A DNA stretch of 64,000 nucleotides, taken from assembly GCA_013289825.1 (NCBI GenBank), contig JABCZF010000024.1, forward strand, positions 1 to 64,000, written 5' to 3'. The translations under genes were made by a program, and so were the position numbers. This document shows positions 1-64,000 of this stretch, one piece after another. Source of the DNA: Acidobacteriota bacterium. Lineage in GTDB: Bacteria > Acidobacteriota > Terriglobia > Acidiferrales > UBA7541. The notes beneath the pieces are model-generated. The model made no database searches. It saw only the letters and a list, made by a program, of their open reading frames with translations, and was not told where the DNA came from. The first letter of the stretch is position 1. Each line of letters begins with the position of its first letter.

Positions 1-221
1 TCCACTCGAGTTACAAAGAAGTCCAGAGCCAGGCATCCTGAGAAAATCAGTCCGGAGAAAATCGCAGCGGGGACAACTGCTCCCGAGTGACCTGCAAGGA
101 AGGTTTCTAGAGTGGCGCTTAGTAGCCAGATTTGGACTACCAGCAGGATAACGGTGAGCGCCATGGCCCCATCGATGGCCACTAGTCCGCGCCGCTGCTT
201 GGAGAGTTCCAGGTTGGCCAT
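1..221 (-). CDS. Small two-TM membrane protein, partial (5' part only; continues beyond window start)
   Basis: Minus-strand reading from ATG at 221: MANLELSKQRRGLVAIDGAMALTVILLVVQIWLLSATLETFLAGHSG...; hydrophobic, starts directly after the Rieske stop codon, so co-operonic. Confidence 0.6.
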   Translation of the reverse strand, partial: MANLELSKQRRGLVAIDGAMALTVILLVVQIWLLSATLETFLAGHSGAVVPAAIFSGLIFSGCLALDFFVTRV

Positions 222-222
222 G

Positions 223-729
223 TCAGCTTCCCTTCACGGCAATGGCAACTAGCTTGGTGCCCTCGCGTTCGAGAGTGATTTGTGGGAGAGGACGCGGCGG
301 AGGACCTTGCAAAACGGAACCATCTTTCACCGAGAAGAAGCCTTGATGGCACGGGCATTCGAGCCGGTCATTTTTCGCGGAGTAATATACGGCGCAGGAC
401 AAATGCGTGCACTTCTGACTGTAGGCTACGTATTCTTCCTCGCTGGTCCGAATCATGATGCAATGGTCCTGCGGTGTCGGGTAGGTGAAGAGTTTCACGC
501 CGCGAACCGGGATTTCGTCGATCTCGGCAACTTCAGCCGTTGGAAACGCAGGAGTCTTAGTAAGACGCGATTTCGCCAGAATCCAGAGGTTGCCTACGAA
601 CATCCCGAGGCTCGCGAGCGTGAGAAACTTCGTGAATTGGCGACGGGTGACGTAGCGCTCGTCGCTGGTGAACACCGAAAACTCGTCTTTCCAAAGCGGC
701 TCCTTACTGGGGTTGCGAAAAAACGGCAT
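223..729 (-). CDS. Rieske [2Fe-2S] protein with Tat-like/TM N-terminus
   Basis: CTHLSCAVYY...CPCHQGFFSVKDGSVLQGPPPRPL Rieske motifs; RRQFTKFLTLASLGMFVGN N-terminus; likely start MPFFRNPSKEP at 729. Confidence 0.88.
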   Translation of the reverse strand: MPFFRNPSKEPLWKDEFSVFTSDERYVTRRQFTKFLTLASLGMFVGNLWILAKSRLTKTPAFPTAEVAEIDEIPVRGVKLFTYPTPQDHCIMIRTSEEEYVAYSQKCTHLSCAVYYSAKNDRLECPCHQGFFSVKDGSVLQGPPPRPLPQITLEREGTKLVAIAVKGS

Positions 730-1300
730 ACGACTCCTCCCACATGTAATCCAGAACATCGAGTGAAACCGCATCTGTCTCGGCGGGAATCATCATGTGC
801 ACACGGGTCACGATCTTCTGGTTTCCGAAGTGAAATACGTTGGTTGGCTTTTCCCGCCGCTTGCCGATCTCCTCTGGCCGAACGTAGGAAAGCGCCTGGC
901 TGGGGCAAACCGTGGCACACATGGGCTTTTTGCCGACTGAAGTGCGGTCGTAGCACATGTCGCATTTCATCATCTGCTCATATTCCGGAAAGATCTTGGG
1001 AATGCCGAACGGACAGGCAAGAACACAGTTCGAGCAACCGATACACCGCGGCTTCAGAGAGGATTGGACGATGCCGTCATCGCCCTTCTTGATCGCGTCC
1101 GCGGGACACACCATGGCACAGGTCGGCTCTTCGCAGTGCCAGCAGACGTAGGCTGCGGTCGCCGTCGTTCGCTGTCGATCGATGAAGTCGAAATTGATCA
1201 TCGACTTGCCGCGATGGGTTTCACATTCCGCACAGGCTTCGACGCAAGATTGGCAGCCGATGCAGCGCGAAGGATCGACGTAGAATTCGTAACCGTGCAT
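704..1300 (-). CDS. 4Fe-4S ferredoxin-type electron transfer subunit (NrfC/DmsB-like)
   Basis: Multiple CxxCxxCxxxC clusters (CIGCQSCVEAC, CWHCEEPTCAMVCP, CIGCSNCVLACPFG, CDMCYDR...CATVCP). Confidence 0.9.
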   Translation of the reverse strand: MHGYEFYVDPSRCIGCQSCVEACAECETHRGKSMINFDFIDRQRTTATAAYVCWHCEEPTCAMVCPADAIKKGDDGIVQSSLKPRCIGCSNCVLACPFGIPKIFPEYEQMMKCDMCYDRTSVGKKPMCATVCPSQALSYVRPEEIGKRREKPTNVFHFGNQKIVTRVHMMIPAETDAVSLDVLDYMWEESYAVFSQPQ

Positions 1301-3543
1301 CAGGCTTGGCCCTTTCTCGGTTCGGATAGGTTTCCGGTTCTATTCGAAGCGCGGGCCCCATCAGGCGGTCCGTCCGCCTTTCGAAGGCGACACGCGGATA
1401 CTTTGAACTCAGGAATCTTGCTGCGCGGGTCGAGCGTGCGGTGCGTCAGTCGATTCGCACTTCGCTCGCCAGCCCAGTGGTAAGGGATGAACACCGTATC
1501 CGGGCGAATGGTCTTGACGACCATCGCTTGCAAGGTCATGTCGTTTCGGCGGGAGGTTACCGTGACCCAGTCCCCATCCTTTATCTGATATTGCTCAGCG
1601 AGGCGCGGATGAATTTCGAGGCGCGGATTTGGGTACTGATCGACCAGAGCGCCGATGCGACGCGTTTGCGTTCCGGAGAGATACTGGCTTACCACACGAC
1701 CAGTCGTCAGATAGACCGGAAACTCTACAGAGACGGGATCGCCACTCTCACGCCACTCCGTAACGAGGAAATGGTGTTTGCCATCGGGATGGAAAGAACG
1801 TCCATCCTCGAAAAGTCGCGGAGTTCCGGGATGATCGAGCGAAGGACAGGGCCAGAAAATGCCCATGTTCTTGTCGATCTTTTCATAAGTGATACCAAAA
1901 TAGTCCGCGTGGCCGCCGCGAGAGGCTTCGCGCAGCTCTTCATAAATATCTTTCGTGGTAGCGTACGGAAAATACTTCCCCTTTCCGAGACGTTTCGCGA
2001 GTTCGCAATAGATCCAGCTATCGCCTTTGGCATTCCCGGGCGGGTCCACGGCTTTCTGGATATGAATGACGCGGCCTTCATTCGTGCAGCCGATGCCTTC
2101 CTCTTCTTCCTGCAAACTGCCGGCGAGAACCACGTCGGCGTGGTGCGCGGTCTCGGACATAAAGAAGTCCACAACACCGAAGAACTCAAGTTTCTCGAGG
2201 GCCTCCTGCGTGAACTTCGCATCGGGAAGCGAAACCAGTGGATTGAAACAGCAAGACAGCAGCGCCTTGATCTCTCCGCAGTGAATGGCTTCCATGATTT
2301 CAACGGCGGAGTAGCCGGCTGGCGGAATCTCTTCCGGCGAGATTCCCCAGACCTTCGCTGTGTGAGCGCGGGCTTTGGGATCGCTAATCGAACGCTGTCC
2401 GGGAAGTTGATCGCATTTCTGACCGTGTTCACGCCCGCCCTGGCCGTTGCCCTGCCCGGTAATCATCGCGCAGCCCGCGCCTTCGCGTCCGATGTTGCCG
2501 GTCGCCAGGCACAGGTTGATCAGCGCCAGACAGTTTTCGACGCCTTTCGATTGGTGCTCCACCCCGCGCGCGTGAAGCACAATGGCGCGCTCAGCTTTCG
2601 CGAAGAGATGTGCCGCGCGTTCGATGGACTCGGGCGGCACACCGGTCTTCTCCGCGGCCGTGCGCGGGTCCCAGGCCCGCACTGATTCCGCCACTTGTTC
2701 GAACCCCGTCGTATGCGCGGCGATAAAATCGCGGCGTTCGAGGCCGTCGCGCAGAATGACGTTCAGCAAACTCATGTACAACGCCATGTCCGTGCCTGGC
2801 CGCACGGGAAGATACATGTCCGCATTCCGGCAAATCGGCGTCATCCGCGGATCAACAATGATGAGTTTTCCGCCCGCATCGCGGCATCGCCATAAATAGT
2901 CGGTCGTGATCGGAGCACAATCGGCGACATTCGCACCGGCCACCAGCACGACTTGCGCCTTGAGAATATCGGCCCACGGTAACGGGCTGCGGTCCACGCC
3001 AAACGCCAGTTTGTACGCGGTGCCTGCAGAGACCATGCACAGCCGTCCGTTATAGTCGATGTGACGCGTGCCCAGTGCCACACGCGCGAATTTCCCGAGC
3101 AGGTAGGATTTCTCGGAAATCAGGGAGGCGCCGCCATAGATGGCCACGGAATCCTTGCCATACTTCAGTTGCACTTCTTTCAGACGAGCCACGGTGAAAT
3201 CCAGCGACTCATCCCACGTCGCCGCGCGGAATCCCTTTGGCGTGCGCAACAAGGGGTCCAGTAAGCGGTCCGGATGCCCGCCCTGCATGTAGCGCTTCAC
3301 ACCTTTCGGGCAAAGCATTCCGTGGTTGAACGGAAATTCCTCCCATGGCTCGAAACCGATCACTTGGTTGCCGCGAACCTTGAGCTGGATGCCGCACTGT
3401 TGGCCACAGAAACAGCAATGTGTTTTCACCAGGCGTTCTGCGGGGCTACGTGATTCATCTTGCCACCCGCCAGGAGGCGTGTACGCCGGATGCGGGCCAA
3501 AGCGATCGAGGAGCGATTCCAGCGATACCGGTGCTTTAGCCAC
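1300..3543 (-). CDS. Molybdopterin oxidoreductase, cytoplasmic NasA/NarB-type nitrate reductase catalytic subunit
   Basis: HCCFCGQQCGIQLKV...GMLCPKGVKRYMQGGHPDRLLDPL 4Fe-4S/Moco signature and C-terminal molybdopterin dinucleotide-binding domain; no Tat signal; probable GTG start at 3543 (VAKAPVSLESL), overlapping the upstream stop by a few bases. Confidence 0.88.
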   Translation of the reverse strand: MAKAPVSLESLLDRFGPHPAYTPPGGWQDESRSPAERLVKTHCCFCGQQCGIQLKVRGNQVIGFEPWEEFPFNHGMLCPKGVKRYMQGGHPDRLLDPLLRTPKGFRAATWDESLDFTVARLKEVQLKYGKDSVAIYGGASLISEKSYLLGKFARVALGTRHIDYNGRLCMVSAGTAYKLAFGVDRSPLPWADILKAQVVLVAGANVADCAPITTDYLWRCRDAGGKLIIVDPRMTPICRNADMYLPVRPGTDMALYMSLLNVILRDGLERRDFIAAHTTGFEQVAESVRAWDPRTAAEKTGVPPESIERAAHLFAKAERAIVLHARGVEHQSKGVENCLALINLCLATGNIGREGAGCAMITGQGNGQGGREHGQKCDQLPGQRSISDPKARAHTAKVWGISPEEIPPAGYSAVEIMEAIHCGEIKALLSCCFNPLVSLPDAKFTQEALEKLEFFGVVDFFMSETAHHADVVLAGSLQEEEEGIGCTNEGRVIHIQKAVDPPGNAKGDSWIYCELAKRLGKGKYFPYATTKDIYEELREASRGGHADYFGITYEKIDKNMGIFWPCPSLDHPGTPRLFEDGRSFHPDGKHHFLVTEWRESGDPVSVEFPVYLTTGRVVSQYLSGTQTRRIGALVDQYPNPRLEIHPRLAEQYQIKDGDWVTVTSRRNDMTLQAMVVKTIRPDTVFIPYHWAGERSANRLTHRTLDPRSKIPEFKVSACRLRKADGPPDGARASNRTGNLSEPRKGQA

Positions 3544-5770
3544 GCGAATTCTCCCTAAGGCGGAGTTGCGCAAGGGAGAGCGATTTTCGTTTGCACGCCG
3601 GACACAGTTCCTGCCAGCTTCCGCCCGGGCCTTCCATGCGGTAATCGAATCCAACCTGCGGAAGGACGCGCTTCAAATCTTCGATGTGCATTTTGGAAGC
3701 AAACCGCTCACCGCAGCGCTTGCAAAGCGCGGGCTCGCCCGTTTCCCCTGCCGCCTGGTAGAACTTCACACCGAGCTGCGCGGGACGCTGGAAAATATGA
3801 AAAAACTTTCCGAATGGAAGATACAGCAGAGCGGCAATCACCGTGATGGCGTGCAGAATTGCCAAGAAGCTGTAGAACTCCCCGCGCAGCCAGTTTTGCG
3901 AAACCGTGAGCGCAAGTCCGGTCACAGAGATCGCGAATAGCATAATGATCGGAAGAAAATCCAGTGCAAAGGACTGCACTGCTTGAGCGCCTCTATCGCG
4001 AAAACGTCTCCACAACGAAAGAGCAATTCCACCGAGAACCAGAATTGCCGAGATATCCAAACCATGAAACAAGAGTTCCGCAAGCAGCGTATGCAGGCGA
4101 AATGACTGCACCGGAAAGCCGTAGAGCAGCACAACGTACGTGTCTTGATCCGTGGGCAGCGTCTGGAACGAGATCCAGCCGAAAACCAATGGAAAAGTGA
4201 TGAGTACGGCGAGAATACATCCCCAGAAGAGCAGTTGGTGCATCCACCATCGCAGCGTCGAACGGCGGCGAATGAAGGTTTGGGCTGCAAGGTGCGTGGC
4301 AGCCACGCGCACAAGCCGCGCCGTCCCGAGAAAGATACCCGCCTCGCGGAAAAGCTGCCATCCCCGTTCCCAATACACCCGCGTCGGGGGTTTATCGAGC
4401 CACACGCGATAGTGGTAGACGACGCCCCAGGTCGCAAAGATGGTAGCGAACGTGTAGATCACCAGGGCTGGATCAAAGTTTTGGAGATTGCGCGAGCCGA
4501 CAACGATGGCGGCAACCAGTAAGCCGGTGAAGAGTGTGGCCGTGACGCCCGCGCGAATGCGGTCCGCCGTCCGGGTAAGCGATGTCGGCAGAGTCAGCTC
4601 GGCGGTCTGTTGTCTGGTCAGGAAGACCGCCGCATTGGTGCGCCACAGAATGGCGGAAAGAAAAGCCAGGAGAGTGAAGCCAGGCCAAATGGTGTGCAGG
4701 TGATCGCGGAAAAACCCCAATAGCAACGGTGGAAAGAATCCTCCCAGCCCACCCATAGCGCCAACTAGGCCGGTAACCGTCCCCACCTCTTTTGGAAAGT
4801 ATTGCGGCACTAACTTGAAGACTGCGCCGTTACCTATGCCCAACAAAAACGCGCAGCCGAGCGCGCCTACGGTGAACGGCAACATTGCAGGCCAAGACAT
4901 CAACAAGGCGAATGGAATAATTCCGAGGAAGACAGCTTGAAGAACGCGAGCGCCTCCGATCTTATCCGATAACCAGCCTCCTAGCGGACGAGCGAGGGTC
5001 GCTAATACTACAAAACCTGCTGTACGGAGGCCCGCGTCCGCAGGTTTTAACCCAAACTGGTCCTTGAGCAAGACCGGCAGGTATATCGAAAACGCGACGA
5101 ATCCTCCGAAGGTTAAGAAATAAAATAACGAGAGCACCCAGGACAGACGTTCGCGCCAGAAGAGCTGGAGCATCGAGCCCAGGCCGGAGGGCCGCACCGT
5201 CTCGGGTGAATTGCGAGCAAGGAGAAAGAATGCGACTCCCCAAATGACCATCAAAGCCGCCATGCCCCGAAAAATATTCTGCCATCCGACGACCACAGCC
5301 AGGACCGGCCCGAGAAATACGGCAGCGGATTGCCCGATGTTGCCCAGCCCGTAAATGCCCAGTGCGCCGCCTTGTTTTTCAGGTGGGAACCAGCGGGAAA
5401 CGAATCCCACTCCGACCGCGAACGAACTTCCGGCGATGCCCAGAAAAAACGCGACGTACAGTAACTTCTTGTAGCTCGGGACAAGCGGCACCATGCAAGC
5501 GGGCACGGCGACCAGAATCATTAGCAGCGCAAAGACTATTCTGCCGCCGAAGCGGTCCGCGAGCATTCCCGTCACGATGCGCAGCAAAGCTCCGAGAAGA
5601 ACGGGTACGGCCACAAGAAACGCCGTTTGCGTTGCCGTGAGGTGGAAGGCTTCACGGAAACGCGGAGCGAACGCACTAATCAGTCCCCAAACGGCGAAGC
5701 AAAAGGCAAAGGAGACTGTTCCCAGAGCTAACTGCAGATTTGGTCGAGAAGTGGCTGGGGTCCTGTTCAT
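3536..5770 (-). CDS. Fusion: NarK/NasA-like MFS nitrate/nitrite transporter + cytochrome b (NarI-like) membrane domain + C-terminal CxxC...CxxC zinc ribbon
   Basis: N-terminus MNRTPATSRPNLQLALGTVSFAFCFAVWGL, MFS motifs (GMLADRFGGR); C-terminal multi-TM segment with spaced His; CKRCGE...CPACKRK tail; one continuous ORF. Confidence 0.82.
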   Translation of the reverse strand: MNRTPATSRPNLQLALGTVSFAFCFAVWGLISAFAPRFREAFHLTATQTAFLVAVPVLLGALLRIVTGMLADRFGGRIVFALLMILVAVPACMVPLVPSYKKLLYVAFFLGIAGSSFAVGVGFVSRWFPPEKQGGALGIYGLGNIGQSAAVFLGPVLAVVVGWQNIFRGMAALMVIWGVAFFLLARNSPETVRPSGLGSMLQLFWRERLSWVLSLFYFLTFGGFVAFSIYLPVLLKDQFGLKPADAGLRTAGFVVLATLARPLGGWLSDKIGGARVLQAVFLGIIPFALLMSWPAMLPFTVGALGCAFLLGIGNGAVFKLVPQYFPKEVGTVTGLVGAMGGLGGFFPPLLLGFFRDHLHTIWPGFTLLAFLSAILWRTNAAVFLTRQQTAELTLPTSLTRTADRIRAGVTATLFTGLLVAAIVVGSRNLQNFDPALVIYTFATIFATWGVVYHYRVWLDKPPTRVYWERGWQLFREAGIFLGTARLVRVAATHLAAQTFIRRRSTLRWWMHQLLFWGCILAVLITFPLVFGWISFQTLPTDQDTYVVLLYGFPVQSFRLHTLLAELLFHGLDISAILVLGGIALSLWRRFRDRGAQAVQSFALDFLPIIMLFAISVTGLALTVSQNWLRGEFYSFLAILHAITVIAALLYLPFGKFFHIFQRPAQLGVKFYQAAGETGEPALCKRCGERFASKMHIEDLKRVLPQVGFDYRMEGPGGSWQELCPACKRKSLSLAQLRLRENSRG

Positions 5771-6090
5771 CCCTGCTCCACGCAGCCCTCCGGTAGTCAG
5801 GAAGGAGTGAGTTCGGACTTGCGCTCGTTGGAAGGGAGCTTCAGCATACATCTCGCGCTGCCCTCCAGACAAACTGAAAGTTACTGCTGAAGTGTCGGCA
5901 CCTTAAGGAATCTTAACTGGCACGCCCACGACCTGTGGCTGTTTCTGCGCCTAGCTGGGCTGAAAGACGAACGTACCGAGAATGTTGATCGCATAAATCG
6001 TCAATTCCGATCCTCTAATTCCGTGCGCGTTCCCACGGAAGTGCCGTCGAGTTGCTCAGATGGAGTGTGATCCGGCAAGCCTTGATGGTT

Positions 6091-7968
6091 TCAACCCACG
6101 GAAGGATCTTCAGAATTGTCAGAGCCGCTGGTAGCCGGCGAAAGAAACCGTAGTTTCAGGGGCCGCTCCCGCCGGATCTCCTCCTCCAAGTGGCGGCCAC
6201 GCGCTTTGAGCAAATCTTCCAGCGCGATCAACCCCAAAAATTCCCCGGTTCCAGGCTCGACCACCGGCATTCTTGTAAACCCTTTCTCGGCCATTCTGTA
6301 GACTACGACACGTAGTGGTTCGTCGGGGTAGGCTGCGACTGTTTCACGTCGGACGATTTCACTCAGGGGACGCTGCAACGCGGCCTGCCCCCCGTCGGCA
6401 ACGCGTTTGCGGACATCGTCGCGTGTTAGCACGCCTACGAACTGGCCCGCCGCGTTGACCACCGGCAGCAGCCGCTGGCTCCGCCGATGATTCGTCCGAA
6501 GGGACTGTTGCAATTCTCCGAGCGTAGTCGTCGCGGACAACACCACCACCGTAGTGCGCATCACTTCGCGGACAAAAAGAATCTCCAGCGGATCGACCGC
6601 ATATTCTCGGCTCAAGTGATAACCACGGCGCGCTACCTTTTCGGTCAAGATCGATCTTTTCAGCGTGAGTACCGTGAATGCGTGAGCGATCACACTGGCA
6701 ACCAGCAACGGCAAAAAAACGTTTCCGTCGTGTGTCAACTCAAACGCAAATACGATGCTCGTGAACGGCGAACGCATGGTGCCACCCAACACCGCGCCCA
6801 TGCTGATCAATGGCCAGAATCCCGCGCCTTCGTTAGGAAGGAACATGGCTTCAAGGCCTCCAAGTGCTCCACCCATCATCAGCAACGGCGCCAAAACGCC
6901 GCCGGATGTCCCCGAGCCAAGCGATACCGCCCAGATGAACCATTTCACCAGCAAGACGCCCAGTATCACGTGCGTCGTCACGCTGCCTTGCAGCAATCCG
7001 CCGATGGTGTCGTATCCCACGCCCAGCGCCTGCGGAAAAATCAATCCGCCCAAGCCAATCGCCAGCCCGCCAATCATAGGCCACCACATCCAGTGAATTG
7101 GCAAGCGCTGGAATGCGTCCTCCGCGGCGTAAACCGACATGGTAAGCAGAGCCGACAACACTCCGGCCAGCAAACCTACCAGAACACATCCCAAAAGACC
7201 TTGCGGCCCGATGAACAGCGGGTGTTCCGGAACTGGAAACAATGGTCCAAGTCCCAAGAGATAACGCCTCAGCACGGCTGCCATTGCGCTAGCCAATGCC
7301 ACGGGAACCAGGCTGCGGGGTTTCCACTCGAAGAGAAGAAGTTCCACCGCGAGCAGCACGGAGGCCACCGGGGCCGCGAACGTCGCCGACATCCCAGCCG
7401 CGGCCCCCGCCACCAACAGGGTCTTGCGCTCAGCGCTCGTCAGGTGGAACAGTTGCGCAATCATCGAGCCGATAGCGCCACCCGTCATGATGATGGGCCC
7501 CTCGGCGCCAAAGGGCCCGCCAGAACCAATCGAGATCGCCGAGGAAATCGGCTTGAGCAATGCGACTTTTGGCTCGACACGGCTCCCGTTAATCAGGATC
7601 GCTTCGATGGCCTCGGGAATCCCGTGTCCCCGGATTCGCTCCGATCCATAGCGGGCCATCAAGCCAATTATCAGCGCGCCGCCAACGGGCACCAGCACCG
7701 CAAAGATTCCCAGGTGATTCCCTGAGGGCGATACCAAGGCCGTGCTCCATCGCCCGAAATAAAAAAGATTTGTGAACAGTCCGATCAGTCGCAGCAGTGC
7801 CAAAGCAACAAACGCGGCAACAACTCCGATGGCCAGTGCCAGCCCAGAGATCGGCAAAAGTCGTGTCGTCGCCGTGAAGTCGCCAAGCAGGTTCAACGAT
7901 TTGCCGTGCTCGCTGTACCCTGATTTCCTCTTGCCGGGCTCCGCATCTGTTTCGGTAGGATTACCCAT
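6091..7968 (-). CDS. ClC-family chloride channel/antiporter with C-terminal CBS domain pair
   Basis: GSGGPFGAEGPIIMTGGAIGS, GSGTSGGVLAPLLMMGGALGG ClC selectivity motifs; CBS pair at C-terminus. Confidence 0.93.
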   Translation of the reverse strand: MGNPTETDAEPGKRKSGYSEHGKSLNLLGDFTATTRLLPISGLALAIGVVAAFVALALLRLIGLFTNLFYFGRWSTALVSPSGNHLGIFAVLVPVGGALIIGLMARYGSERIRGHGIPEAIEAILINGSRVEPKVALLKPISSAISIGSGGPFGAEGPIIMTGGAIGSMIAQLFHLTSAERKTLLVAGAAAGMSATFAAPVASVLLAVELLLFEWKPRSLVPVALASAMAAVLRRYLLGLGPLFPVPEHPLFIGPQGLLGCVLVGLLAGVLSALLTMSVYAAEDAFQRLPIHWMWWPMIGGLAIGLGGLIFPQALGVGYDTIGGLLQGSVTTHVILGVLLVKWFIWAVSLGSGTSGGVLAPLLMMGGALGGLEAMFLPNEGAGFWPLISMGAVLGGTMRSPFTSIVFAFELTHDGNVFLPLLVASVIAHAFTVLTLKRSILTEKVARRGYHLSREYAVDPLEILFVREVMRTTVVVLSATTTLGELQQSLRTNHRRSQRLLPVVNAAGQFVGVLTRDDVRKRVADGGQAALQRPLSEIVRRETVAAYPDEPLRVVVYRMAEKGFTRMPVVEPGTGEFLGLIALEDLLKARGRHLEEEIRRERPLKLRFLSPATSGSDNSEDPSVG

Positions 7969-7999
7969 GTTTTGTCACGCACTCTCCGTCTTGGTTAAT

Positions 8000-8335
8000 C
8001 CCGCCCCGGATGGAGGTCCTGGGACTGACACGGGTTCACCACGAGCAGGCGCCGGTCTTTCTGCCCGCGGCTCCGTCGCACATAGCCGTGCTTCTCCAGC
8101 CGGTCAACCAGTTCGACAGCACTGTGATGTTTCAGCGCCATGCGCGATGCAAGCAGCCGGACCGTGGTCTAGTCGTTTCTTGGCAGCCCACGAATCGCCA
8201 GCAGTATTAGATATTGTTGCGGTCAAAGGCCCGTCCTGCGCGCTATATCGTCTGCACCGCAGTGAAATCTCCGGATGCGGGAGCGCAGTTTCCGCGAAGA
8301 GCTGGTACTCCCTTGCGCTGATCCCGATGTCACCA
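8000..8335 (-). pseudogene. MarR-family transcriptional regulator, degraded
   Basis: Minus-strand reading gives ...RRTGL*PQQYLILLAIRGLPRND*TTVRLLASRMALKHHSAVELVDRLEKHGYVRRSRGQKDRRLLVV (two in-frame stops), with N-terminal EYQLFAE in another frame. Confidence 0.7.
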
Positions 8336-8381
8336 TGACATTATATCGTGATGCGATACTTAGGGCCAGCGTGCGAGGACC

Positions 8382-8912
8382 TCAGCGTTTGGCTTTATCG
8401 AGAGGGTAAATGATGCGGCCGTCCAACACTCTTAGAAAAGAAGTGAGCGAATGAATCTGGGTACGCTTCCTGCTCATAATGTCGTCAACCTCGATGCCGC
8501 GTACCGTCAGCGCATCGGCGATGAGCGAACGGTGGCAACGCCACGGAACCGCCTCCGCGCACATAATCGCGCTCCGCTTCTCCGCGGCCATTTTCATCAA
8601 TCGATGTAATCCCGCTGCAAACTCGGAAGTCTGCATATAATCCGCGAAGCCACGAAATGAGGAGTTGCGCCAGCCCATGTTCGGCGAATCCCGTCGCGCA
8701 TGGCGCAAGCCCCCGAGCTTTCGCAAGTGCACGTAGCCAATCCTCGCGGCCCGCAACTTTTTCGACAGGGTCTCCCGGTTGAACTGAGGGTTGCGTCTCG
8801 ATCGGGGGATACTGCGTACGTCTATGACGCGCTTGATGCGGTGCGCCCGCAGAAGCTCTAGGAACTCTTTCCATGTGCGGTTGGAATGCCCAATGGTCAG
8901 GACCGAGAGCAT
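8382..8912 (-). CDS. DUF488 family protein
   Basis: MLSVLTIGHSNRTWKEFLELLRAHRIKRVIDVRSIPRSRRNPQFNRETL...CAEAVPWRCHRSLIAD. Confidence 0.88.
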   Translation of the reverse strand: MLSVLTIGHSNRTWKEFLELLRAHRIKRVIDVRSIPRSRRNPQFNRETLSKKLRAARIGYVHLRKLGGLRHARRDSPNMGWRNSSFRGFADYMQTSEFAAGLHRLMKMAAEKRSAIMCAEAVPWRCHRSLIADALTVRGIEVDDIMSRKRTQIHSLTSFLRVLDGRIIYPLDKAKR

Positions 8913-8959
8913 TTCTGGCGCTCCATATATAGTAAATCCAGTCCTCCGGTTCGCATTGC

Positions 8960-9307
8960 TCACGAGCGGATCATCGTCAGCAGCATCTTGAACCGAGTGA
9001 GGGCCTTCAGCGAGTGAGGTTGATTTGCAGGCATGAGGACCGCTTCGCCTGCCTTCGTGCGTAGTGGCTTGCCAGAAACCGCGATTTCCGCTTCGCCTTC
9101 CAGAAGATGTGCCACTGCGTCGAACGGAGCGGTATGCTCACTTAAGCCTTGGCCCTCATCGAAGGCGAACAGCGTGACGGTTCCCGTCGCGCGGTGGACC
9201 AGCGTCCGGCTGACAACCGCTCCTTCCTGGTAATTCACGAGTTCGATCAAGCGGACTACTTCCGCGATGGGCATTTCACGCTTATTCTGCGTCTGCTGTG
9301 AACTCAT
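8960..9307 (-). CDS. Cupin-domain protein
   Basis: GQGLSEHTAPFDAVAHLLEGEAEIAVSGKPLRTKAGEAVLMPANQPHSLKA. Confidence 0.85.
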   Translation of the reverse strand: MSSQQTQNKREMPIAEVVRLIELVNYQEGAVVSRTLVHRATGTVTLFAFDEGQGLSEHTAPFDAVAHLLEGEAEIAVSGKPLRTKAGEAVLMPANQPHSLKALTRFKMLLTMIRS

Positions 9308-9670
9308 CTTTCGCCGCCTCCACCGCCACCATGGTCTCGTGTTACCAAATCGTTCCCATCAGCACATGTCCACTATCCGCAACGCAACTTCAGCTCTCCA
9401 GTGGCTCACTTGCTTTTTCATCGAGGCGCACCCAGACTTTTTGAAGCTCCTGGACTAGTTCCGGGTCCACCAGGCCGGTGCGATGTCTGGTACGACTTCC
9501 GCGTGCTTTGGCAGTCCCCGCGCTTTTGTAAGGTGCCGTAAAACCACGAAGCGCAAGACGGATAGTACCGCACTCGGAAACTGCCCGGCACCGGACAAGG
9601 AAACCCTGGTGCGGGCCGGGCGCGGCGTAGGGTATGATAGAGTGTTCAGAATGACTCACTTAGGATAACG

Positions 9671-10636
9671 ATGCCGACTGCGACAAATGGAAAGGTATTG
9701 CTGAGGGTACGGCCGCGGGGCTTCTGCGCGGGAGTGGTGCGAGCGGTGGATATCGTGGAGCTGGCGCTGGAAGCGTACGGCGCGCCGGTCTACGTGCATC
9801 ACGAAATCGTGCATAACACCTACGTGGTGGAGCAGTTGCGCCGCCGCGGGGCGATTTTTGTGGAGTCCATCGAGGACGTGCCGCACGGCGCGGTGCTGGT
9901 GTTCAGCGCCCACGGCGTGCCGCCGACGGTGCGCCAGGAGGCCAAGGACCGCGCGCTGAAAGTGATCGACGCGACTTGCCCGCTGGTCACCAAGGTGCAT
10001 CTCGAGGCGCTCAAGTTCGCGCGTGAAAAGCGCACCATTATTTTGATCGGTCACAAGGACCACCAGGAAATTGTCGGGACGTCGGGCGAAGCTCCCGACC
10101 GCACCATCGTGGTGGATTCGGTCGCGGCGGTCGACGCGCTCGAAGTGGACGAACCGGATAAGCTGTCGTTTCTAACGCAGACCACGTTGAGTCTCTACGA
10201 CACGCAAGAAATCGTGGCGCGGCTGCGGCAAAAATTTCCGGCCATCAAGGGCCCGGCGAGCGACGACATTTGCTACGCCACGCAGAACCGCCAGGAAGCC
10301 GTCGAGCAAGTGGCCAAGGACGTGGATTTTCTGCTGGTGGTGGGCTCGCCGAACAGCTCGAACTCGAACCGGCTGGTGGAAGTGGCAAAGCGCAGCGGAG
10401 TGAAAGCCCAGCTCATTGACTCGGCCACGGACATCGACGTGAGGTGGCTCGAAGGCGTAACGCGCGTGGGCTTGACTGCCGGTGCCTCCGCTCCCGAAGT
10501 GCTCGTCGAGCAAGTGAGCGAGCGGCTCGCGGAGTTCGGATTTACGGACCAGCGGGACCTCGATTTGATCCGCGAGGATGTGCGTTTCACGCTGCCTCCC
10601 GAGCTGGCAACCATCGCGCCGGCGCCGCGGCGGTAA
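9671..10636 (+). CDS. ispH: 4-hydroxy-3-methylbut-2-enyl diphosphate reductase
   Basis: PRGFCAGVVRAVDIVE, HEIVHN, FSAHGVPP, DATCPLVTKVH, GHKDHQEIVGTSGEAP, ICYATQNRQ, VGSPNSSNSNRLVEVA, GLTAGASAPEVLV. Confidence 0.97.
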   Translation: MPTATNGKVLLRVRPRGFCAGVVRAVDIVELALEAYGAPVYVHHEIVHNTYVVEQLRRRGAIFVESIEDVPHGAVLVFSAHGVPPTVRQEAKDRALKVIDATCPLVTKVHLEALKFAREKRTIILIGHKDHQEIVGTSGEAPDRTIVVDSVAAVDALEVDEPDKLSFLTQTTLSLYDTQEIVARLRQKFPAIKGPASDDICYATQNRQEAVEQVAKDVDFLLVVGSPNSSNSNRLVEVAKRSGVKAQLIDSATDIDVRWLEGVTRVGLTAGASAPEVLVEQVSERLAEFGFTDQRDLDLIREDVRFTLPPELATIAPAPRR

Positions 10637-10744
10637 GAATCTGTAGCGTCATCGAAATGCAGGAGCAGGGGCGGGCATTTGCCCGGGCGGTTTGCAGTCG
10701 GTCCAGCGCGGTAGCCGGGGACCCACAAAACAAGGAGCTTAACC

Positions 10745-11743
10745 TTGGCGGTCAAAATCGTCCGTCAGCCGAAGAAGATTGCCTTGATTGGCGCGCCGTC
10801 GAGCGCGGCCGCGTTTTTGGCCGGCACTGAGAAAGCACCCGCAGCGTTGCGAGCGGTGGGACTGGTTGAACGCCTGCAAAGCGCGGGGTACGAAGTGATC
10901 GATCATGGCGACTGCGCGCCGAGGCTCTTCGCCGACGATGACGAGCATAAGCGGGCGCGCAATTTGAAGGAGATTGTCGCCGGCCTGAACGACCTCAAAG
11001 TGCGCGCCGAACTCGCCGTGAAAAGCGGCGCGCTGGTGCTGGTTCTGGGCGGCGATTGCGCGCAAATGATCGGACTTTTGACGGGTGTGCGCCGCTACTA
11101 CAAACACGTCAACCTATTGTGGTTCGATCGCGACGCGGATTTGAACACGCCCGCGTCGACGCCGTCCGGGCGCATCGATGGAATGGTTGTGGCGCACGTG
11201 ATCGGCCGCGGCGCTCCGGAACTGGTGCGCTTCTTTGGCGAATCGCCGCTGGTCCGCGAGCCGGATGTGACGCTGTTCGGCCTCGAAAGACTGGATCCGC
11301 CGGAACAGGAATTCCTCAGCAAATCGCCGATGCGCCACATAGACGCGGGGGACATTCAATCCAAAGGCGGGACCGCCGCGGCCCGTGACGGTCTCAACTA
11401 CGTGCACGCCGACGCGCACGAATTTGTGCTGCATCTGGATACCGACGTTATCGCCGCCGCCGAATTTCCTGCCGTCAATGTGCCGGGCGATGACGGACTG
11501 CGGATGGACGAAGTGCGCGCGGCCCTCAGCGAATTTGCAAAACACAGGAATCTTCTCGGCCTAGTCGTTGCGCAATACAACCCGGACAAAGACGCCGACG
11601 GCAGCGGCGCAAAAAAGCTCGTCGATTTGCTGGTGGAGACCCTCTCCACGCGCCTGGAAACTCCAGCATCACCCGGCGCCGAGCCCGCTCCAGCGACTTC
11701 CGAAGTCTCCTCGTCGGAATCGAGCCTGCCGGCATCCGAATAG
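10745..11743 (+). CDS. Arginase/agmatinase-family (ureohydrolase) protein
   Basis: GGDCAQMIGLL, WFDRDADLNTP, LHLDTDVIAAAEFPAVN metal-binding motifs. Confidence 0.88.
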   Translation: MAVKIVRQPKKIALIGAPSSAAAFLAGTEKAPAALRAVGLVERLQSAGYEVIDHGDCAPRLFADDDEHKRARNLKEIVAGLNDLKVRAELAVKSGALVLVLGGDCAQMIGLLTGVRRYYKHVNLLWFDRDADLNTPASTPSGRIDGMVVAHVIGRGAPELVRFFGESPLVREPDVTLFGLERLDPPEQEFLSKSPMRHIDAGDIQSKGGTAAARDGLNYVHADAHEFVLHLDTDVIAAAEFPAVNVPGDDGLRMDEVRAALSEFAKHRNLLGLVVAQYNPDKDADGSGAKKLVDLLVETLSTRLETPASPGAEPAPATSEVSSSESSLPASE

Positions 11744-11967
11744 AGAGCGACCTCCGACTCGGTTCCGCGCCATCGCTTACCTCCCGTCCCTTTGTAAGTC
11801 GTGTGAATCCCTTTACGTGGCATGAAACGTTTGAGATTATTCCTGCACTACGGTACAAGGATCCAGCCTGGCTCGAAGTGTGCTAACGGGTTTTTCCCCC
11901 GACGAAAAATGGCGCACAGAGCCCCTTGCTGGCGGGAATTCTTCTTGTTTTCTTGTTCAGGAGAGCT

Positions 11968-14900
11968 ATGAAGCGTGGCAGCCTCTTCTTTGCAGCGTTC
12001 TTGCTCATTAGCGGTGTGCTCCGCTTTGCCGGGCCGGGAGGCGCTGTCACTGCCTCCGAAGAAGAAGGCAATTCCTCGCCCAACCCGGCGGGCTCCGCGG
12101 AATCAAAGCAGCGCCTGAAAACTACCTATCCGGACGAATTGGCCGAAAAAATTCAGGAGTTTTTCGGAGTTCCATCGCAGATTTATGCAAATACCACGGA
12201 GCTTCCCGCAAACGCGAATCTATCCCCCAACGCCCTGGAGCTGATGAGCAAGAATCGCGTGCAATTCGCGATAGCCATCCTGCCTGATCCCGTGCACACC
12301 CACCTTGGTCTGTTCTTCGGCCGTAGCATCGAGGCCATCCAGCAGGCTGCGCAGGCGAAAGACTATGTGTTTGACCGGGCCATCATGCCATGGGACCACG
12401 CTCCCCGCCGCGAGCAATCGGATCTGAAGACGCGCCGGGAGGAAGCGGACGAGCAACGACAACGTGAATCATTTCCAGGGCTGATGATTTTTCGTCCCGG
12501 GAAGGCACCGGGTACGGTACCTGGCAATCGCGCGCTGTTTGTCCTGGTTGTGAGCGAGACTCCGACAGCCGGATTAAACAAACAACAGTTTCGCAACGCG
12601 CTTCAGATCATGGTGAAGTCGCACGCGGAAAATCCTCCGTCCGAACTTTCCGAAGATCCGATTTCAATTTTGGGCCCGACTTTTTCCGGCTCCCTCGAGT
12701 CGCTTGAGAAGGAGTTGCGCGACGCGGACCTGCGAAAGGCTTACCGCCAGGCCTTTATCTACAGCGGAACCGTGACGGCTTCCGGCGCGATGCTTCAATT
12801 CAAGGACGCAACCAAGAATTTCGCCCATTTCTCGTCCTTTCAGGAAAATGACGACTACACGCGAGCGCGCTTCCTTCAGTTTGTCTTCGACCGGGGCTAT
12901 AAACCCGATGACATCGCCATTCTCTCCGAAGACGAAACGCTGTACGGCTCCTGGCAACCCGATTGCCAGAAACCTGCAGCCGAGCCACCGTCGGCGGGCG
13001 CGCAGAAACCCCCGCACAACGCCAAGTCCGTTGCGCCGCAGCCGGAGGGATGCGGGCTAACGGGCGGCTTTCGGGACCTCGACGAATCCGTCCTCAAGCT
13101 TCATTTCCCCCGTGAAATCTCTTATTTTCGCTCCGCTTACCAGAAGCAAGTCGCCGCGCAGCAGTCGTCTGCTTCCAAATCATCCGCAACTTCTACTCTC
13201 CCGATGGACCTGGATGAAACCGGCAGTGACGACGATTCGGTTTCGTCCTACGCCGTCGCCCAGACATCTTTCTCGCAGGAAGCAGTGATGTTGGGGATCG
13301 TGAGTGAGTTACAGAAGCACCACATCAAGTTTACTCTGCTTCTCGCGAGTGATCCGGTCGACGACTTGTTCCTCGCAAGCTATCTTCGCCGGGCCTACGC
13401 GCAAGGCCAGGTGGTCATTACCGTTCCGGATTTGCTCTTCGCGCGCGAGGGGGACCCCAGCCTCCGCGGGGTGCTCAGCCTCAACACCTATTCCCTGATT
13501 CCAGGATTAAGCGATCGCCTCTGTCGCCAGCAAAGGTCGGCGCATCAGGACCGGCTGTTCGTCAGCAGCGGCAACATTGGAACATTTAATGCCATGGTCG
13601 GCCTGCTATCCGTCCAGGAATTGATTCCGCCAACCGTCAAGCCTGCTCCGGGTTCAACGGAACGAACCGTCGCTGCGCAAATCGCCGCTCCGGCAGCCGA
13701 GCCTGGCATTCCGTACGCGCCGTATGCGGAATTCGGTTCTCCAAGCTTGTTCCGCTTGAATAAACAAGACTATTGCGAAGAGCGCCCGCTGCTCTGGCTG
13801 ACGATTCTGGGTCGCGATGGCTTTTGGCCCATCGCCGGCCTCAGCCCCACCGATCTTTATTCGACGGATGCACAGATCCCGCTTGCCTTTCTCTCGAGGG
13901 AAGGGCTTCCTAAGAGCACCCTCACCAAGAGCTCTGGAAGCTATTCGTTGCTGTTTCCGCTGGATTCGATCGAATTAAGACCGCGCACGCCTCCGGCGTG
14001 GAATATCGCTTACTTTTTGTGCCTCATTTTGATGCTTATGCACGCCATCTTGAGCTGGTCGGGATCGATCCTGGCGGACTCCGAGGCCCGCGCTCAATTC
14101 GCGCGCAACACCGACTCGCGCGGCACGCTGATTCTCGGAATCGGCGCGCTTGCTTTGGCGTCCGCTTTTGTCCTGGTGATGTGTACGCGGACTCCCATGG
14201 TGCATTGGTCTGGCTTTCAAGGCCAGACAGCGTGGCTCTGGCTGCCTTATTTGCTTTTCGTGGCCGCGACGATCTGGGACTTGGGCAAATTGCGCTGCGA
14301 ACCGATTGTCGCCGCTGTCTTTACTTTCTTTGTGTGCCTGATGACGGGCTTCCAGTTATGGCTTACGTGGTGTTCACGCGGAGGGATGCGCGTCTATTGG
14401 TCCACGCGGATGCTCTATCTCACTTCCGGCGTGTCGCCGATACTACCCATACTTTTGCTCCTGGCGGCGGCCTATTGGTGGATGTGGATCAGTCTTCGGG
14501 GTGTGTGCCTCGTCGATTTGCGCCGTCCACGGCTGCCGCAGCAATACGATCTTCCGAAGGATGCCTATCGCGTAAGCGACGCCGAGGGAGAGGTACTGAG
14601 AAGGACGGCGCACCCGCTATTTTTTGTCTGGCAAGTACTTACGCCTTTGCTCGCGCTGATCGCGATGGCACTGTTGGTGCTGGACCTCGGCCATCCTGTC
14701 CAAACCATCGAAGGCAAGCCCTTTGATTGGGGCTACACCATCCTGCTGGGTTTGCTGGTCGCTTCTTTCCTTGGGTGTCTATTGAAGCTCGTCCGGACCT
14801 GGCTGAAGTGCCGTCAAGTGCTTGCAGGCCTCGACCGGCTGCCTCTTCGCAAGGCTTTCTGTCGAATCAACAACCTCTCCTGGCATTCTTTTTGGAATCC

Positions 14901-15819
14901 GGGCGGAAGCACCTTGCGGGAAACGTACAAGGTGATGCAGCGCGCGTTGGAGAATTTGAATCACTTGCTTGTGCTTGTCGAGGACTGGGAAACCCCCATG
15001 TCAGAAGGCGCGCGCCGGACGGCCCGCGAGCAAATCCGGAAGACCCTCGAGGCAAGGCATTTAATGATGGGCACCTACGGAAGAATTATGGCCGAGCACA
15101 AAGGAAAATCGGATATGCCGGATTTTGCTGATACCGGCCCGCCTTCTATTCGTGATCGCTGGAACGCCACCCTAGAAACTGCCTTATTCGTGTTCTTGTG
15201 GCCCCTGAAAGCAAAGCGAGCATTTTGCCTGAACGATTTCAAACAGGGCTGGCGCTTGATCTACTTGATGGGGCGCGTCGAAGCGCTGCAGAAAGAGATG
15301 GCCCGAACCGCGGGCGTGATGATTCGTGACGTCCTGAGACCCCTGTGGGAAGAAGACGGGGAGCTGGCGGTGTCTTCGGATAAACGCATCCAAGAATCTC
15401 CTTTGCCGCTGTATCGCGCTATGGCGGAAGAGTACGCTGCGCTGGTCTATGTAAATTTTCTGGTGAGCGTGCTCTTGCGCATCCGGACTTTGGTGCTTTG
15501 CGCCGGTGGGATGTATGTCCTCATCGTGCTGTCTCTGAATACCTATCCCTTTGAACCGCATCCTGCGCTGCAGACTTTGGCGGTGATTCTTCTGTTGGTC
15601 ATGGCGGGAGCGGTCGGCTATGTTTATGCGGAAATGCACCGCGAAGTGATCTTGAGCCAGCTGACTTCCACGAAGCCCGGGGAACTGGGACTGGATTTCT
15701 GGATAAAGTTTCTTTCGGCAGGAGCCCTCCCGGTTTTCAGTTTGCTTGCGTCGCAGTTTCCGAGCATCAACCAGTTTCTTTTCTCCTGGCTCGAGCCCGC
15801 CTTGCAGGCCATGAAATAA
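11968..15819 (+). CDS. Very large uncharacterised membrane protein with signal peptide and multiple C-terminal TM segments
   Basis: Signal-like MKRGSLFFAAFLLISGVLRFAGPGG, long soluble N-terminal part, TM helices from about residue 680 onward. Confidence 0.75.
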   Translation: MKRGSLFFAAFLLISGVLRFAGPGGAVTASEEEGNSSPNPAGSAESKQRLKTTYPDELAEKIQEFFGVPSQIYANTTELPANANLSPNALELMSKNRVQFAIAILPDPVHTHLGLFFGRSIEAIQQAAQAKDYVFDRAIMPWDHAPRREQSDLKTRREEADEQRQRESFPGLMIFRPGKAPGTVPGNRALFVLVVSETPTAGLNKQQFRNALQIMVKSHAENPPSELSEDPISILGPTFSGSLESLEKELRDADLRKAYRQAFIYSGTVTASGAMLQFKDATKNFAHFSSFQENDDYTRARFLQFVFDRGYKPDDIAILSEDETLYGSWQPDCQKPAAEPPSAGAQKPPHNAKSVAPQPEGCGLTGGFRDLDESVLKLHFPREISYFRSAYQKQVAAQQSSASKSSATSTLPMDLDETGSDDDSVSSYAVAQTSFSQEAVMLGIVSELQKHHIKFTLLLASDPVDDLFLASYLRRAYAQGQVVITVPDLLFAREGDPSLRGVLSLNTYSLIPGLSDRLCRQQRSAHQDRLFVSSGNIGTFNAMVGLLSVQELIPPTVKPAPGSTERTVAAQIAAPAAEPGIPYAPYAEFGSPSLFRLNKQDYCEERPLLWLTILGRDGFWPIAGLSPTDLYSTDAQIPLAFLSREGLPKSTLTKSSGSYSLLFPLDSIELRPRTPPAWNIAYFLCLILMLMHAILSWSGSILADSEARAQFARNTDSRGTLILGIGALALASAFVLVMCTRTPMVHWSGFQGQTAWLWLPYLLFVAATIWDLGKLRCEPIVAAVFTFFVCLMTGFQLWLTWCSRGGMRVYWSTRMLYLTSGVSPILPILLLLAAAYWWMWISLRGVCLVDLRRPRLPQQYDLPKDAYRVSDAEGEVLRRTAHPLFFVWQVLTPLLALIAMALLVLDLGHPVQTIEGKPFDWGYTILLGLLVASFLGCLLKLVRTWLKCRQVLAGLDRLPLRKAFCRINNLSWHSFWNPGGSTLRETYKVMQRALENLNHLLVLVEDWETPMSEGARRTAREQIRKTLEARHLMMGTYGRIMAEHKGKSDMPDFADTGPPSIRDRWNATLETALFVFLWPLKAKRAFCLNDFKQGWRLIYLMGRVEALQKEMARTAGVMIRDVLRPLWEEDGELAVSSDKRIQESPLPLYRAMAEEYAALVYVNFLVSVLLRIRTLVLCAGGMYVLIVLSLNTYPFEPHPALQTLAVILLLVMAGAVGYVYAEMHREVILSQLTSTKPGELGLDFWIKFLSAGALPVFSLLASQFPSINQFLFSWLEPALQAMK

Positions 15820-15937
15820 AGAGATCTTTTTGAGCGTCGGCGTGTCTCGATTCGGAGTACAACTCCACTCTGAGCCGGTACCATTTTTTGTCAATGAACG
15901 GTGGCAGAAGGCGCCTTCGCAGGTTCTCGCTAGTTTG

Positions 15938-16879
15938 TTATGGAAGGGGCGTCGGCCTGGTCCCAGGCGTAACGGCGGCTTCGGCGCGTTTGCGGTGGTA
16001 GCGCGCCAGCCCCAGCCAGGTGAGATGGAGGCCGCAGTTGAAGATATAGTGCTCGGCTTGGGCGCCTGTTAGGTGTTTCTCGATTTCGGAACTGGCAGCT
16101 CTTACAAACGCGTCGCGTCCGCCGCGCTCGTCCCGCGTGGAACGGAGGATTTTCGCAGCTAGATCTGCCCAGCGCTGCATATTTTCCCGGTATTCCGCGA
16201 TGTGCGTCGCGGGATCTTTCGAGTAACCGAAGTGCGTGAGAAATAGCCGCGCGGGATGGCGTGCCGCGATGGCCTCCAGCGAGGCGTACCAGATTTCGAG
16301 ATCAATATCTGGCGGCGGAGCGAGCGGCACCACGAAAGGCTCGCCTGCGATGTGAAACCCCGTGGTGTCACCGACAAACGCGGTGCCGTCCGACGAATCG
16401 AAATAGGAAACGTGATGCGCAGCGTGGCCAGGCGTGTAAACAACTTCGACGTGGCGGCTCCCCAGAGAGAGCGTCTCTCCACCTTCAAGCATTCGCAAAT
16501 TTCCGAACGGCACGGGCAGCGTTTCGCCAAACAGGTGCCCCAATTCGCCCGGCCAAAGCCGCTCGGCGCTGGCCAGCAGTTTCGAAGGGTTTGCCAGGTG
16601 CAGCATGCCGGCCTTGTGGACGTACACCTCGAGGTTAGGATTTTCTTTGATCAAAGCGCCCGTGGCGCCCGCATGGTCCAAATGAATATGCGTGAGCAGG
16701 ATAGCGTTCAGATCCGAAACGCCAATGCCGCGTGAATCCAGCTGTTGTCGAAGCCTCGGAAGAACAGAAGCAGGCCCAGGATCAATAATCGCGCGATGCC
16801 CGTCGGATTCCAGTAACGCCGCAGCAATCGATCGCGGCCGCCCCATCCAGTTCGTATCAAGAATCGTCGTAGCAAGCAT
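15938..16879 (-). CDS. Metallo-beta-lactamase-fold hydrolase
   Basis: LLTHIHLDHAGATG, TPGHAAHHVSY, FVGDTTGF. Confidence 0.93.
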   Translation of the reverse strand: MLATTILDTNWMGRPRSIAAALLESDGHRAIIDPGPASVLPRLRQQLDSRGIGVSDLNAILLTHIHLDHAGATGALIKENPNLEVYVHKAGMLHLANPSKLLASAERLWPGELGHLFGETLPVPFGNLRMLEGGETLSLGSRHVEVVYTPGHAAHHVSYFDSSDGTAFVGDTTGFHIAGEPFVVPLAPPPDIDLEIWYASLEAIAARHPARLFLTHFGYSKDPATHIAEYRENMQRWADLAAKILRSTRDERGGRDAFVRAASSEIEKHLTGAQAEHYIFNCGLHLTWLGLARYHRKRAEAAVTPGTRPTPLP

Positions 16880-17646
16880 CGAGCAGTAGTGTAACGCGAG
16901 AGCGAGGTGCCGGTCAGGTTTTGCCGGCAGCTCCGTTGACGGTCAACTGCAGGGTTCGGGTATGCGTCGCGTTGCTATCGGAGGAGCCTGCCTCACTCGC
17001 AGGTGCCTGCTTCTGCTGGCATTACGCTGCCGGGGCGAGGCACAAACTTCCAGCGATGATGACCAGTGACAAAAACGAATCCCGCGGACACAAATTATTT
17101 GTTTTCATAATCCGCCCAAGCAGCAGAGGATAACGGAAATTCTGTGGGGCCGCTCAACCTGCGGGACAGGAGGACCGGCAACCGACGCGATCGCTCTATG
17201 CGGAGGATCCTTAAGTCCAAAAACTCCGTGAGAGGCAGGTTCACCACAGCAAGTGGCGGCATACCATCACCGCGTCCGGTAACTCAGGAGATACTTACTG
17301 CGGAGAAACGAACGAGGATTCCCCCGGTGAACGCCAACCCCCGCCGTTTATTCCGATTTCTGTCGAGGGAGTTTCGGGCGACTTTCACAGCCAGGCGGCC
17401 AAACGAATTCTTTTCCGCAATTTGGCACGGAAAGGAAAGACTTGCGAATAAAGGGAAATCTAGAATAGGCTAACGGCGCCGCGGCCTGTGACCTCTCGGA
17501 TTTTCTCCCGGTATTTGGAAAGAGCAGGAGCAAGGTATCAGCGGCGTGGCGGCGAATGGCCGAGTTTGTGGCAGCGCCACAGACGTCGCTGCAACGGGGA
17601 CAAGAGCGGCTTGGGTGCCGAATCAGACGATTTAGGGAGACGAATC

Positions 17647-19557
17647 ATGCGCAATTGGTGTGCGGCAATAGCGGTGAGCGCCCTTCTGGCTTTGCCGGTG
17701 TGCGCCCAGCAGGCCCGGCAGAATGGCGACGACACGAGCGCGGCGGCAGCAATGGCGGAAAAGAGCCCCGCCAAAACGAATTTGGTGGACATCACGCCTG
17801 CTTCGCGAAATCTTTTCGCGCTTCCCGACTCTCCGCGCCCGAAGCCGTTTCCGGCCGGTGCCAAATCGAGCAGTGACACGCCGCCGGGAAAAATTGTTCC
17901 CAAATTCGAAATCGCGGGCATGTTCGATTACGTGAATTTTCATCCGGGCGGCGGCTTCGACTCGTTTAGCAACTACGGAGGATCGGGCTCCTTCACCTGG
18001 AACCCCTCGCGATGGATCGGGCTCACCGAAGAACTCGGCGGGTTGAGCTTCGACCGGAATGTCAACGGCACCTCGACGCACGGCGGGATTACGACATTTT
18101 TGCTCGGTCCGCGTTTGAATCTGCGCAAATTCGATTACTTCATACCCTACGCGGAATTCCTCCTGGGCGGAGCCCATGTGGGTCCTCCGATGACGGGCGC
18201 CGGCAGCCAGAGCGCCTTTGCCCTTGCGGCTGGCGGCGGCGTAGATATCGCGCTGACAGAGAACCTCGTTTGGCGCTTCGCGGAGCTCGACTACCTGATG
18301 ACCAATTTCTCGGGGCCTTCCGTCGGCGGAAACGCCCGCCAGGATAATCTGCGGCTTGGAACCGGAATCGTTCTGCGCTTTGGCTTGCCGCACGAAGCAC
18401 CACCTCCGGCGCCCGTGAATCACCCGCCGGTAGCCGCGTGTTCGGCGAGTCCCACTTCCGTGTTTGCCGCTTCGGGAGACACCGTCGCGATCCACGTCAA
18501 CGCCAGCGATCCGGACAACGACCCGCTCACCTTCAGCTACACGGCGACCGGCGGAGTAGTGGATGGCTCCGGCCCTGACGCGCGCTGGAACTCCGCGGGC
18601 GCCACCCCGGGGAACTATACCGTGACTGCCCAAGTCAGCGATGGCAAGGGCGGGACGGCGTCGTGCGCAACGGACATCAAGGTCGAGGAGCGGCCCAATC
18701 GTCCGCCCACGGCAACTTTGTCGGTTGAGCGCAGCCCGATTCTCCCTGGGGAGCATAGCGGAATTACCTGCACCGGCAGCGATCCGGACAACGATCCGCT
18801 GACTTATAGTTATTCGGCTTCGGGTGGCCAGGTTAGCGGCACCGGCTCGAACGCGTCGTTCGATGCCACCGGTTTGCAGCCTGGAGCGTACACCGTGAAG
18901 TGCACGGTGAATGACGGACGCGGCGGCACGGCCGAGGCCTCAGGCAACATCGAAGTCAAGGAACCTCCGCAGGTGCATCAGCTGGAACTCAAGCTGGCCC
19001 TGCACAGCATCTACTTCCCGACGGCGCTGCCCACGGTCGCCAAGCCGACAGGAGGGCTGATGGCCAGCCAAGCGGTCACTCTCGACACGCTGGCAGCCGA
19101 CTTCAAGCAATATTTGACCTACAAACCGGACGCTCACCTGATCCTGGGCGGCCACGCCGATATTCGCGGAGGCAAGGAGTACAACCAGCTTCTTTCCGAG
19201 CGCCGCGTGGAAAAAACCAAAAGCTATTTGATCGAAAAGGGCGTTCGTGCCGATCACATCGATACCAAGGCGTACGGTGTCGAGCAAAACATGACCGACG
19301 AGGAGGTCAAGAAGCTGCTCGAAGACGATCCGGACCTGACTCCGGCGGAAAAGCAGAAGTTCCTGAAGAACCTTCTGACCGTTCGGCTGGCCAATAACCG
19401 GCGCGTGGACGTCACCCTCAGCACCACGGGCGAACAGTCCGTGCGGCGCTTCCCGTTCAACGCCAAGGATGCTTTGACCCTGCTCAGCAGGCAAGGTGGC
19501 GAGAAGGGGACAGCAGCGAAGGCACCCGCCGCCAAGAAGCCGGCGCCCAAGCCGTAA
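17647..19557 (+). CDS. OmpA-family protein: N-terminal beta-barrel, two PKD-like repeats, C-terminal OmpA peptidoglycan-binding domain
   Basis: Signal MRNWCAAIAVSALLALPVCAQ; tandem SDPDNDPLT(F/Y)SY(T/S)A(T/S)GG repeats; LILGGHADIRGGKEYNQLLSERRVEKTKSYL. Confidence 0.9.
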   Translation: MRNWCAAIAVSALLALPVCAQQARQNGDDTSAAAAMAEKSPAKTNLVDITPASRNLFALPDSPRPKPFPAGAKSSSDTPPGKIVPKFEIAGMFDYVNFHPGGGFDSFSNYGGSGSFTWNPSRWIGLTEELGGLSFDRNVNGTSTHGGITTFLLGPRLNLRKFDYFIPYAEFLLGGAHVGPPMTGAGSQSAFALAAGGGVDIALTENLVWRFAELDYLMTNFSGPSVGGNARQDNLRLGTGIVLRFGLPHEAPPPAPVNHPPVAACSASPTSVFAASGDTVAIHVNASDPDNDPLTFSYTATGGVVDGSGPDARWNSAGATPGNYTVTAQVSDGKGGTASCATDIKVEERPNRPPTATLSVERSPILPGEHSGITCTGSDPDNDPLTYSYSASGGQVSGTGSNASFDATGLQPGAYTVKCTVNDGRGGTAEASGNIEVKEPPQVHQLELKLALHSIYFPTALPTVAKPTGGLMASQAVTLDTLAADFKQYLTYKPDAHLILGGHADIRGGKEYNQLLSERRVEKTKSYLIEKGVRADHIDTKAYGVEQNMTDEEVKKLLEDDPDLTPAEKQKFLKNLLTVRLANNRRVDVTLSTTGEQSVRRFPFNAKDALTLLSRQGGEKGTAAKAPAAKKPAPKP

Positions 19558-19805
19558 TTGGGCGAGCCGACCATCACCTGGGTGGAGTGGCGCGCTGCTC
19601 TGCGAAATACGGCGAAGAAGTGATGGCCGCTTCCTGCAGGGCGCTCCTCAGCGCCTGGAAACCATTGCCGCGCTTGCGGTTCGTTGCGCGAATCGGTGCG
19701 CCGGCCGAGTACGGAATGGAAATCGCAGCATCCCGCGCGTCCCCTTTGCCGGTGGGGGACGCCAAACATTCACAAGATAGTCCGACGCCAGGAAGAATCG
19801 CGTGC

Positions 19806-20741
19806 TCAGGAAGCGGGGACGAGATAGTGCTCGAAGAAGAGCTGTGTTTCGAGAGCTAGCTGGCGGCGGGCGGCGGGTTCGTGAAACATGTGATCGGAAT
19901 CGAGACGGAGAAACTGAACGGTGGCGCCGGCTTCCTTCAGTTTGTCGTACAGTGCCTGAGCCTCGGCGATGGGGACCATTTCGTCGCGTGTGCCGTGGAT
20001 GATGAGGAAGGGAGCGTTGGATTTCGAGACGTGGTCGACGGGCGAGGCGTCGCGCCAGATTTCGGGGTGAGCCGAGTACTCGGCGCCAAAAAAGCTCGAA
20101 AGGAATTTATCTTCATCGCTGTCCTTGGCAGCGAATTCGGTCGGGCCGCTGCTGTCCACCACGGCCTGGACTTTGCTGGAATATTTGGCGAGCGCGGAAT
20201 CGGAATTGTCACGCGTATCGAGCATACCAAGGAGCGCGGCGAGTTGTGCTCCGGCGGAGTGGCCGTAGGCGCCGATGTGCTGGGGCGCGATGTTGTACTT
20301 GGCGGCGTTGGCGCGGAGCCAGCGGACGGATCGCTGCACGTCATCGAGCTGCGCAGGCCAGCGATTCACGTTGTCGTGAAAAAGGCGGTAGTCCACCGCG
20401 ACCACGACAAAACCGGAACGCGCTAGGAATTGGGCGAGCGGGCGCATGGTGGATTTGTCGAAGCTGGTCCAGCCGCCGCCGTGAATGAGCATGACGGCCG
20501 GGCGGGGATGATCGCGGTTGCCGGATGGCTCGAAAATGTCGAGGAGCAGCGTTTCGCCATTGGCGGCGGCGTAGGCGATGTTTTCGTGGACGGTGCCGGC
20601 CGTGGATTGCGGCTGCGTGGCAGATGCGGTTGGAGAGGTAAGCGCCGGAGCGGTTTGCGGGGTGCCGAGCGGAAGGCCCAAGGCCGCGAGTGCGGGTAAG
20701 GCAAGAACGGGGAAGGCTAGAGCGAAGATAAGCTTTCGCAT
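19806..20741 (-). CDS. Alpha/beta hydrolase (esterase/lipase, BD-FAE-like)
   Basis: VMLIHGGGWTSFDKS, GAYGHSAGAQLAALL, HGTRDEMVP; signal peptide start MRKLIFALAFPVLALPALA. Confidence 0.9.
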   Translation of the reverse strand: MRKLIFALAFPVLALPALAALGLPLGTPQTAPALTSPTASATQPQSTAGTVHENIAYAAANGETLLLDIFEPSGNRDHPRPAVMLIHGGGWTSFDKSTMRPLAQFLARSGFVVVAVDYRLFHDNVNRWPAQLDDVQRSVRWLRANAAKYNIAPQHIGAYGHSAGAQLAALLGMLDTRDNSDSALAKYSSKVQAVVDSSGPTEFAAKDSDEDKFLSSFFGAEYSAHPEIWRDASPVDHVSKSNAPFLIIHGTRDEMVPIAEAQALYDKLKEAGATVQFLRLDSDHMFHEPAARRQLALETQLFFEHYLVPAS

Positions 20742-21070
20742 AAACAAATTATAGCTCGGAGGGCGAGGAAAAATGCAAGGGCGAGAATTCTGCGCGGCCT
20801 TGGCCGGAAAGAGAATTGCGCCAGAATTCAGTGCACCTGCCCTGCGCGCCAGTAGAAAAGATCGCAGCGCCCGCTGAATCATTTCTTACCGGGCGCATCG
20901 CCTGTCATCCATCTCTAGCCACTTATTACGAGAGTTCCGCTACACCACAACGCCGCGGTTGGCTTCCCTTGCCATGCGCATCGGTCACTACGAACCTGCT
21001 CTTTTCAACCCACAGCACTCCTGCTAGGCTTACCCCCAACGCGGCGGCCCTTTTTTCCGCCTTGCACGCT

Positions 21071-22750
21071 ATGAGTGAATCGCCGACTTGCCAGAAAGCG
21101 AACGAACTTTTCCCCGAACTGCTCGATGGGCTGCGGCTACTCGAGGGCCGGTTCCCCGCGAATGAGATTGCCGCTCGTGTAGTGCGCGCCGCGATGGGCC
21201 AGCCCGGTGTTGTCGGCGCGAGGCTTTGGCGCGCTGACCGCGGCGAAGCGGAAGTCTGGGCCGAAGCGGGAACTCTGCCCGCGTCGACTCCCGCGGGTAT
21301 AAAACCGGGATTGCCCAGCGACAGCAGCAAAGATCCCGCGATTTGGGCGGGCGCGCTGGGGAGCGACGATTTTCGCGTTCGCGTTCTGGAGGTTCGCGGC
21401 GCTGGGCCGCTCGAGGATCGCGTCCGTAGCCAGATGGATTTGCTCGCGCGTTTTTCCGCCGTGGTGCTGGCGCTGGCGGAGCGCCGCGGCGCGATGAAAG
21501 AGCTTTCCAGCATCATCGAAGCCACCAAGAAGCTGAACTCCACGCTGGATCTCGGCGAGCTGATCCACATCATTTTGCAGATCGCCACGCGCCAGACGGG
21601 TGCGGAGCGCGGCACGGTTTTTCTCGTGGACCGCGAGCGCCATGAAATCTGGTCGCTTGTGGGGCTAGGGCTGGAACAGCAAGTCATCCGGCTGCCGGCG
21701 GACCGCGGCATCGTTGGATGGGTGGCACGCGAGGGCTCCGCGGTGCGGCTGGAAAATGCTTACGATGATCCGCGCTTCGAGCCGGATATCGACCGTAGGC
21801 TGGGATTTAAAACGAAGCAGTTGCTCTGCTTGCCCATTCGGAATGAAGCAGGGGACATCATCGGCGTCTTGCAATTGCTGAACAAGGCGGAAGGATTCAC
21901 GGACGAGGATGAAGCTTTTCTCGATGCGCTTTCAGCGCATGTGGCGCTGGCCCTGGAAAAAGCGCAGCTGCACCGCGAACGCGTCGAAAAAGAAAAAATG
22001 GAGCGCGACCTGGCGCTGGCGAGGGAGATTCAAGCCGGGTTTCTGCCGGATGCGCCGCCCGCTTTTCCGGGAATCGAAATTGCCGTGTCGCACCGCGCTT
22101 CGCAAATGGTTGGCGGCGACTATTACGATTTTCTTCCCGTGCAGGTGGACGGGGGAGAGGCGCTCCTGCTCGTTGTGGCGGATGTGGAAGGCAAGGGCGC
22201 GGCGTCGGCGTTGGTGATGGCCAACGTGCAAGCAACGCTGCATGCGCTGGCGGATCACGTCGAGCCGCTTGAAAAGTTGCCGGCTACCATCAATCACAAA
22301 CTTTTGATGGGGGCGCGCGTTTCGATGGCACTGGGGCGGGCTACAAAATATTTGAGCATGTTCCTCGCACTGGTGGAAAGCGGAGGACGGAACCTGCGTT
22401 ATGTGAACGCGGGGCACGTGCCGCCGGCGGTGATTCGAGCGGATGGACGCGTCGAGTGGCTCGACATTGGCGGGATGATTGTTGGGCTCCTGCCGGACGT
22501 GCAGTTTGAGTGCGGCGCGGTGGCGTTCGGTCCGGGCGATCTGCTGGTAGCCTGTACGGACGGAATCACCGAGGCCATGGACCCGGTTGGAACGGAATTC
22601 AGCCGCCAGCGCCTGGCAGAACTCGTCCGAGGAGTGCGCGACCGCACTCCTGAAGCAATCATCCGCGCGGTACTTCGAGAAGTCGAGACGCACTCGCGCG
22701 ACGGAATGTACGAAGATGATCGCATCCTGATGGTGATGAAAGCTCTTTGA
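21071..22750 (+). CDS. GAF domain + PP2C/SpoIIE-type serine phosphatase (RsbU-like)
   Basis: GAF region TGAERGTVFLVDRERHEIWSLVG; VGGDYYDFLPV...VVADVEGKGAASALVMA; DLLVACTDGITEAMD. Confidence 0.92.
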   Translation: MSESPTCQKANELFPELLDGLRLLEGRFPANEIAARVVRAAMGQPGVVGARLWRADRGEAEVWAEAGTLPASTPAGIKPGLPSDSSKDPAIWAGALGSDDFRVRVLEVRGAGPLEDRVRSQMDLLARFSAVVLALAERRGAMKELSSIIEATKKLNSTLDLGELIHIILQIATRQTGAERGTVFLVDRERHEIWSLVGLGLEQQVIRLPADRGIVGWVAREGSAVRLENAYDDPRFEPDIDRRLGFKTKQLLCLPIRNEAGDIIGVLQLLNKAEGFTDEDEAFLDALSAHVALALEKAQLHRERVEKEKMERDLALAREIQAGFLPDAPPAFPGIEIAVSHRASQMVGGDYYDFLPVQVDGGEALLLVVADVEGKGAASALVMANVQATLHALADHVEPLEKLPATINHKLLMGARVSMALGRATKYLSMFLALVESGGRNLRYVNAGHVPPAVIRADGRVEWLDIGGMIVGLLPDVQFECGAVAFGPGDLLVACTDGITEAMDPVGTEFSRQRLAELVRGVRDRTPEAIIRAVLREVETHSRDGMYEDDRILMVMKAL

Positions 22751-22832
22751 GTTAGCTTCCGCCGAAAAACCCGGTTCTAAGGAAAGGCTGGCGCGAGTCG
22801 GTTTTTTTCTGTTTGTCCGGCTCGGCGCCGGC

Positions 22833-23645
22833 TCAGGAGCCCGTGGACGAATAACGGCGCAGGCCGATGCGCCACGACGTGACCGCGAGCGCGAAGGTTG
22901 CGGCGGCAACAAGGGGAATGAGCGGCGCGTAGATGCGAAATTCGGTGTGGCCGAGAAGGCGCGAGGCGGGATAAAAGGTGGCGAAGCCGAACGGAATGAT
23001 CCAACTGAGCAGAAACTGGATGTAGCTGGAATAGATGGAGAGCGGATAACGGCCGAAGGCCAGGAGATTCCAGAAAGGCGGGTGGATGCCGATGCGGTCC
23101 TCGAACCAGAAGGAAAACGTAGAGAGAAAGAGGAAAACGGAGATATAGATGAGGCCTCCGCAGAGCGCGAAGAAAGCAAGGAGAAGAACATCGAGGGCGT
23201 GCCATGGATAATGAAGCCGGCGCGAAGCCCAGATGACCACTACCAGACCGACGACAACCTCCTGCAAGGACTCGATGCGGAAGGCGTCAAAGACCACCTG
23301 AAACAGAGAAGAGAGCGGGCGCAGCAAGACGCGGTCAAATTTACCCTCCATGATGTAGGTGGCGCCAAATTCGTAGAGGTTGAGAGAAAAAATGTTGAAG
23401 AGACCGAACGGGATGAGCGAGAAGCCGTAAAGAAATACGACTTCTTCCATGCGCCAGTTGGACAGAGTTGGAACTCTTTTAAAAAGGACGAAGACAAATC
23501 CAAGTGAAAAGATCGTGGCGGCCATGGAAGTCGCTGCGGAGATGAAGAAATCGCCTCGATAGCTGACGCGCACTTTCGCATATTGCGCGAAGTACGAGCC
23601 CAGCAGCGTCGCGTGGCGTTTCAGATTGAGGAGGGCGTCGCGCAT
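22833..23645 (-). CDS. ABC-2 type transporter permease
   Basis: Six-TM protein paired with an adjacent similar permease and an ABC ATPase. Confidence 0.8.
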   Translation of the reverse strand: MRDALLNLKRHATLLGSYFAQYAKVRVSYRGDFFISAATSMAATIFSLGFVFVLFKRVPTLSNWRMEEVVFLYGFSLIPFGLFNIFSLNLYEFGATYIMEGKFDRVLLRPLSSLFQVVFDAFRIESLQEVVVGLVVVIWASRRLHYPWHALDVLLLAFFALCGGLIYISVFLFLSTFSFWFEDRIGIHPPFWNLLAFGRYPLSIYSSYIQFLLSWIIPFGFATFYPASRLLGHTEFRIYAPLIPLVAAATFALAVTSWRIGLRRYSSTGS

Positions 23646-24497
23646 TTAGCCGCCGTGAATGGTGATTTTGCGGGTGGCGCGGATCCACCAGAGATGACCG
23701 AGGAAAAGTAACGCGGCCACCCAGAAATATTCGATGGCCAGGAGACGAAACGTTTCGGCGAGGGAAAGGCGGCCGAGATAAATTTGCAGCGGGGTGTAGG
23801 CGATGTGCTCGAACGGAAGCCACGAGGAAAGGATGTGGATCGGGCGCGGGAAGAAATTCAGAGGGATGAGCAGGCCGCTCAGCAGCTCGATGAGCCAGAA
23901 TTTGGCGCGAATCAAGGCGAGGATGGACGTCAGCGGGATCGCGCAAGTGCCGATGATGAAATTGAGCGCGCCCATGATGAAAAAACTGCCGATGGCGGCT
24001 ACCAGGAAAAGCGCGAAGTTCAGTTTCGAGGCGGGCGGCAGAACTGGAAAGAGCAGGGCGACGATGATCGCCGTTGGCGCAGTGAGAAGAATGAGGCGGA
24101 ACGCGGATTCGCCCATGGCGCGCGCCAGCCACATCCACTGGACGGAGACGGGTTTGAGCAGGTCCATGGCGATTTTTCCGTCGATCACTTCGTAGGCCAT
24201 TTCCTGATCAATGGTGTTCCAGTAGAAGGAACGGAGAATCCAGCCGACGCTGACGTAGGTGAGGATTTGCGAAAGCGAAAATCCCGCGATGGCGCCGGTG
24301 GCGTTGGCAAAGACTGCTCGCCAAATGAAAAAGTACACGGTGACGTTGATGAGATAGGTGATGATGCCAGTGTAGTAGCGCAAGCGAAACGCGAGAATGT
24401 TGACGAAGCCGATGCGGATGAATTCGGCGTAAATCTTCAGGCCGGCGAGCGGGGTAGGCTTGCGAACGGGAAGCGGAAATGTTTCGGCGGTCGCCAT
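23646..24497 (-). CDS. ABC-2 type transporter permease
   Basis: Six-TM protein, directly adjacent to 22833-23645, same operon. Confidence 0.8.
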   Translation of the reverse strand: MATAETFPLPVRKPTPLAGLKIYAEFIRIGFVNILAFRLRYYTGIITYLINVTVYFFIWRAVFANATGAIAGFSLSQILTYVSVGWILRSFYWNTIDQEMAYEVIDGKIAMDLLKPVSVQWMWLARAMGESAFRLILLTAPTAIIVALLFPVLPPASKLNFALFLVAAIGSFFIMGALNFIIGTCAIPLTSILALIRAKFWLIELLSGLLIPLNFFPRPIHILSSWLPFEHIAYTPLQIYLGRLSLAETFRLLAIEYFWVAALLFLGHLWWIRATRKITIHGG

Positions 24498-24510
24498 AGC
24501 GCTTCTTTTT

Positions 24511-25605
24511 TTACCTGTTCACCGGCAAAACGCTTTTCTCCTCGGTCTGGCACGAACTAATCTCGGCTTCGCCGGAATAGATGCGTTTAATGATTTCTTC
24601 GATGGGCTCGTCTTCGATGACGAAGTCGCGCACATCTACTGCCGCGAGAATCTGCCGGATCAGGTCGCTCGAAGAGACGCGCGCGCGGTCGAAGCGCAGA
24701 CGGCAGGTCATTTCGTCGAGGCGCTCGAGTTCGAGCGCGGCTGCGCCGCTGCTGCCATTCGGCGCGAGCGCTGGGAGATTCTGCTCAAAGGCGGCGAGGC
24801 GGGCGCTTTGATCGCCGTCGCGAAGAATGAATTTGATCTGCTTGGTGCGCAGGAACCGCTCTTTTAAGCGGGAGAGCGGGCCGTCGTAGAGCACCGTGCC
24901 GCGGTCGATAATCATGATACGGCGGCAAAGTTCCTCGATGTCGTCGAGATCGTGCGTGGTGAGAAGGACGGTCGTCTTGTAGCGCTGGTTGATGGCGCGG
25001 AGGAATTGACGAATGTGATCCTTGGCGACGACGTCGAGACCAATGGTGGGCTCGTCTAGAAAAAGGATTGGCGGATTGTGCAGCAGCGCGGCGGCAAGGT
25101 CGCAGCGCATGCGTTGGCCAAGCGAGAGTTTGCGGACGGGAACGTCGAGCAGTTCGGTTAGGCCAAGGACTTGATTGAAGAGTTCCATGCGCTCTTCGAA
25201 ATCGCGCTGCGAGACGTCGTAGATGCGGCGCAGGAGCTTGAAAGATTCTATGGCGGCGATGTCCCACCAGAGTTGCGTGCGCTGGCCGAACACTACGCCG
25301 ATCGTTTTCACGTAGGCGGCGCGCTGGCGCCAGGGGACGAAACCGTTCGAGGACATTTCGCCCGAGGTCGGCACCAGGATGCCGGTGAGCATTTTGATGG
25401 TGGTGGATTTCCCGGCACCGTTTGGGCCGATGTAGCCGACCATTTCTCCGCGGCCGATTTCAAAATTTATGTTTTCTACGGCTTTGACGGTTTGGTATTC
25501 GCGGTGAAAAAGATTCGCCAGGCCGCCGAGCAGGCCTTCGCGCCTACGGAAACTGCGGTAGTGCTTGGAGAGGGCGTGAACCGAGATGAGGGGAGCGTCC
25601 GGCAT
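24511..25605 (-). CDS. ABC transporter ATP-binding protein (NatA-like)
   Basis: GYIGPNGAGKSTTIKML Walker A, LSLGQRMRCDLAAALLHNPPILFLDEPTIGLD. Confidence 0.95.
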   Translation of the reverse strand: MPDAPLISVHALSKHYRSFRRREGLLGGLANLFHREYQTVKAVENINFEIGRGEMVGYIGPNGAGKSTTIKMLTGILVPTSGEMSSNGFVPWRQRAAYVKTIGVVFGQRTQLWWDIAAIESFKLLRRIYDVSQRDFEERMELFNQVLGLTELLDVPVRKLSLGQRMRCDLAAALLHNPPILFLDEPTIGLDVVAKDHIRQFLRAINQRYKTTVLLTTHDLDDIEELCRRIMIIDRGTVLYDGPLSRLKERFLRTKQIKFILRDGDQSARLAAFEQNLPALAPNGSSGAAALELERLDEMTCRLRFDRARVSSSDLIRQILAAVDVRDFVIEDEPIEEIIKRIYSGEAEISSCQTEEKSVLPVNR

Positions 25606-25774
25606 GAATTAGTAATTTTAGCACGCGGGGGAGAAAAGACCGGCGTTGCGCCCTTTTTGTGCGCGTGATTCCGCTTAACGGCGGAGCCTAGTCGTTGTCA
25701 CGGCTGTGTTAGTCAGGCTGCAAAAATCTGACGGACAAGAATGCCCCCACCAGCGCGACTTACCGGCCGCCAGG

Positions 25775-26830
25775 TTATTGGACGGGCTTGGACTGGGCAA
25801 CGTTAGCGAAAAACTCCAGGACGCGGCGTTGGAACTCGGCGGGTTGGAAGCCGAGAGCGGCGGTGTGGAATGCGCCGGGGACCTCCCAGAGTTGTTTGGG
25901 GCCGCGCGCGGCGGCATAGATACGCTCGGTGTGGCGGCAGGGGAGTGCTTGGTCTTTTTCGTCGCAGATTAGGAGAGCGGGAAAGGCGCGCCTGGCGACG
26001 GCTTTTTCGGGAGAAACTTCGGCGACGGGGAGGCCGGTGAGTTTTTCGCCGCGATAGAGCAACATCCAGCTGAAGGGCGCGAAGAGCGTTTTGCCGAGCA
26101 GAGGGGAACGGCGTAAACCGGCGTAATCGTAGGAGGCCTCGCGGAGAGTTGCAAAGGATGATTCGGCGACGACGCCTTCGATGCGCGGTTCGATGCCGGC
26201 CGATTGCAGAGCGATGCCCGCGCCCATGGATTCGCCTAGCGCAAAGATGTGAAGCGGCGCGCCTGGGCGCGGATTTGGCGAGTGCACAGGGTTTTTCAGG
26301 TCCGCTTCGGTGGCCAGTTCCATGCTCCTCTTTCCGGACTTCAACTGCTCATCGGTGTAACGACCGACCTCGCAAAGGATGAGAGCGTCAAGGATGGCGC
26401 GGGTGTCGTTACGCTCTAGCCAGCCGTAAGTTGCGAGTTGACCTTCCGTGGCGCCGTGGGCGCGAGCGTCCATCATGACCACGCCGTAGCCGGCGCGGAG
26501 TAAGATTTCGGATGGGCCGATGACGCCGACGCGGTTGTCGGCGACTCCATGGAAGAGAAGAACCCAGGATCCATTGGGGTGCGCGGGGCGTACGATCCAG
26601 CCGCGAAGCAGGATGCCGTCGGGAGCGCGCACGGTGAAGTCCTCGCGATGGCCGCCGGAGTGAGCGAAGGAGGCGTCGGCCTCGCGGATTAGGTCGAGGG
26701 TAAGCTCGCGGCGAACGGGGTGGAGGAAGCCGGGTGCGACTAGCCAGCCTGCAACCCCGGCGAGGATTGGTGGTAAGAGGAGAAGGATCAGCAGGATACG
26801 GAGGATCCGGCGGCGTAACGTCGTTGCCAT
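25775..26830 (-). CDS. Alpha/beta hydrolase, membrane-anchored
   Basis: N-terminal TM; WVLLFHGVADNRVG, FALGESMGAGIALQ. Confidence 0.85.
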   Translation of the reverse strand: MATTLRRRILRILLILLLLPPILAGVAGWLVAPGFLHPVRRELTLDLIREADASFAHSGGHREDFTVRAPDGILLRGWIVRPAHPNGSWVLLFHGVADNRVGVIGPSEILLRAGYGVVMMDARAHGATEGQLATYGWLERNDTRAILDALILCEVGRYTDEQLKSGKRSMELATEADLKNPVHSPNPRPGAPLHIFALGESMGAGIALQSAGIEPRIEGVVAESSFATLREASYDYAGLRRSPLLGKTLFAPFSWMLLYRGEKLTGLPVAEVSPEKAVARRAFPALLICDEKDQALPCRHTERIYAAARGPKQLWEVPGAFHTAALGFQPAEFQRRVLEFFANVAQSKPVQ

Positions 26831-27038
26831 AGTCGTTATTTAATATACGAGAAAACGAAGGGGTTGGTTCGAGAGCAGGCGCGGAAAAGTGTCAGGAATG
26901 CTCCCCGTCTACTTTGTTACAAATCCTTTAGAATCAATGTCTACGAAAGCGTCCGCCAATAACTGCTTGCCTGGGTATTACAACACAAACGAGTGAAAAA
27001 CATAGCGGAGGGAGGGAGGCCTCCCTCTCGACACCCGT

Positions 27039-28616
27039 TCAAACAATGCCAGGACGGCGCCTGCCTACGTTGGTAGCCTGCTCGAAGGCATATCCCAGCT
27101 GCAGCACGCCCCAGTCGTCGTGGTGCCGCCCGACAATCTGAATCCCGATCGGCAACCCACTCTGCGAAAACGCGCAGGGCACGGACATCGCCGGATTCCC
27201 TACCGTGGAAATGTAGTAAGCCGATTTCATCCACGCGATGTAGTTTTCCATCTTGGTCCCCGCGATTTCCGTCGGGTAATGCACGTTCACATCAAAAGGC
27301 AGCACTTGATTCACGGGCAGAACGAAAAATTCGTACTTGCTCATGAACGCGGCCATGCGCTGAAACAGCGCCGTGCGCTTGGCCTCCACTTGCGCTAGAT
27401 ACGGCCCCGTAAGCTTGCGTGCTTCTTGGACGTGCCAGTGAATGTATTCGTTCAGCTGATCGCCGTGCGTCGCAATCAGGTCACCGAAGGCTAGTTCCGT
27501 TGACCAGTGCCGCCAGGCCACGAAGCATTCATTTGCGTCACTGAAATCCGGCTCCGCTTCCTCCACAATGCATCCCAGCGACTCGAACACTTTGCCCTGC
27601 GCCGCGACCGCGCTCTTCACCTCCGGATCGCACGGCAGCCCCAGATCCTTGAACATCGCCACGCGCACGCCCTTGAAACTGCGCTCCAGCGGCCGCCGAA
27701 ACTGCTCCCCGGATTGCTCGATGGAAATCGGCGAATGGTGATCGTATCCGGCGAGCACGCTCAGGAAAAACGCGCAGTCCGTAACATTGCGCGCGACAGG
27801 TCCCGGCACGGAAAGCGTGAACCAGCCCAGGTGTGTAGGTACATTAGGCACGCGCCCAGGCGACGTCCGGATACCCACGACATTGCAAAAGTTTGGCGGA
27901 TTGCGCAGCGAGCCGCCCATGTCGCTGCCATCCGCAAGCGGAACCATGCCGCAAGCCAAGGCCACCACGCCGCCACCGGTGCTGCCCCCGCACGTCTTGG
28001 TCAAGTTGTAGGGATTGCGCGTCGCGCCAAACACAGGATTGAAGGTTTGCGACCCCAGGCCAAACTCCGGCACATTCGTCTTGCCGATCACGATCGCGCC
28101 TGCCGCCTTCTCGCGCTGCACCACGCGGCAATCAAAATCCGGCACAAAATCGCGATGCAGCGGCGAGCCGTACGTGGTGCGAATGCCAGCCGTCTCGTGC
28201 AAATCTTTCACGCCAACCGGCATTCCATGCAGCGGCCCCAACAATTTCCCCTTGGCCAGCGATTCGTCCGCCGCAGCCGCTTCCGCCATCAACTGCTCTT
28301 CCCCAACCAGCGTAACGATCGCGTTGACCTTGGAATTCACGCGACTGATCTGCTGCAGGTGCGTCTGCATCACCTCGCGCGCAGAAAGCTTCTTCTCGCG
28401 GATCAAATTGGCCATATCCACCGCGCGCAGAAAACAGATATCCGCCGGCGGGTCTGGCGCGCTTGCCGAACGTGATTTTGCTTCGATTGGATTGGCTGAA
28501 AAAAGAGGTGTCATCGTCGCCGTTACGGCGGCATTGGCTCCCAACTTCAGTGCTTCACGACGGCTCATCGTGCTTTTCATTGCTTTCCTCGCGGCGCTGC
28601 CGAGGAACCATATCAC
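27039..28616 (-). CDS. Amidase (amidase-signature family), Tat-like N-terminus
   Basis: GMPVGVKDLHETAGIRTTYGSPL, GGSTGGGVVALACGMVPLADGSDMGGSLRNPPNFCNVVGIRTSPGRVP; SRREALKLGANAAV; true start may be 28580. Confidence 0.93.
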   Translation of the reverse strand: MIWFLGSAARKAMKSTMSRREALKLGANAAVTATMTPLFSANPIEAKSRSASAPDPPADICFLRAVDMANLIREKKLSAREVMQTHLQQISRVNSKVNAIVTLVGEEQLMAEAAAADESLAKGKLLGPLHGMPVGVKDLHETAGIRTTYGSPLHRDFVPDFDCRVVQREKAAGAIVIGKTNVPEFGLGSQTFNPVFGATRNPYNLTKTCGGSTGGGVVALACGMVPLADGSDMGGSLRNPPNFCNVVGIRTSPGRVPNVPTHLGWFTLSVPGPVARNVTDCAFFLSVLAGYDHHSPISIEQSGEQFRRPLERSFKGVRVAMFKDLGLPCDPEVKSAVAAQGKVFESLGCIVEEAEPDFSDANECFVAWRHWSTELAFGDLIATHGDQLNEYIHWHVQEARKLTGPYLAQVEAKRTALFQRMAAFMSKYEFFVLPVNQVLPFDVNVHYPTEIAGTKMENYIAWMKSAYYISTVGNPAMSVPCAFSQSGLPIGIQIVGRHHDDWGVLQLGYAFEQATNVGRRRPGIV

Positions 28617-28740
28617 TATCTGGGCGATGTCTTATGGCGCGGTCCGGAATCACCCATCATTATGGCGGTCATCGGCCCGCAACGCTACTGGGGAAACACA
28701 GGCACTCGGCTAGCGCCACGGCCTTTTCGGCCGGCACGGC

Positions 28741-28870
28741 GTCATGCAGTTTGCCGCTGGCGTTGGGAATGTGCGGGAGTTGGATGAGCGTTCGCAGGCG
28801 TGGAGGCCGTGGCGGGCATATGCGGCGATGTATTTGTGGAATGTGGGAGAGCTGACGCATGTGGAGCGAG
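28741..28870 (+). pseudogene. Fragment resembling the C-terminus of a DNA-3-methyladenine glycosylase II (AlkA)
   Basis: Plus-strand reading ...ELDERSQAWRPWRAYAAMYLWNVGEL resembles the AlkA-type ...WRPWRS.AA.YLW tail; no upstream catalytic region. Confidence 0.4.
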
Positions 28871-28949
28871 CAAGGAAGCGCGTGGCGATCGCCGCTAAGA
28901 ACGTGGACGTGCAAAAGCGAGATGTGGGCAGGAGAAGAGAGATTGCTCT

Positions 28950-29402
28950 TTAGGGTTGGTAGCGTTCCGTGAGGAATGTAACGCTGGTCATACCGGAGTC
29001 ACGAATCCGGTCGAGCACGGCTTTGATGTCGGCATATTTTGCACGGGCGTCGGCGTTGATGTAGAGGTTCTTTTCGGAGCCATTACGCAGAGCCACGCGG
29101 ATGGCGTCTGGCAGGGCTTTTTGGGAAATTTTGATGTTGCGAAAGTAGAGCATCCCGTCGCGGGTGATGATAAGGGTCATTGCGTCCTCGCGGAGCGCGG
29201 CCGGTTTTAGGGTGGCATGCACGGTTATTGGCAGGTCTGCAGCCAGTGAGCGCATTGGACTGTGGGCCGGTAGCAGCAATCCCATCTGCAAGAACAGCAG
29301 GGCGAACATGATGCTGGCGAAGGCCGAGACATCGATGGCGCTGCGCCAAGGAGAGCGGCGCTTCGCTGCGCTGGGACGCCATTGGGGAGTCGTGAAGCGC
29401 AT
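28950..29402 (-). CDS. ExbD/TolR-like biopolymer transport protein
   Basis: Single N-terminal TM; ITRDGMLYFRNIKISQKALPDAIRVALRNGSEKNLYINADARAKYADIKAVLDRIRDSGMTSVTFLTE. Confidence 0.75.
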   Translation of the reverse strand: MRFTTPQWRPSAAKRRSPWRSAIDVSAFASIMFALLFLQMGLLLPAHSPMRSLAADLPITVHATLKPAALREDAMTLIITRDGMLYFRNIKISQKALPDAIRVALRNGSEKNLYINADARAKYADIKAVLDRIRDSGMTSVTFLTERYQP

Positions 29403-29562
29403 GTGCGGCCGGGAGCTCTCCTCTATTGGACACCGGAGAGGAGCAAAGCGGCTAGAGATAAGACCAAAGCGCAACGGTAGGTTTTCTAAAAACCGGGCCG
29501 GAACCCAGCAGGACAGTCTTGCCGAAATGGGGCGCAATATATGGCCCTACGAAGGGAAGAGG

Positions 29563-30777
29563 TTAGGAGCGGAAGAGGACGGATTCGCGTTGGAACATTT
29601 TTATCGCGATGAAGAGCGCGACGGCGGCGTAGACGCACGTGGACGAGAAGATGATGGCGATTAGATTCCAGTGATAGGTACCGGCGACAAGCTCTTTGCA
29701 GAGAAGGCTGGTGCTGAGAATCGGGATGAGGGACAGCTTGGGAGTCAGCTCAACACCGGGGAGCATGGATGCGATAGCGGGGATGATGACGATAAAGGTC
29801 ATCGGTGTCAGATAGCTCTGGGCCTCTTTATAGGTTTTGGCAAAGAGGGCGATGGTCATGAGGACGGAGGAGAAAAGAACGGCGATTGGAAGAGCCATGA
29901 TGAAGACGGAAATAACTGTTTTGGGACCAAGATGAAGAAGGAAGCCGGCGGCTGCAGCGCGCCCACCCGCCGTTTGTCCGGTGTAGTGACTCAAAACCGA
30001 GAACGAGACGCCCATGGACAGGACAGAAAGAGCGGCGGTGCCAAGAGCGGCCGTCAAGATCAAAAAGAACTTACCTAGAACAAGATGGGTGCGAGAGATG
30101 GGGCTGGAAAGAATGGTCTCCATGGTGCCGCGCTCTTTTTCACCTGCGGTCAGGTCCATGGCGGGGTACATCGCGCCGGTCATGCAGAGAAGTATGACCA
30201 TATAGCCGATGATGCCGCCGAACGCGGCGCCGCTGACTTTTTCGGGCGGGGCGACGTTTTCACGCTTCAATTCGAAAGGCTTCAGCACGCCGACTGGCAG
30301 GTTTTTCGCCGCGAGACGGTCTTTGACTACTGTGTCGCTGTAGTCCTTCAAGTACTTTTCGACTTTGTCAGTGGCAAATTCGGACTTCAGTTCGCCTTCG
30401 TAGTCATAGATGTTGACGGTATCTTGTTTTTGTTGAGCGACGTCGGCCTGAAAACCAGGGGGGATCTCGACGGCGGCGCGAATTTCCTTGTTGATGATCT
30501 GATCTTTCCAGTCGGGTGTTTCGGGAACAATTTCGATTTTCTCGAGTTTCTTTAGGCCTCGAACAACGTCAGGAGAATCTTGGCCGCCGCGGAGCATGAC
30601 TTTGGGGACCTCTTCCTTGGCTTTGCCGACGAGCATGACAGCCAGGGAACCAAAGCCGACGCTGAGAACGGGGAAGAGCAAAAGAGGCACGAGAATTGTG
30701 GAGATGACGGTGCGCCGGTCGCGAATGGCTTCGGTGAGTTCTTTGCGATAGACGATGCCGACGTTGCGCAGGGACAT
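29563..30777 (-). CDS. ABC-2 permease (NatB-like Na+ efflux type)
   Basis: MSLRNVGIVYRKELTEAIRDRRTVISTILVPLLLFPVLSVG; adjacent to NatA-like ATPase. Confidence 0.9.
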   Translation of the reverse strand: MSLRNVGIVYRKELTEAIRDRRTVISTILVPLLLFPVLSVGFGSLAVMLVGKAKEEVPKVMLRGGQDSPDVVRGLKKLEKIEIVPETPDWKDQIINKEIRAAVEIPPGFQADVAQQKQDTVNIYDYEGELKSEFATDKVEKYLKDYSDTVVKDRLAAKNLPVGVLKPFELKRENVAPPEKVSGAAFGGIIGYMVILLCMTGAMYPAMDLTAGEKERGTMETILSSPISRTHLVLGKFFLILTAALGTAALSVLSMGVSFSVLSHYTGQTAGGRAAAAGFLLHLGPKTVISVFIMALPIAVLFSSVLMTIALFAKTYKEAQSYLTPMTFIVIIPAIASMLPGVELTPKLSLIPILSTSLLCKELVAGTYHWNLIAIIFSSTCVYAAVALFIAIKMFQRESVLFRS

Positions 30778-30778
30778 A

Positions 30779-31534
30779 TCAGTTTTTCTCCTCGGCGACG
30801 TAGTGGGGTGTGACGACTTTGACGAAGATTTCCTCGAGTTCGTGTTCGGCGTATTTGTCGCGGAGCTGGGCGAGGGTGCCTTCGACGAGGAGTTTGCCGG
30901 ATTGGATGATGCCGATGGTGTCGCAAAGCTTCTCGACTTCGCTCATGATGTGGGTGGAGAAGATAACGGTCTTGCCGTTGTTGCGGCATTCGCGGATGAA
31001 GGACGTGATGGTGCGGGCGGTCATGATGTCGAGGCCGTTGGTGGGCTCATCGAAGATCATGACGGGGGGATCGTGGACGAGAGTGCGGGCGATGGAGGTT
31101 TTCTGCATCATGCCGGTGGAGAGTTTGTCGCAGCGGCGGTCGCGGAAACCGTTCATATCGAGACGATCGAAGATGATGTCGATGCGTTTTTTGAGAGTTG
31201 CTTCGTCGAGGCCGTTGAGGCGGCCGAAATATTCGACAAATTCTTGAGCGGTGAGGCGGCGATAGAGGGCGGTGGCGGTGGAAAGGAAGCCGACGTTGGC
31301 GCGGACTTTTTCGGGGTGCTCGACGACGTCATAGCCGCAGACGGTGGCGGTGCCGTCGGTGGGCTCGAGAATGGTGGCTAGCATGCGGAGCGTGGTGGTT
31401 TTGCCGGCGCCGTTGGCGCCTAGCAGGCCGTAGATTTTGCCGGGTTGGCACTGAAAGCTGACGTTATCGACGGCGCGGATTTCACCGCGCTTCTTGTCCT
31501 GGAAGCGCTTGGACAAGCCACGAGCATCAATCAT
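30779..31534 (-). CDS. ABC transporter ATP-binding protein (NatA-like)
   Basis: GLLGANGAGKTTTLRML, LSTGMMQKTSIARTLVHDPPVMIFDEPTNGLD. Confidence 0.95.
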   Translation of the reverse strand: MIDARGLSKRFQDKKRGEIRAVDNVSFQCQPGKIYGLLGANGAGKTTTLRMLATILEPTDGTATVCGYDVVEHPEKVRANVGFLSTATALYRRLTAQEFVEYFGRLNGLDEATLKKRIDIIFDRLDMNGFRDRRCDKLSTGMMQKTSIARTLVHDPPVMIFDEPTNGLDIMTARTITSFIRECRNNGKTVIFSTHIMSEVEKLCDTIGIIQSGKLLVEGTLAQLRDKYAEHELEEIFVKVVTPHYVAEEKN

Positions 31535-31966
31535 GGACGGACCCCTCGCCTGCGGCGATCAAAAGACAGTGCAGTAAGGCTTCTGAGTCTACTACGGACG
31601 GGGAAGGGAGAAAATTTCGCTCTCGCGTAAAGCCTGTGGGAGAAGCGATTAGTGACTTGAGACTGGAGCAAAGTACGGCGACCGATTGGGTTGCGATGGC
31701 GAGAGGTATAAGACCGTCACAGGGGAGTCTAGCGGGCCTGGCACGCATCCTGCGGGGTGCGAGGGGCATCTGTATTGAATTGGAGATGAGGCACTTGTTT
31801 GGAACCAAGATGGAGAAAGCGGCTTGGCTATTGTTAGAATGAGACACTTCGGGGCACTCCAGACGTAGGGCCGCAAGCCACGGACAAGATTGAAGAAGGC
31901 AATGCGGCGCTAGCGCTTGTGTGTGTTTCTGGGTGCCTGGTCGGGAACTGTTTGGAATAGGAGAAC

Positions 31967-33229
31967 ATGGATCGCAGGCTGCGAAACCGGATTGTGATTT
32001 TGCTGCTGCTGGCCGGCGCAGCTGCGCCGCTTTTGGTTTGGCTGAGTGGGAGGAAGCCGGCGGCGAAAATCTCTGCAATGACGCCTACGCGGGAAAACCT
32101 GGTGTCGTCGATCAGCAGCAACGGGAAAGTGGAGCCGATTTCTCCGTATGTGACGAGGGCTATGCTGGATACCTTTGTCGAAAAGATTTACGTAACCGAG
32201 GGGCAGACGGTCAAGAAGGGACAACTCTTGCTGGAGCTGAACGTTAAGGAAGTGGCGGCGCAACTGGCGGATGCGCGCTCAAAACTCTTGCGGGCGCAGG
32301 ACGATTTGCGGGCGGCGAGAGCGGGTGGTAAGGCCGATGAAGCTGCCAAGGTAGCAGGCGATTTGTCGAAAGCCGAGGGGGAGCGCGATCGTTTGCAACG
32401 GAATCATGATTCGCTGGCGAGGCTGGCGGTGGGACAAGCGGCGACGAAAGAGGACCTTGCCGTAAACGATCAGGCGCTGGCCAACGCGAAAGCCGAAGTT
32501 ACGAGATTGCTGGCGGTGAAGCAGGAGTTTGACCGGCAGGCTAGGCTGGGTGCAGAGCGCGGAGAGTTGCAAGTGCAGCAGACTTTGAGCGAGATGGCGG
32601 CGCTCGAAGACAAAGTGAACAACGGCAGAATTGCGGCGCCGGCGGATGGGACGCTGTATTCGCTGCCGGTGAGGGCGGGCGACTACGTGAAATTGGGTGA
32701 TTTGCTGGCGGAGCTGGCGGATTTGCATAAGGTGCGGGTAAGGGCGTTTATTGACGAGCCGGATCTTGGCGGACTGGAAGCGAACGAGCCGGTGATTATC
32801 ACCTGGGATGCCTTGCCGAACAGGAGTTGGATGGGGAAAACGGAGATTATTCCCAAGCAAGTGGTTCCGCATGGAACGCGGAGTGTGGGAGAGCTTTTGT
32901 GCGCGGTAAGTAATGACAAGCTGGAGCTTCTGCCGAACATTAACGTGAATGTGCGCATCAATTCGAAGGAGCGCTTGAATGTGCTGGCGGTGCCGCGAGG
33001 CGCGGTGGCGTCGGAGGGCGCGCACCGGTATGTGTTTGTGGTGAAGAAAAACGAACTGGGCGTTGGCAAATCGCGGCTGGAGAAGCGCGAGATTCTAGTG
33101 GGAATCGCGGACGCCACAAGCTACGAGGTCATGGGCGGATTGCAGGAAGGGGAAATGGTCGCGCTGCCGGGAGATACGGATTTGCATGACGGGATGGCCG
33201 TCCAGGTTGTGAATACGAATGCGGCGTAG
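31967..33229 (+). CDS. HlyD/MacA-family periplasmic adaptor
   Basis: N-terminal TM, VSSISSNGKVEP...VTEGQTVKKGQLLLEL lipoyl half-motif, coiled coil, RIAAPADGTLYSLPVRAGDYV. Confidence 0.9.
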   Translation: MDRRLRNRIVILLLLAGAAAPLLVWLSGRKPAAKISAMTPTRENLVSSISSNGKVEPISPYVTRAMLDTFVEKIYVTEGQTVKKGQLLLELNVKEVAAQLADARSKLLRAQDDLRAARAGGKADEAAKVAGDLSKAEGERDRLQRNHDSLARLAVGQAATKEDLAVNDQALANAKAEVTRLLAVKQEFDRQARLGAERGELQVQQTLSEMAALEDKVNNGRIAAPADGTLYSLPVRAGDYVKLGDLLAELADLHKVRVRAFIDEPDLGGLEANEPVIITWDALPNRSWMGKTEIIPKQVVPHGTRSVGELLCAVSNDKLELLPNINVNVRINSKERLNVLAVPRGAVASEGAHRYVFVVKKNELGVGKSRLEKREILVGIADATSYEVMGGLQEGEMVALPGDTDLHDGMAVQVVNTNAA

Positions 33230-34238
33230 ATGGGGGATGGGTATACGCAGGCAGGCAAAATATTGGGTGATGCTGCCCGTGTTGCTGGCGGGAACGGCAA
33301 GTATTTCGGCGACGGTCAAGCAGGGCGAGGCGTTCGAAGCCGGGCGACGGGCTTATGAGAACGGCGATTACGCGAAGGCCGTGCTGGAGTTGCAGGCGGC
33401 GGCGGCGAAGGAGCCGCAGAACGGCGACATACAGTTGCTGCTGACAAAGTCCTATTTGGAATTGCAGGAACGGGATGCGGCCATCACCAGCGCTGAAAAA
33501 GCGGTGGCCATCGATCCCCAGAGTTCGGTGTTTCACGAATGGCTTGGGAGGGCTTACGGCGAGAAGGCGGATCACGCCTCGATGTTTACGGCTCCCGGGC
33601 TAGCGAGGAAGACGCACCGGGAATTTGAGATTGCTGTGCGGCTCGATGAAAAGAATTTTGCGGCGCGGCAGGCGCTGATCGAATTTGATTGTGCCGCTCC
33701 TGGCCTGGTGGGAGGCGGGGAGGAGAAAGCCAAGCCGGAAATCGAGAAGCTGCAGTCCATGGATGAGGCGGAATGGCATTACGCGCTGGGGAATTGCCGG
33801 CGGCAGAAAAAGGATTTCGCGGATGCCGATGCGGAGTTCAAGCTGGCGCTGGAAAGTCATCCGAAGTCAGCGGAACTCATTTTCGACATTGGCGACTACG
33901 CGGTGAGGCGCGGCCAGGCGGAGCGATTGATGGAGATCGCCGATCTTGCGACTAAGGTGGACGCAGCGGACCCGCGTGGCATGTTTTACCGGGCCGTGGG
34001 TTTGATTCTGAAGAACGAAAAGCAGGAAGAAGCCGAGCGGTTGTTGCGGGAATACTTGCAGAAGGCGCCAAAGCGTACTGGTTATCCGCGATACGCAGTG
34101 GCGCACGAGTGGCTGGGCCGCTTGCATGAGAACAAGGGTGAGAAGGAATCGGCGCTAAAGGAATATCAGACGGCGCTGCAGCTGGATCCGAAAAACAAAA
34201 GCGCACGCGAGTCGCTCAAGCGGGTCGAGAAAAATTGA
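33219..34238 (+). CDS. TPR-repeat protein
   Basis: Tandem TPR-like helices: AYENGDYAKAVLELQAAAAKEPQNGDIQLLLTKSYLEL; C-terminal EYQTALQLDPKNKSARESLKR. Confidence 0.88.
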   Translation: MRRRWGMGIRRQAKYWVMLPVLLAGTASISATVKQGEAFEAGRRAYENGDYAKAVLELQAAAAKEPQNGDIQLLLTKSYLELQERDAAITSAEKAVAIDPQSSVFHEWLGRAYGEKADHASMFTAPGLARKTHREFEIAVRLDEKNFAARQALIEFDCAAPGLVGGGEEKAKPEIEKLQSMDEAEWHYALGNCRRQKKDFADADAEFKLALESHPKSAELIFDIGDYAVRRGQAERLMEIADLATKVDAADPRGMFYRAVGLILKNEKQEEAERLLREYLQKAPKRTGYPRYAVAHEWLGRLHENKGEKESALKEYQTALQLDPKNKSARESLKRVEKN

Positions 34239-34300
34239 AGAAGAGCAGGGAAACGCGCTGTTCCCGTTTTCTGCGGCCTGGCGTCGACGAGTAAACCTTC

Positions 34301-35503
34301 ATGATGGATTTGAAAGAAACGCTGTCGGTATCGATTGACGCGCTGCGGGCCAACAAGTTGCGCGCGATGCTGACCTCGCTGGGCGTGATTATTGGAAGCG
34401 CGTCGATCGTGCTGGTGGTTACGGTGGCGCTGACGAGCCGGAAATTTGTCATTTCACAAATTGAAGCAGTGGGGTCGAACCTGGTGTGGGTGGAGCTGGT
34501 GAGAAGTTCGGAGAAGGCTCAGCCGCTGAGTTACGAAATGACCATGGAGGATCTGCGGGCGGTGAAGGACACCATCCCCGAGGTTACGCAAGTGTCCGGA
34601 ATAAGCGACCTGCAATTATCCGTCGTGGCCCAGGGCGTGGTGCGGCCCGTTACGTTGATCGGTGTGACGCCCGGGTACCGGGAGATGCGCCGGCTGCTCA
34701 TCTTGCGCGGGCGTTATCTCGATTCCGTGGACATGGAAATGCGGAGCAAGATGTGCGTGATCACGCCGCAGCTTGCGAAGAGGCTTTTCGGACAAGACAA
34801 TCCGGTGGGGCGCGATTTACACGTGGGTGAGCTCATCTTCACGATCATCGGGGTTTTCAAGGAGCGCGTGGAAACGTTCGGGCTCTCCGACATTCAGGCG
34901 GAATCTGTTCTGATTCCATTCGGATTGATCAAGTACTACACGGGCGTGAATACATTGAAAGTACTGGATGTGCAGGCGGCCACGCCAGAGGACGTGCCGA
35001 GCGTGGAGCGGCAAGTGACGCGGTTGCTGCACAGCCGGCACCCGAGCGCGGCCGAGTATAACGTGCAGACGCTGACGGCGATTCTGAAAGCGGCGAGGGA
35101 TATTTCGCTGGCGTTGACGATTGTGTTGATCGTGATTGCGTTCATCGCGCTGCTCATCAGCGGGGTAGGGATTATGAACATCATGCTTGTGACAGTGACG
35201 GAGCGGACGCGGGAGATCGGGATTCGAAAGGCTATCGGGGCGGCGCGCAAGGAGATCATGTATCAGTTTTTGACGGAAGCGTTTTTGATCAGCGGCGGCG
35301 GAGCGGTCGTGGGGATTTTGATCGGTTTGCTGGTGCCGGTGATCACTCAGCTTTTCTTGCCGGGAAACTTGCGCGTGCCGGTGTCGACCATGAGCGTGGT
35401 GCTGGCGTTTGTGGTGTCGTGTTCGACGGGACTTTTCTTTGGATATTTGCCGGCGAACCAGGCGGCTAAGCTGCAGCCGATTGAGTCGTTGCGGTATGAA
35501 TAA
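34301..35503 (+). CDS. MacB/FtsX-type ABC transporter permease
   Basis: MMDLKETLSVSIDALRANKLRAMLTSLGVIIGSASIVLVV ... GVGIMNIMLVTVTERTREIGIRKAIGAARKEI. Confidence 0.93.
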   Translation: MMDLKETLSVSIDALRANKLRAMLTSLGVIIGSASIVLVVTVALTSRKFVISQIEAVGSNLVWVELVRSSEKAQPLSYEMTMEDLRAVKDTIPEVTQVSGISDLQLSVVAQGVVRPVTLIGVTPGYREMRRLLILRGRYLDSVDMEMRSKMCVITPQLAKRLFGQDNPVGRDLHVGELIFTIIGVFKERVETFGLSDIQAESVLIPFGLIKYYTGVNTLKVLDVQAATPEDVPSVERQVTRLLHSRHPSAAEYNVQTLTAILKAARDISLALTIVLIVIAFIALLISGVGIMNIMLVTVTERTREIGIRKAIGAARKEIMYQFLTEAFLISGGGAVVGILIGLLVPVITQLFLPGNLRVPVSTMSVVLAFVVSCSTGLFFGYLPANQAAKLQPIESLRYE

Positions 35504-35683
35504 GGCGGGCTTAAGTCGTGTCCGGCTCATTTCGTGCGAGGGCCTGGGCCGGCCGAGCGGCCGAACTGCCCCGCCCCTGCAGAGTTTTATGACACCAGTG
35601 AAATTTGGGATTTTTTTCGGGACACATTTGAGGAACGAGGCGAGTTTGGGGCGAGGGCGGGCATCGGACCAAGGAGCGGGAGA

Positions 35684-37072
35684 ATGCTGAAAAGTATGAG
35701 GTTGGTGCGTGGCGCGACGCGGGCCTTGCCGTGGGCAGCGTTGCTCTGGGGTGCGACGGCGAGTGCCCAGACCGCGGCTGTGCTCGAAGCACCGCGCGAA
35801 CAGGTTGTGGCGCAACCTGCGGGAAGGGTCGCAGGAGAACAACCGGGAGCGCCTGTGGCGCTGACGCTGAAGAGGGCGATCGAGATGGCGCTTAGGAACA
35901 GCAAGGACATTCAAGTCGCGAAATTGCAGGCCAGCCTTGCGACGCACGCATCGCAGGTCAGCAAAGCGGAGTTTTTGCCGAGTGTATACGCCGGGTCGGG
36001 CGCGGGGTACACCTACGGGATTCCGGAGACACCCGGAGGGCGTGCCCCGTCCCTCTTCAGCCTTACGTACACAGAGCAGGTTTTTAACGAACCGCTGCGG
36101 GGCCAGGGAAAAGAGCTGGAGGAGCAGGCCCGGTCGCAGAAGATTGTGCTGGAGGATGTGAAGAACAGCGTAATCGCGCGGACGGCGATGGCTTATTTGG
36201 AGCTGGCCAAGGTTCGGCATTCGCTGGAACTTTTGCGGGGGGAGCAGGGGAGCGCGGATAAGATCTTGCAGGTGACCGCGGAACGACAGGGAGAAGGATA
36301 CGAATTGCCGGTGGAAGTGACCAAGGCGCAGCTGATGAAAGCGCAAGTGACGCATAGGATTCTGCAGCTCGAGGGGCGCCGAGACGAGCTGGAAGTTTTC
36401 TTGAGAGGGCAGATTGGGCTGGGGCCAGAGCAGGTCATAGAGGTCACGCCGGAGGAATTGCCCGGCGAAGCGGAACAGGAAGGCGCAAATCTTGTGGCCA
36501 TGGCGATGCAGAACAACGCGGGGCTCTTGCTGGCCCAGTCCGAAGTGCGGGCCAAAGAGTTCCGGTTGAAGGGCGAGAAGCGGGGATATTTTCCGACGCT
36601 GGAGGCGGTCAGCACCTATAGTTTGTTGGCGAACTTCAACAATTACAGCGAGTTTTACAAGAAGTTCCAGAGGAACAATTTTAACGCGGGCGTACAGGTG
36701 CAAGTGCCGCTGTTCAGCGCAAGAACGAGGGAGGCTATCGGACTGGCGCAGATCAATCTGGAGACGTCGCAGGCGACATTAGCGAGCAAGAAGACGCAAG
36801 TGAGCGCCGAGGTGCGGCAGAAAACGCTGCATTTGCGGGAGCGGGATGCGGCGAAGGAAGTGGCGCGGCTGGAACTGCAGCTGGCGCAGCAAAATATCGG
36901 AGTGCTCGAGACACAGTACAACGAAGGGAAAGTGAATCTGCGCGAAGTGGAGAAAGCGCGGCTGGAAGAGAATGACAAATGGATGGCTTTTCTGGATGCG
37001 AATTTCGAGCGGCAGCAAGCGCAGCTCGATTTGCTGAAGACGGCGGGGCAGTTGGACAAGGTATGGCAGTGA
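35684..37072 (+). CDS. TolC-family outer membrane efflux protein
   Basis: Signal MLKSMRLVRGATRALPWAALLWGATASAQ; LTLKRAIEMALRNSKDIQVAKLQ; long coiled-coil repeats. Confidence 0.9.
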   Translation: MLKSMRLVRGATRALPWAALLWGATASAQTAAVLEAPREQVVAQPAGRVAGEQPGAPVALTLKRAIEMALRNSKDIQVAKLQASLATHASQVSKAEFLPSVYAGSGAGYTYGIPETPGGRAPSLFSLTYTEQVFNEPLRGQGKELEEQARSQKIVLEDVKNSVIARTAMAYLELAKVRHSLELLRGEQGSADKILQVTAERQGEGYELPVEVTKAQLMKAQVTHRILQLEGRRDELEVFLRGQIGLGPEQVIEVTPEELPGEAEQEGANLVAMAMQNNAGLLLAQSEVRAKEFRLKGEKRGYFPTLEAVSTYSLLANFNNYSEFYKKFQRNNFNAGVQVQVPLFSARTREAIGLAQINLETSQATLASKKTQVSAEVRQKTLHLRERDAAKEVARLELQLAQQNIGVLETQYNEGKVNLREVEKARLEENDKWMAFLDANFERQQAQLDLLKTAGQLDKVWQ

Positions 37073-37122
37073 AAAGGCGAGTGGCAGGTAGTGAGCAGTC
37101 AGTAGAGAATGCTGGCTTGTGA

Positions 37123-38523
37123 TTGGTGACTGTGCACCTCGAACAGAAGAGTTTGGAAGCGTTTCTAGAGGCCGTCCAAAAGCTGGATGCCGGATTTAGG
37201 GGATTGCCTGCGTTTCGATCGAGTGCGCCGGGCAGCGAGCGGATGGCCGAAGCGTTGGCGGCGACTGCCGAGCGGTTGCACGACAATTATCCCTACTTTC
37301 ACCCCTTGTATGCGGGGCAAATGCTTAAGCCGCCGCATCCTGTGGCGCGCCTGGCTTATGCGCTGGCCATGTGGATCAATCCCAACAATCACGCGCTCGA
37401 CGGTGGGCGCGCGAGTTCCGCGATGGAGAAGGAAGCGGTTGCGGAAATTGCCGCGATGTTTGGCTGGAAAGAGTTTCTCGGGCACTTGTGCGGCGGCGGG
37501 ACGATAGCGAATCTCGAGGCGCTGTGGGTGGCTTCGCAGATGCATCCCGGAAAGAAAATTCTGGCCAGCCAGCAGGCGCACTATACGCACAAACGGATCA
37601 GCGCGGTGTTGCAATTGCAATTTGAGTGTGTGCCCAGTGATGCGCGCGGGCGGATGGACCTGAACGCTTTGGCAAGGTGCGTGGCGGGCGGGGACGTGGG
37701 CACGGTAGTCGTAACGCTGGGCACCACGGCAACCGGGTCCGTCGATCCACTGCCGGAGATTCTCGGCTTGCGCGCGAAGCACGGTTTTCGGATTCACGCG
37801 GACGCCGCTTACGGCGGCTATTTTCGACTGGCGGGGAATTTGGGAGAGCAAGCCACGCGGAGCTTGGAGCGGATCGGGGAGGCCGACTCGATCGTCATCG
37901 ATCCTCACAAGCATGGATTGCAACCGTACGGTTGCGGCTGTGTGTTGTTTCGCGATCCGTCTGCGGGCCGGTTTTACAAACACGATTCTCCGTACACCTA
38001 TTTCAGTTCCGCGGAGCTGCATTTGGGCGAGATCAGTTTGGAGTGCTCCCGGCCGGGCGCCGCGGCGGCTGCGCTGTGGACGACGCAAAAGCTTTTGCCG
38101 CTGGCGCGGGGCGGGGAATTCGCGCGCGGGTTGGAACGCGGCCGGGCGGCGGCGCTGATTTTTTACGAAAGGATCGAGAAGGATGAGCGATTCGCTGCGG
38201 CCTTTCGGCCGGAGCTGGACATCGTGATCTTTGCTCCGCGTGCCAAGAGCGTAAGCGAGATGTCCACACTTTCCCGCAGGATCTTCGATGCTGCGGCGAA
38301 GCGCAATTTGCATCTCGCGGTGGCGGAGATGCCGGTAGTCTTTTGGGGCGAGAATCTGGGCGCGATCGAGCGCGATCGTGAAACTATGACTTGCTTGCGT
38401 TCCGTGCTGATGAAACCGGAACATCTCGAGTGGATCCCGCGAATCTGGGACGTGCTATCAGCGGCAACATCGGAAGTGCTGGGCGCAGAAGAAACGTCAC
38501 GGGCCGCCCGCCAGGAATCTTGA
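37123..38523 (+). CDS. PLP-dependent group II decarboxylase-family protein
   Basis: GGGTIANLEALWVA, HADAAYGGYFRLA, IDPHKHGLQPYGCGCVLF (PLP lysine motif). Confidence 0.9.
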   Translation: MVTVHLEQKSLEAFLEAVQKLDAGFRGLPAFRSSAPGSERMAEALAATAERLHDNYPYFHPLYAGQMLKPPHPVARLAYALAMWINPNNHALDGGRASSAMEKEAVAEIAAMFGWKEFLGHLCGGGTIANLEALWVASQMHPGKKILASQQAHYTHKRISAVLQLQFECVPSDARGRMDLNALARCVAGGDVGTVVVTLGTTATGSVDPLPEILGLRAKHGFRIHADAAYGGYFRLAGNLGEQATRSLERIGEADSIVIDPHKHGLQPYGCGCVLFRDPSAGRFYKHDSPYTYFSSAELHLGEISLECSRPGAAAAALWTTQKLLPLARGGEFARGLERGRAAALIFYERIEKDERFAAAFRPELDIVIFAPRAKSVSEMSTLSRRIFDAAAKRNLHLAVAEMPVVFWGENLGAIERDRETMTCLRSVLMKPEHLEWIPRIWDVLSAATSEVLGAEETSRAARQES

Positions 38524-38699
38524 AAGGCTATGTGTGGGCGCCGAGCAGCGTGTTGATGCGGCTGAGGTGTTCGGCTGGCTGCACATAGAGTGGGCCTGTT
38601 AGTGAAACGGCGAACAAGCGAACACGGTTTTTATACAGCAGATGGCCTTTCGATGCAGAAAAGGGCCAATTGGCACAAAGAATTGAGCATATGCAACCA

Positions 38700-38960
38700 A
38701 CTCAGTTGACATCCTCCACGCCATTAATGGCGTGGATTCCTACGGCGCCATGGCAGTTTCGCATGGACGCTTCGGAGGGTTCCTGCTTCACAGATCAGCC
38801 TCACTGCGCCGCATCTCCACAGGCTTCACATTGGGCTTATCCGGCCCTGGGTCCATGTTTCAGGACGCGGAGAATTTATGACTAAACCATGAGAAACGCA
38901 AGCCTTATGTCTGCGGCCACCCCGGCCTGAAGTGTCGGGGCTTTACGGCCCATTTAATGG
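38700..38960. mobile_element. Possible IS200/IS605 (TnpB-type) end remnant without transposase: two hairpins bounding a ~200 bp non-coding segment
   Basis: GTTGACATCCTCCACGCCATTAATGGCGTGGATTCCTACGG (22-bp palindrome) at the left; CCCCGGCCTGAAGTGTCGGGGCTTTACGG hairpin at the right; resembles end/omega-RNA-like sequences of such elements. Confidence 0.4.
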
Positions 38961-39087
38961 TAAACTGTTATCCAAACATGAGGGTAGTTCTGGGCCAGCC
39001 GCAGGCGCGGCCCCAGATGCAGTCCGGGCGCAAAACGGAAAAATCTTGCAGCTTCGAGGCTGTATTCGAAGAAACTGAGGGTGAAGA

Positions 39088-40590
39088 ATGCCGGATGTCA
39101 TGAAAACGCTGTTGATGAACCCGCCGAGTTTTGAGAATTTTGATGGCGGAGCCAGCTCGCGGTGGCCCGCGACGCGCGAGATTGAGTCGTACTGGTACCC
39201 GGTGTGGCTGTCCTACCCCGCTGGACTAATTCCCGGAAGCCGCTTGCTAGACGCTTCGCCTCACAAGGTGAATTGGCAGCAAACCATCGAGATCGCGAAG
39301 GACTACGAATTTCTGGTGTTGTACACCTCCACTGTCGGGTTCGCGAGCGACGTGAAGCTGATCCGCAAGATCAAGGAAAGCAACCCTGGACTGAAAATTG
39401 CGTTCGTCGGGCCGCATGGGCACATCAAGCCGGACGAGACGCTCATGGCGAGCGCGGACATAGATTTTGTAACGCGCGGAGAATTTGATCACTCGGTGAC
39501 GGAGTACGCACACGGGAAACCAATCGAGCAGATCATGGGCGTGAGCTACCGCAAGGACGGCAAGGTGGTCCATAACGCGCCGCGGCCTCAGCTGCACACC
39601 GCGGAATTGGATGCGTTGCCGTTTGCGACTGACACTTATAAGCGTGATTTGACGATTGAAAAATACAACGTGCCGTTTTTGCTGCATCCGTTCGTGTCGT
39701 TCTATACGACGCGGGGATGCCCGGCGCTATGCACGTTCTGCATGTGGCCGCAGACGGTTTCGGGTCACGCTTGGCGGACAAGATCTGTGGACAACGTCGT
39801 CCAGGAAGTGAAAAACACGCTCGAGTATTTCCCGCAGATGAAAGAGATTTTCTTCGACGACGATACCTTCAATATTCGAAAAGACCGAGCCATCGAGCTG
39901 AGCCAAAAATTCAAGCCGCTGAAATTCCAGTGGTCTTGCACGGCGCGGTGCCATAGCAAGTATGAAGAGTTGAAAGCCATGGCGGAGGGCGGCGCGCGGC
40001 TATTCATCGTGGGATTCGAATCTGGCGATCCGCAGATTTTGAAAAACATCAAAAAAGGCGCGACCGTAGAGATGGCGCGCGAGTTCATGAAAAACTGCAA
40101 AAAGGTGGGAATCAAGGTGCACGGCGATTTTATTATCGGATTGCCGGGCGAGACGAAAGAGACCATCAACAAGACGATTGATTTCGCCAAGGAACTGGAT
40201 TGCGAGACCATACAAGTTTCGCTGGCCCATGCCATGCCTGGGACCGAGCTGTATGATTCGATGGCCAAGGAAGGCTTCCTGAAGGTGGAAGCGCTCGCGG
40301 ATTCCGGCGGACACCAACTGCCGCACATCGAGTATCCGCATCTTTCGAAAGCCGAGATGATGGACGGCGTGAACCGTTTTTATGATGAGTACTACTTCCG
40401 GCCGCGTGTGGCGTGGCGCATCGTGAAGGAAGCCTTGTGGGACGGGCACGAGCGCAAGCGGCTCTATGAGGAAGCTACGAGCTTTCTGAAGCTACGCGCC
40501 GAGCGTTTGAAGTGGGTACGGCAGGGCGGCGACGCGCCGAAGCCCATGATTTCCGTGCCGGAGACGCCTTCGGCGTCCGGAAACGACTAA
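39088..40590 (+). CDS. hpnJ: B12-binding radical SAM protein, hopanoid biosynthesis-associated HpnJ type
   Basis: MKTLLMNPPSFENFDGGASSRWPATREIESYWYPVWLSYPAGLIPGSRLLDA; CPALCTFCMWPQTVSGHAWRTRSVDNVVQEV; FFFDDDTFN family features. Confidence 0.9.
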   Translation: MPDVMKTLLMNPPSFENFDGGASSRWPATREIESYWYPVWLSYPAGLIPGSRLLDASPHKVNWQQTIEIAKDYEFLVLYTSTVGFASDVKLIRKIKESNPGLKIAFVGPHGHIKPDETLMASADIDFVTRGEFDHSVTEYAHGKPIEQIMGVSYRKDGKVVHNAPRPQLHTAELDALPFATDTYKRDLTIEKYNVPFLLHPFVSFYTTRGCPALCTFCMWPQTVSGHAWRTRSVDNVVQEVKNTLEYFPQMKEIFFDDDTFNIRKDRAIELSQKFKPLKFQWSCTARCHSKYEELKAMAEGGARLFIVGFESGDPQILKNIKKGATVEMAREFMKNCKKVGIKVHGDFIIGLPGETKETINKTIDFAKELDCETIQVSLAHAMPGTELYDSMAKEGFLKVEALADSGGHQLPHIEYPHLSKAEMMDGVNRFYDEYYFRPRVAWRIVKEALWDGHERKRLYEEATSFLKLRAERLKWVRQGGDAPKPMISVPETPSASGND

Positions 40591-40603
40591 AACTTTAGAC
40601 AAA

Positions 40604-41032
40604 ATGGCAACAGAGGGCAGGCTGCGCATAAAGACTCTGGTTATGGTGTGCGTGATGGTGGTTTGCGCCAACGCCGGTGACTTGATGCTGAAACGCGCCA
40701 TGCTGCGCATTGGCAGGGTAGAGCTGTCTGCGGCGGGGCTTCAGCACGCGTTTAGGATGACGGTAACCAGCGGAACGTTATGGGTCGGCATATTTTTTCT
40801 TTGCGGATTCATGCTCAGCTACATGACGGTTTTGAGCTGGGCGGACTACAGTTACGTGATGCCTGCGGGGGCGTTTGGCTACGCCTTACTCACCTTTTTT
40901 GCGGTGGTGTTTCTGCACGAAGCGGTTTCGCCTCGGCGGTGGGTTGGAGTGGCTTTGATTTGCGTGGGGGTGCTGCTCGTTGGGCAAACGAAGCCGCGCA
41001 CAACCGCGGTGACCCGAGAGGCGCTGGCATGA
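40604..41032 (+). CDS. EamA/SMR-like four-TM membrane protein (pair A, subunit 1)
   Basis: ~142 aa, 4 TM; LSWADYSYVMPAGAFGYALLTFFAVVFLHEAVSPRRWVGVALICVGVLLVGQTKPRTT. Confidence 0.82.
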   Translation: MATEGRLRIKTLVMVCVMVVCANAGDLMLKRAMLRIGRVELSAAGLQHAFRMTVTSGTLWVGIFFLCGFMLSYMTVLSWADYSYVMPAGAFGYALLTFFAVVFLHEAVSPRRWVGVALICVGVLLVGQTKPRTTAVTREALA

Positions 41033-41400
41033 TGCATGTCGTCGTGTTCCTCTCCTTCCTCATACTGGGGAGCACTGGCGGTGAGATTGCCATCACGCGC
41101 GGGATGAAGGTGACGGGCGAACCGGAACGCTTGCGGCCTAAGGAGCTTTTGCGATTTCTCGGCAGAGCTTTAGGCAACGGCTGGTTTTGGGCAGGCGTGC
41201 CGTTGATGGCGCTGTCGTTTTATGCGCTGCTGCTGCTGCTCTCGTGGGAGCCGATCAGCTTTGTGATTCCCGCGTCGGCTTTGAGCTACGTGGTCGGAAC
41301 GTTTGGGGCGAAATATATTTTGCGTGAAGAGGTGAGCGCTGCGCGCTGGACGGGTGTCGTGCTGGTGTGCGCGGGCGTAGCGCTGGTTGCGTTGGGATAA
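41029..41400 (+). CDS. EamA/SMR-like four-TM membrane protein (pair A, subunit 2)
   Basis: ATGA overlap with 40604-41032; ISFVIPASALSYVVGTFGAKYILREEVSAARWTGVVLVCAGVALVALG. Confidence 0.82.
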   Translation: MMHVVVFLSFLILGSTGGEIAITRGMKVTGEPERLRPKELLRFLGRALGNGWFWAGVPLMALSFYALLLLLSWEPISFVIPASALSYVVGTFGAKYILREEVSAARWTGVVLVCAGVALVALG

Positions 41401-41501
41401 GGGATGTATCCTGCCAGGGTGCGGTTCTGCGAGACGAGCCGCCGGGAAAGCGTTGGCTGAGGCGCCGGGTGATTTCGCCGGCGGGCGAAAGGTGCTTGAA
41501 T

Positions 41502-43427
41502 TTGTGCGGGATAGCCGGCTTTACACATAAAAACTGGGCGCCTGAACCTGAGCGCATTGAACGCGCCACTGCCACTCTGGCACATCGCGGGCCTGACCAG
41601 AGCGGAGTGTTTCGCTCCAGCGTTGTTTCGATGGGCGCGACACGCCTGAAAATCATTGATCTCCAGGGCGGAGACCAGCCCATCGTTAGCGATGATGGCG
41701 ACACCGCGCTTGTCTTCAACGGGGAAATTTACAATCATCTCGAGGTGCGCGGCGAGCTCCTGAAGCTGGGGCACCGCTTTCACTCGCATTCCGATACCGA
41801 GACCGTGCTGCACGCATTTGTCGAATGGGACACGGAATGTCTTTCGCGTTTGCGGGGCATGTTCGCGATCGCATTGTGGAGCAAATCGTCGCGCCGGCTC
41901 GTTCTGGCGCGCGACCGCATGGGTATAAAGCCGCTTTACATCGCGCGGCGCGGAGAAGATCTCTTCTTCGGTTCTGAACTTAAAACCATTTTCGTTCATC
42001 CTGAATTCGAGCGGCGCTTGAGTCTCGCGGGTCTCGATTGCTACCTCTCGCTCAACTATGTTCCTTGCCCGTGGACCCTGGTGGAGGGAATCGAGAAGCT
42101 GCCTCCGGGACAGTGGCTCGAATGGCTGGATGGAAAAGTGCGCGTCGAGTGTTATTGGAATTTGCCGGCGGGTCCGATTCGCGAATGCTCGCTCGACTCC
42201 GCTTGTGAGGAACTCGACTCGCTCTTGCAGCAATCCGTTCGCGAGCATTTACTTTCGGACGTGCCTCTCGGGCTGTGGTTGAGCGGTGGCATCGATTCTT
42301 CGACGGTCTTGCACTATGCCGCGACTGCTTCGTCGAGGCCCATAAAGACGCTCTCTGTCTCTTTTCTGGGAAGAAGTTTTGATGAAACGGTATACGTCCG
42401 GAGCGCCGCGAAGCAGTACGGCACGGATCATCAGGAATTCGATCTGCATCCCGGGACTGATCTGCGCGGCGCAATCGAGGAGTTTGCTTATTACTCCGAT
42501 GAGCCCAGTTCGGATGCCGGAGCTTTGCCGGTTTGGTTCCTGTCGAAGATGAGCCGGACGGCGGTGACCGTCGCGCTGAGCGGGGAAGGCGCCGACGAAC
42601 TTTTTGGCGGCTACCTGACGTATCGAGCGAATCAGCTGGCGCGACCGATGCGGCGGTTGCCGAAGTGGTCGCTTCGCGCGGGCCTTGGGCTCGCTCGGCT
42701 TTGGCCTGTGTCGGATGACAAGATCAGCCGCGAATATATGGCGAAGCGGTTCCTGGAGGGAAGTCTGATGTCTCCGGAACAGGCCCACGTTTATTGGAAC
42801 GGTACTTTTTCCGGGGCCGAAGTGCGTTCTCTTTCCTCGGTTCCCCTGCCAAATTCTCTTGATAGTGTTCTTGGCGAACTGTGCAATTCACCGGCGACGC
42901 ATGACGGAGTGTCTCCGTATCTTTGGTGGGACCAAAAATATTTTCTGCCAGACGACATTCTGAACAAAGTCGACCGCATGAGCATGGCGCATTCGCTGGA
43001 AGTGCGGCCGCCGTTTCTGGATCATCGCATCGTGGAATTTGCCGCGACTTTGCCGCCCTCTTTGAAGATCGAAGGCTCGCGTCAGAAAATAGTTCTCAAG
43101 CAATTGATGAACAGCAGGCTTCCCGAGATGATCCTGCGGCGGAAGAAGGTTGGCTTCGACATTCCGGCGCACGAATGGCTCCGCGGTCCGTTGCGCGACC
43201 TTCTGCTCGATGCCATACAAGAAGGGCTTGCGGAGAACAAGGCGCTTTTCAGGCCGGGCATGATCCAGGAGTTGGTGCGCCTGCACCTGGCGCGCCGGGT
43301 AAACATCGGCTACCACTTGTGGGGTCTGCTGCTGCTTTTCCTGTGGATGAAAAAATGGCGAATTCAGGCCGGGCCGTCTCCCTCACGGACTTCTTGGATA
43401 CAGGAAAAGACGGGCATCTCTAGCTAA
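41502..43427 (+). CDS. asnB: Glutamine-hydrolysing asparagine synthetase-like amidotransferase
   Basis: TTG start giving (M)CGIAGFTHKNW with N-terminal catalytic Cys; HRGPDQSGVF; VFNGEIYNHLEVR; GLWLSGGIDSSTVLHYA synthetase PP-loop. Confidence 0.92.
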   Translation: MCGIAGFTHKNWAPEPERIERATATLAHRGPDQSGVFRSSVVSMGATRLKIIDLQGGDQPIVSDDGDTALVFNGEIYNHLEVRGELLKLGHRFHSHSDTETVLHAFVEWDTECLSRLRGMFAIALWSKSSRRLVLARDRMGIKPLYIARRGEDLFFGSELKTIFVHPEFERRLSLAGLDCYLSLNYVPCPWTLVEGIEKLPPGQWLEWLDGKVRVECYWNLPAGPIRECSLDSACEELDSLLQQSVREHLLSDVPLGLWLSGGIDSSTVLHYAATASSRPIKTLSVSFLGRSFDETVYVRSAAKQYGTDHQEFDLHPGTDLRGAIEEFAYYSDEPSSDAGALPVWFLSKMSRTAVTVALSGEGADELFGGYLTYRANQLARPMRRLPKWSLRAGLGLARLWPVSDDKISREYMAKRFLEGSLMSPEQAHVYWNGTFSGAEVRSLSSVPLPNSLDSVLGELCNSPATHDGVSPYLWWDQKYFLPDDILNKVDRMSMAHSLEVRPPFLDHRIVEFAATLPPSLKIEGSRQKIVLKQLMNSRLPEMILRRKKVGFDIPAHEWLRGPLRDLLLDAIQEGLAENKALFRPGMIQELVRLHLARRVNIGYHLWGLLLLFLWMKKWRIQAGPSPSRTSWIQEKTGISS

Positions 43428-43768
43428 GCTAGCGGTCCTGCTCCTTGCGGGAGCGATTCATGTGGGTCGCATCGTTTTTCGCTCGGAGATGGCGTTTTTG
43501 GCCATCTTCTTGTTTCGCGGTTTGCCTTGGCCTTGGCTTGATTGTAGAAAGAGGAGCGTTTGCTGTATCTAACTAGGGCGGTCGTTCATCATAGTTTTCA
43601 TAGGACGAAAGGACGTATTCCGGCTCTAATCACGTATACTGTATGGAGAAATAGACGGCGGAGAATGTAGTCGGGCGCTCCCAGGTAGCCTAGTCATCCC
43701 AGGTCAGGCTGGCACAGGAGAAGTGTGCCGCGCCAAGCGATCATATTGACGCAGAGGGATTTCACTAA

Positions 43769-45043
<1,275 letters not shown>

Positions 45044-45071
45044 CATTTCCATGGCCCCTTGACGCCGGCTC

Positions 45072-45821
45072 TCAGCGGAGAGCCGGGGTGTCATTTGAAA
45101 CGCGCAACGCAAATTCCAGATTAAGAGGGAAGTCTGCTCCCTCCAGAGATCCTTCCACTTTGGCGATGAAGCGCTGAATGATGGGCTCCTTCTGGGACAG
45201 AAGATCGATGAATGCCACGCGGGTGTTTCGTCTCTCCAGCCAAACACAGCGCTCATCTGGCTGCTCGTAGCCGCAGCGAATCTCCAGCACCGCGGACTGG
45301 GGAATTCCGTACGCCCGTATCGCGAGCAGATGAGAGCCTAGGTTGGCCATCGCCGGCATCCCGGTATGATCGGGCCTGCTTAAAAAGAAATGGCCTCCGA
45401 AACGAAGCCCTGTTCCCGGGTGAAAATCTCTGCGCCACCTTTCGACTTCTTCCAGAAGGCAATACTCGAAATGCACGGCAATGAGGCGGTGGAGTGCTTT
45501 GGCCCTCGCTGTAAGTGATGCGGTCTCGCGCTGCGAGCCTTCCCACGGTTTTTCCACTACCACGTGGAGGCCCGCGTCCAGCGCCGCCTCGATCATGATG
45601 GGAATATGAGGACCGGGTAGCACCGCGAGCCACGCGATCTGTGCGTCGCTCGCGCGCATGGCTTCGGCGAGACGCGACCTATAGGCGGCGTCTCGTTCGC
45701 CCGAAGCGCGCCGTGTCTCTGGGTTGGTCTCGACGCGGCGACCCTCCGATTGCAGTATGTCCTCGATCCTTGCGGCCCAGCGTCCCCGGCCGAGGATTAC
45801 GTAGGAACGTCCGTCAAGCAT
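45072..45821 (-). CDS. Gfo/Idh/MocA-family oxidoreductase
   Basis: IAWLAVLPGPHIPIMIEAALDAGLHVVVEKPWEGS (EKP motif). Confidence 0.82.
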   Translation of the reverse strand: MLDGRSYVILGRGRWAARIEDILQSEGRRVETNPETRRASGERDAAYRSRLAEAMRASDAQIAWLAVLPGPHIPIMIEAALDAGLHVVVEKPWEGSQRETASLTARAKALHRLIAVHFEYCLLEEVERWRRDFHPGTGLRFGGHFFLSRPDHTGMPAMANLGSHLLAIRAYGIPQSAVLEIRCGYEQPDERCVWLERRNTRVAFIDLLSQKEPIIQRFIAKVEGSLEGADFPLNLEFALRVSNDTPALR

Positions 45822-46857
45822 GACGTTTTCCTCGAACCATTTCGCAAACGAGGCGAGCGGCCTTCACCGCACTAACCACCTTGCCGGAGAAAATGTGAAT
45901 TTCGCCCGGCGCGCCTTCGCGGACGTAGAGGATTCTGCGGTCGTGCTCCGGATTGTCTTCCACCACGCGGATCGTGAAACGCGAGCCGATGTAAACCGCG
46001 TCCTTTGCCGCGGGCACGCTGAGACAGCAATCCGCGCGCATGGTTTCAAAGCGCGTGAAGGACACCGCCTCGAAATCGGGCTTGTTCAATATGCCCGCGT
46101 AAGGCTCGGGAATCGGTTCGCCGGCCCTGGTTGTGGTCCAATGATTTGTATTCTTTGCTGAGCCGAACAGAGAACGCGAAGAGCTGCCATAGGGATCGAA
46201 GGCGGTGAACGGTCCATCCACGACGACCAGCGCGATGCCCTGCAATTTGGAGGGGAGTTCGATTAGCATTTTTTCCGCGACTTGGTACTTGGCGGCTTTG
46301 AAGAGTCCGCCGCCGGGGCCCAAGCCGTAAGTAGCCCACACTACAAACTCGTAGTCGGGCCGCATCTCCGGGGTAAATGGATGTTGCCGCAGGCCAATCC
46401 CTAGCGCTGTCAGGCGAGCTTCGATTAGCCCCCTCAACAGATCCGGATCATAGATGTTTTCCTCGACTTGGTAGCATCTGTCGATGAAATCGAAATTCAT
46501 CCACGCTGGCCGGCATTGCCGAAGCGAGAGTCCATGCTTGCTCATCACGCGCTCGTATAAGTCCGGCGGAGTGAGAGAGTGCTCTTTGGGAATCGCGTAG
46601 AAATGAAGACTGTTTCGCACGATGGCGCCCCTGAAAGTCTGCGTAAATTCCGCGCGCGCCTCGGCTATCTCGCGGATCGTCTCTGCGCTGCGGGGATAGT
46701 GGTAGCCGGCGTGAACGCGGTACTGGTTGATCGCGGATGCTGCGCGCAGCACGCCCAGGGGGTCGAAGAGATGGACCTGGTGGCCCTCGTCGGCCAGACG
46801 GATGGCCGCCGTCGCGCCGTAAATGCCGGCCCCGGCTACAGCGATCTTCACTCCCAT
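45814..46857 (-). CDS. FAD-dependent (DAO-type) oxidoreductase
   Basis: MGVKIAVAGAGIYGATAAIRLADEGHQVHLFDPLGVLRAASAINQYRVHAGYHYPRS. Confidence 0.85.
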   Translation of the reverse strand: MGVKIAVAGAGIYGATAAIRLADEGHQVHLFDPLGVLRAASAINQYRVHAGYHYPRSAETIREIAEARAEFTQTFRGAIVRNSLHFYAIPKEHSLTPPDLYERVMSKHGLSLRQCRPAWMNFDFIDRCYQVEENIYDPDLLRGLIEARLTALGIGLRQHPFTPEMRPDYEFVVWATYGLGPGGGLFKAAKYQVAEKMLIELPSKLQGIALVVVDGPFTAFDPYGSSSRSLFGSAKNTNHWTTTRAGEPIPEPYAGILNKPDFEAVSFTRFETMRADCCLSVPAAKDAVYIGSRFTIRVVEDNPEHDRRILYVREGAPGEIHIFSGKVVSAVKAARLVCEMVRGKRHA

Positions 46858-46945
46858 AGTCCTCTGCCGATTTTTCTTTCGCACCAAGAAAAACGGCTCA
46901 TCAAACGGTTGAAGCGTGAAGTAGGAGCGGGCCTCGCTTGCGCGC

Positions 46946-48115
46946 TCACTTTTGCGGAGCAGGCGGAGCTACGGGAACCAGCAAGCCTTCGCGAATACGA
47001 TAGTCAATGTCGCGCCAGCGAATGCTTTTGCGGCCGAAACTGAGCAGCCAGATCAGCAAGGCCCACGCGTCCCAAAGCGGTACGAGCGCCATCTTTCGCC
47101 AGATACGCTTTTGCTTCATCCCCCAAACACCGATTAACCAGGTCATGGCAACGCGCACGCATGTGTATCCGCCGAGATAAAACAGTGCCACTTGCGGAGT
47201 GGGATGAACCGCCACCGCGGCCACTGACCACGCTAATCCTTGCGTAAAAATTAGTCCAAGGTGTCCCCACGGGCGCATGTGGCGCATTACCGTCATCCAG
47301 CGCAGGCGCTTAAAGAAAAATTCGCGCAAGGATCGAAAATCAGCGACCGTCTCCACGGCGTACGGCAAGAGCTCCACTTCAAAACCTTGTTCAGCAACAA
47401 GACGCCCGACAAGCAGATCATCCGCAGGGCGCCTTTCAATCGCGGTGTAGCCGCCGAATCCCGCGAGATGCTTTCTGGTGGTCACAATGGTCTGTCCGAA
47501 CGCAAACTTCACACCGTCCAGTTGCCGCGCCACCAAAATGCCCGGATAGAAGTCGCAAATCATACCGATAGACTGAAGCTTCTGGAGCAGCGTGTGCTCT
47601 TGCGTGGACACATACAGACACGTGACGGCACCCACTTTGGAATCGCGAAGAGGCGCGACCACCGAACGAAGATAGTCCGGCCGGACGCGCACGTCGCTGT
47701 CGTTTATGACCAGAACCTCGTTTTGTGCTTCGCTCACCAGCCTGGCCAGTTTCACCACTTTGTCGTTGGGCGCGGTATGACCGGAGACGTGGACTATTCG
47801 AATGCGCCGCTGCGGAAAATCGCGTTTCAGCTTTTCGATGACTTCCAGAACGGCCTCGTCACCGTCGCCGATGGCAAAAAGCAGCTCGTAGTCGGGATAG
47901 TCCTGTTTGCAGTAACTTGCGAAGTTTTCGTAAGCCTCGGCATCTAAGCCACGGATCGGTTTTAGATTGCTGACCGGGGGCGTGTAGTCCGAAGGCTGAC
48001 TCGGTTTTCTGGCTTGCCGGAAAAATCGCCACGAACTGTAAAGCGCAAGGAAGTAATATATGAAAGGAATGGCGGCCACGCCCAGGAAAACGTAAACGAG
48101 AACAGCTGTCGTCAT
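46946..48115 (-). CDS. hpnI: HpnI-like (GT21/ceramide glucosyltransferase-like) glycosyltransferase, paralog 1
   Basis: YENFASYCKQDYPDYELLFAIGDGDE; INDSDVRVRPDYLRSVVAPL; ADDLLVG; KRLRWMTVMRHMRPWG. Confidence 0.82.
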   Translation of the reverse strand: MTTAVLVYVFLGVAAIPFIYYFLALYSSWRFFRQARKPSQPSDYTPPVSNLKPIRGLDAEAYENFASYCKQDYPDYELLFAIGDGDEAVLEVIEKLKRDFPQRRIRIVHVSGHTAPNDKVVKLARLVSEAQNEVLVINDSDVRVRPDYLRSVVAPLRDSKVGAVTCLYVSTQEHTLLQKLQSIGMICDFYPGILVARQLDGVKFAFGQTIVTTRKHLAGFGGYTAIERRPADDLLVGRLVAEQGFEVELLPYAVETVADFRSLREFFFKRLRWMTVMRHMRPWGHLGLIFTQGLAWSVAAVAVHPTPQVALFYLGGYTCVRVAMTWLIGVWGMKQKRIWRKMALVPLWDAWALLIWLLSFGRKSIRWRDIDYRIREGLLVPVAPPAPQK

Positions 48116-48603
48116 GCAGGCCCCCGCGTGGGAAGGAGCAAGCGTGTATTTCTTGGCGGCGCCGGAACGACACGTTGGCCGGTGTTTACGATTCCACGTC
48201 CGGGGAGCGGAATGCCAGGCAACCGGTTCAGGGCGGCGATCATTCCTTTTTCAGCAGCCGGTCCTTTCAGAATATTTGCGGAGTGTACTGCTAGCTTCAA
48301 AAGGATAGCAAATAGCCGCGAATTTCACTCTGCCAAAAGCGCCCTATCGAGCTCATTTGGCGGCTTGGTTCGAATCCGGATCAGGGAGTGGGCCGGGAGG
48401 CAAAGAACAGCAGGGGAGACCAAGAGCCGCGTTTGGGAGGCCTCCGAAAATCATGTCATAATGAAGGAGGAAAATCTGTGATGGAATCTGAGCTTCTGGT
48501 GGTTTTACCAGATGCGATCGCGTAAACCGAGGAGTGCCATTCGCTTGTTTTCTGTCCAATACCACCATCGGCCGTTTATCCTCACGTCGGGCGCGCGCCT
48601 TGC

Positions 48604-49020
48604 ATGACTTCTAGGGCCGGCCTGCACTTCAAGACATATTGCATGCTTTTGATCATGATCGTGTTCGCCCCTCTAGGAAATGTGATGCTTGGCAAGGGAA
48701 TGAAAAATGTCGGCGCGGTGGTAACCTGGGCGCCTTCCGAACTGCCGCACGTGGTCTCGCGTGTTTTCATGTCCGGTTACATTTGGCTCGGCGTCGCTTC
48801 TCTGCTCACATTTTTCGTGGCCTACATGCTGATTCTTTCCTGGGCCGATTTCAGTTACGTTCAGCCCGCGTCTTCGGTCGCGCTGCTTGTCGTCGCGCTC
48901 TTGGGTTACTTCTACCTGGGCGAGAGGATTTCGCCTCTGCACTGGGCGGGCATTGTCGTCATCTGTCTCGGAGTTTTCGTCGTCGGGAACACTCCCCCGC
49001 GCACTACCGAGGTGCACTGA
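48604..49020 (+). CDS. EamA/SMR-like four-TM membrane protein (pair B, subunit 1)
   Basis: LSWADFSYVQPASSVALLVVALLGYFYLGERISPLHWAGIVVICLGVFVVGNTPPRTT; paralog of 40604-41032. Confidence 0.82.
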   Translation: MTSRAGLHFKTYCMLLIMIVFAPLGNVMLGKGMKNVGAVVTWAPSELPHVVSRVFMSGYIWLGVASLLTFFVAYMLILSWADFSYVQPASSVALLVVALLGYFYLGERISPLHWAGIVVICLGVFVVGNTPPRTTEVH

Positions 49021-49022
49021 AC

Positions 49023-49397
49023 ATGAGGGAAGCTCTGCTTTTATTTTTTGTTGTCGTTAGCGGAACGGGCGGGGAGATTTGTGTCACGCGCGCCATGAAA
49101 CACGTCGGAGAAGTAAAGGATTTTCGCCCACTTGCGGTCGCCCGCGTCATCTTGCGCGCCATGAAGTTGCCCTGGATGTGGATCGGGATTTCCATGATGG
49201 CGCTGGCTTTTTTCTCCTTACTGGCAGTGCTTTCCATCGAAAACGTGAGCTTCGTCGTCCCGGTCACCGCGCTGAACTATGCGGCCGGGGCGCTCGGTGG
49301 AAAACTTTTTCTGGGGGAACGCGTGACTCCCCGCCGCTGGGCCGGAGTGCTTATCGTTTGCATCGGCGTCACGCTCGTCTGGCTCGGCAAGCGCTGA
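49023..49397 (+). CDS. EamA/SMR-like four-TM membrane protein (pair B, subunit 2)
   Basis: MREALLLFFVVVSGTGGEICVTRAMKHVGE...VSFVVPVTALNYAAGALGGKLFLGERVTPRRWAGVLIVCIGVTLVWLGKR; paralog of 41029-41400. Confidence 0.82.
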   Translation: MREALLLFFVVVSGTGGEICVTRAMKHVGEVKDFRPLAVARVILRAMKLPWMWIGISMMALAFFSLLAVLSIENVSFVVPVTALNYAAGALGGKLFLGERVTPRRWAGVLIVCIGVTLVWLGKR

Positions 49398-49646
49398 CTT
49401 TCGCAGGCCAAGTTCGTTGACCACATAGTGTGTTGGCAGACCATGACCTTCTGCGCAAAACATCCTTCCACTTGCAACAAGCATCAGTATAATCAAGGCA
49501 ACGTGCCGTAATCGTGCGTGCAGGTTCTAAGCTGTGGTCATCGAACGGGGGCGCACCTTCCACGGTCTCGATGATTCCTGCGATTCGCGACGGAGTCCCG
49601 GGATTTGGCCACTGAAGTCTAATAAGCTTGCTCGAAGAGGCAGTCC

Positions 49647-50828
49647 GTGCTCTCAATAATTAGCTTGGCTATCCTCATTTTGGCGCTCGCTCCGTTGGCC
49701 TATTACCTTTTGTCGTTTTATTGCGTCCTGGAGTATTTCCAGGGGCTTCGCAGGCTGCCGCCTGTCAATCCTTCCTTTGTGCCTCCGGTGAGCATCGTCA
49801 AGCCCGTCCGCAACGTGGACCGTGAAGCCTATGAGAACTTCGCCAGCTTTTGCCGTTTGGATTATCCGAAGTACGAAATTGTCTTCGCCGTGGCCGATCG
49901 CGATGACCCGGTGATCCCGGTCATCCGAAAACTTCAGCAGTCTTTCCCCAAGTGCTCTATACGGCTCGTTACCGCGGTGGCGAACCTGGGTGCCAACAAC
50001 AAAGTGAATAACCTTTGCCAGTTGGTTCAGGAAGCCAAGCACGAGCTTATCGTTATGAGCGATAGCGACGTGCGCGTGGAAACCGACTATCTCCGCAACG
50101 TGGTGGCGCCCTTCTCGGATCCGCGAGTGGGAGTGGTTACTGCGCTCTACCGCGGCATCTCAGGTAGGGGCCTGGTCTCCGCGTTAGACGACCTCGGAAT
50201 GTACACCGATTCGGCGCCGGCAGCTTTGGTTGCGCGCAAACTCGAAGGCAAGATGCGGTTTGCCTTTGGATGGACGATGGCGACCACGAAGAAAGTTCTG
50301 TCGGAAATCGGCGGCTTTGAGTCCATGGTGAATCATCACTCGGACGACTTCGAGTTGGGCAACCGCATCTCGGAGTTGGGCTACCGGGTCGAGCTGATGC
50401 GAAAACCTGTAGACATGGTCCTTCCCGACGAAAGCTTTGGCGAATTTTTGAAGCATGAACTGCGATGGTCCATCGGCCTTCGGAACGTGCGTCCCGTGGG
50501 ATATGTCGGAATGTTGCTCACCCATGGGTTGCCGTGGACTCTTCTGGCCGTGGCGTTGGCCACTGCTTCGGGATGGGGAAGCGTCGCCATTGCTTACGCC
50601 GTCGCCTACTTGATTTTGCGTCTCGGAGTGGTTTGGACTACGGCCGTCTGGGGCCTCGGCGATTCTCAGATAGCGGGAAAACTGTGGTTGGTTCCATTGC
50701 ACGATGCCATCAGTTTTGTGGTCTGGGTTGGAGGTTTTTTCTCCAATAAGATCGTGTGGCGCGGCTCTGTCTATCGCGTCAGGAAGGGCTTGTTAATCCC
50801 CGAAGTGAGCGGGGGAGGGGCGCACTAA
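49647..50828 (+). CDS. hpnI: HpnI-like glycosyltransferase, paralog 2
   Basis: VSIVKPVRNVDREAYENFASFCRLDYPKYEIVFAVADRDDP; MSDSDVRVETDYLRNVVAPF; SDDFELG; HELRWSIGLRNVRPVG. Confidence 0.84.
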   Translation: MLSIISLAILILALAPLAYYLLSFYCVLEYFQGLRRLPPVNPSFVPPVSIVKPVRNVDREAYENFASFCRLDYPKYEIVFAVADRDDPVIPVIRKLQQSFPKCSIRLVTAVANLGANNKVNNLCQLVQEAKHELIVMSDSDVRVETDYLRNVVAPFSDPRVGVVTALYRGISGRGLVSALDDLGMYTDSAPAALVARKLEGKMRFAFGWTMATTKKVLSEIGGFESMVNHHSDDFELGNRISELGYRVELMRKPVDMVLPDESFGEFLKHELRWSIGLRNVRPVGYVGMLLTHGLPWTLLAVALATASGWGSVAIAYAVAYLILRLGVVWTTAVWGLGDSQIAGKLWLVPLHDAISFVVWVGGFFSNKIVWRGSVYRVRKGLLIPEVSGGGAH

Positions 50829-51046
50829 AAAACGTGGCTGGCCATGCCCCGGTCTCGTTCGATTTCTGGATTCCGCGCCAAGCTGAGTGGGGTGTCAAGA
50901 AACTCGAAACCTCTCCGTCACCGTGCGCATCCTGCGCCAATTCCTTGCTGGGAAATACCGCACGCTTTCACTTTGTGGCAAGCTAGTGAAGCAGCGCTCA
51001 ACCGATCCTATCCAGGAAATCTCAGGAACAGGAAGAGAATCTCGGC

Positions 51047-52246
51047 GTGACGATTTTTCATTCAGGATGGCGCGATACGGTGCTTCTGCTGGCGGCGGCG
51101 CCACTCGCTTATTACCTCGCGGCTACATTTGCCGCCTGGCGCTTCTTTCGCCGCGCGCGCAGGCACAAGTTGCGAAACTACACTCCGGGCGTGAGCTTGC
51201 TGAAACCGGTCCGAGACGTGGATTTCGGCACTTATGAAAATTATTCGAGCTTCTGCCGCCAGGATTACCCCGACTATGAAATTCTCTTTGCTGTGAATGA
51301 CGCCTCAGATCCGGCCGTTCCGCTCATCCGCCGCTTGATCGCCGAATTTCCCGCCCGCCAGATTCGTCTGCTTGTTGGCGCGGACAATTTGGGGGCGAAT
51401 CGCAAGGTCAACAAGCTCGCACGGCTCTCTCGTGAAGCGCAGCACGAAATCCTGGTCCTCACGGATGGGGATGTTCGCGTCGGTCCAAACTATTTGCGCG
51501 AAGTCGTCGCTCCCTTCGTCGACGAAAGCACGGGCGCGGTGACCTGTTTCTATCGCGGCATCGCCGAGAAAAATCTTGGCGCAGAGCTGGAAGCCGTCGG
51601 CGCATCCAGTGATTTTTTCGCGGGCGTGCTGATGGCGGAGTTGACCGAGGGCATCAATTTTGCTCTCGGCGCTTCCATCGTCACCACCAAGCGCTGGCTC
51701 TCCAAAATCGGCGGTTTTGAGTCGATCGCAGGCCTGCTTGCAGACGACTACGAACTGGGTCTGCGCATCGCCAATGCCGGCGGACGCGTTCTTCTTTCGC
51801 GTGAGTCCGTCTGGACCATGTACGCCGCGCAAACCGCCAAGGGCTTCTGGGAGCATCAGCTGCGTTGGGCGAGGACCGTTCGTCTCTGCCGCCCGCTCTC
51901 TTATTTCGCGCTGATCTTTACGCTCGGCCTTCCGTGGTCACTGTTGGCGGCGTTTGTGGCCCCGACGAAGTGGATCGCCGCCGCCTACTTGCTGGCCTAC
52001 CTTGTGTTGCGGCACGTCATGGCTTGGACCGTGGGCGTCTGGGGAGTCGGCGATGAGGTGCTTCGCCGCAAACTCTGGCTCGTACCGCTGCGCGACGCGC
52101 TTTATTCGGCCGTCTGGCTCGCGAGCTTCGCTTCCAACCGCATCACCTGGGGCGGTCAGGAGTTCACCATGCACAAAGGTCAAATGGTACCCGAGGCAGC
52201 ATCGGGAGAAGCGAATTCGACTCCAGCCACTTCCGCTCGCGGTTGA
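51047..52246 (+). CDS. hpnI: HpnI-like glycosyltransferase, paralog 3
   Basis: VSLLKPVRDVDFGTYENYSSFCRQDYPDYEILFAVNDASDP; LTDGDVRVGPNYLREVVAPF; ADDYELG; HQLRWARTVRLCRPLS. Confidence 0.84.
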   Translation: MTIFHSGWRDTVLLLAAAPLAYYLAATFAAWRFFRRARRHKLRNYTPGVSLLKPVRDVDFGTYENYSSFCRQDYPDYEILFAVNDASDPAVPLIRRLIAEFPARQIRLLVGADNLGANRKVNKLARLSREAQHEILVLTDGDVRVGPNYLREVVAPFVDESTGAVTCFYRGIAEKNLGAELEAVGASSDFFAGVLMAELTEGINFALGASIVTTKRWLSKIGGFESIAGLLADDYELGLRIANAGGRVLLSRESVWTMYAAQTAKGFWEHQLRWARTVRLCRPLSYFALIFTLGLPWSLLAAFVAPTKWIAAAYLLAYLVLRHVMAWTVGVWGVGDEVLRRKLWLVPLRDALYSAVWLASFASNRITWGGQEFTMHKGQMVPEAASGEANSTPATSARG

Positions 52247-52339
52247 CGCCCCAGCGAATCCCGATTAAATTAGATAAGAAGAATCGTGGCCCTCCCGAGC
52301 CTCGGGATCCTGCCGCGGTTTCTTTTTCCTCCCATCGGC

Positions 52340-52379
52340 TGGGAGATCGTCCAATTGGTAGGACTCCAGACTCTGAATA
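52340..52379 (+). tRNA. 5' half of a tRNA-Gln(CTG) gene, truncated at the anticodon loop/stem
   Basis: TGGGAGATCGTCCAATTGGTAGGACTCCAGACTCTGAAT: acceptor 5' strand, D-arm, anticodon stem 5' strand and CTG anticodon; no matching 3' half follows. Confidence 0.7.
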
Positions 52380-52806
52380 TGAATCAAATCGTGAGATAAA
52401 CCGTTTGAACCGTTGCACTTACGATTAAAGCCGAACCCTCCAAATTGCCCCTCAGATTGACCCACCATTTGTCCGCTCGGGGAACGTGTCCCAGCAACGA
52501 ACACCAAACCTTACCTCCGCTAGCACTAGCAACACTGAAACTTGCGGCGTAGAAGATCCGGACCAGCGCCAGGGCTGATCCGATTGCGATAAAGGCGACC
52601 AAGGCGATCCGAAGCCACTTTTCTTCCTGATACGTCCGTAGCCATTAGCGAACAGGCGTTTTCAAAAGGACTTAGAAACGATTAGGCAGCGGATTCAAGT
52701 AGGGCTGCGGAGAATTTCTAGGTGTAGTCGGAAGACGCGACGTAGCAAACGTAGCAAAGAAAAACGCCGCGTAGAATCTCGATGTAATCAGCCGGGTTGC
52801 CGCTGA

Positions 52807-53880
52807 CTAGTTCGACGTTCCCGCTTCCCCTCCATCCTTTCTCCACGGGTACCCGCGTCCGATTTGAAGCCAGATAAGCCCGTCTGGAGAACCTGGAGGC
52901 AAGTCGTATTTTCGTCTAACTGAAAAGACGTTGCCCATGTCGTTCATAAAAGTTAGTTCTCTCGGACTGCCTTCTTTGGAACTGCCTTCATTCGCCATGT
53001 GGACGACGATTGCATCATTCACGGAGCCGTCCAGAATTTCTTCAACGGGCGCAGCGGAGTTATACGGAGTCTCGACATCGCAGAAATCTCCGGCAAAATC
53101 CCGCAGGATGGAAAGAACTTCTCTGTTTTCTTGAGGAGCCGTTAGTCGAATCAGGCATTTCTTATTCGGCGTCAACGCCGAAAGGTTCTTAAAGACGTGG
53201 AGCGTATTCGTGAAACCGGGATACTGAGAGTCTTGCGTTGAAAGCGCATAACGATGCCTAGTCGGAATCCAACGCGGCGCGGTCAGATACAGCACACCGA
53301 CGAGTATTATACCAAGCACGCTCAAGCCCAAAATCGCAAACCCCTTGTGACTTACCGCTTGCTCTAGCTTCAAAGTCCTCTTGTGAATCAGCCACGGGAC
53401 CCGAAAGAGATCAGTAATCGCGAAAATCGCAATCCCGAGTAGAGTTCCCGCTAAGGCATTCTTCGCATTCGTCCATAAGTCTTGGTGCAACAGAAAGCCG
53501 ACGATCGCACCTACGCTTCCAGCCGCCAGTTTCGGCTTCCATCTTTGATAGAACTCCATTCCGAACTGCCCGAAGAAATTCCCATAATACGATTTCCACT
53601 TTTCTTCCCGGCTTCTGTTACGAATACCTTCTCTTCCGAGCGGAGTGATCTCAAGATTTACAATGGCCTCAAGTGTTCCTCGTGCCCCCGTCCGGTAGGT
53701 TTTACCGTCAACAAATCGCATTTTGTACAGCGCATCAAGAGCAAGCGACCACTCCTTATCCGGTACCTCAGCAAAATCGGGCACACGGGTTTTCAAGTCG
53801 CGAGACGAAACTTTGGTGGGAAATGCTTCCTCCAAAGCCGAAAGAATCTTTTGCGCAAGAGACTCGCTATAAGCAGGCAA
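52807..53880 (-). CDS. Hypothetical membrane protein: possible N-terminal winged-helix-like region, two or three TM segments, C-terminal uncharacterised domain
   Basis: Single long ORF; N-terminal helical KILSALEEAFPTKVSSRDLKTRVPDF..., TM segments GSVGAIVGFLLHQ and GFAILGLSVLGIILVGVLYL. Confidence 0.65.
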   Translation of the reverse strand: MPAYSESLAQKILSALEEAFPTKVSSRDLKTRVPDFAEVPDKEWSLALDALYKMRFVDGKTYRTGARGTLEAIVNLEITPLGREGIRNRSREEKWKSYYGNFFGQFGMEFYQRWKPKLAAGSVGAIVGFLLHQDLWTNAKNALAGTLLGIAIFAITDLFRVPWLIHKRTLKLEQAVSHKGFAILGLSVLGIILVGVLYLTAPRWIPTRHRYALSTQDSQYPGFTNTLHVFKNLSALTPNKKCLIRLTAPQENREVLSILRDFAGDFCDVETPYNSAAPVEEILDGSVNDAIVVHMANEGSSKEGSPRELTFMNDMGNVFSVRRKYDLPPGSPDGLIWLQIGRGYPWRKDGGEAGTSN

Positions 53881-53954
53881 TGTTTTTGCTCGGATACCCT
53901 AAAGGCTCCATCAATGTTAGCAGAAATGTGTGAGGTGCTCTCCGACACATCAAG

Positions 53955-54016
53955 TGGCCTTAGGGAACGGTCTGCAAAACTATCACTCGTCGGTTCGAAT
54001 CCGAGCCGCGCCTCCA
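53955..54016 (+). tRNA. tRNA-Cys-like remnant (3' ~60 nt, GCA anticodon, encoded CCA; 5' acceptor strand missing)
   Basis: AGTGGCCTTAGGGAACGGTCTGCAAAACTATCACTCGTCGGTTCGAATCCGAGCCGCGCCTCCA; CCGCGCC acceptor 3' strand has no GGCGCGG partner upstream. Confidence 0.65.
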
Positions 54017-54032
54017 TATCCCGAAAAACGGC

Positions 54033-54100
54033 TCCTGGAAAGAGGCGTTGGTGGCCTGCGAAGCCGACCTTAGCGGGTTCGAGTCCCGCCGCCACCTCCG
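54033..54100 (+). tRNA. Second tRNA-like remnant (Cys-like; anticodon loop CTGCGAA; 5' acceptor strand missing)
   Basis: GGCTCCTGGAAAGAGGCGTTGGTGGCCTGCGAAGCCGACCTTAGCGGGTTCGAGTCCCGCCGCCACCTCCG; T-arm GCGGG-TTCGAGT-CCCGC is perfect; CGCCACC lacks its 5' GGTGGCG partner. Confidence 0.55.
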
Positions 54101-54116
54101 CCTTCCTGAGCTTCCA

Positions 54117-55532
54117 TCACGGTGGCGGAAGGGTCAGTGGTTTTTTTGAAACCCTGGTAAAGGCGCATGGCTTGGCATCACCGGCTTTGTGTTTGAAGCT
54201 GAAGGGAGCGCAATCGTCTGGACTGATGCCTTCAGGGCTTTTTGCGCCAACCCAAAGCACAATATCGTCGGGCACTTCTGGGTCAAGCGTCACATTTTTC
54301 CTATGCTTAATTGCGGCCTTGGCGAAGCCATCTCGTATCGCTGCGATTTCCGGTTTCATTACACCGAGCGACCCATTCGCGGAAAGTTGCACGTCAATCA
54401 TCGACTCGTAGAAGGGCTCAACGCGGTTGGGACCGATTACTCTCCATCCCGCTGAAGTGAAAACCTTTTTGAACTCTTGAGCATAGCTCCACGTGTTCCC
54501 CCCGCTCGAAGCCATTATTAGAATCTTGTGGCCAGGATACTTCGACAGTTCAGCCTCTATTTGCGACCGCTGCCACTCTGACAAGTGCCGTGTGTCTGGC
54601 AGGGTTTCGGAACCGGGCTGCGGGGTCGGCGCGTCTTCCCTCATTATTGTCAGGGAGCCGTCTGGCAACTGCACGGTATGAGCGGGCGGCTGAAGCCTAT
54701 CCTCAAATTCGAGTGGAATCTTCATCCACCTGTCGCAAGATTGCTTTGAATTCTCAGCGATGTGGTAGCTAGTCGGCAGAAGGCTGTCCCGACATTGGAT
54801 CACTGGTCTACGCAAACCATCGACACTCACCTGCACGGCATACTGCAGCACTTTATGAGTTGCGCTCACTATCAAATGCTGAACGGCCCGTGGGTTTCCA
54901 AAGGATGCGATTGTGATTGTGTAATCTTCATCCCATGGTGTTGATGGGGCAAACCAGAAATATTGCAGCGTTATAAGATTTGACGGTGTGGCGTCAATTT
55001 CAGCAAATTTTGCAACTACGGCGACACCGGACTTGTTGTCGCGCAGTTCTATCTCCACGTTGCTTGGAGTTCGCGGCCCTTCATGTATCACAAAAAAGGC
55101 ACGCCGTTCTCCGTCGATCAAATCGCGAGTCGGAGCAACATATAAATACACAGGCTGCATGACTGACCAGATTGAACTAGCCGCGAAATACAAGAGCGTC
55201 ATGCTTGCTACGGCAGTTGTGCCAAGGCGTGCAATTCTAGGCCAACTTCTGTCAAAGGACCAACGCAAAAACAGGCGCGCCAAGAAGAAAAACGCACAAA
55301 TCCATAACACCCAAGCAACAGCGATACTCCAGGGTCTTTCCTCAGGCACGATGTAGGTCCACGGGATATGTACCAGCGAGATGACAAACGCCCAAAAAAG
55401 GTCGCTGCCATATCTCTTTGTGCGTGGCGTGGATTCGCGCTGAGTCTTTAGAAGTTCTTTAGCGAGCTGACGCGCTTGTTCTCTCCGAACTCGACGACTC
55501 TCGCGGCCACCATAAGGCTGGTTCCTGGACAT
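54117..55532 (-). CDS. Hypothetical membrane protein with C-terminal uncharacterised domain similar in pattern to 52807-53880
   Basis: Several N-terminal TM segments; C-terminal KILIMASSGGNTWSYAQEFKKVFTSAGWRVIGPNRVEPFYESM...VPDDIVLWVGAKSPE. Confidence 0.68.
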   Translation of the reverse strand: MSRNQPYGGRESRRVRREQARQLAKELLKTQRESTPRTKRYGSDLFWAFVISLVHIPWTYIVPEERPWSIAVAWVLWICAFFFLARLFLRWSFDRSWPRIARLGTTAVASMTLLYFAASSIWSVMQPVYLYVAPTRDLIDGERRAFFVIHEGPRTPSNVEIELRDNKSGVAVVAKFAEIDATPSNLITLQYFWFAPSTPWDEDYTITIASFGNPRAVQHLIVSATHKVLQYAVQVSVDGLRRPVIQCRDSLLPTSYHIAENSKQSCDRWMKIPLEFEDRLQPPAHTVQLPDGSLTIMREDAPTPQPGSETLPDTRHLSEWQRSQIEAELSKYPGHKILIMASSGGNTWSYAQEFKKVFTSAGWRVIGPNRVEPFYESMIDVQLSANGSLGVMKPEIAAIRDGFAKAAIKHRKNVTLDPEVPDDIVLWVGAKSPEGISPDDCAPFSFKHKAGDAKPCAFTRVSKKPLTLPPP

Positions 55533-55921
55533 TTTTGTTAAGTTTACGACAATTAGCGTGTGTCTTTATTGCCCAAATGGAGCAGATTCACTAGAACACC
55601 CGCTTCCTGCACACCAATCAGGAGTCCACCGTGTAGAAATCCGTTCTACTCCGCGAATTACAAAAGGAAATCCGGCGTCACGACTTGTCTACGTTTGTGG
55701 ATGACCCGCCAAGTGCTGCGCAGGGCGGCAAAGGCGTCCCCGTGGCCGGTTGCCCTTGCTGTAGGAAACGATTCGGCACAATCGCCCAGTTTCTAGACCA
55801 TTTGACGATCGATGTTCTGCCCGAGATCCTCGACAAATTGTCGGCCGACAGAACGTGAGAAAAGGTGTTCCAAAAGTGTTCCATAATACGCTGAACGCCA
55901 GTAGGCGAGATAACGGTTCGT

Positions 55922-56590
55922 ATGCGGCACAGCCTATACAGATACTTCAGTGATCGCAGGTGGGCTGACGAGTTCCTTGACGGCAAAATGCGCTTTCGGT
56001 CGTTGGCCTACTTTCGCGACTATGAAAACGAAAGCGAAGACGAAAAGGTCAGGAAAGATGACAAGGAAGGCAATCTAGTTTTTGGCCCTCCAGAAGGCCT
56101 GCTTATAAACAATCAAACCCAGGGGACTTCTCGCATCCATCCTGGTTTCCGAATGGAATCAAGAACGAAGCAGGCCGAAATCTTTGTGCTTTGCGCGAGC
56201 TCTTGTTTCTCAGAGGAACTTCGCAGTCGATTCGGCGCGGTCGTGTGCGTAGAAATTCTTAAGATTGCAGCGTTTTGCAGGCGGATTCAACGAGCTCTCC
56301 CCCAGAATGCTACATTTTTTGCTGGGAAGGTTATTTACTACGACCCAGGCCAGGGGCCTGAGGAGCGCTGGGCGCTGCCCGATCTGATCGCAAGATCGAA
56401 GTTCAAAGGTTACGAGTGGCAGTATGAGTACAGGTTTCTCTTTTCTCTCACAGATGCACTCGCATTTGAAAATGCGACATACCAATTAGTTCGAGGCAAT
56501 CTTGGCGAAGCTCCGAAACCCGAAGAGCATCTGGACTTCCCAGTGCAAACGAAAAACCTTCGTGACATCTGCCGAATTCGCGAGTTCTAG
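55922..56590 (+). CDS. Hypothetical protein, DUF2971-like in N-terminal pattern (tentative)
   Basis: LYRYFSDRRWADEFLDGKMRFRSLAYFRDYENESEDEKVRKDDKEG. Confidence 0.55.
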   Translation: MRHSLYRYFSDRRWADEFLDGKMRFRSLAYFRDYENESEDEKVRKDDKEGNLVFGPPEGLLINNQTQGTSRIHPGFRMESRTKQAEIFVLCASSCFSEELRSRFGAVVCVEILKIAAFCRRIQRALPQNATFFAGKVIYYDPGQGPEERWALPDLIARSKFKGYEWQYEYRFLFSLTDALAFENATYQLVRGNLGEAPKPEEHLDFPVQTKNLRDICRIREF

Positions 56591-56890
56591 TTTTTCTGCC
56601 ATTATGGGGCTGAGGTAGTTTGCCAGATGAGCCCGTCCGACCTTTCCCTGGTGGGGGTGGATTCTGTGCGCTGCGGGCGCGGCGCTTGCAGCCAAATTCG
56701 CCTTTGGGTACGCCTGGAATAGCTGCTTGTCCATCGCGATGAAATAGCGAGTCGGCGAGCATACGCCGTTGGTTGGGTTGTGTCCATCGTGGTACTCATG
56801 AGCTGGAGCGCTAAAGAGGAGTGGACGGCCACCGGCGACACGCGTCCGCAACGCGAGCGAAGATCGACCAAGCGTTTGGTGACTAACAGA

Positions 56891-56948
56891 AGGTCAAAAA
56901 GCTGTCCTGTTTCGTACAGTATATTTTCCAGTTCTGTGCCAGCCTCAG
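56891..56948. repeat. Imperfect direct repeat copy 1 (about 58 bp)
   Basis: aggtcaaaaagctgtcctgtttcgtacagtatattttccagttctgtgccagcctcag; 51/58 identical, ungapped, to copy 2. Confidence 0.85.
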
Positions 56949-57230
56949 CGGGCTTGGCCATCTTGATGAGAGTGTCCAGGGTCAAGAACGAAATGGCCAA
57001 GCCTCGGCTTAGCCACGCGGTCTGGGTCAAGGGTTATCATTTCTAGTCCAAGTCTATCCACGGCCACGGGTAAGGGCAGTTCGTTGCCCGGCAACCCACT
57101 GCTCACTTGCCGTGCGTTCGCACTTCGGAAGTCTTTTCGCCCTTCTTGCCCGGTGGTCTGCCGTTTCTCTTTGGCGAGTACTGCTTCAGCCCTTCTTCAA
57201 AAGGAACGCCAAGATGTCACCCGAAGCGCA

Positions 57231-57288
57231 AGGGCAAAAAGCTGTACTGTTTCGCACAGTATAATTTCCAGTTATGTGCCATCCTTAG
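57231..57288. repeat. Imperfect direct repeat copy 2 (about 58 bp), just upstream of ORF 57295
   Basis: agggcaaaaagctgtactgtttcgcacagtataatttccagttatgtgccatccttag; offset 340 bp from copy 1; contains a TATAAT at 57260-57265. Confidence 0.85.
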
Positions 57289-57294
57289 TCAACC

Positions 57295-57657
57295 TTGGTC
57301 CATAAGCAAACGAAGAAACATCTTGATGAGAAGGCACTATCGAACGTCGCGCAGGAACTGGCGAAGCCCCGCCTAGCAGCATCCGTTCGGGAAGGTATTG
57401 AAAAAAGTCCCCTGACCGCTGATGCGAAGTTCCGAAAGGGAGAATTGCTCCACAACCACAACACCAATGAAGACGGCCTAGTCACAAGGGTGTACGAACT
57501 TGAGGGTGCGATTACCTACGAAGTTGCAGTGCCCGTTATACGCGATACTTGGGCTGGCAGCCACTACGTTTCGGATTGGGCTGAGAGTGTGTTAGAGCTT
57601 TCCCGCAATGCCAAGCTGAATTCTTCGGGCAACCCGCCAAGGGACTGGCCTTCTTAG
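57295..57657 (+). CDS. Small hypothetical protein
   Basis: 120-aa ORF HKQTKKHLDEKALSNVAQELAKPRLAASVREGIEKSPLTADAKF...; balanced composition. Confidence 0.5.
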   Translation: MVHKQTKKHLDEKALSNVAQELAKPRLAASVREGIEKSPLTADAKFRKGELLHNHNTNEDGLVTRVYELEGAITYEVAVPVIRDTWAGSHYVSDWAESVLELSRNAKLNSSGNPPRDWPS

Positions 57658-58456
57658 CGGCGTTTTGGAAACCGCTTAACAACACCACGCCGTTGGTTTT
57701 AATTCCTACAGTTACTGTTGAAGTACGATGGCTCTATTGCACTCACCACAACCCGCTGAGATAACCTCTTCACGCTGCGAGACGGCGCAAGGAGAACCCA
57801 AGTGAAAGCCTATTAGCCCAAAGCAGTTGGCGCTGTTCGTAGCAAGATGATGATGCAAGCTTCTTTCTGGAACCGCTGGTGGATTCGTTGCTCGCCAATG
57901 GATTGACTGCGGCACAAATTCAGGATGCGGTGGCCGCGTCAGCAAGCCGAGTTCTTCGCGTTTGCCTGTGAGACGCCGAGATGTAAAACTCGGCGCGGCC
58001 AAGATTGACGTGGAAGCACAGCGCATCGCCACGAAGCTCATTGGCCGGCTGACCGTGACCAATCCAGACGCGGTGCCATCAGTGTTCGATAGACGCTGGC
58101 TACCCGCTGCCGCTGCTGCTTGATGGTTTACACCGGGCCTACCGCTTGCAGTCTGCTTCGTGCTGCGACCGGTGCGCGGCAGATCACGGGCTGTGACGCA
58201 TTGCCCTGCAACAGCCGCTGGCACTGGCGCACGATCTGCGCAAGGTGACCGAGCTTTTTTTTTTCTCACGGCGGTCAAGTCATTTCCCTTGGATGGCGTC
58301 AATCGCGGAGAGCTTCCGGTCTACGTGTGGTTCTGTGCGCGGCATACCTGAATGCAGCACGCAACTCTTCCCGGAAGGGACGCCACAGGTAGGACAGCGG
58401 ACGGAGCAAACTTGTTTGGGCGTCAGGTCTTTCTTTTTCACTTTGGAACGCTACTC

Positions 58457-58501
58457 TAAGACATGTCGCAAAACTGTGCGATATGGAACAACTTGAGATA
58501 A
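58457..58501. repeat. 45-bp repeat copy A
   Basis: TAAGACATGTCGCAAAACTGTGCGATATGGAACAACTTGAGATAA. Confidence 0.75.
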
Positions 58502-58902
58502 AGCTAGCTTGATGACGCGCACCGTGAGACTTTTTACCACTAGGGAACGAAATTTGAAAGTCGACACGTCCCACAAGTCAACTGTTGGCTGAGAACTCGT
58601 GAACAACGAGTAACGCCAGACTGCTGGCAGTGCGTTCATCTACGTAATTTTGATTCTGTTGGTCGCCGGTTGCGGCAATTGCGCCTGCTCCACCGCCAAG
58701 TCGCACCGTAGCGTCTCCGCCTTCGCGTCCGAGCTTGACAGCAGAGGAACTTTGCTCGCCACCGAACATTGGGGAGTACACACGATCTGACTGTAAACGC
58801 ATGGCGGCCCTGAACTGCGCTGCACGGCATGTCAATCAGCGTCAGTATTTGCCCACGGCAAAAGAGGGAGTTCACACAAAGACCAGGGAGCAAGGCGCTA
58901 CA

Positions 58903-58947
58903 TAAGACATGTCGCAAAAAACTGAGCAATATTGCTCAACTAGATAA
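58903..58947. repeat. 45-bp repeat copy B, containing a perfect 16-bp palindrome
   Basis: TAAGACATGTCGCAAAAAACTGAGCAATATTGCTCAACTAGATAA; TGAGCAATATTGCTCA palindrome at 58923-58938. Confidence 0.75.
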
Positions 58948-59078
58948 GTCTATCCAGATGGCCAACATAGTGAGACAGTTGGTAGTCACCAACGGGCACC
59001 AACGAACCACAGGGAGCGTTTGGTGTGGTGTCCGCACGGAAATAGGTCAAGCGCGTTTGTACCAGAGCAAAGGCTACA

Positions 59079-59405
59079 GTGAAAGACAATCTAGCACGTT
59101 GCGCTGAGCAGCTTCGCAAAGCAGTTCGTTTTCTGGCCAACAGTTCCTGCGCACCCCGAGAGAAGTTGAGGGGGGCGTACGACACTGAGTTTGGAAGCAT
59201 TTGGCACGACGATTTTCCGAACGGCTCTTTGAAAGACGACTACCTAACCATCATAAGCTCGATAATCAAGTCTGATGAGCCTAAAGCTGCCGTAAACATC
59301 GCGGCTATGTCCGATGAACAAGCGCGGACGGTCATACAGCAAATCTGTTCGCTTTCTCAGGCCGCCGCGTACGTGCTGGGCAAACAGAGCAATTCCGAGC
59401 GGTAG
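59079..59405 (+). CDS. Small hypothetical protein
   Basis: KDNLARCAEQLRKAVRFLANSSCAPREKLRGAYDTEFGSIWHDDFPNG...; protein-like composition, tandem with 59420-59821. Confidence 0.55.
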   Translation: MKDNLARCAEQLRKAVRFLANSSCAPREKLRGAYDTEFGSIWHDDFPNGSLKDDYLTIISSIIKSDEPKAAVNIAAMSDEQARTVIQQICSLSQAAAYVLGKQSNSER

Positions 59406-59419
59406 GGGAGAACGCAGAC

Positions 59420-59821
59420 ATGAAAAAGGGAGTGAAGCTGAGAGAGTCTGTGCCGGTCGTAACTGAATACGAAGACGCTTCCGGTTTTCCCGATGAACAA
59501 AATGCCAATTCGTATTGCCGCGAAATGAACGGCTGGAGTTCTGGGTGGACAGTTGAAAAAGTGAAACTGTGTGGGGTGGACAAGTGGAGGGTTGTTTGGC
59601 TAGGAGAGCGTGCCCTTGACACGTGGGAAAAGAAGATCGGCAGCGTGACTTTGACCTATTCGACGGAAGGCACAGTGGGCGTTGGCTACAGTCACAATTG
59701 CGATTGCCGCCGAGGAGAATTGATGACAGGAACCATCACCCATACAACAGGCATACGGTTAACGCGGGATGAAATTGAGAAACTGCCGAGCTTTGCTGAA
59801 TGGGTGGCGCAGTACACCTGA
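59420..59821 (+). CDS. Small hypothetical protein
   Basis: MKKGVKLRESVPVVTEYEDASGFPDEQNANSYCREMNGWSSG...; ATG with close upstream gene. Confidence 0.55.
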   Translation: MKKGVKLRESVPVVTEYEDASGFPDEQNANSYCREMNGWSSGWTVEKVKLCGVDKWRVVWLGERALDTWEKKIGSVTLTYSTEGTVGVGYSHNCDCRRGELMTGTITHTTGIRLTRDEIEKLPSFAEWVAQYT

Positions 59822-60111
59822 GGCCGAATGCCTGAAAGGTGCAGAGCTATGTTACCGTCAGGAGTCTGAGGATTCGGCAATGCCCGCAACTAGAATACAT
59901 TTCAAACAGGTTCCCCTGACGGTTGTTAAGAAAATCATGAAATTGCAAGCCAAACAGAAGGAGAGTGCATCGCTTACGGCCAAGCAACGTTGATCGGGCT
60001 TTCCGAACGCGTGCTACTTTTGCAGGAAATTCCTGAGTTGTTTAGAACTTGGTCACTTCACCCCCACGGAAAGACCGGCCTTGTTAGACTGTTTCCTGGA
60101 GGGCCATTCAC

Positions 60112-60330
60112 ATGATTAAAACCGTACCGCGTTTGGTGCGTGCTGATGACTTCGTAGCAGAGACTTATGAGAAGATGGCTACCAACTTACCGCTATCTCA
60201 AACTGGACTAGCTGGTTATTATCGCAGGACCGCGCAAATGTTTAGGGAATCAACCAGACCGGGCATGATGCGAATATGGGAAGAAGAAAGAGTAGAATTT
60301 GTTGAGTCAGACTCTTCCTCTAAGCGTTGA
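60112..60330 (+). CDS. Small hypothetical protein
   Basis: MIKTVPRLVRADDFVAETYEKMATNLPLSQTGLAGYYRRTAQMFRESTRPGMMRIWEEERVEFVESDSSSKR. Confidence 0.45.
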   Translation: MIKTVPRLVRADDFVAETYEKMATNLPLSQTGLAGYYRRTAQMFRESTRPGMMRIWEEERVEFVESDSSSKR

Positions 60331-60589
60331 GCGCGCCCACGCCGTGTGGTCGTGCGGTGGCAAGCAGGCAAGCGCCGAAACTGTCCACGTAGAGATGCTC
60401 AGTTAACCCGCGTTCCGAACCGCTGAATGAAGGCTGTTATGGCCAATGGGCCACCATTCAAATCACCAGTAAATACGCGCCGATTCTCACTTTTCCCCTT
60501 TTCGGGGCTCTCCCTCAAAAAACCGTTTTGTCAACCGTTTGTCAACTTCACGATTGGCCGGATGGCACTACACTCAGGACGTTAAGACC

Positions 60590-60830
60590 CTTCGGGTGAA
60601 GCCCGCGCTGCCAAGGTGACCTGAGTGATCAAGAGGAATGATCCAGGAGGAGAAGATGGCCCCATGGATGTGAACCAAGGGACTCGGAAGTTTGGCGTGG
60701 AACAGACCTGCCAAAAAATACGAACGAGCGAAACCAACAAAGACGACTACGGCGACCCAAATCGTCATGGCTGCGAAAAAAATAGTCGTCAGCCCGTTTT
60801 GTAGTGAGTTGACTCCGTTGTGAAGGCTTC
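60590..60830 (-). pseudogene. Truncated/frameshifted N-terminal fragment of a multi-TM membrane protein
   Basis: Minus reading NGLTTIFFAAMTIWVAVVVFVGFARSYFLAGLFHAKLPSPLVHIHGAIFSSWI then frame change to LLITQVTLAA. Confidence 0.5.
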
Positions 60831-61199
60831 CGCGATGACGGGCTTGAATCCCTCCGCTCTAAACTCCGCAACATGACCGAAGCAGACTTGGTTCAGTTTG
60901 GAAAAACACTGCGCGATAAGTGGGACAAGTTTTTGAGCGCCGACCAGAAGAAAAATCTAATCGAGTTGAAAGAAGCTCGGGCGGAATGGAGACGGCGGCA
61001 TCCTAAGCGCCGCTGACTTCGGTGTCTTTGGTCGGCTTTTTCCGCAAATCCTCCAGCGCGTAGAGCCGATTCAGTTTCGGCAATGTCTTTTCTTGTAGCC
61101 TTGCCATTCCGCGAAACCCTCCGCGTGTCGCGTTTTCAGATGGCGCTTCGAATCGTGATAAAGTGGTGTAGTTATCAATAATTATGGGGAATGTAAGAA

Positions 61200-61580
61200 A
61201 TGGTTGATACAAAAGAGCGAGTCATTCTTGTTGTTGACGATAATCCAGACCATTGTAAAGGGTTTCGAGTTCTTTTGGAGAGTGGTGGATATTCTGTAGT
61301 CGAATGCAAATCGGGAAAAGAGGCATTGGCGGCGCTCGAAAAGAGGAAGTTCGATTTGATGACGCTCGACTTGAGCATGCCCGACGTGGATGGGTTCGAG
61401 GTATTACGGGCGGTTCGCTCCAAACATCCAAAACTCAAGGTGGTGGTGGTATCGGGCTTCCTCCAAGGGAGCATGAATCGGGTCGCCAAGAGGCTGGGAG
61501 CCGTTGTGACACTGGACAAGGACCTGGCTCCAGATTCGCTTCTGCCCGTTGTTGATGACCTCCTCAAGAATCCAGAGTGA
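61200..61580 (+). CDS. Single-domain response regulator (CheY-like receiver)
   Basis: RVILVVDDNPDHCKGFRVLLESGGYSVVEC; DLMTLDLSMPDVDGFEVLRAVR; LKVVVVSGF; TLDKDL (K). Confidence 0.92.
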   Translation: MVDTKERVILVVDDNPDHCKGFRVLLESGGYSVVECKSGKEALAALEKRKFDLMTLDLSMPDVDGFEVLRAVRSKHPKLKVVVVSGFLQGSMNRVAKRLGAVVTLDKDLAPDSLLPVVDDLLKNPE

Positions 61581-61683
61581 GTCACTATCAGTCTGGCTGG
61601 AGCCCCTGTAACGGGGCGTTTTGACCTGGCCGTACGTCTGGTGCATTATCTCCGGTTGCGATAAATTTCAAACCGGAGGAATC

Positions 61684-61923
61684 ATGAAAATTTTAGCAGC
61701 GATTAAACGCGAACAGAAAAAGCTCGAAAAGCAGTTAGGCAAGTTACAGCACCAATTGAATGGCGTTCGAGCCGCTGCTGAAGCGCTCGGTCATTCCGCG
61801 AGCAAAGAATTGAAAGTCGTTAAGAAGCGCGTGCTGTCCGCTGCGGCCAGGGCCAGGATTGGCAGAGCTACGAAGAAGCGGTGGGCGAAGTTTCGAGCGT
61901 TGAAGAAGAAAGTGGCGGGATGA
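61684..61923 (+). CDS. Small basic Lys/Ala-rich protein (histone-like/AT-hook-like composition)
   Basis: MKILAAIKREQKKLEKQLGKLQHQLNGVRAAAEALGHSASKELKVVKKRVLSAAARARIGRATKKRWAKFRALKKKVAG. Confidence 0.6.
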   Translation: MKILAAIKREQKKLEKQLGKLQHQLNGVRAAAEALGHSASKELKVVKKRVLSAAARARIGRATKKRWAKFRALKKKVAG

Positions 61924-62102
61924 GTCTGGCGTTCCAACTACACCAACATATCATTCCAATCGAACCGCCGACCAGACGCGTCGATGTGACCGCGAATCGC
62001 GCTACCGCATCGTGTAAGTGCTGAGGCGTGTAAGTGCTGAAGAGGATAAATTACTAATTAAGTGCTTGCGGCAAACGGAAGAGAGGGCCACAATGGATAG
62101 GC

Positions 62103-62318
62103 GTGGAAGAGGAGCCCCACATGGCGACAATTCCTCCGCAAGAACACATTTTGCTAGACCTGACCTGCCCCCACTGCCAGAGGATGAATTTGCTCGCGGT
62201 TGTTCCTACTCCAGGCGCGAGTACCTACGTTGAACGTGCAGTCGAGTGCGCCCATTGCAAGAAAACCTGGGAGGCGTCAATTCCTGGGACAGTCGAGGCC
62301 GGGCCGTTTCCCAAGTGA
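62103..62318 (+). CDS. Small zinc-ribbon protein
   Basis: LDLTCPHCQRMNLLAVV...AVECAHCKKTWEASIP (two CxxC). Confidence 0.55.
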   Translation: MEEEPHMATIPPQEHILLDLTCPHCQRMNLLAVVPTPGASTYVERAVECAHCKKTWEASIPGTVEAGPFPK

Positions 62319-62335
62319 TTCTCTATTGAATTCCT

Positions 62336-62557
62336 GTGAAGGACTTCTGCGAAAGACCGGGCGATATAGTCAGTGCCGTACGTTCCCTGCGCCGTGCGGG
62401 GATGCGCGTCGGCCTCCCCTACCAGACTGCCGAGGGTGTCATGTTCTTTCAACTTGACGACTACACGCTCACCGTAGCCCAGATTCTCGAATTGCTCGAT
62501 AAGAACCAACTTGACCGTGACGGCATTCGCGCACTGGTTGAGGCGCTGAAAAAATGA
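62336..62557 (+). CDS. Small hypothetical protein
   Basis: KDFCERPGDIVSAVRSLRRAGMRVGLPYQTAEGVMFFQLDDYTLTVAQILELLDKNQLDRDGIRALVEALKK; ATGA overlap with next ORF. Confidence 0.55.
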   Translation: MKDFCERPGDIVSAVRSLRRAGMRVGLPYQTAEGVMFFQLDDYTLTVAQILELLDKNQLDRDGIRALVEALKK

Positions 62558-62865
62558 AATACCGAAAACACAACAACCCAGCTCCGCAGACCCATCCATC
62601 TGCGTTTTCGGCAGTACCATCGTATCATCGCGTTCTGGTCAAGCATGGCCTGATTGAAAAGACCCTGTCGCTACCCGATGCGTATAAAGTGTTTTTGAAA
62701 GTGGGTGCTGACCCAGAAGTACAGAAACCCCGTCGCAAGGTAGAACACGGCAACAAGATGAAACACGTTCCCGCTTTGTATCTGGCCACGGCGATGGCTC
62801 TGCAAGGTATGACGAAGCAGAAGCTTGAATCTCTGAAATTGCGGATTGAAGAGAAACGGGCATGA
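62554..62865 (+). CDS. Small hypothetical protein
   Basis: 103-aa ORF, translationally coupled on both sides (ATGA overlaps). Confidence 0.5.
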   Translation: MKYRKHNNPAPQTHPSAFSAVPSYHRVLVKHGLIEKTLSLPDAYKVFLKVGADPEVQKPRRKVEHGNKMKHVPALYLATAMALQGMTKQKLESLKLRIEEKRA

Positions 62866-63026
62866 GCGCCCCCTTGCTGATCGGTGAGCGCTTGCGCAAG
62901 CTGCGCAAAGAAAAGAAACTCTCCCAGGGCGACATCGAAAAACGGACGGGCCTGCTTCGCGCTCACATCTCAATCTTGACCGTGGCGGAGCCGTGGTTGA
63001 AGATTACCGAGATTCACAGGAGATAA
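62862..63026 (+). pseudogene. Truncated XRE/Cro-family HTH protein (54 aa)
   Basis: MSAPLLIGERLRKLRKEKKLSQGDIEKRTGLLRAHIS matches an XRE HTH start but then diverges (ILTVAEPWLKITEIHRR*) where the recognition helix region should continue. Confidence 0.55.
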
Positions 63027-63030
63027 GCCA

Positions 63031-63420
63031 ATGCCCGAACAAAATGTCGCGTCTTGTCCTCAAGGGTGCTGTCGGTTTGTCAACGGTCAAGCTGTATCTG
63101 AGGATGAGTACAAGGCGGCTGCTCAGAATTTAGCGGCTGGGATTCAGAGTAGAGAAGCGCAGATTACATGCTTGAAAATCGAAGACAATAAAACCATCGC
63201 AAATGCTGTGGGCTTCTATTTCGGAAAGCCGGTACCCAACGCGGGCGAGCCGTTCTTTCCGCCGTCTTTCGAGATAGGCTCAGTAACGGCACAAAACTAT
63301 TGTGTTTACGATGTTAAGACGAATGCACGAATAGGAAGCGCACAAGTTGAACAGTTTAAGAAGTGGGAAGATACCCGGAAGAAACTAATTGAAAAGAAAA
63401 AGAGTGGCACTGCGAAGTAG
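63031..63420 (+). CDS. Small hypothetical protein
   Basis: MPEQNVASCPQGCCRFVNGQAVSEDEYKAAAQNLAAGIQSREAQ...; directly downstream of the HTH fragment. Confidence 0.5.
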   Translation: MPEQNVASCPQGCCRFVNGQAVSEDEYKAAAQNLAAGIQSREAQITCLKIEDNKTIANAVGFYFGKPVPNAGEPFFPPSFEIGSVTAQNYCVYDVKTNARIGSAQVEQFKKWEDTRKKLIEKKKSGTAK

Positions 63421-63622
63421 GGGAAACAAGCTACTGCGGTTATCGCGCATCTCAACCGCGAATCGGATATTTCGGTCTGGATGCGCAACTATGTCATAAT
63501 TTGACCTTGCTCGGATTTTCCAACATGGGACTGATTCCGCGTTGGCCGTTCTCAATTCCTTCATGAAAGCCGCACCCATTTTTCTGCTTGTTGTTCCACA
63601 TGATGCGACATCAACCGCAGAT

Positions 63623-63805
63623 TCAGTCGTCTTCCGCTAGTTTGTTTTTGAATTGAATGTCTGCTTCCCAACATTCATGCGAGCAATACCTATCGGAGCC
63701 GTCTTCAAGTGTGAGACCGAATACCGGACCATTTTCGACCGGCTCTAAATGCCTAGCTGGTTGCTGGTTACAGAATTCACAAACCCTGTCCGCCATTTCT
63801 TTCAC
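63623..63805 (-). CDS. Small zinc-finger-like protein
   Basis: MKEMADRVCEFCNQQPARHLEPVENGPVFGLTLEDGSDRYCSHECWEADIQ (CxxC...CxxxC). Confidence 0.45.
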   Translation of the reverse strand: MKEMADRVCEFCNQQPARHLEPVENGPVFGLTLEDGSDRYCSHECWEADIQFKNKLAEDD

Positions 63806-64000
63806 ACCTTTCCAAAATGCCTTCGTCTGCTCTGCTACTTCTCAAGCTCGCTGTCCGAAGATGACCTACTTATTTAAATTCTTGCAATGCAAACAGAGTC
63901 GATGCCCGCCTGTGCCCGCTCCCGTTTGTGTTTTGGAATGTCATTTCCGGACGGACACTTGCTATTGTTGTGATGCACCCATTTATTCGGATGCTTTTTG

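Follow-up and report, generated by a model that had tools for sequence, protein, structure and literature searches.

An integrated island cuts tRNA-Gln(CTG) at the anticodon loop in an Acidobacteriota genome and very probably rebuilds the tRNA at its far end

The window, the whole stretch of 64,000 nucleotides analysed here, comprises bases 1-64000 of contig C24 (JABCZF010000024.1), which ends at 70211 and belongs to a 4.5-Mb draft assembly of 56 contigs (86.6% complete, 4.3% contamination). The relatives used for comparison are Acidobacteria metagenome-assembled genomes, among them G035 (contig PMES01000119) and G031 (contig JABCYZ010000028). Genus-wide counts cover 36 genomes, 24 of these near-complete, and the similarity search with a wider stretch around the cut covered 61 genomes. 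The island stretch available in the contig amounts to 17.8 kb. The following features were located.

51047-52246, forward strand: glycosyltransferase family 21 gene that borders tRNA-Gln(CTG) on its left in the chromosome (Pfam PF13506, E 2e-42; synteny in many congeners)
52243-52271, forward strand: candidate native tRNA promoter, TTGACG-17 nt-TAAATT, upstream of the orphan half (read from the sequence)
52340-52378, forward strand: orphan 5' half of tRNA-Gln(CTG), one half of the attachment junction (39/39 bases against the intact G031 gene)
52379-52466, forward strand: conserved non-coding island end, common to G035 and G028 (82% over 140 bp with G035; three-way alignment)
52399-52416, forward strand: arm-type-like direct repeat AACCGTTTGAACCGTTGC (in G035 and G031 an inverted like motif directly precedes the integrase start)
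52445-52463, forward strand: arm-type-like pair TTGCCCC/TTGACCC (relatives have similar pairs across the attachment core, within the integrase tail)
52379-64000, no strand: island interior within the window, GC 50-54%, running on towards the contig end at 70211 (composition)
52807-53880, reverse strand: cargo ORF of 357 aa, membrane-like by eye, without a Pfam family (ORF list, Pfam)
54117-55532, reverse strand: cargo ORF of 471 aa without a family match (ORF list, family searches)
55922-56590, forward strand: cargo ORF of 222 aa, like phage family phrog_13198 of unknown function (E 6e-15)
61200-61580, forward strand: cargo, stand-alone response-regulator receiver domain (Pfam PF00072, E 7e-26)

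Window positions 52340-52378 agree in all 39 bases with the start, TGGGAGATCGTCCAATTGGTAGGACTCCAGACTCTGAAT, of the intact G031 gene for tRNA-Gln(CTG). The anticodon loop CTCTGAA occupies 52371-52377 with the anticodon CTG at 52373-52375, and the identity to the intact gene stops one base beyond this loop, at its 3' edge. No anticodon 3' stem, T arm or acceptor was present from 52379 onward, and ARAGORN called no tRNA across the window, in the last 10 kb of the contig or in the 17.8 kb of available island. The first-pass annotation was right in placing a tRNA-Gln(CTG) 5' half here with nothing of the 3' half behind it. It had also considered a chance partial match, which was ruled out by matches to the wider stretch in 40 of 61 genomes and by a recurrent short alignment that broke off, genome after genome, at query position 1335 (window 52381). 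A permissive-threshold Rfam scan over the half tRNA returned only HOTAIRM1_3, a match by chance.

The abrupt change in gene content that had been described at this point was borne out as well: three family-21 glycosyltransferases lie to the left of the cut and small, mostly unclassified ORFs to the right, and the GC content changes from 0.55-0.62 on the left to 0.50-0.54 on the right (from about 57% to 52%, a difference of ~5 points). The three glycosyltransferase genes are related and clustered left of the tRNA at 46946-48115 (reverse strand), 49647-50828 (forward) and 51047-52246 (forward). Among the 10 island proteins tested, none matched phage structural families, and no defence families were detected among the cargo proteins tested. 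A 59-bp direct repeat, 88% identical and 340 bp apart, lies inside the island at 56890-56948 and 57230-57288.

Comparison with the genus identified the empty site. Intact, single-copy tRNA-Gln(CTG) was found in 29 of the 36 genus genomes searched (21 of the 24 near-complete ones), and in many congeners it directly follows the same family-21 glycosyltransferase. An intact gene at the syntenic position of uninserted relatives had been named beforehand as a result that would speak against an island; such genes were indeed found, yet they represent the empty site and support insertion. The tRNA half of G035 breaks off at the position seen in the window, and an alignment of 140 bp spanning the junction, tRNA half included, gives 82% identity to the window. 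In G028 the gene is cut there as well, and a three-way alignment with the window and G035 shows that a homologous island end comes next. With the same cut in two congeners and the empty site in others, the annotated island boundary was confirmed: window positions 52340-52378 are the left junction of an island that integrated at the anticodon loop. The element TTGACG-N17-TAAATT at 52243-52271, likewise present at the equivalent place in G028, is by its sequence a candidate for the native promoter of the tRNA gene, left behind at the orphan half. A conserved island end occurs in a further genome, G015, on contig C105 (L118:13795-13900), where no tRNA half precedes it; secondary integration site, rearrangement or decay are alternative explanations for this copy.

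The other end of the island was found in relatives. On contig C37 of G035 an intact tRNA-Gln(CTG) starts 24 bp after the stop codon of an intact, co-directional tyrosine integrase gene. The direct repeat between the two island ends of G035 measures 40 bp; it comprises the tRNA 5' half and one further base, its end falling just beyond the anticodon loop. The same layout was found on contig C142 of G028, with one intact tRNA-Gln(CTG) and a decayed integrase, so that in both genomes the intact tRNA lies ~25 nt past the integrase gene or its remnant. The two island ends sit on different contigs in G035 as well as in G028. The right flank of G028 matches G013, in which nothing is inserted between glycosyltransferase and tRNA.

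Both ends were observed on one contig at the other glutamine tRNA gene. Contig C78 of G024 carries tRNA-Ser(GGA), a displaced 5' half at 2594, 3.2 kb of further sequence and an intact tRNA-Gln(TTG) at 5838; the corresponding tRNA-Ser/tRNA-Gln(TTG) site in the window's genome is empty, with the two genes 102 bp apart. The stretch TTGGGC...TTTAAACT, part of the candidate native promoter, still lies upstream of the displaced half in G024. In G031 an integrase 81% identical to that of G035 precedes tRNA-Gln(TTG). The integrase ORFs of G035 and G031 are whole and lie outside the attachment core. Nine congeners carry a footprint of the integrase tail, five of them ahead of tRNA-Gln(CTG) and four ahead of tRNA-Gln(TTG). 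These arrangements in G035, G028, G024 and G031 indicate that one integrase family uses both glutamine tRNA genes, with an attachment site that contains the 5' half. Since the island carries a 5' half, its far end should consist of an integrase and, beside it, a complete tRNA; in the congeners such a complete gene was found, not the lone 3' half for which the first-pass annotation proposed to search.

Right after the rebuilt tRNA-Gln(CTG) on contig C37 of G035, and convergent to it, lies a second tyrosine recombinase (L074:4035-5013; Pfam Phage_integrase), apparently shortened and followed by an ORF resembling reverse transcriptase; the site thus appears to hold elements on both sides. In G031 the intact tRNA-Gln(CTG) is followed, ~29.6 kb downstream, by a displaced 3' half of the gene whose anticodon reads CTA instead of CTG (C2:124702-124735 and C2:154317-154391; L080, L079), and the same gene apparently also hosts an island of classic polarity. 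In G033 an intact tRNA-Ile(GAT) follows a co-directional, distant integrase (36%; C49:55046-56253; L084, L113) that has TTGCGA-17-TAGAAT at the stop codon and perhaps represents a second family of the same design. A complete 5'-type element at this tRNA-Ile was rejected, as no displaced half was present within 80 kb.

We hold with high confidence that a tyrosine-integrase island entered tRNA-Gln(CTG), left an orphan 5' half, and brought along the 5' half that rebuilt the complete tRNA at the right. The integrase would insert the island into the gene with 52340-52378 as the left attachment junction, where the chromosomal 5' half would stay as an orphan. On the right, the integrase gene would be followed closely by a second 5' half, which would join the chromosomal 3' half to form a complete tRNA-Gln. 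Strand exchange probably takes place across the 7-bp anticodon loop between stem arms, and the integrase may use the TTGMCCC and ACCGTT repeats, which occur in pairs on either side, as arm sites. Because the native promoter would remain upstream of the orphan half, the rebuilt tRNA would be transcribed from TTGMCC-18-YATGAT, where the integrase gene ends. Such a far end presumably exists in the window's genome, outside the assembled contigs, and by analogy with the relatives the tRNA would be restored there too.

An alternative suggested by the first-pass annotation is that tRNA-Gln(CTG) was truly destroyed in this species and that CAG is read by tRNA-Gln(TTG) via wobble. The window's genome does contain tRNA-Gln(TTG), and its assembly holds neither a 3' half nor a second 5' half of tRNA-Gln(CTG). 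The proposed search for the missing half was thus negative. With an assembly of 86.6% completeness and a contig that stops at 70211, this says nothing on loss; the Met, Phe, Asp, His and Ile tRNAs are likewise absent from the recovered tRNA loci (ARAGORN). Moreover, the same junction in two congeners is accompanied by a rebuilt gene, contrary to the view that the tRNA is not restored, and the retention of exactly one intact copy in 29 of 36 genus genomes argues against the suggested dispensability of the CTG isoacceptor. We consider destruction of the tRNA unlikely. It is highly improbable that the island carries a whole tRNA gene of its own instead of rebuilding the host's, a strategy that exists in actinobacteriophages with tRNA-dependent lysogeny (PMC10865867): the far part of the island is unseen, but the available 17.8 kb contain no tRNA, and the cores in such lysogeny are ~10 bp long, against a 40-bp repeat in relatives, which does rebuild the gene. 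Assembly chimera or random tRNA decay is nearly excluded, even for a draft of 56 contigs with 4.3% contamination, since the same break with homologous non-tRNA sequence occurs in the assemblies of two other species; such agreement between independent assemblies of different species makes an assembly artefact very unlikely.

For the preferred reading, integration with the tRNA rebuilt at the right, the island of the window has to be tied to the integrase family. The counterpart of AACCGTTTGAACCGTTGC in G035 and G031 was equalled by 0 to 1 of 60 shuffles. A genus-wide search for the ACCGTT motif stayed at chance level when one mismatch was allowed, with similar control counts; with zero mismatches it gave five matches, all at island ends or integrase starts, which is partly due to the construction of the pattern. 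Judged by their sequence and placement, the repeats at 52399-52416 and 52445-52463 are putative arm-type sites of the integrase.

Just past the window (C24:65404-66998), a gene for a 147-aa protein adjoins a second tyrosine recombinase. The G031 element has the same pair in the same order (70% and 37% identity), at 2-3 kb from its integrase, and the 147-aa gene is restricted to the window's genome and G031 among the 36 genomes. The integrase search that had been suggested yielded this divergent recombinase (C24:65880-66998), which links the island to the G031 element though it was rejected as the cognate integrase, being no close relative (26% over 192 aa), and it gave no close homolog of the cognate integrase in the window's genome (G000) at E<=1e-30. 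Similarity to G006 was also used to seek the chromosomal right flank in the window's genome, and the 66-74% identity over short stretches was not interpretable. The integrase was absent from the viral contigs searched, and phage records gave only distant integrases, with <30% identity among the matches listed.

In nine congeners a sigma70-like pattern lies at fixed spacing before the rebuilt tRNA-Gln, within the last bases of the integrase gene. In eight of the nine footprints the pattern reads TTG[AC]CC-N18-[C/T]ATGAT, with TGTAAT in the ninth, and it overlaps the stop codon of the integrase. This promoter-like tail outlasts the decay of the integrase in several genomes. Between G035 and G031, whose integrases are both intact, identity is even along the gene (0.72-0.80), whereas G024, G018, G025 and G017, compared with an intact copy, retain 0.64-0.71 identity in the last 55 nt and 0.41-0.51, the level of unrelated sequence, in the rest. 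A tail that is kept after loss of the integrase gene fits selection on a promoter. Shuffled sequences reached the promoter score of single sequences in 0.5 to 8.5% of cases. The copies are also homologous to one another, and the promoter-like -35 box coincides with an arm-like repeat; for these reasons we give the candidate promoter of the rebuilt tRNA an about even chance of being one. Evenly balanced, too, is the broader proposal that the 3'-terminal part of the integrase gene also acts as a portable promoter for tRNA, of which the host would permanently keep a ~55-nt piece for its only tRNA-Gln(CTG) or tRNA-Gln(TTG) after decay or deletion of the island, so that expression of a housekeeping tRNA would have been handed to element DNA several times in one genus.

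Islands with this polarity are documented but uncommon. The Islander database holds 159 islands with a 5' fragment versus 3760 with a 3' fragment, in a total of 3919 (PMC4383910). The islands described here resemble its 5'-fragment islands in the crossover in the anticodon loop, in the displaced 5' fragment at one end, observed at 52340-52378 of the window and in G035, G028 and G024, and, as seen in the relatives, in the tyrosine integrase and the intact tRNA at the other end. With the classic 3'-half islands of the anticodon loop they share the crossover place and the recombinase superfamily, but the polarity is opposite, as in the classic type the tRNA keeps its own promoter and the 3' fragment is displaced. 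In the genus, distant homologs of this integrase mostly sit in the classic convergent order.

Bacteria rarely use the tRNA 5' half in this way, according to a review of archaeal recombinases (PMC8371274). Such use is known from the pTN3-type integrases of Thermococcales, after whose integration the tRNA is expressed from the integrase promoter (PMC8371274). The attachment site is likewise the tRNA 5' half in the present case (the 40-bp repeat of G035), with the candidate promoter in the last part of the integrase gene. In the suicidal pTN3/SSV elements the integrase gene is split by integration; here it is intact beside the tRNA (G035, G031), and it is by this unsplit integrase that the family differs. 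In phage tRNA-dependent lysogeny the integrase also cuts a tRNA gene; there, however, the gene is not rebuilt and a phage tRNA substitutes (PMC10865867), whereas the relatives studied here rebuild it with a 40-bp core. The literature searched contained no account of this integrase family, of its repeats or of the candidate promoter in its tail.

A broken tRNA at the edge of an island need not mean a lost tRNA, and the tempting reading of such a junction is corrected by the relatives. The host promoter stays with the tRNA in most islands that target tRNA genes. In the islands described here integration would part the tRNA from its promoter, and the viability of integrants should therefore depend on what the element supplies. 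This provides a testable case of a mobile element that makes a housekeeping tRNA dependent on itself. In the genomes that retain only the integrase tail, the promoter of the host tRNA appears to be a relic of a vanished element.
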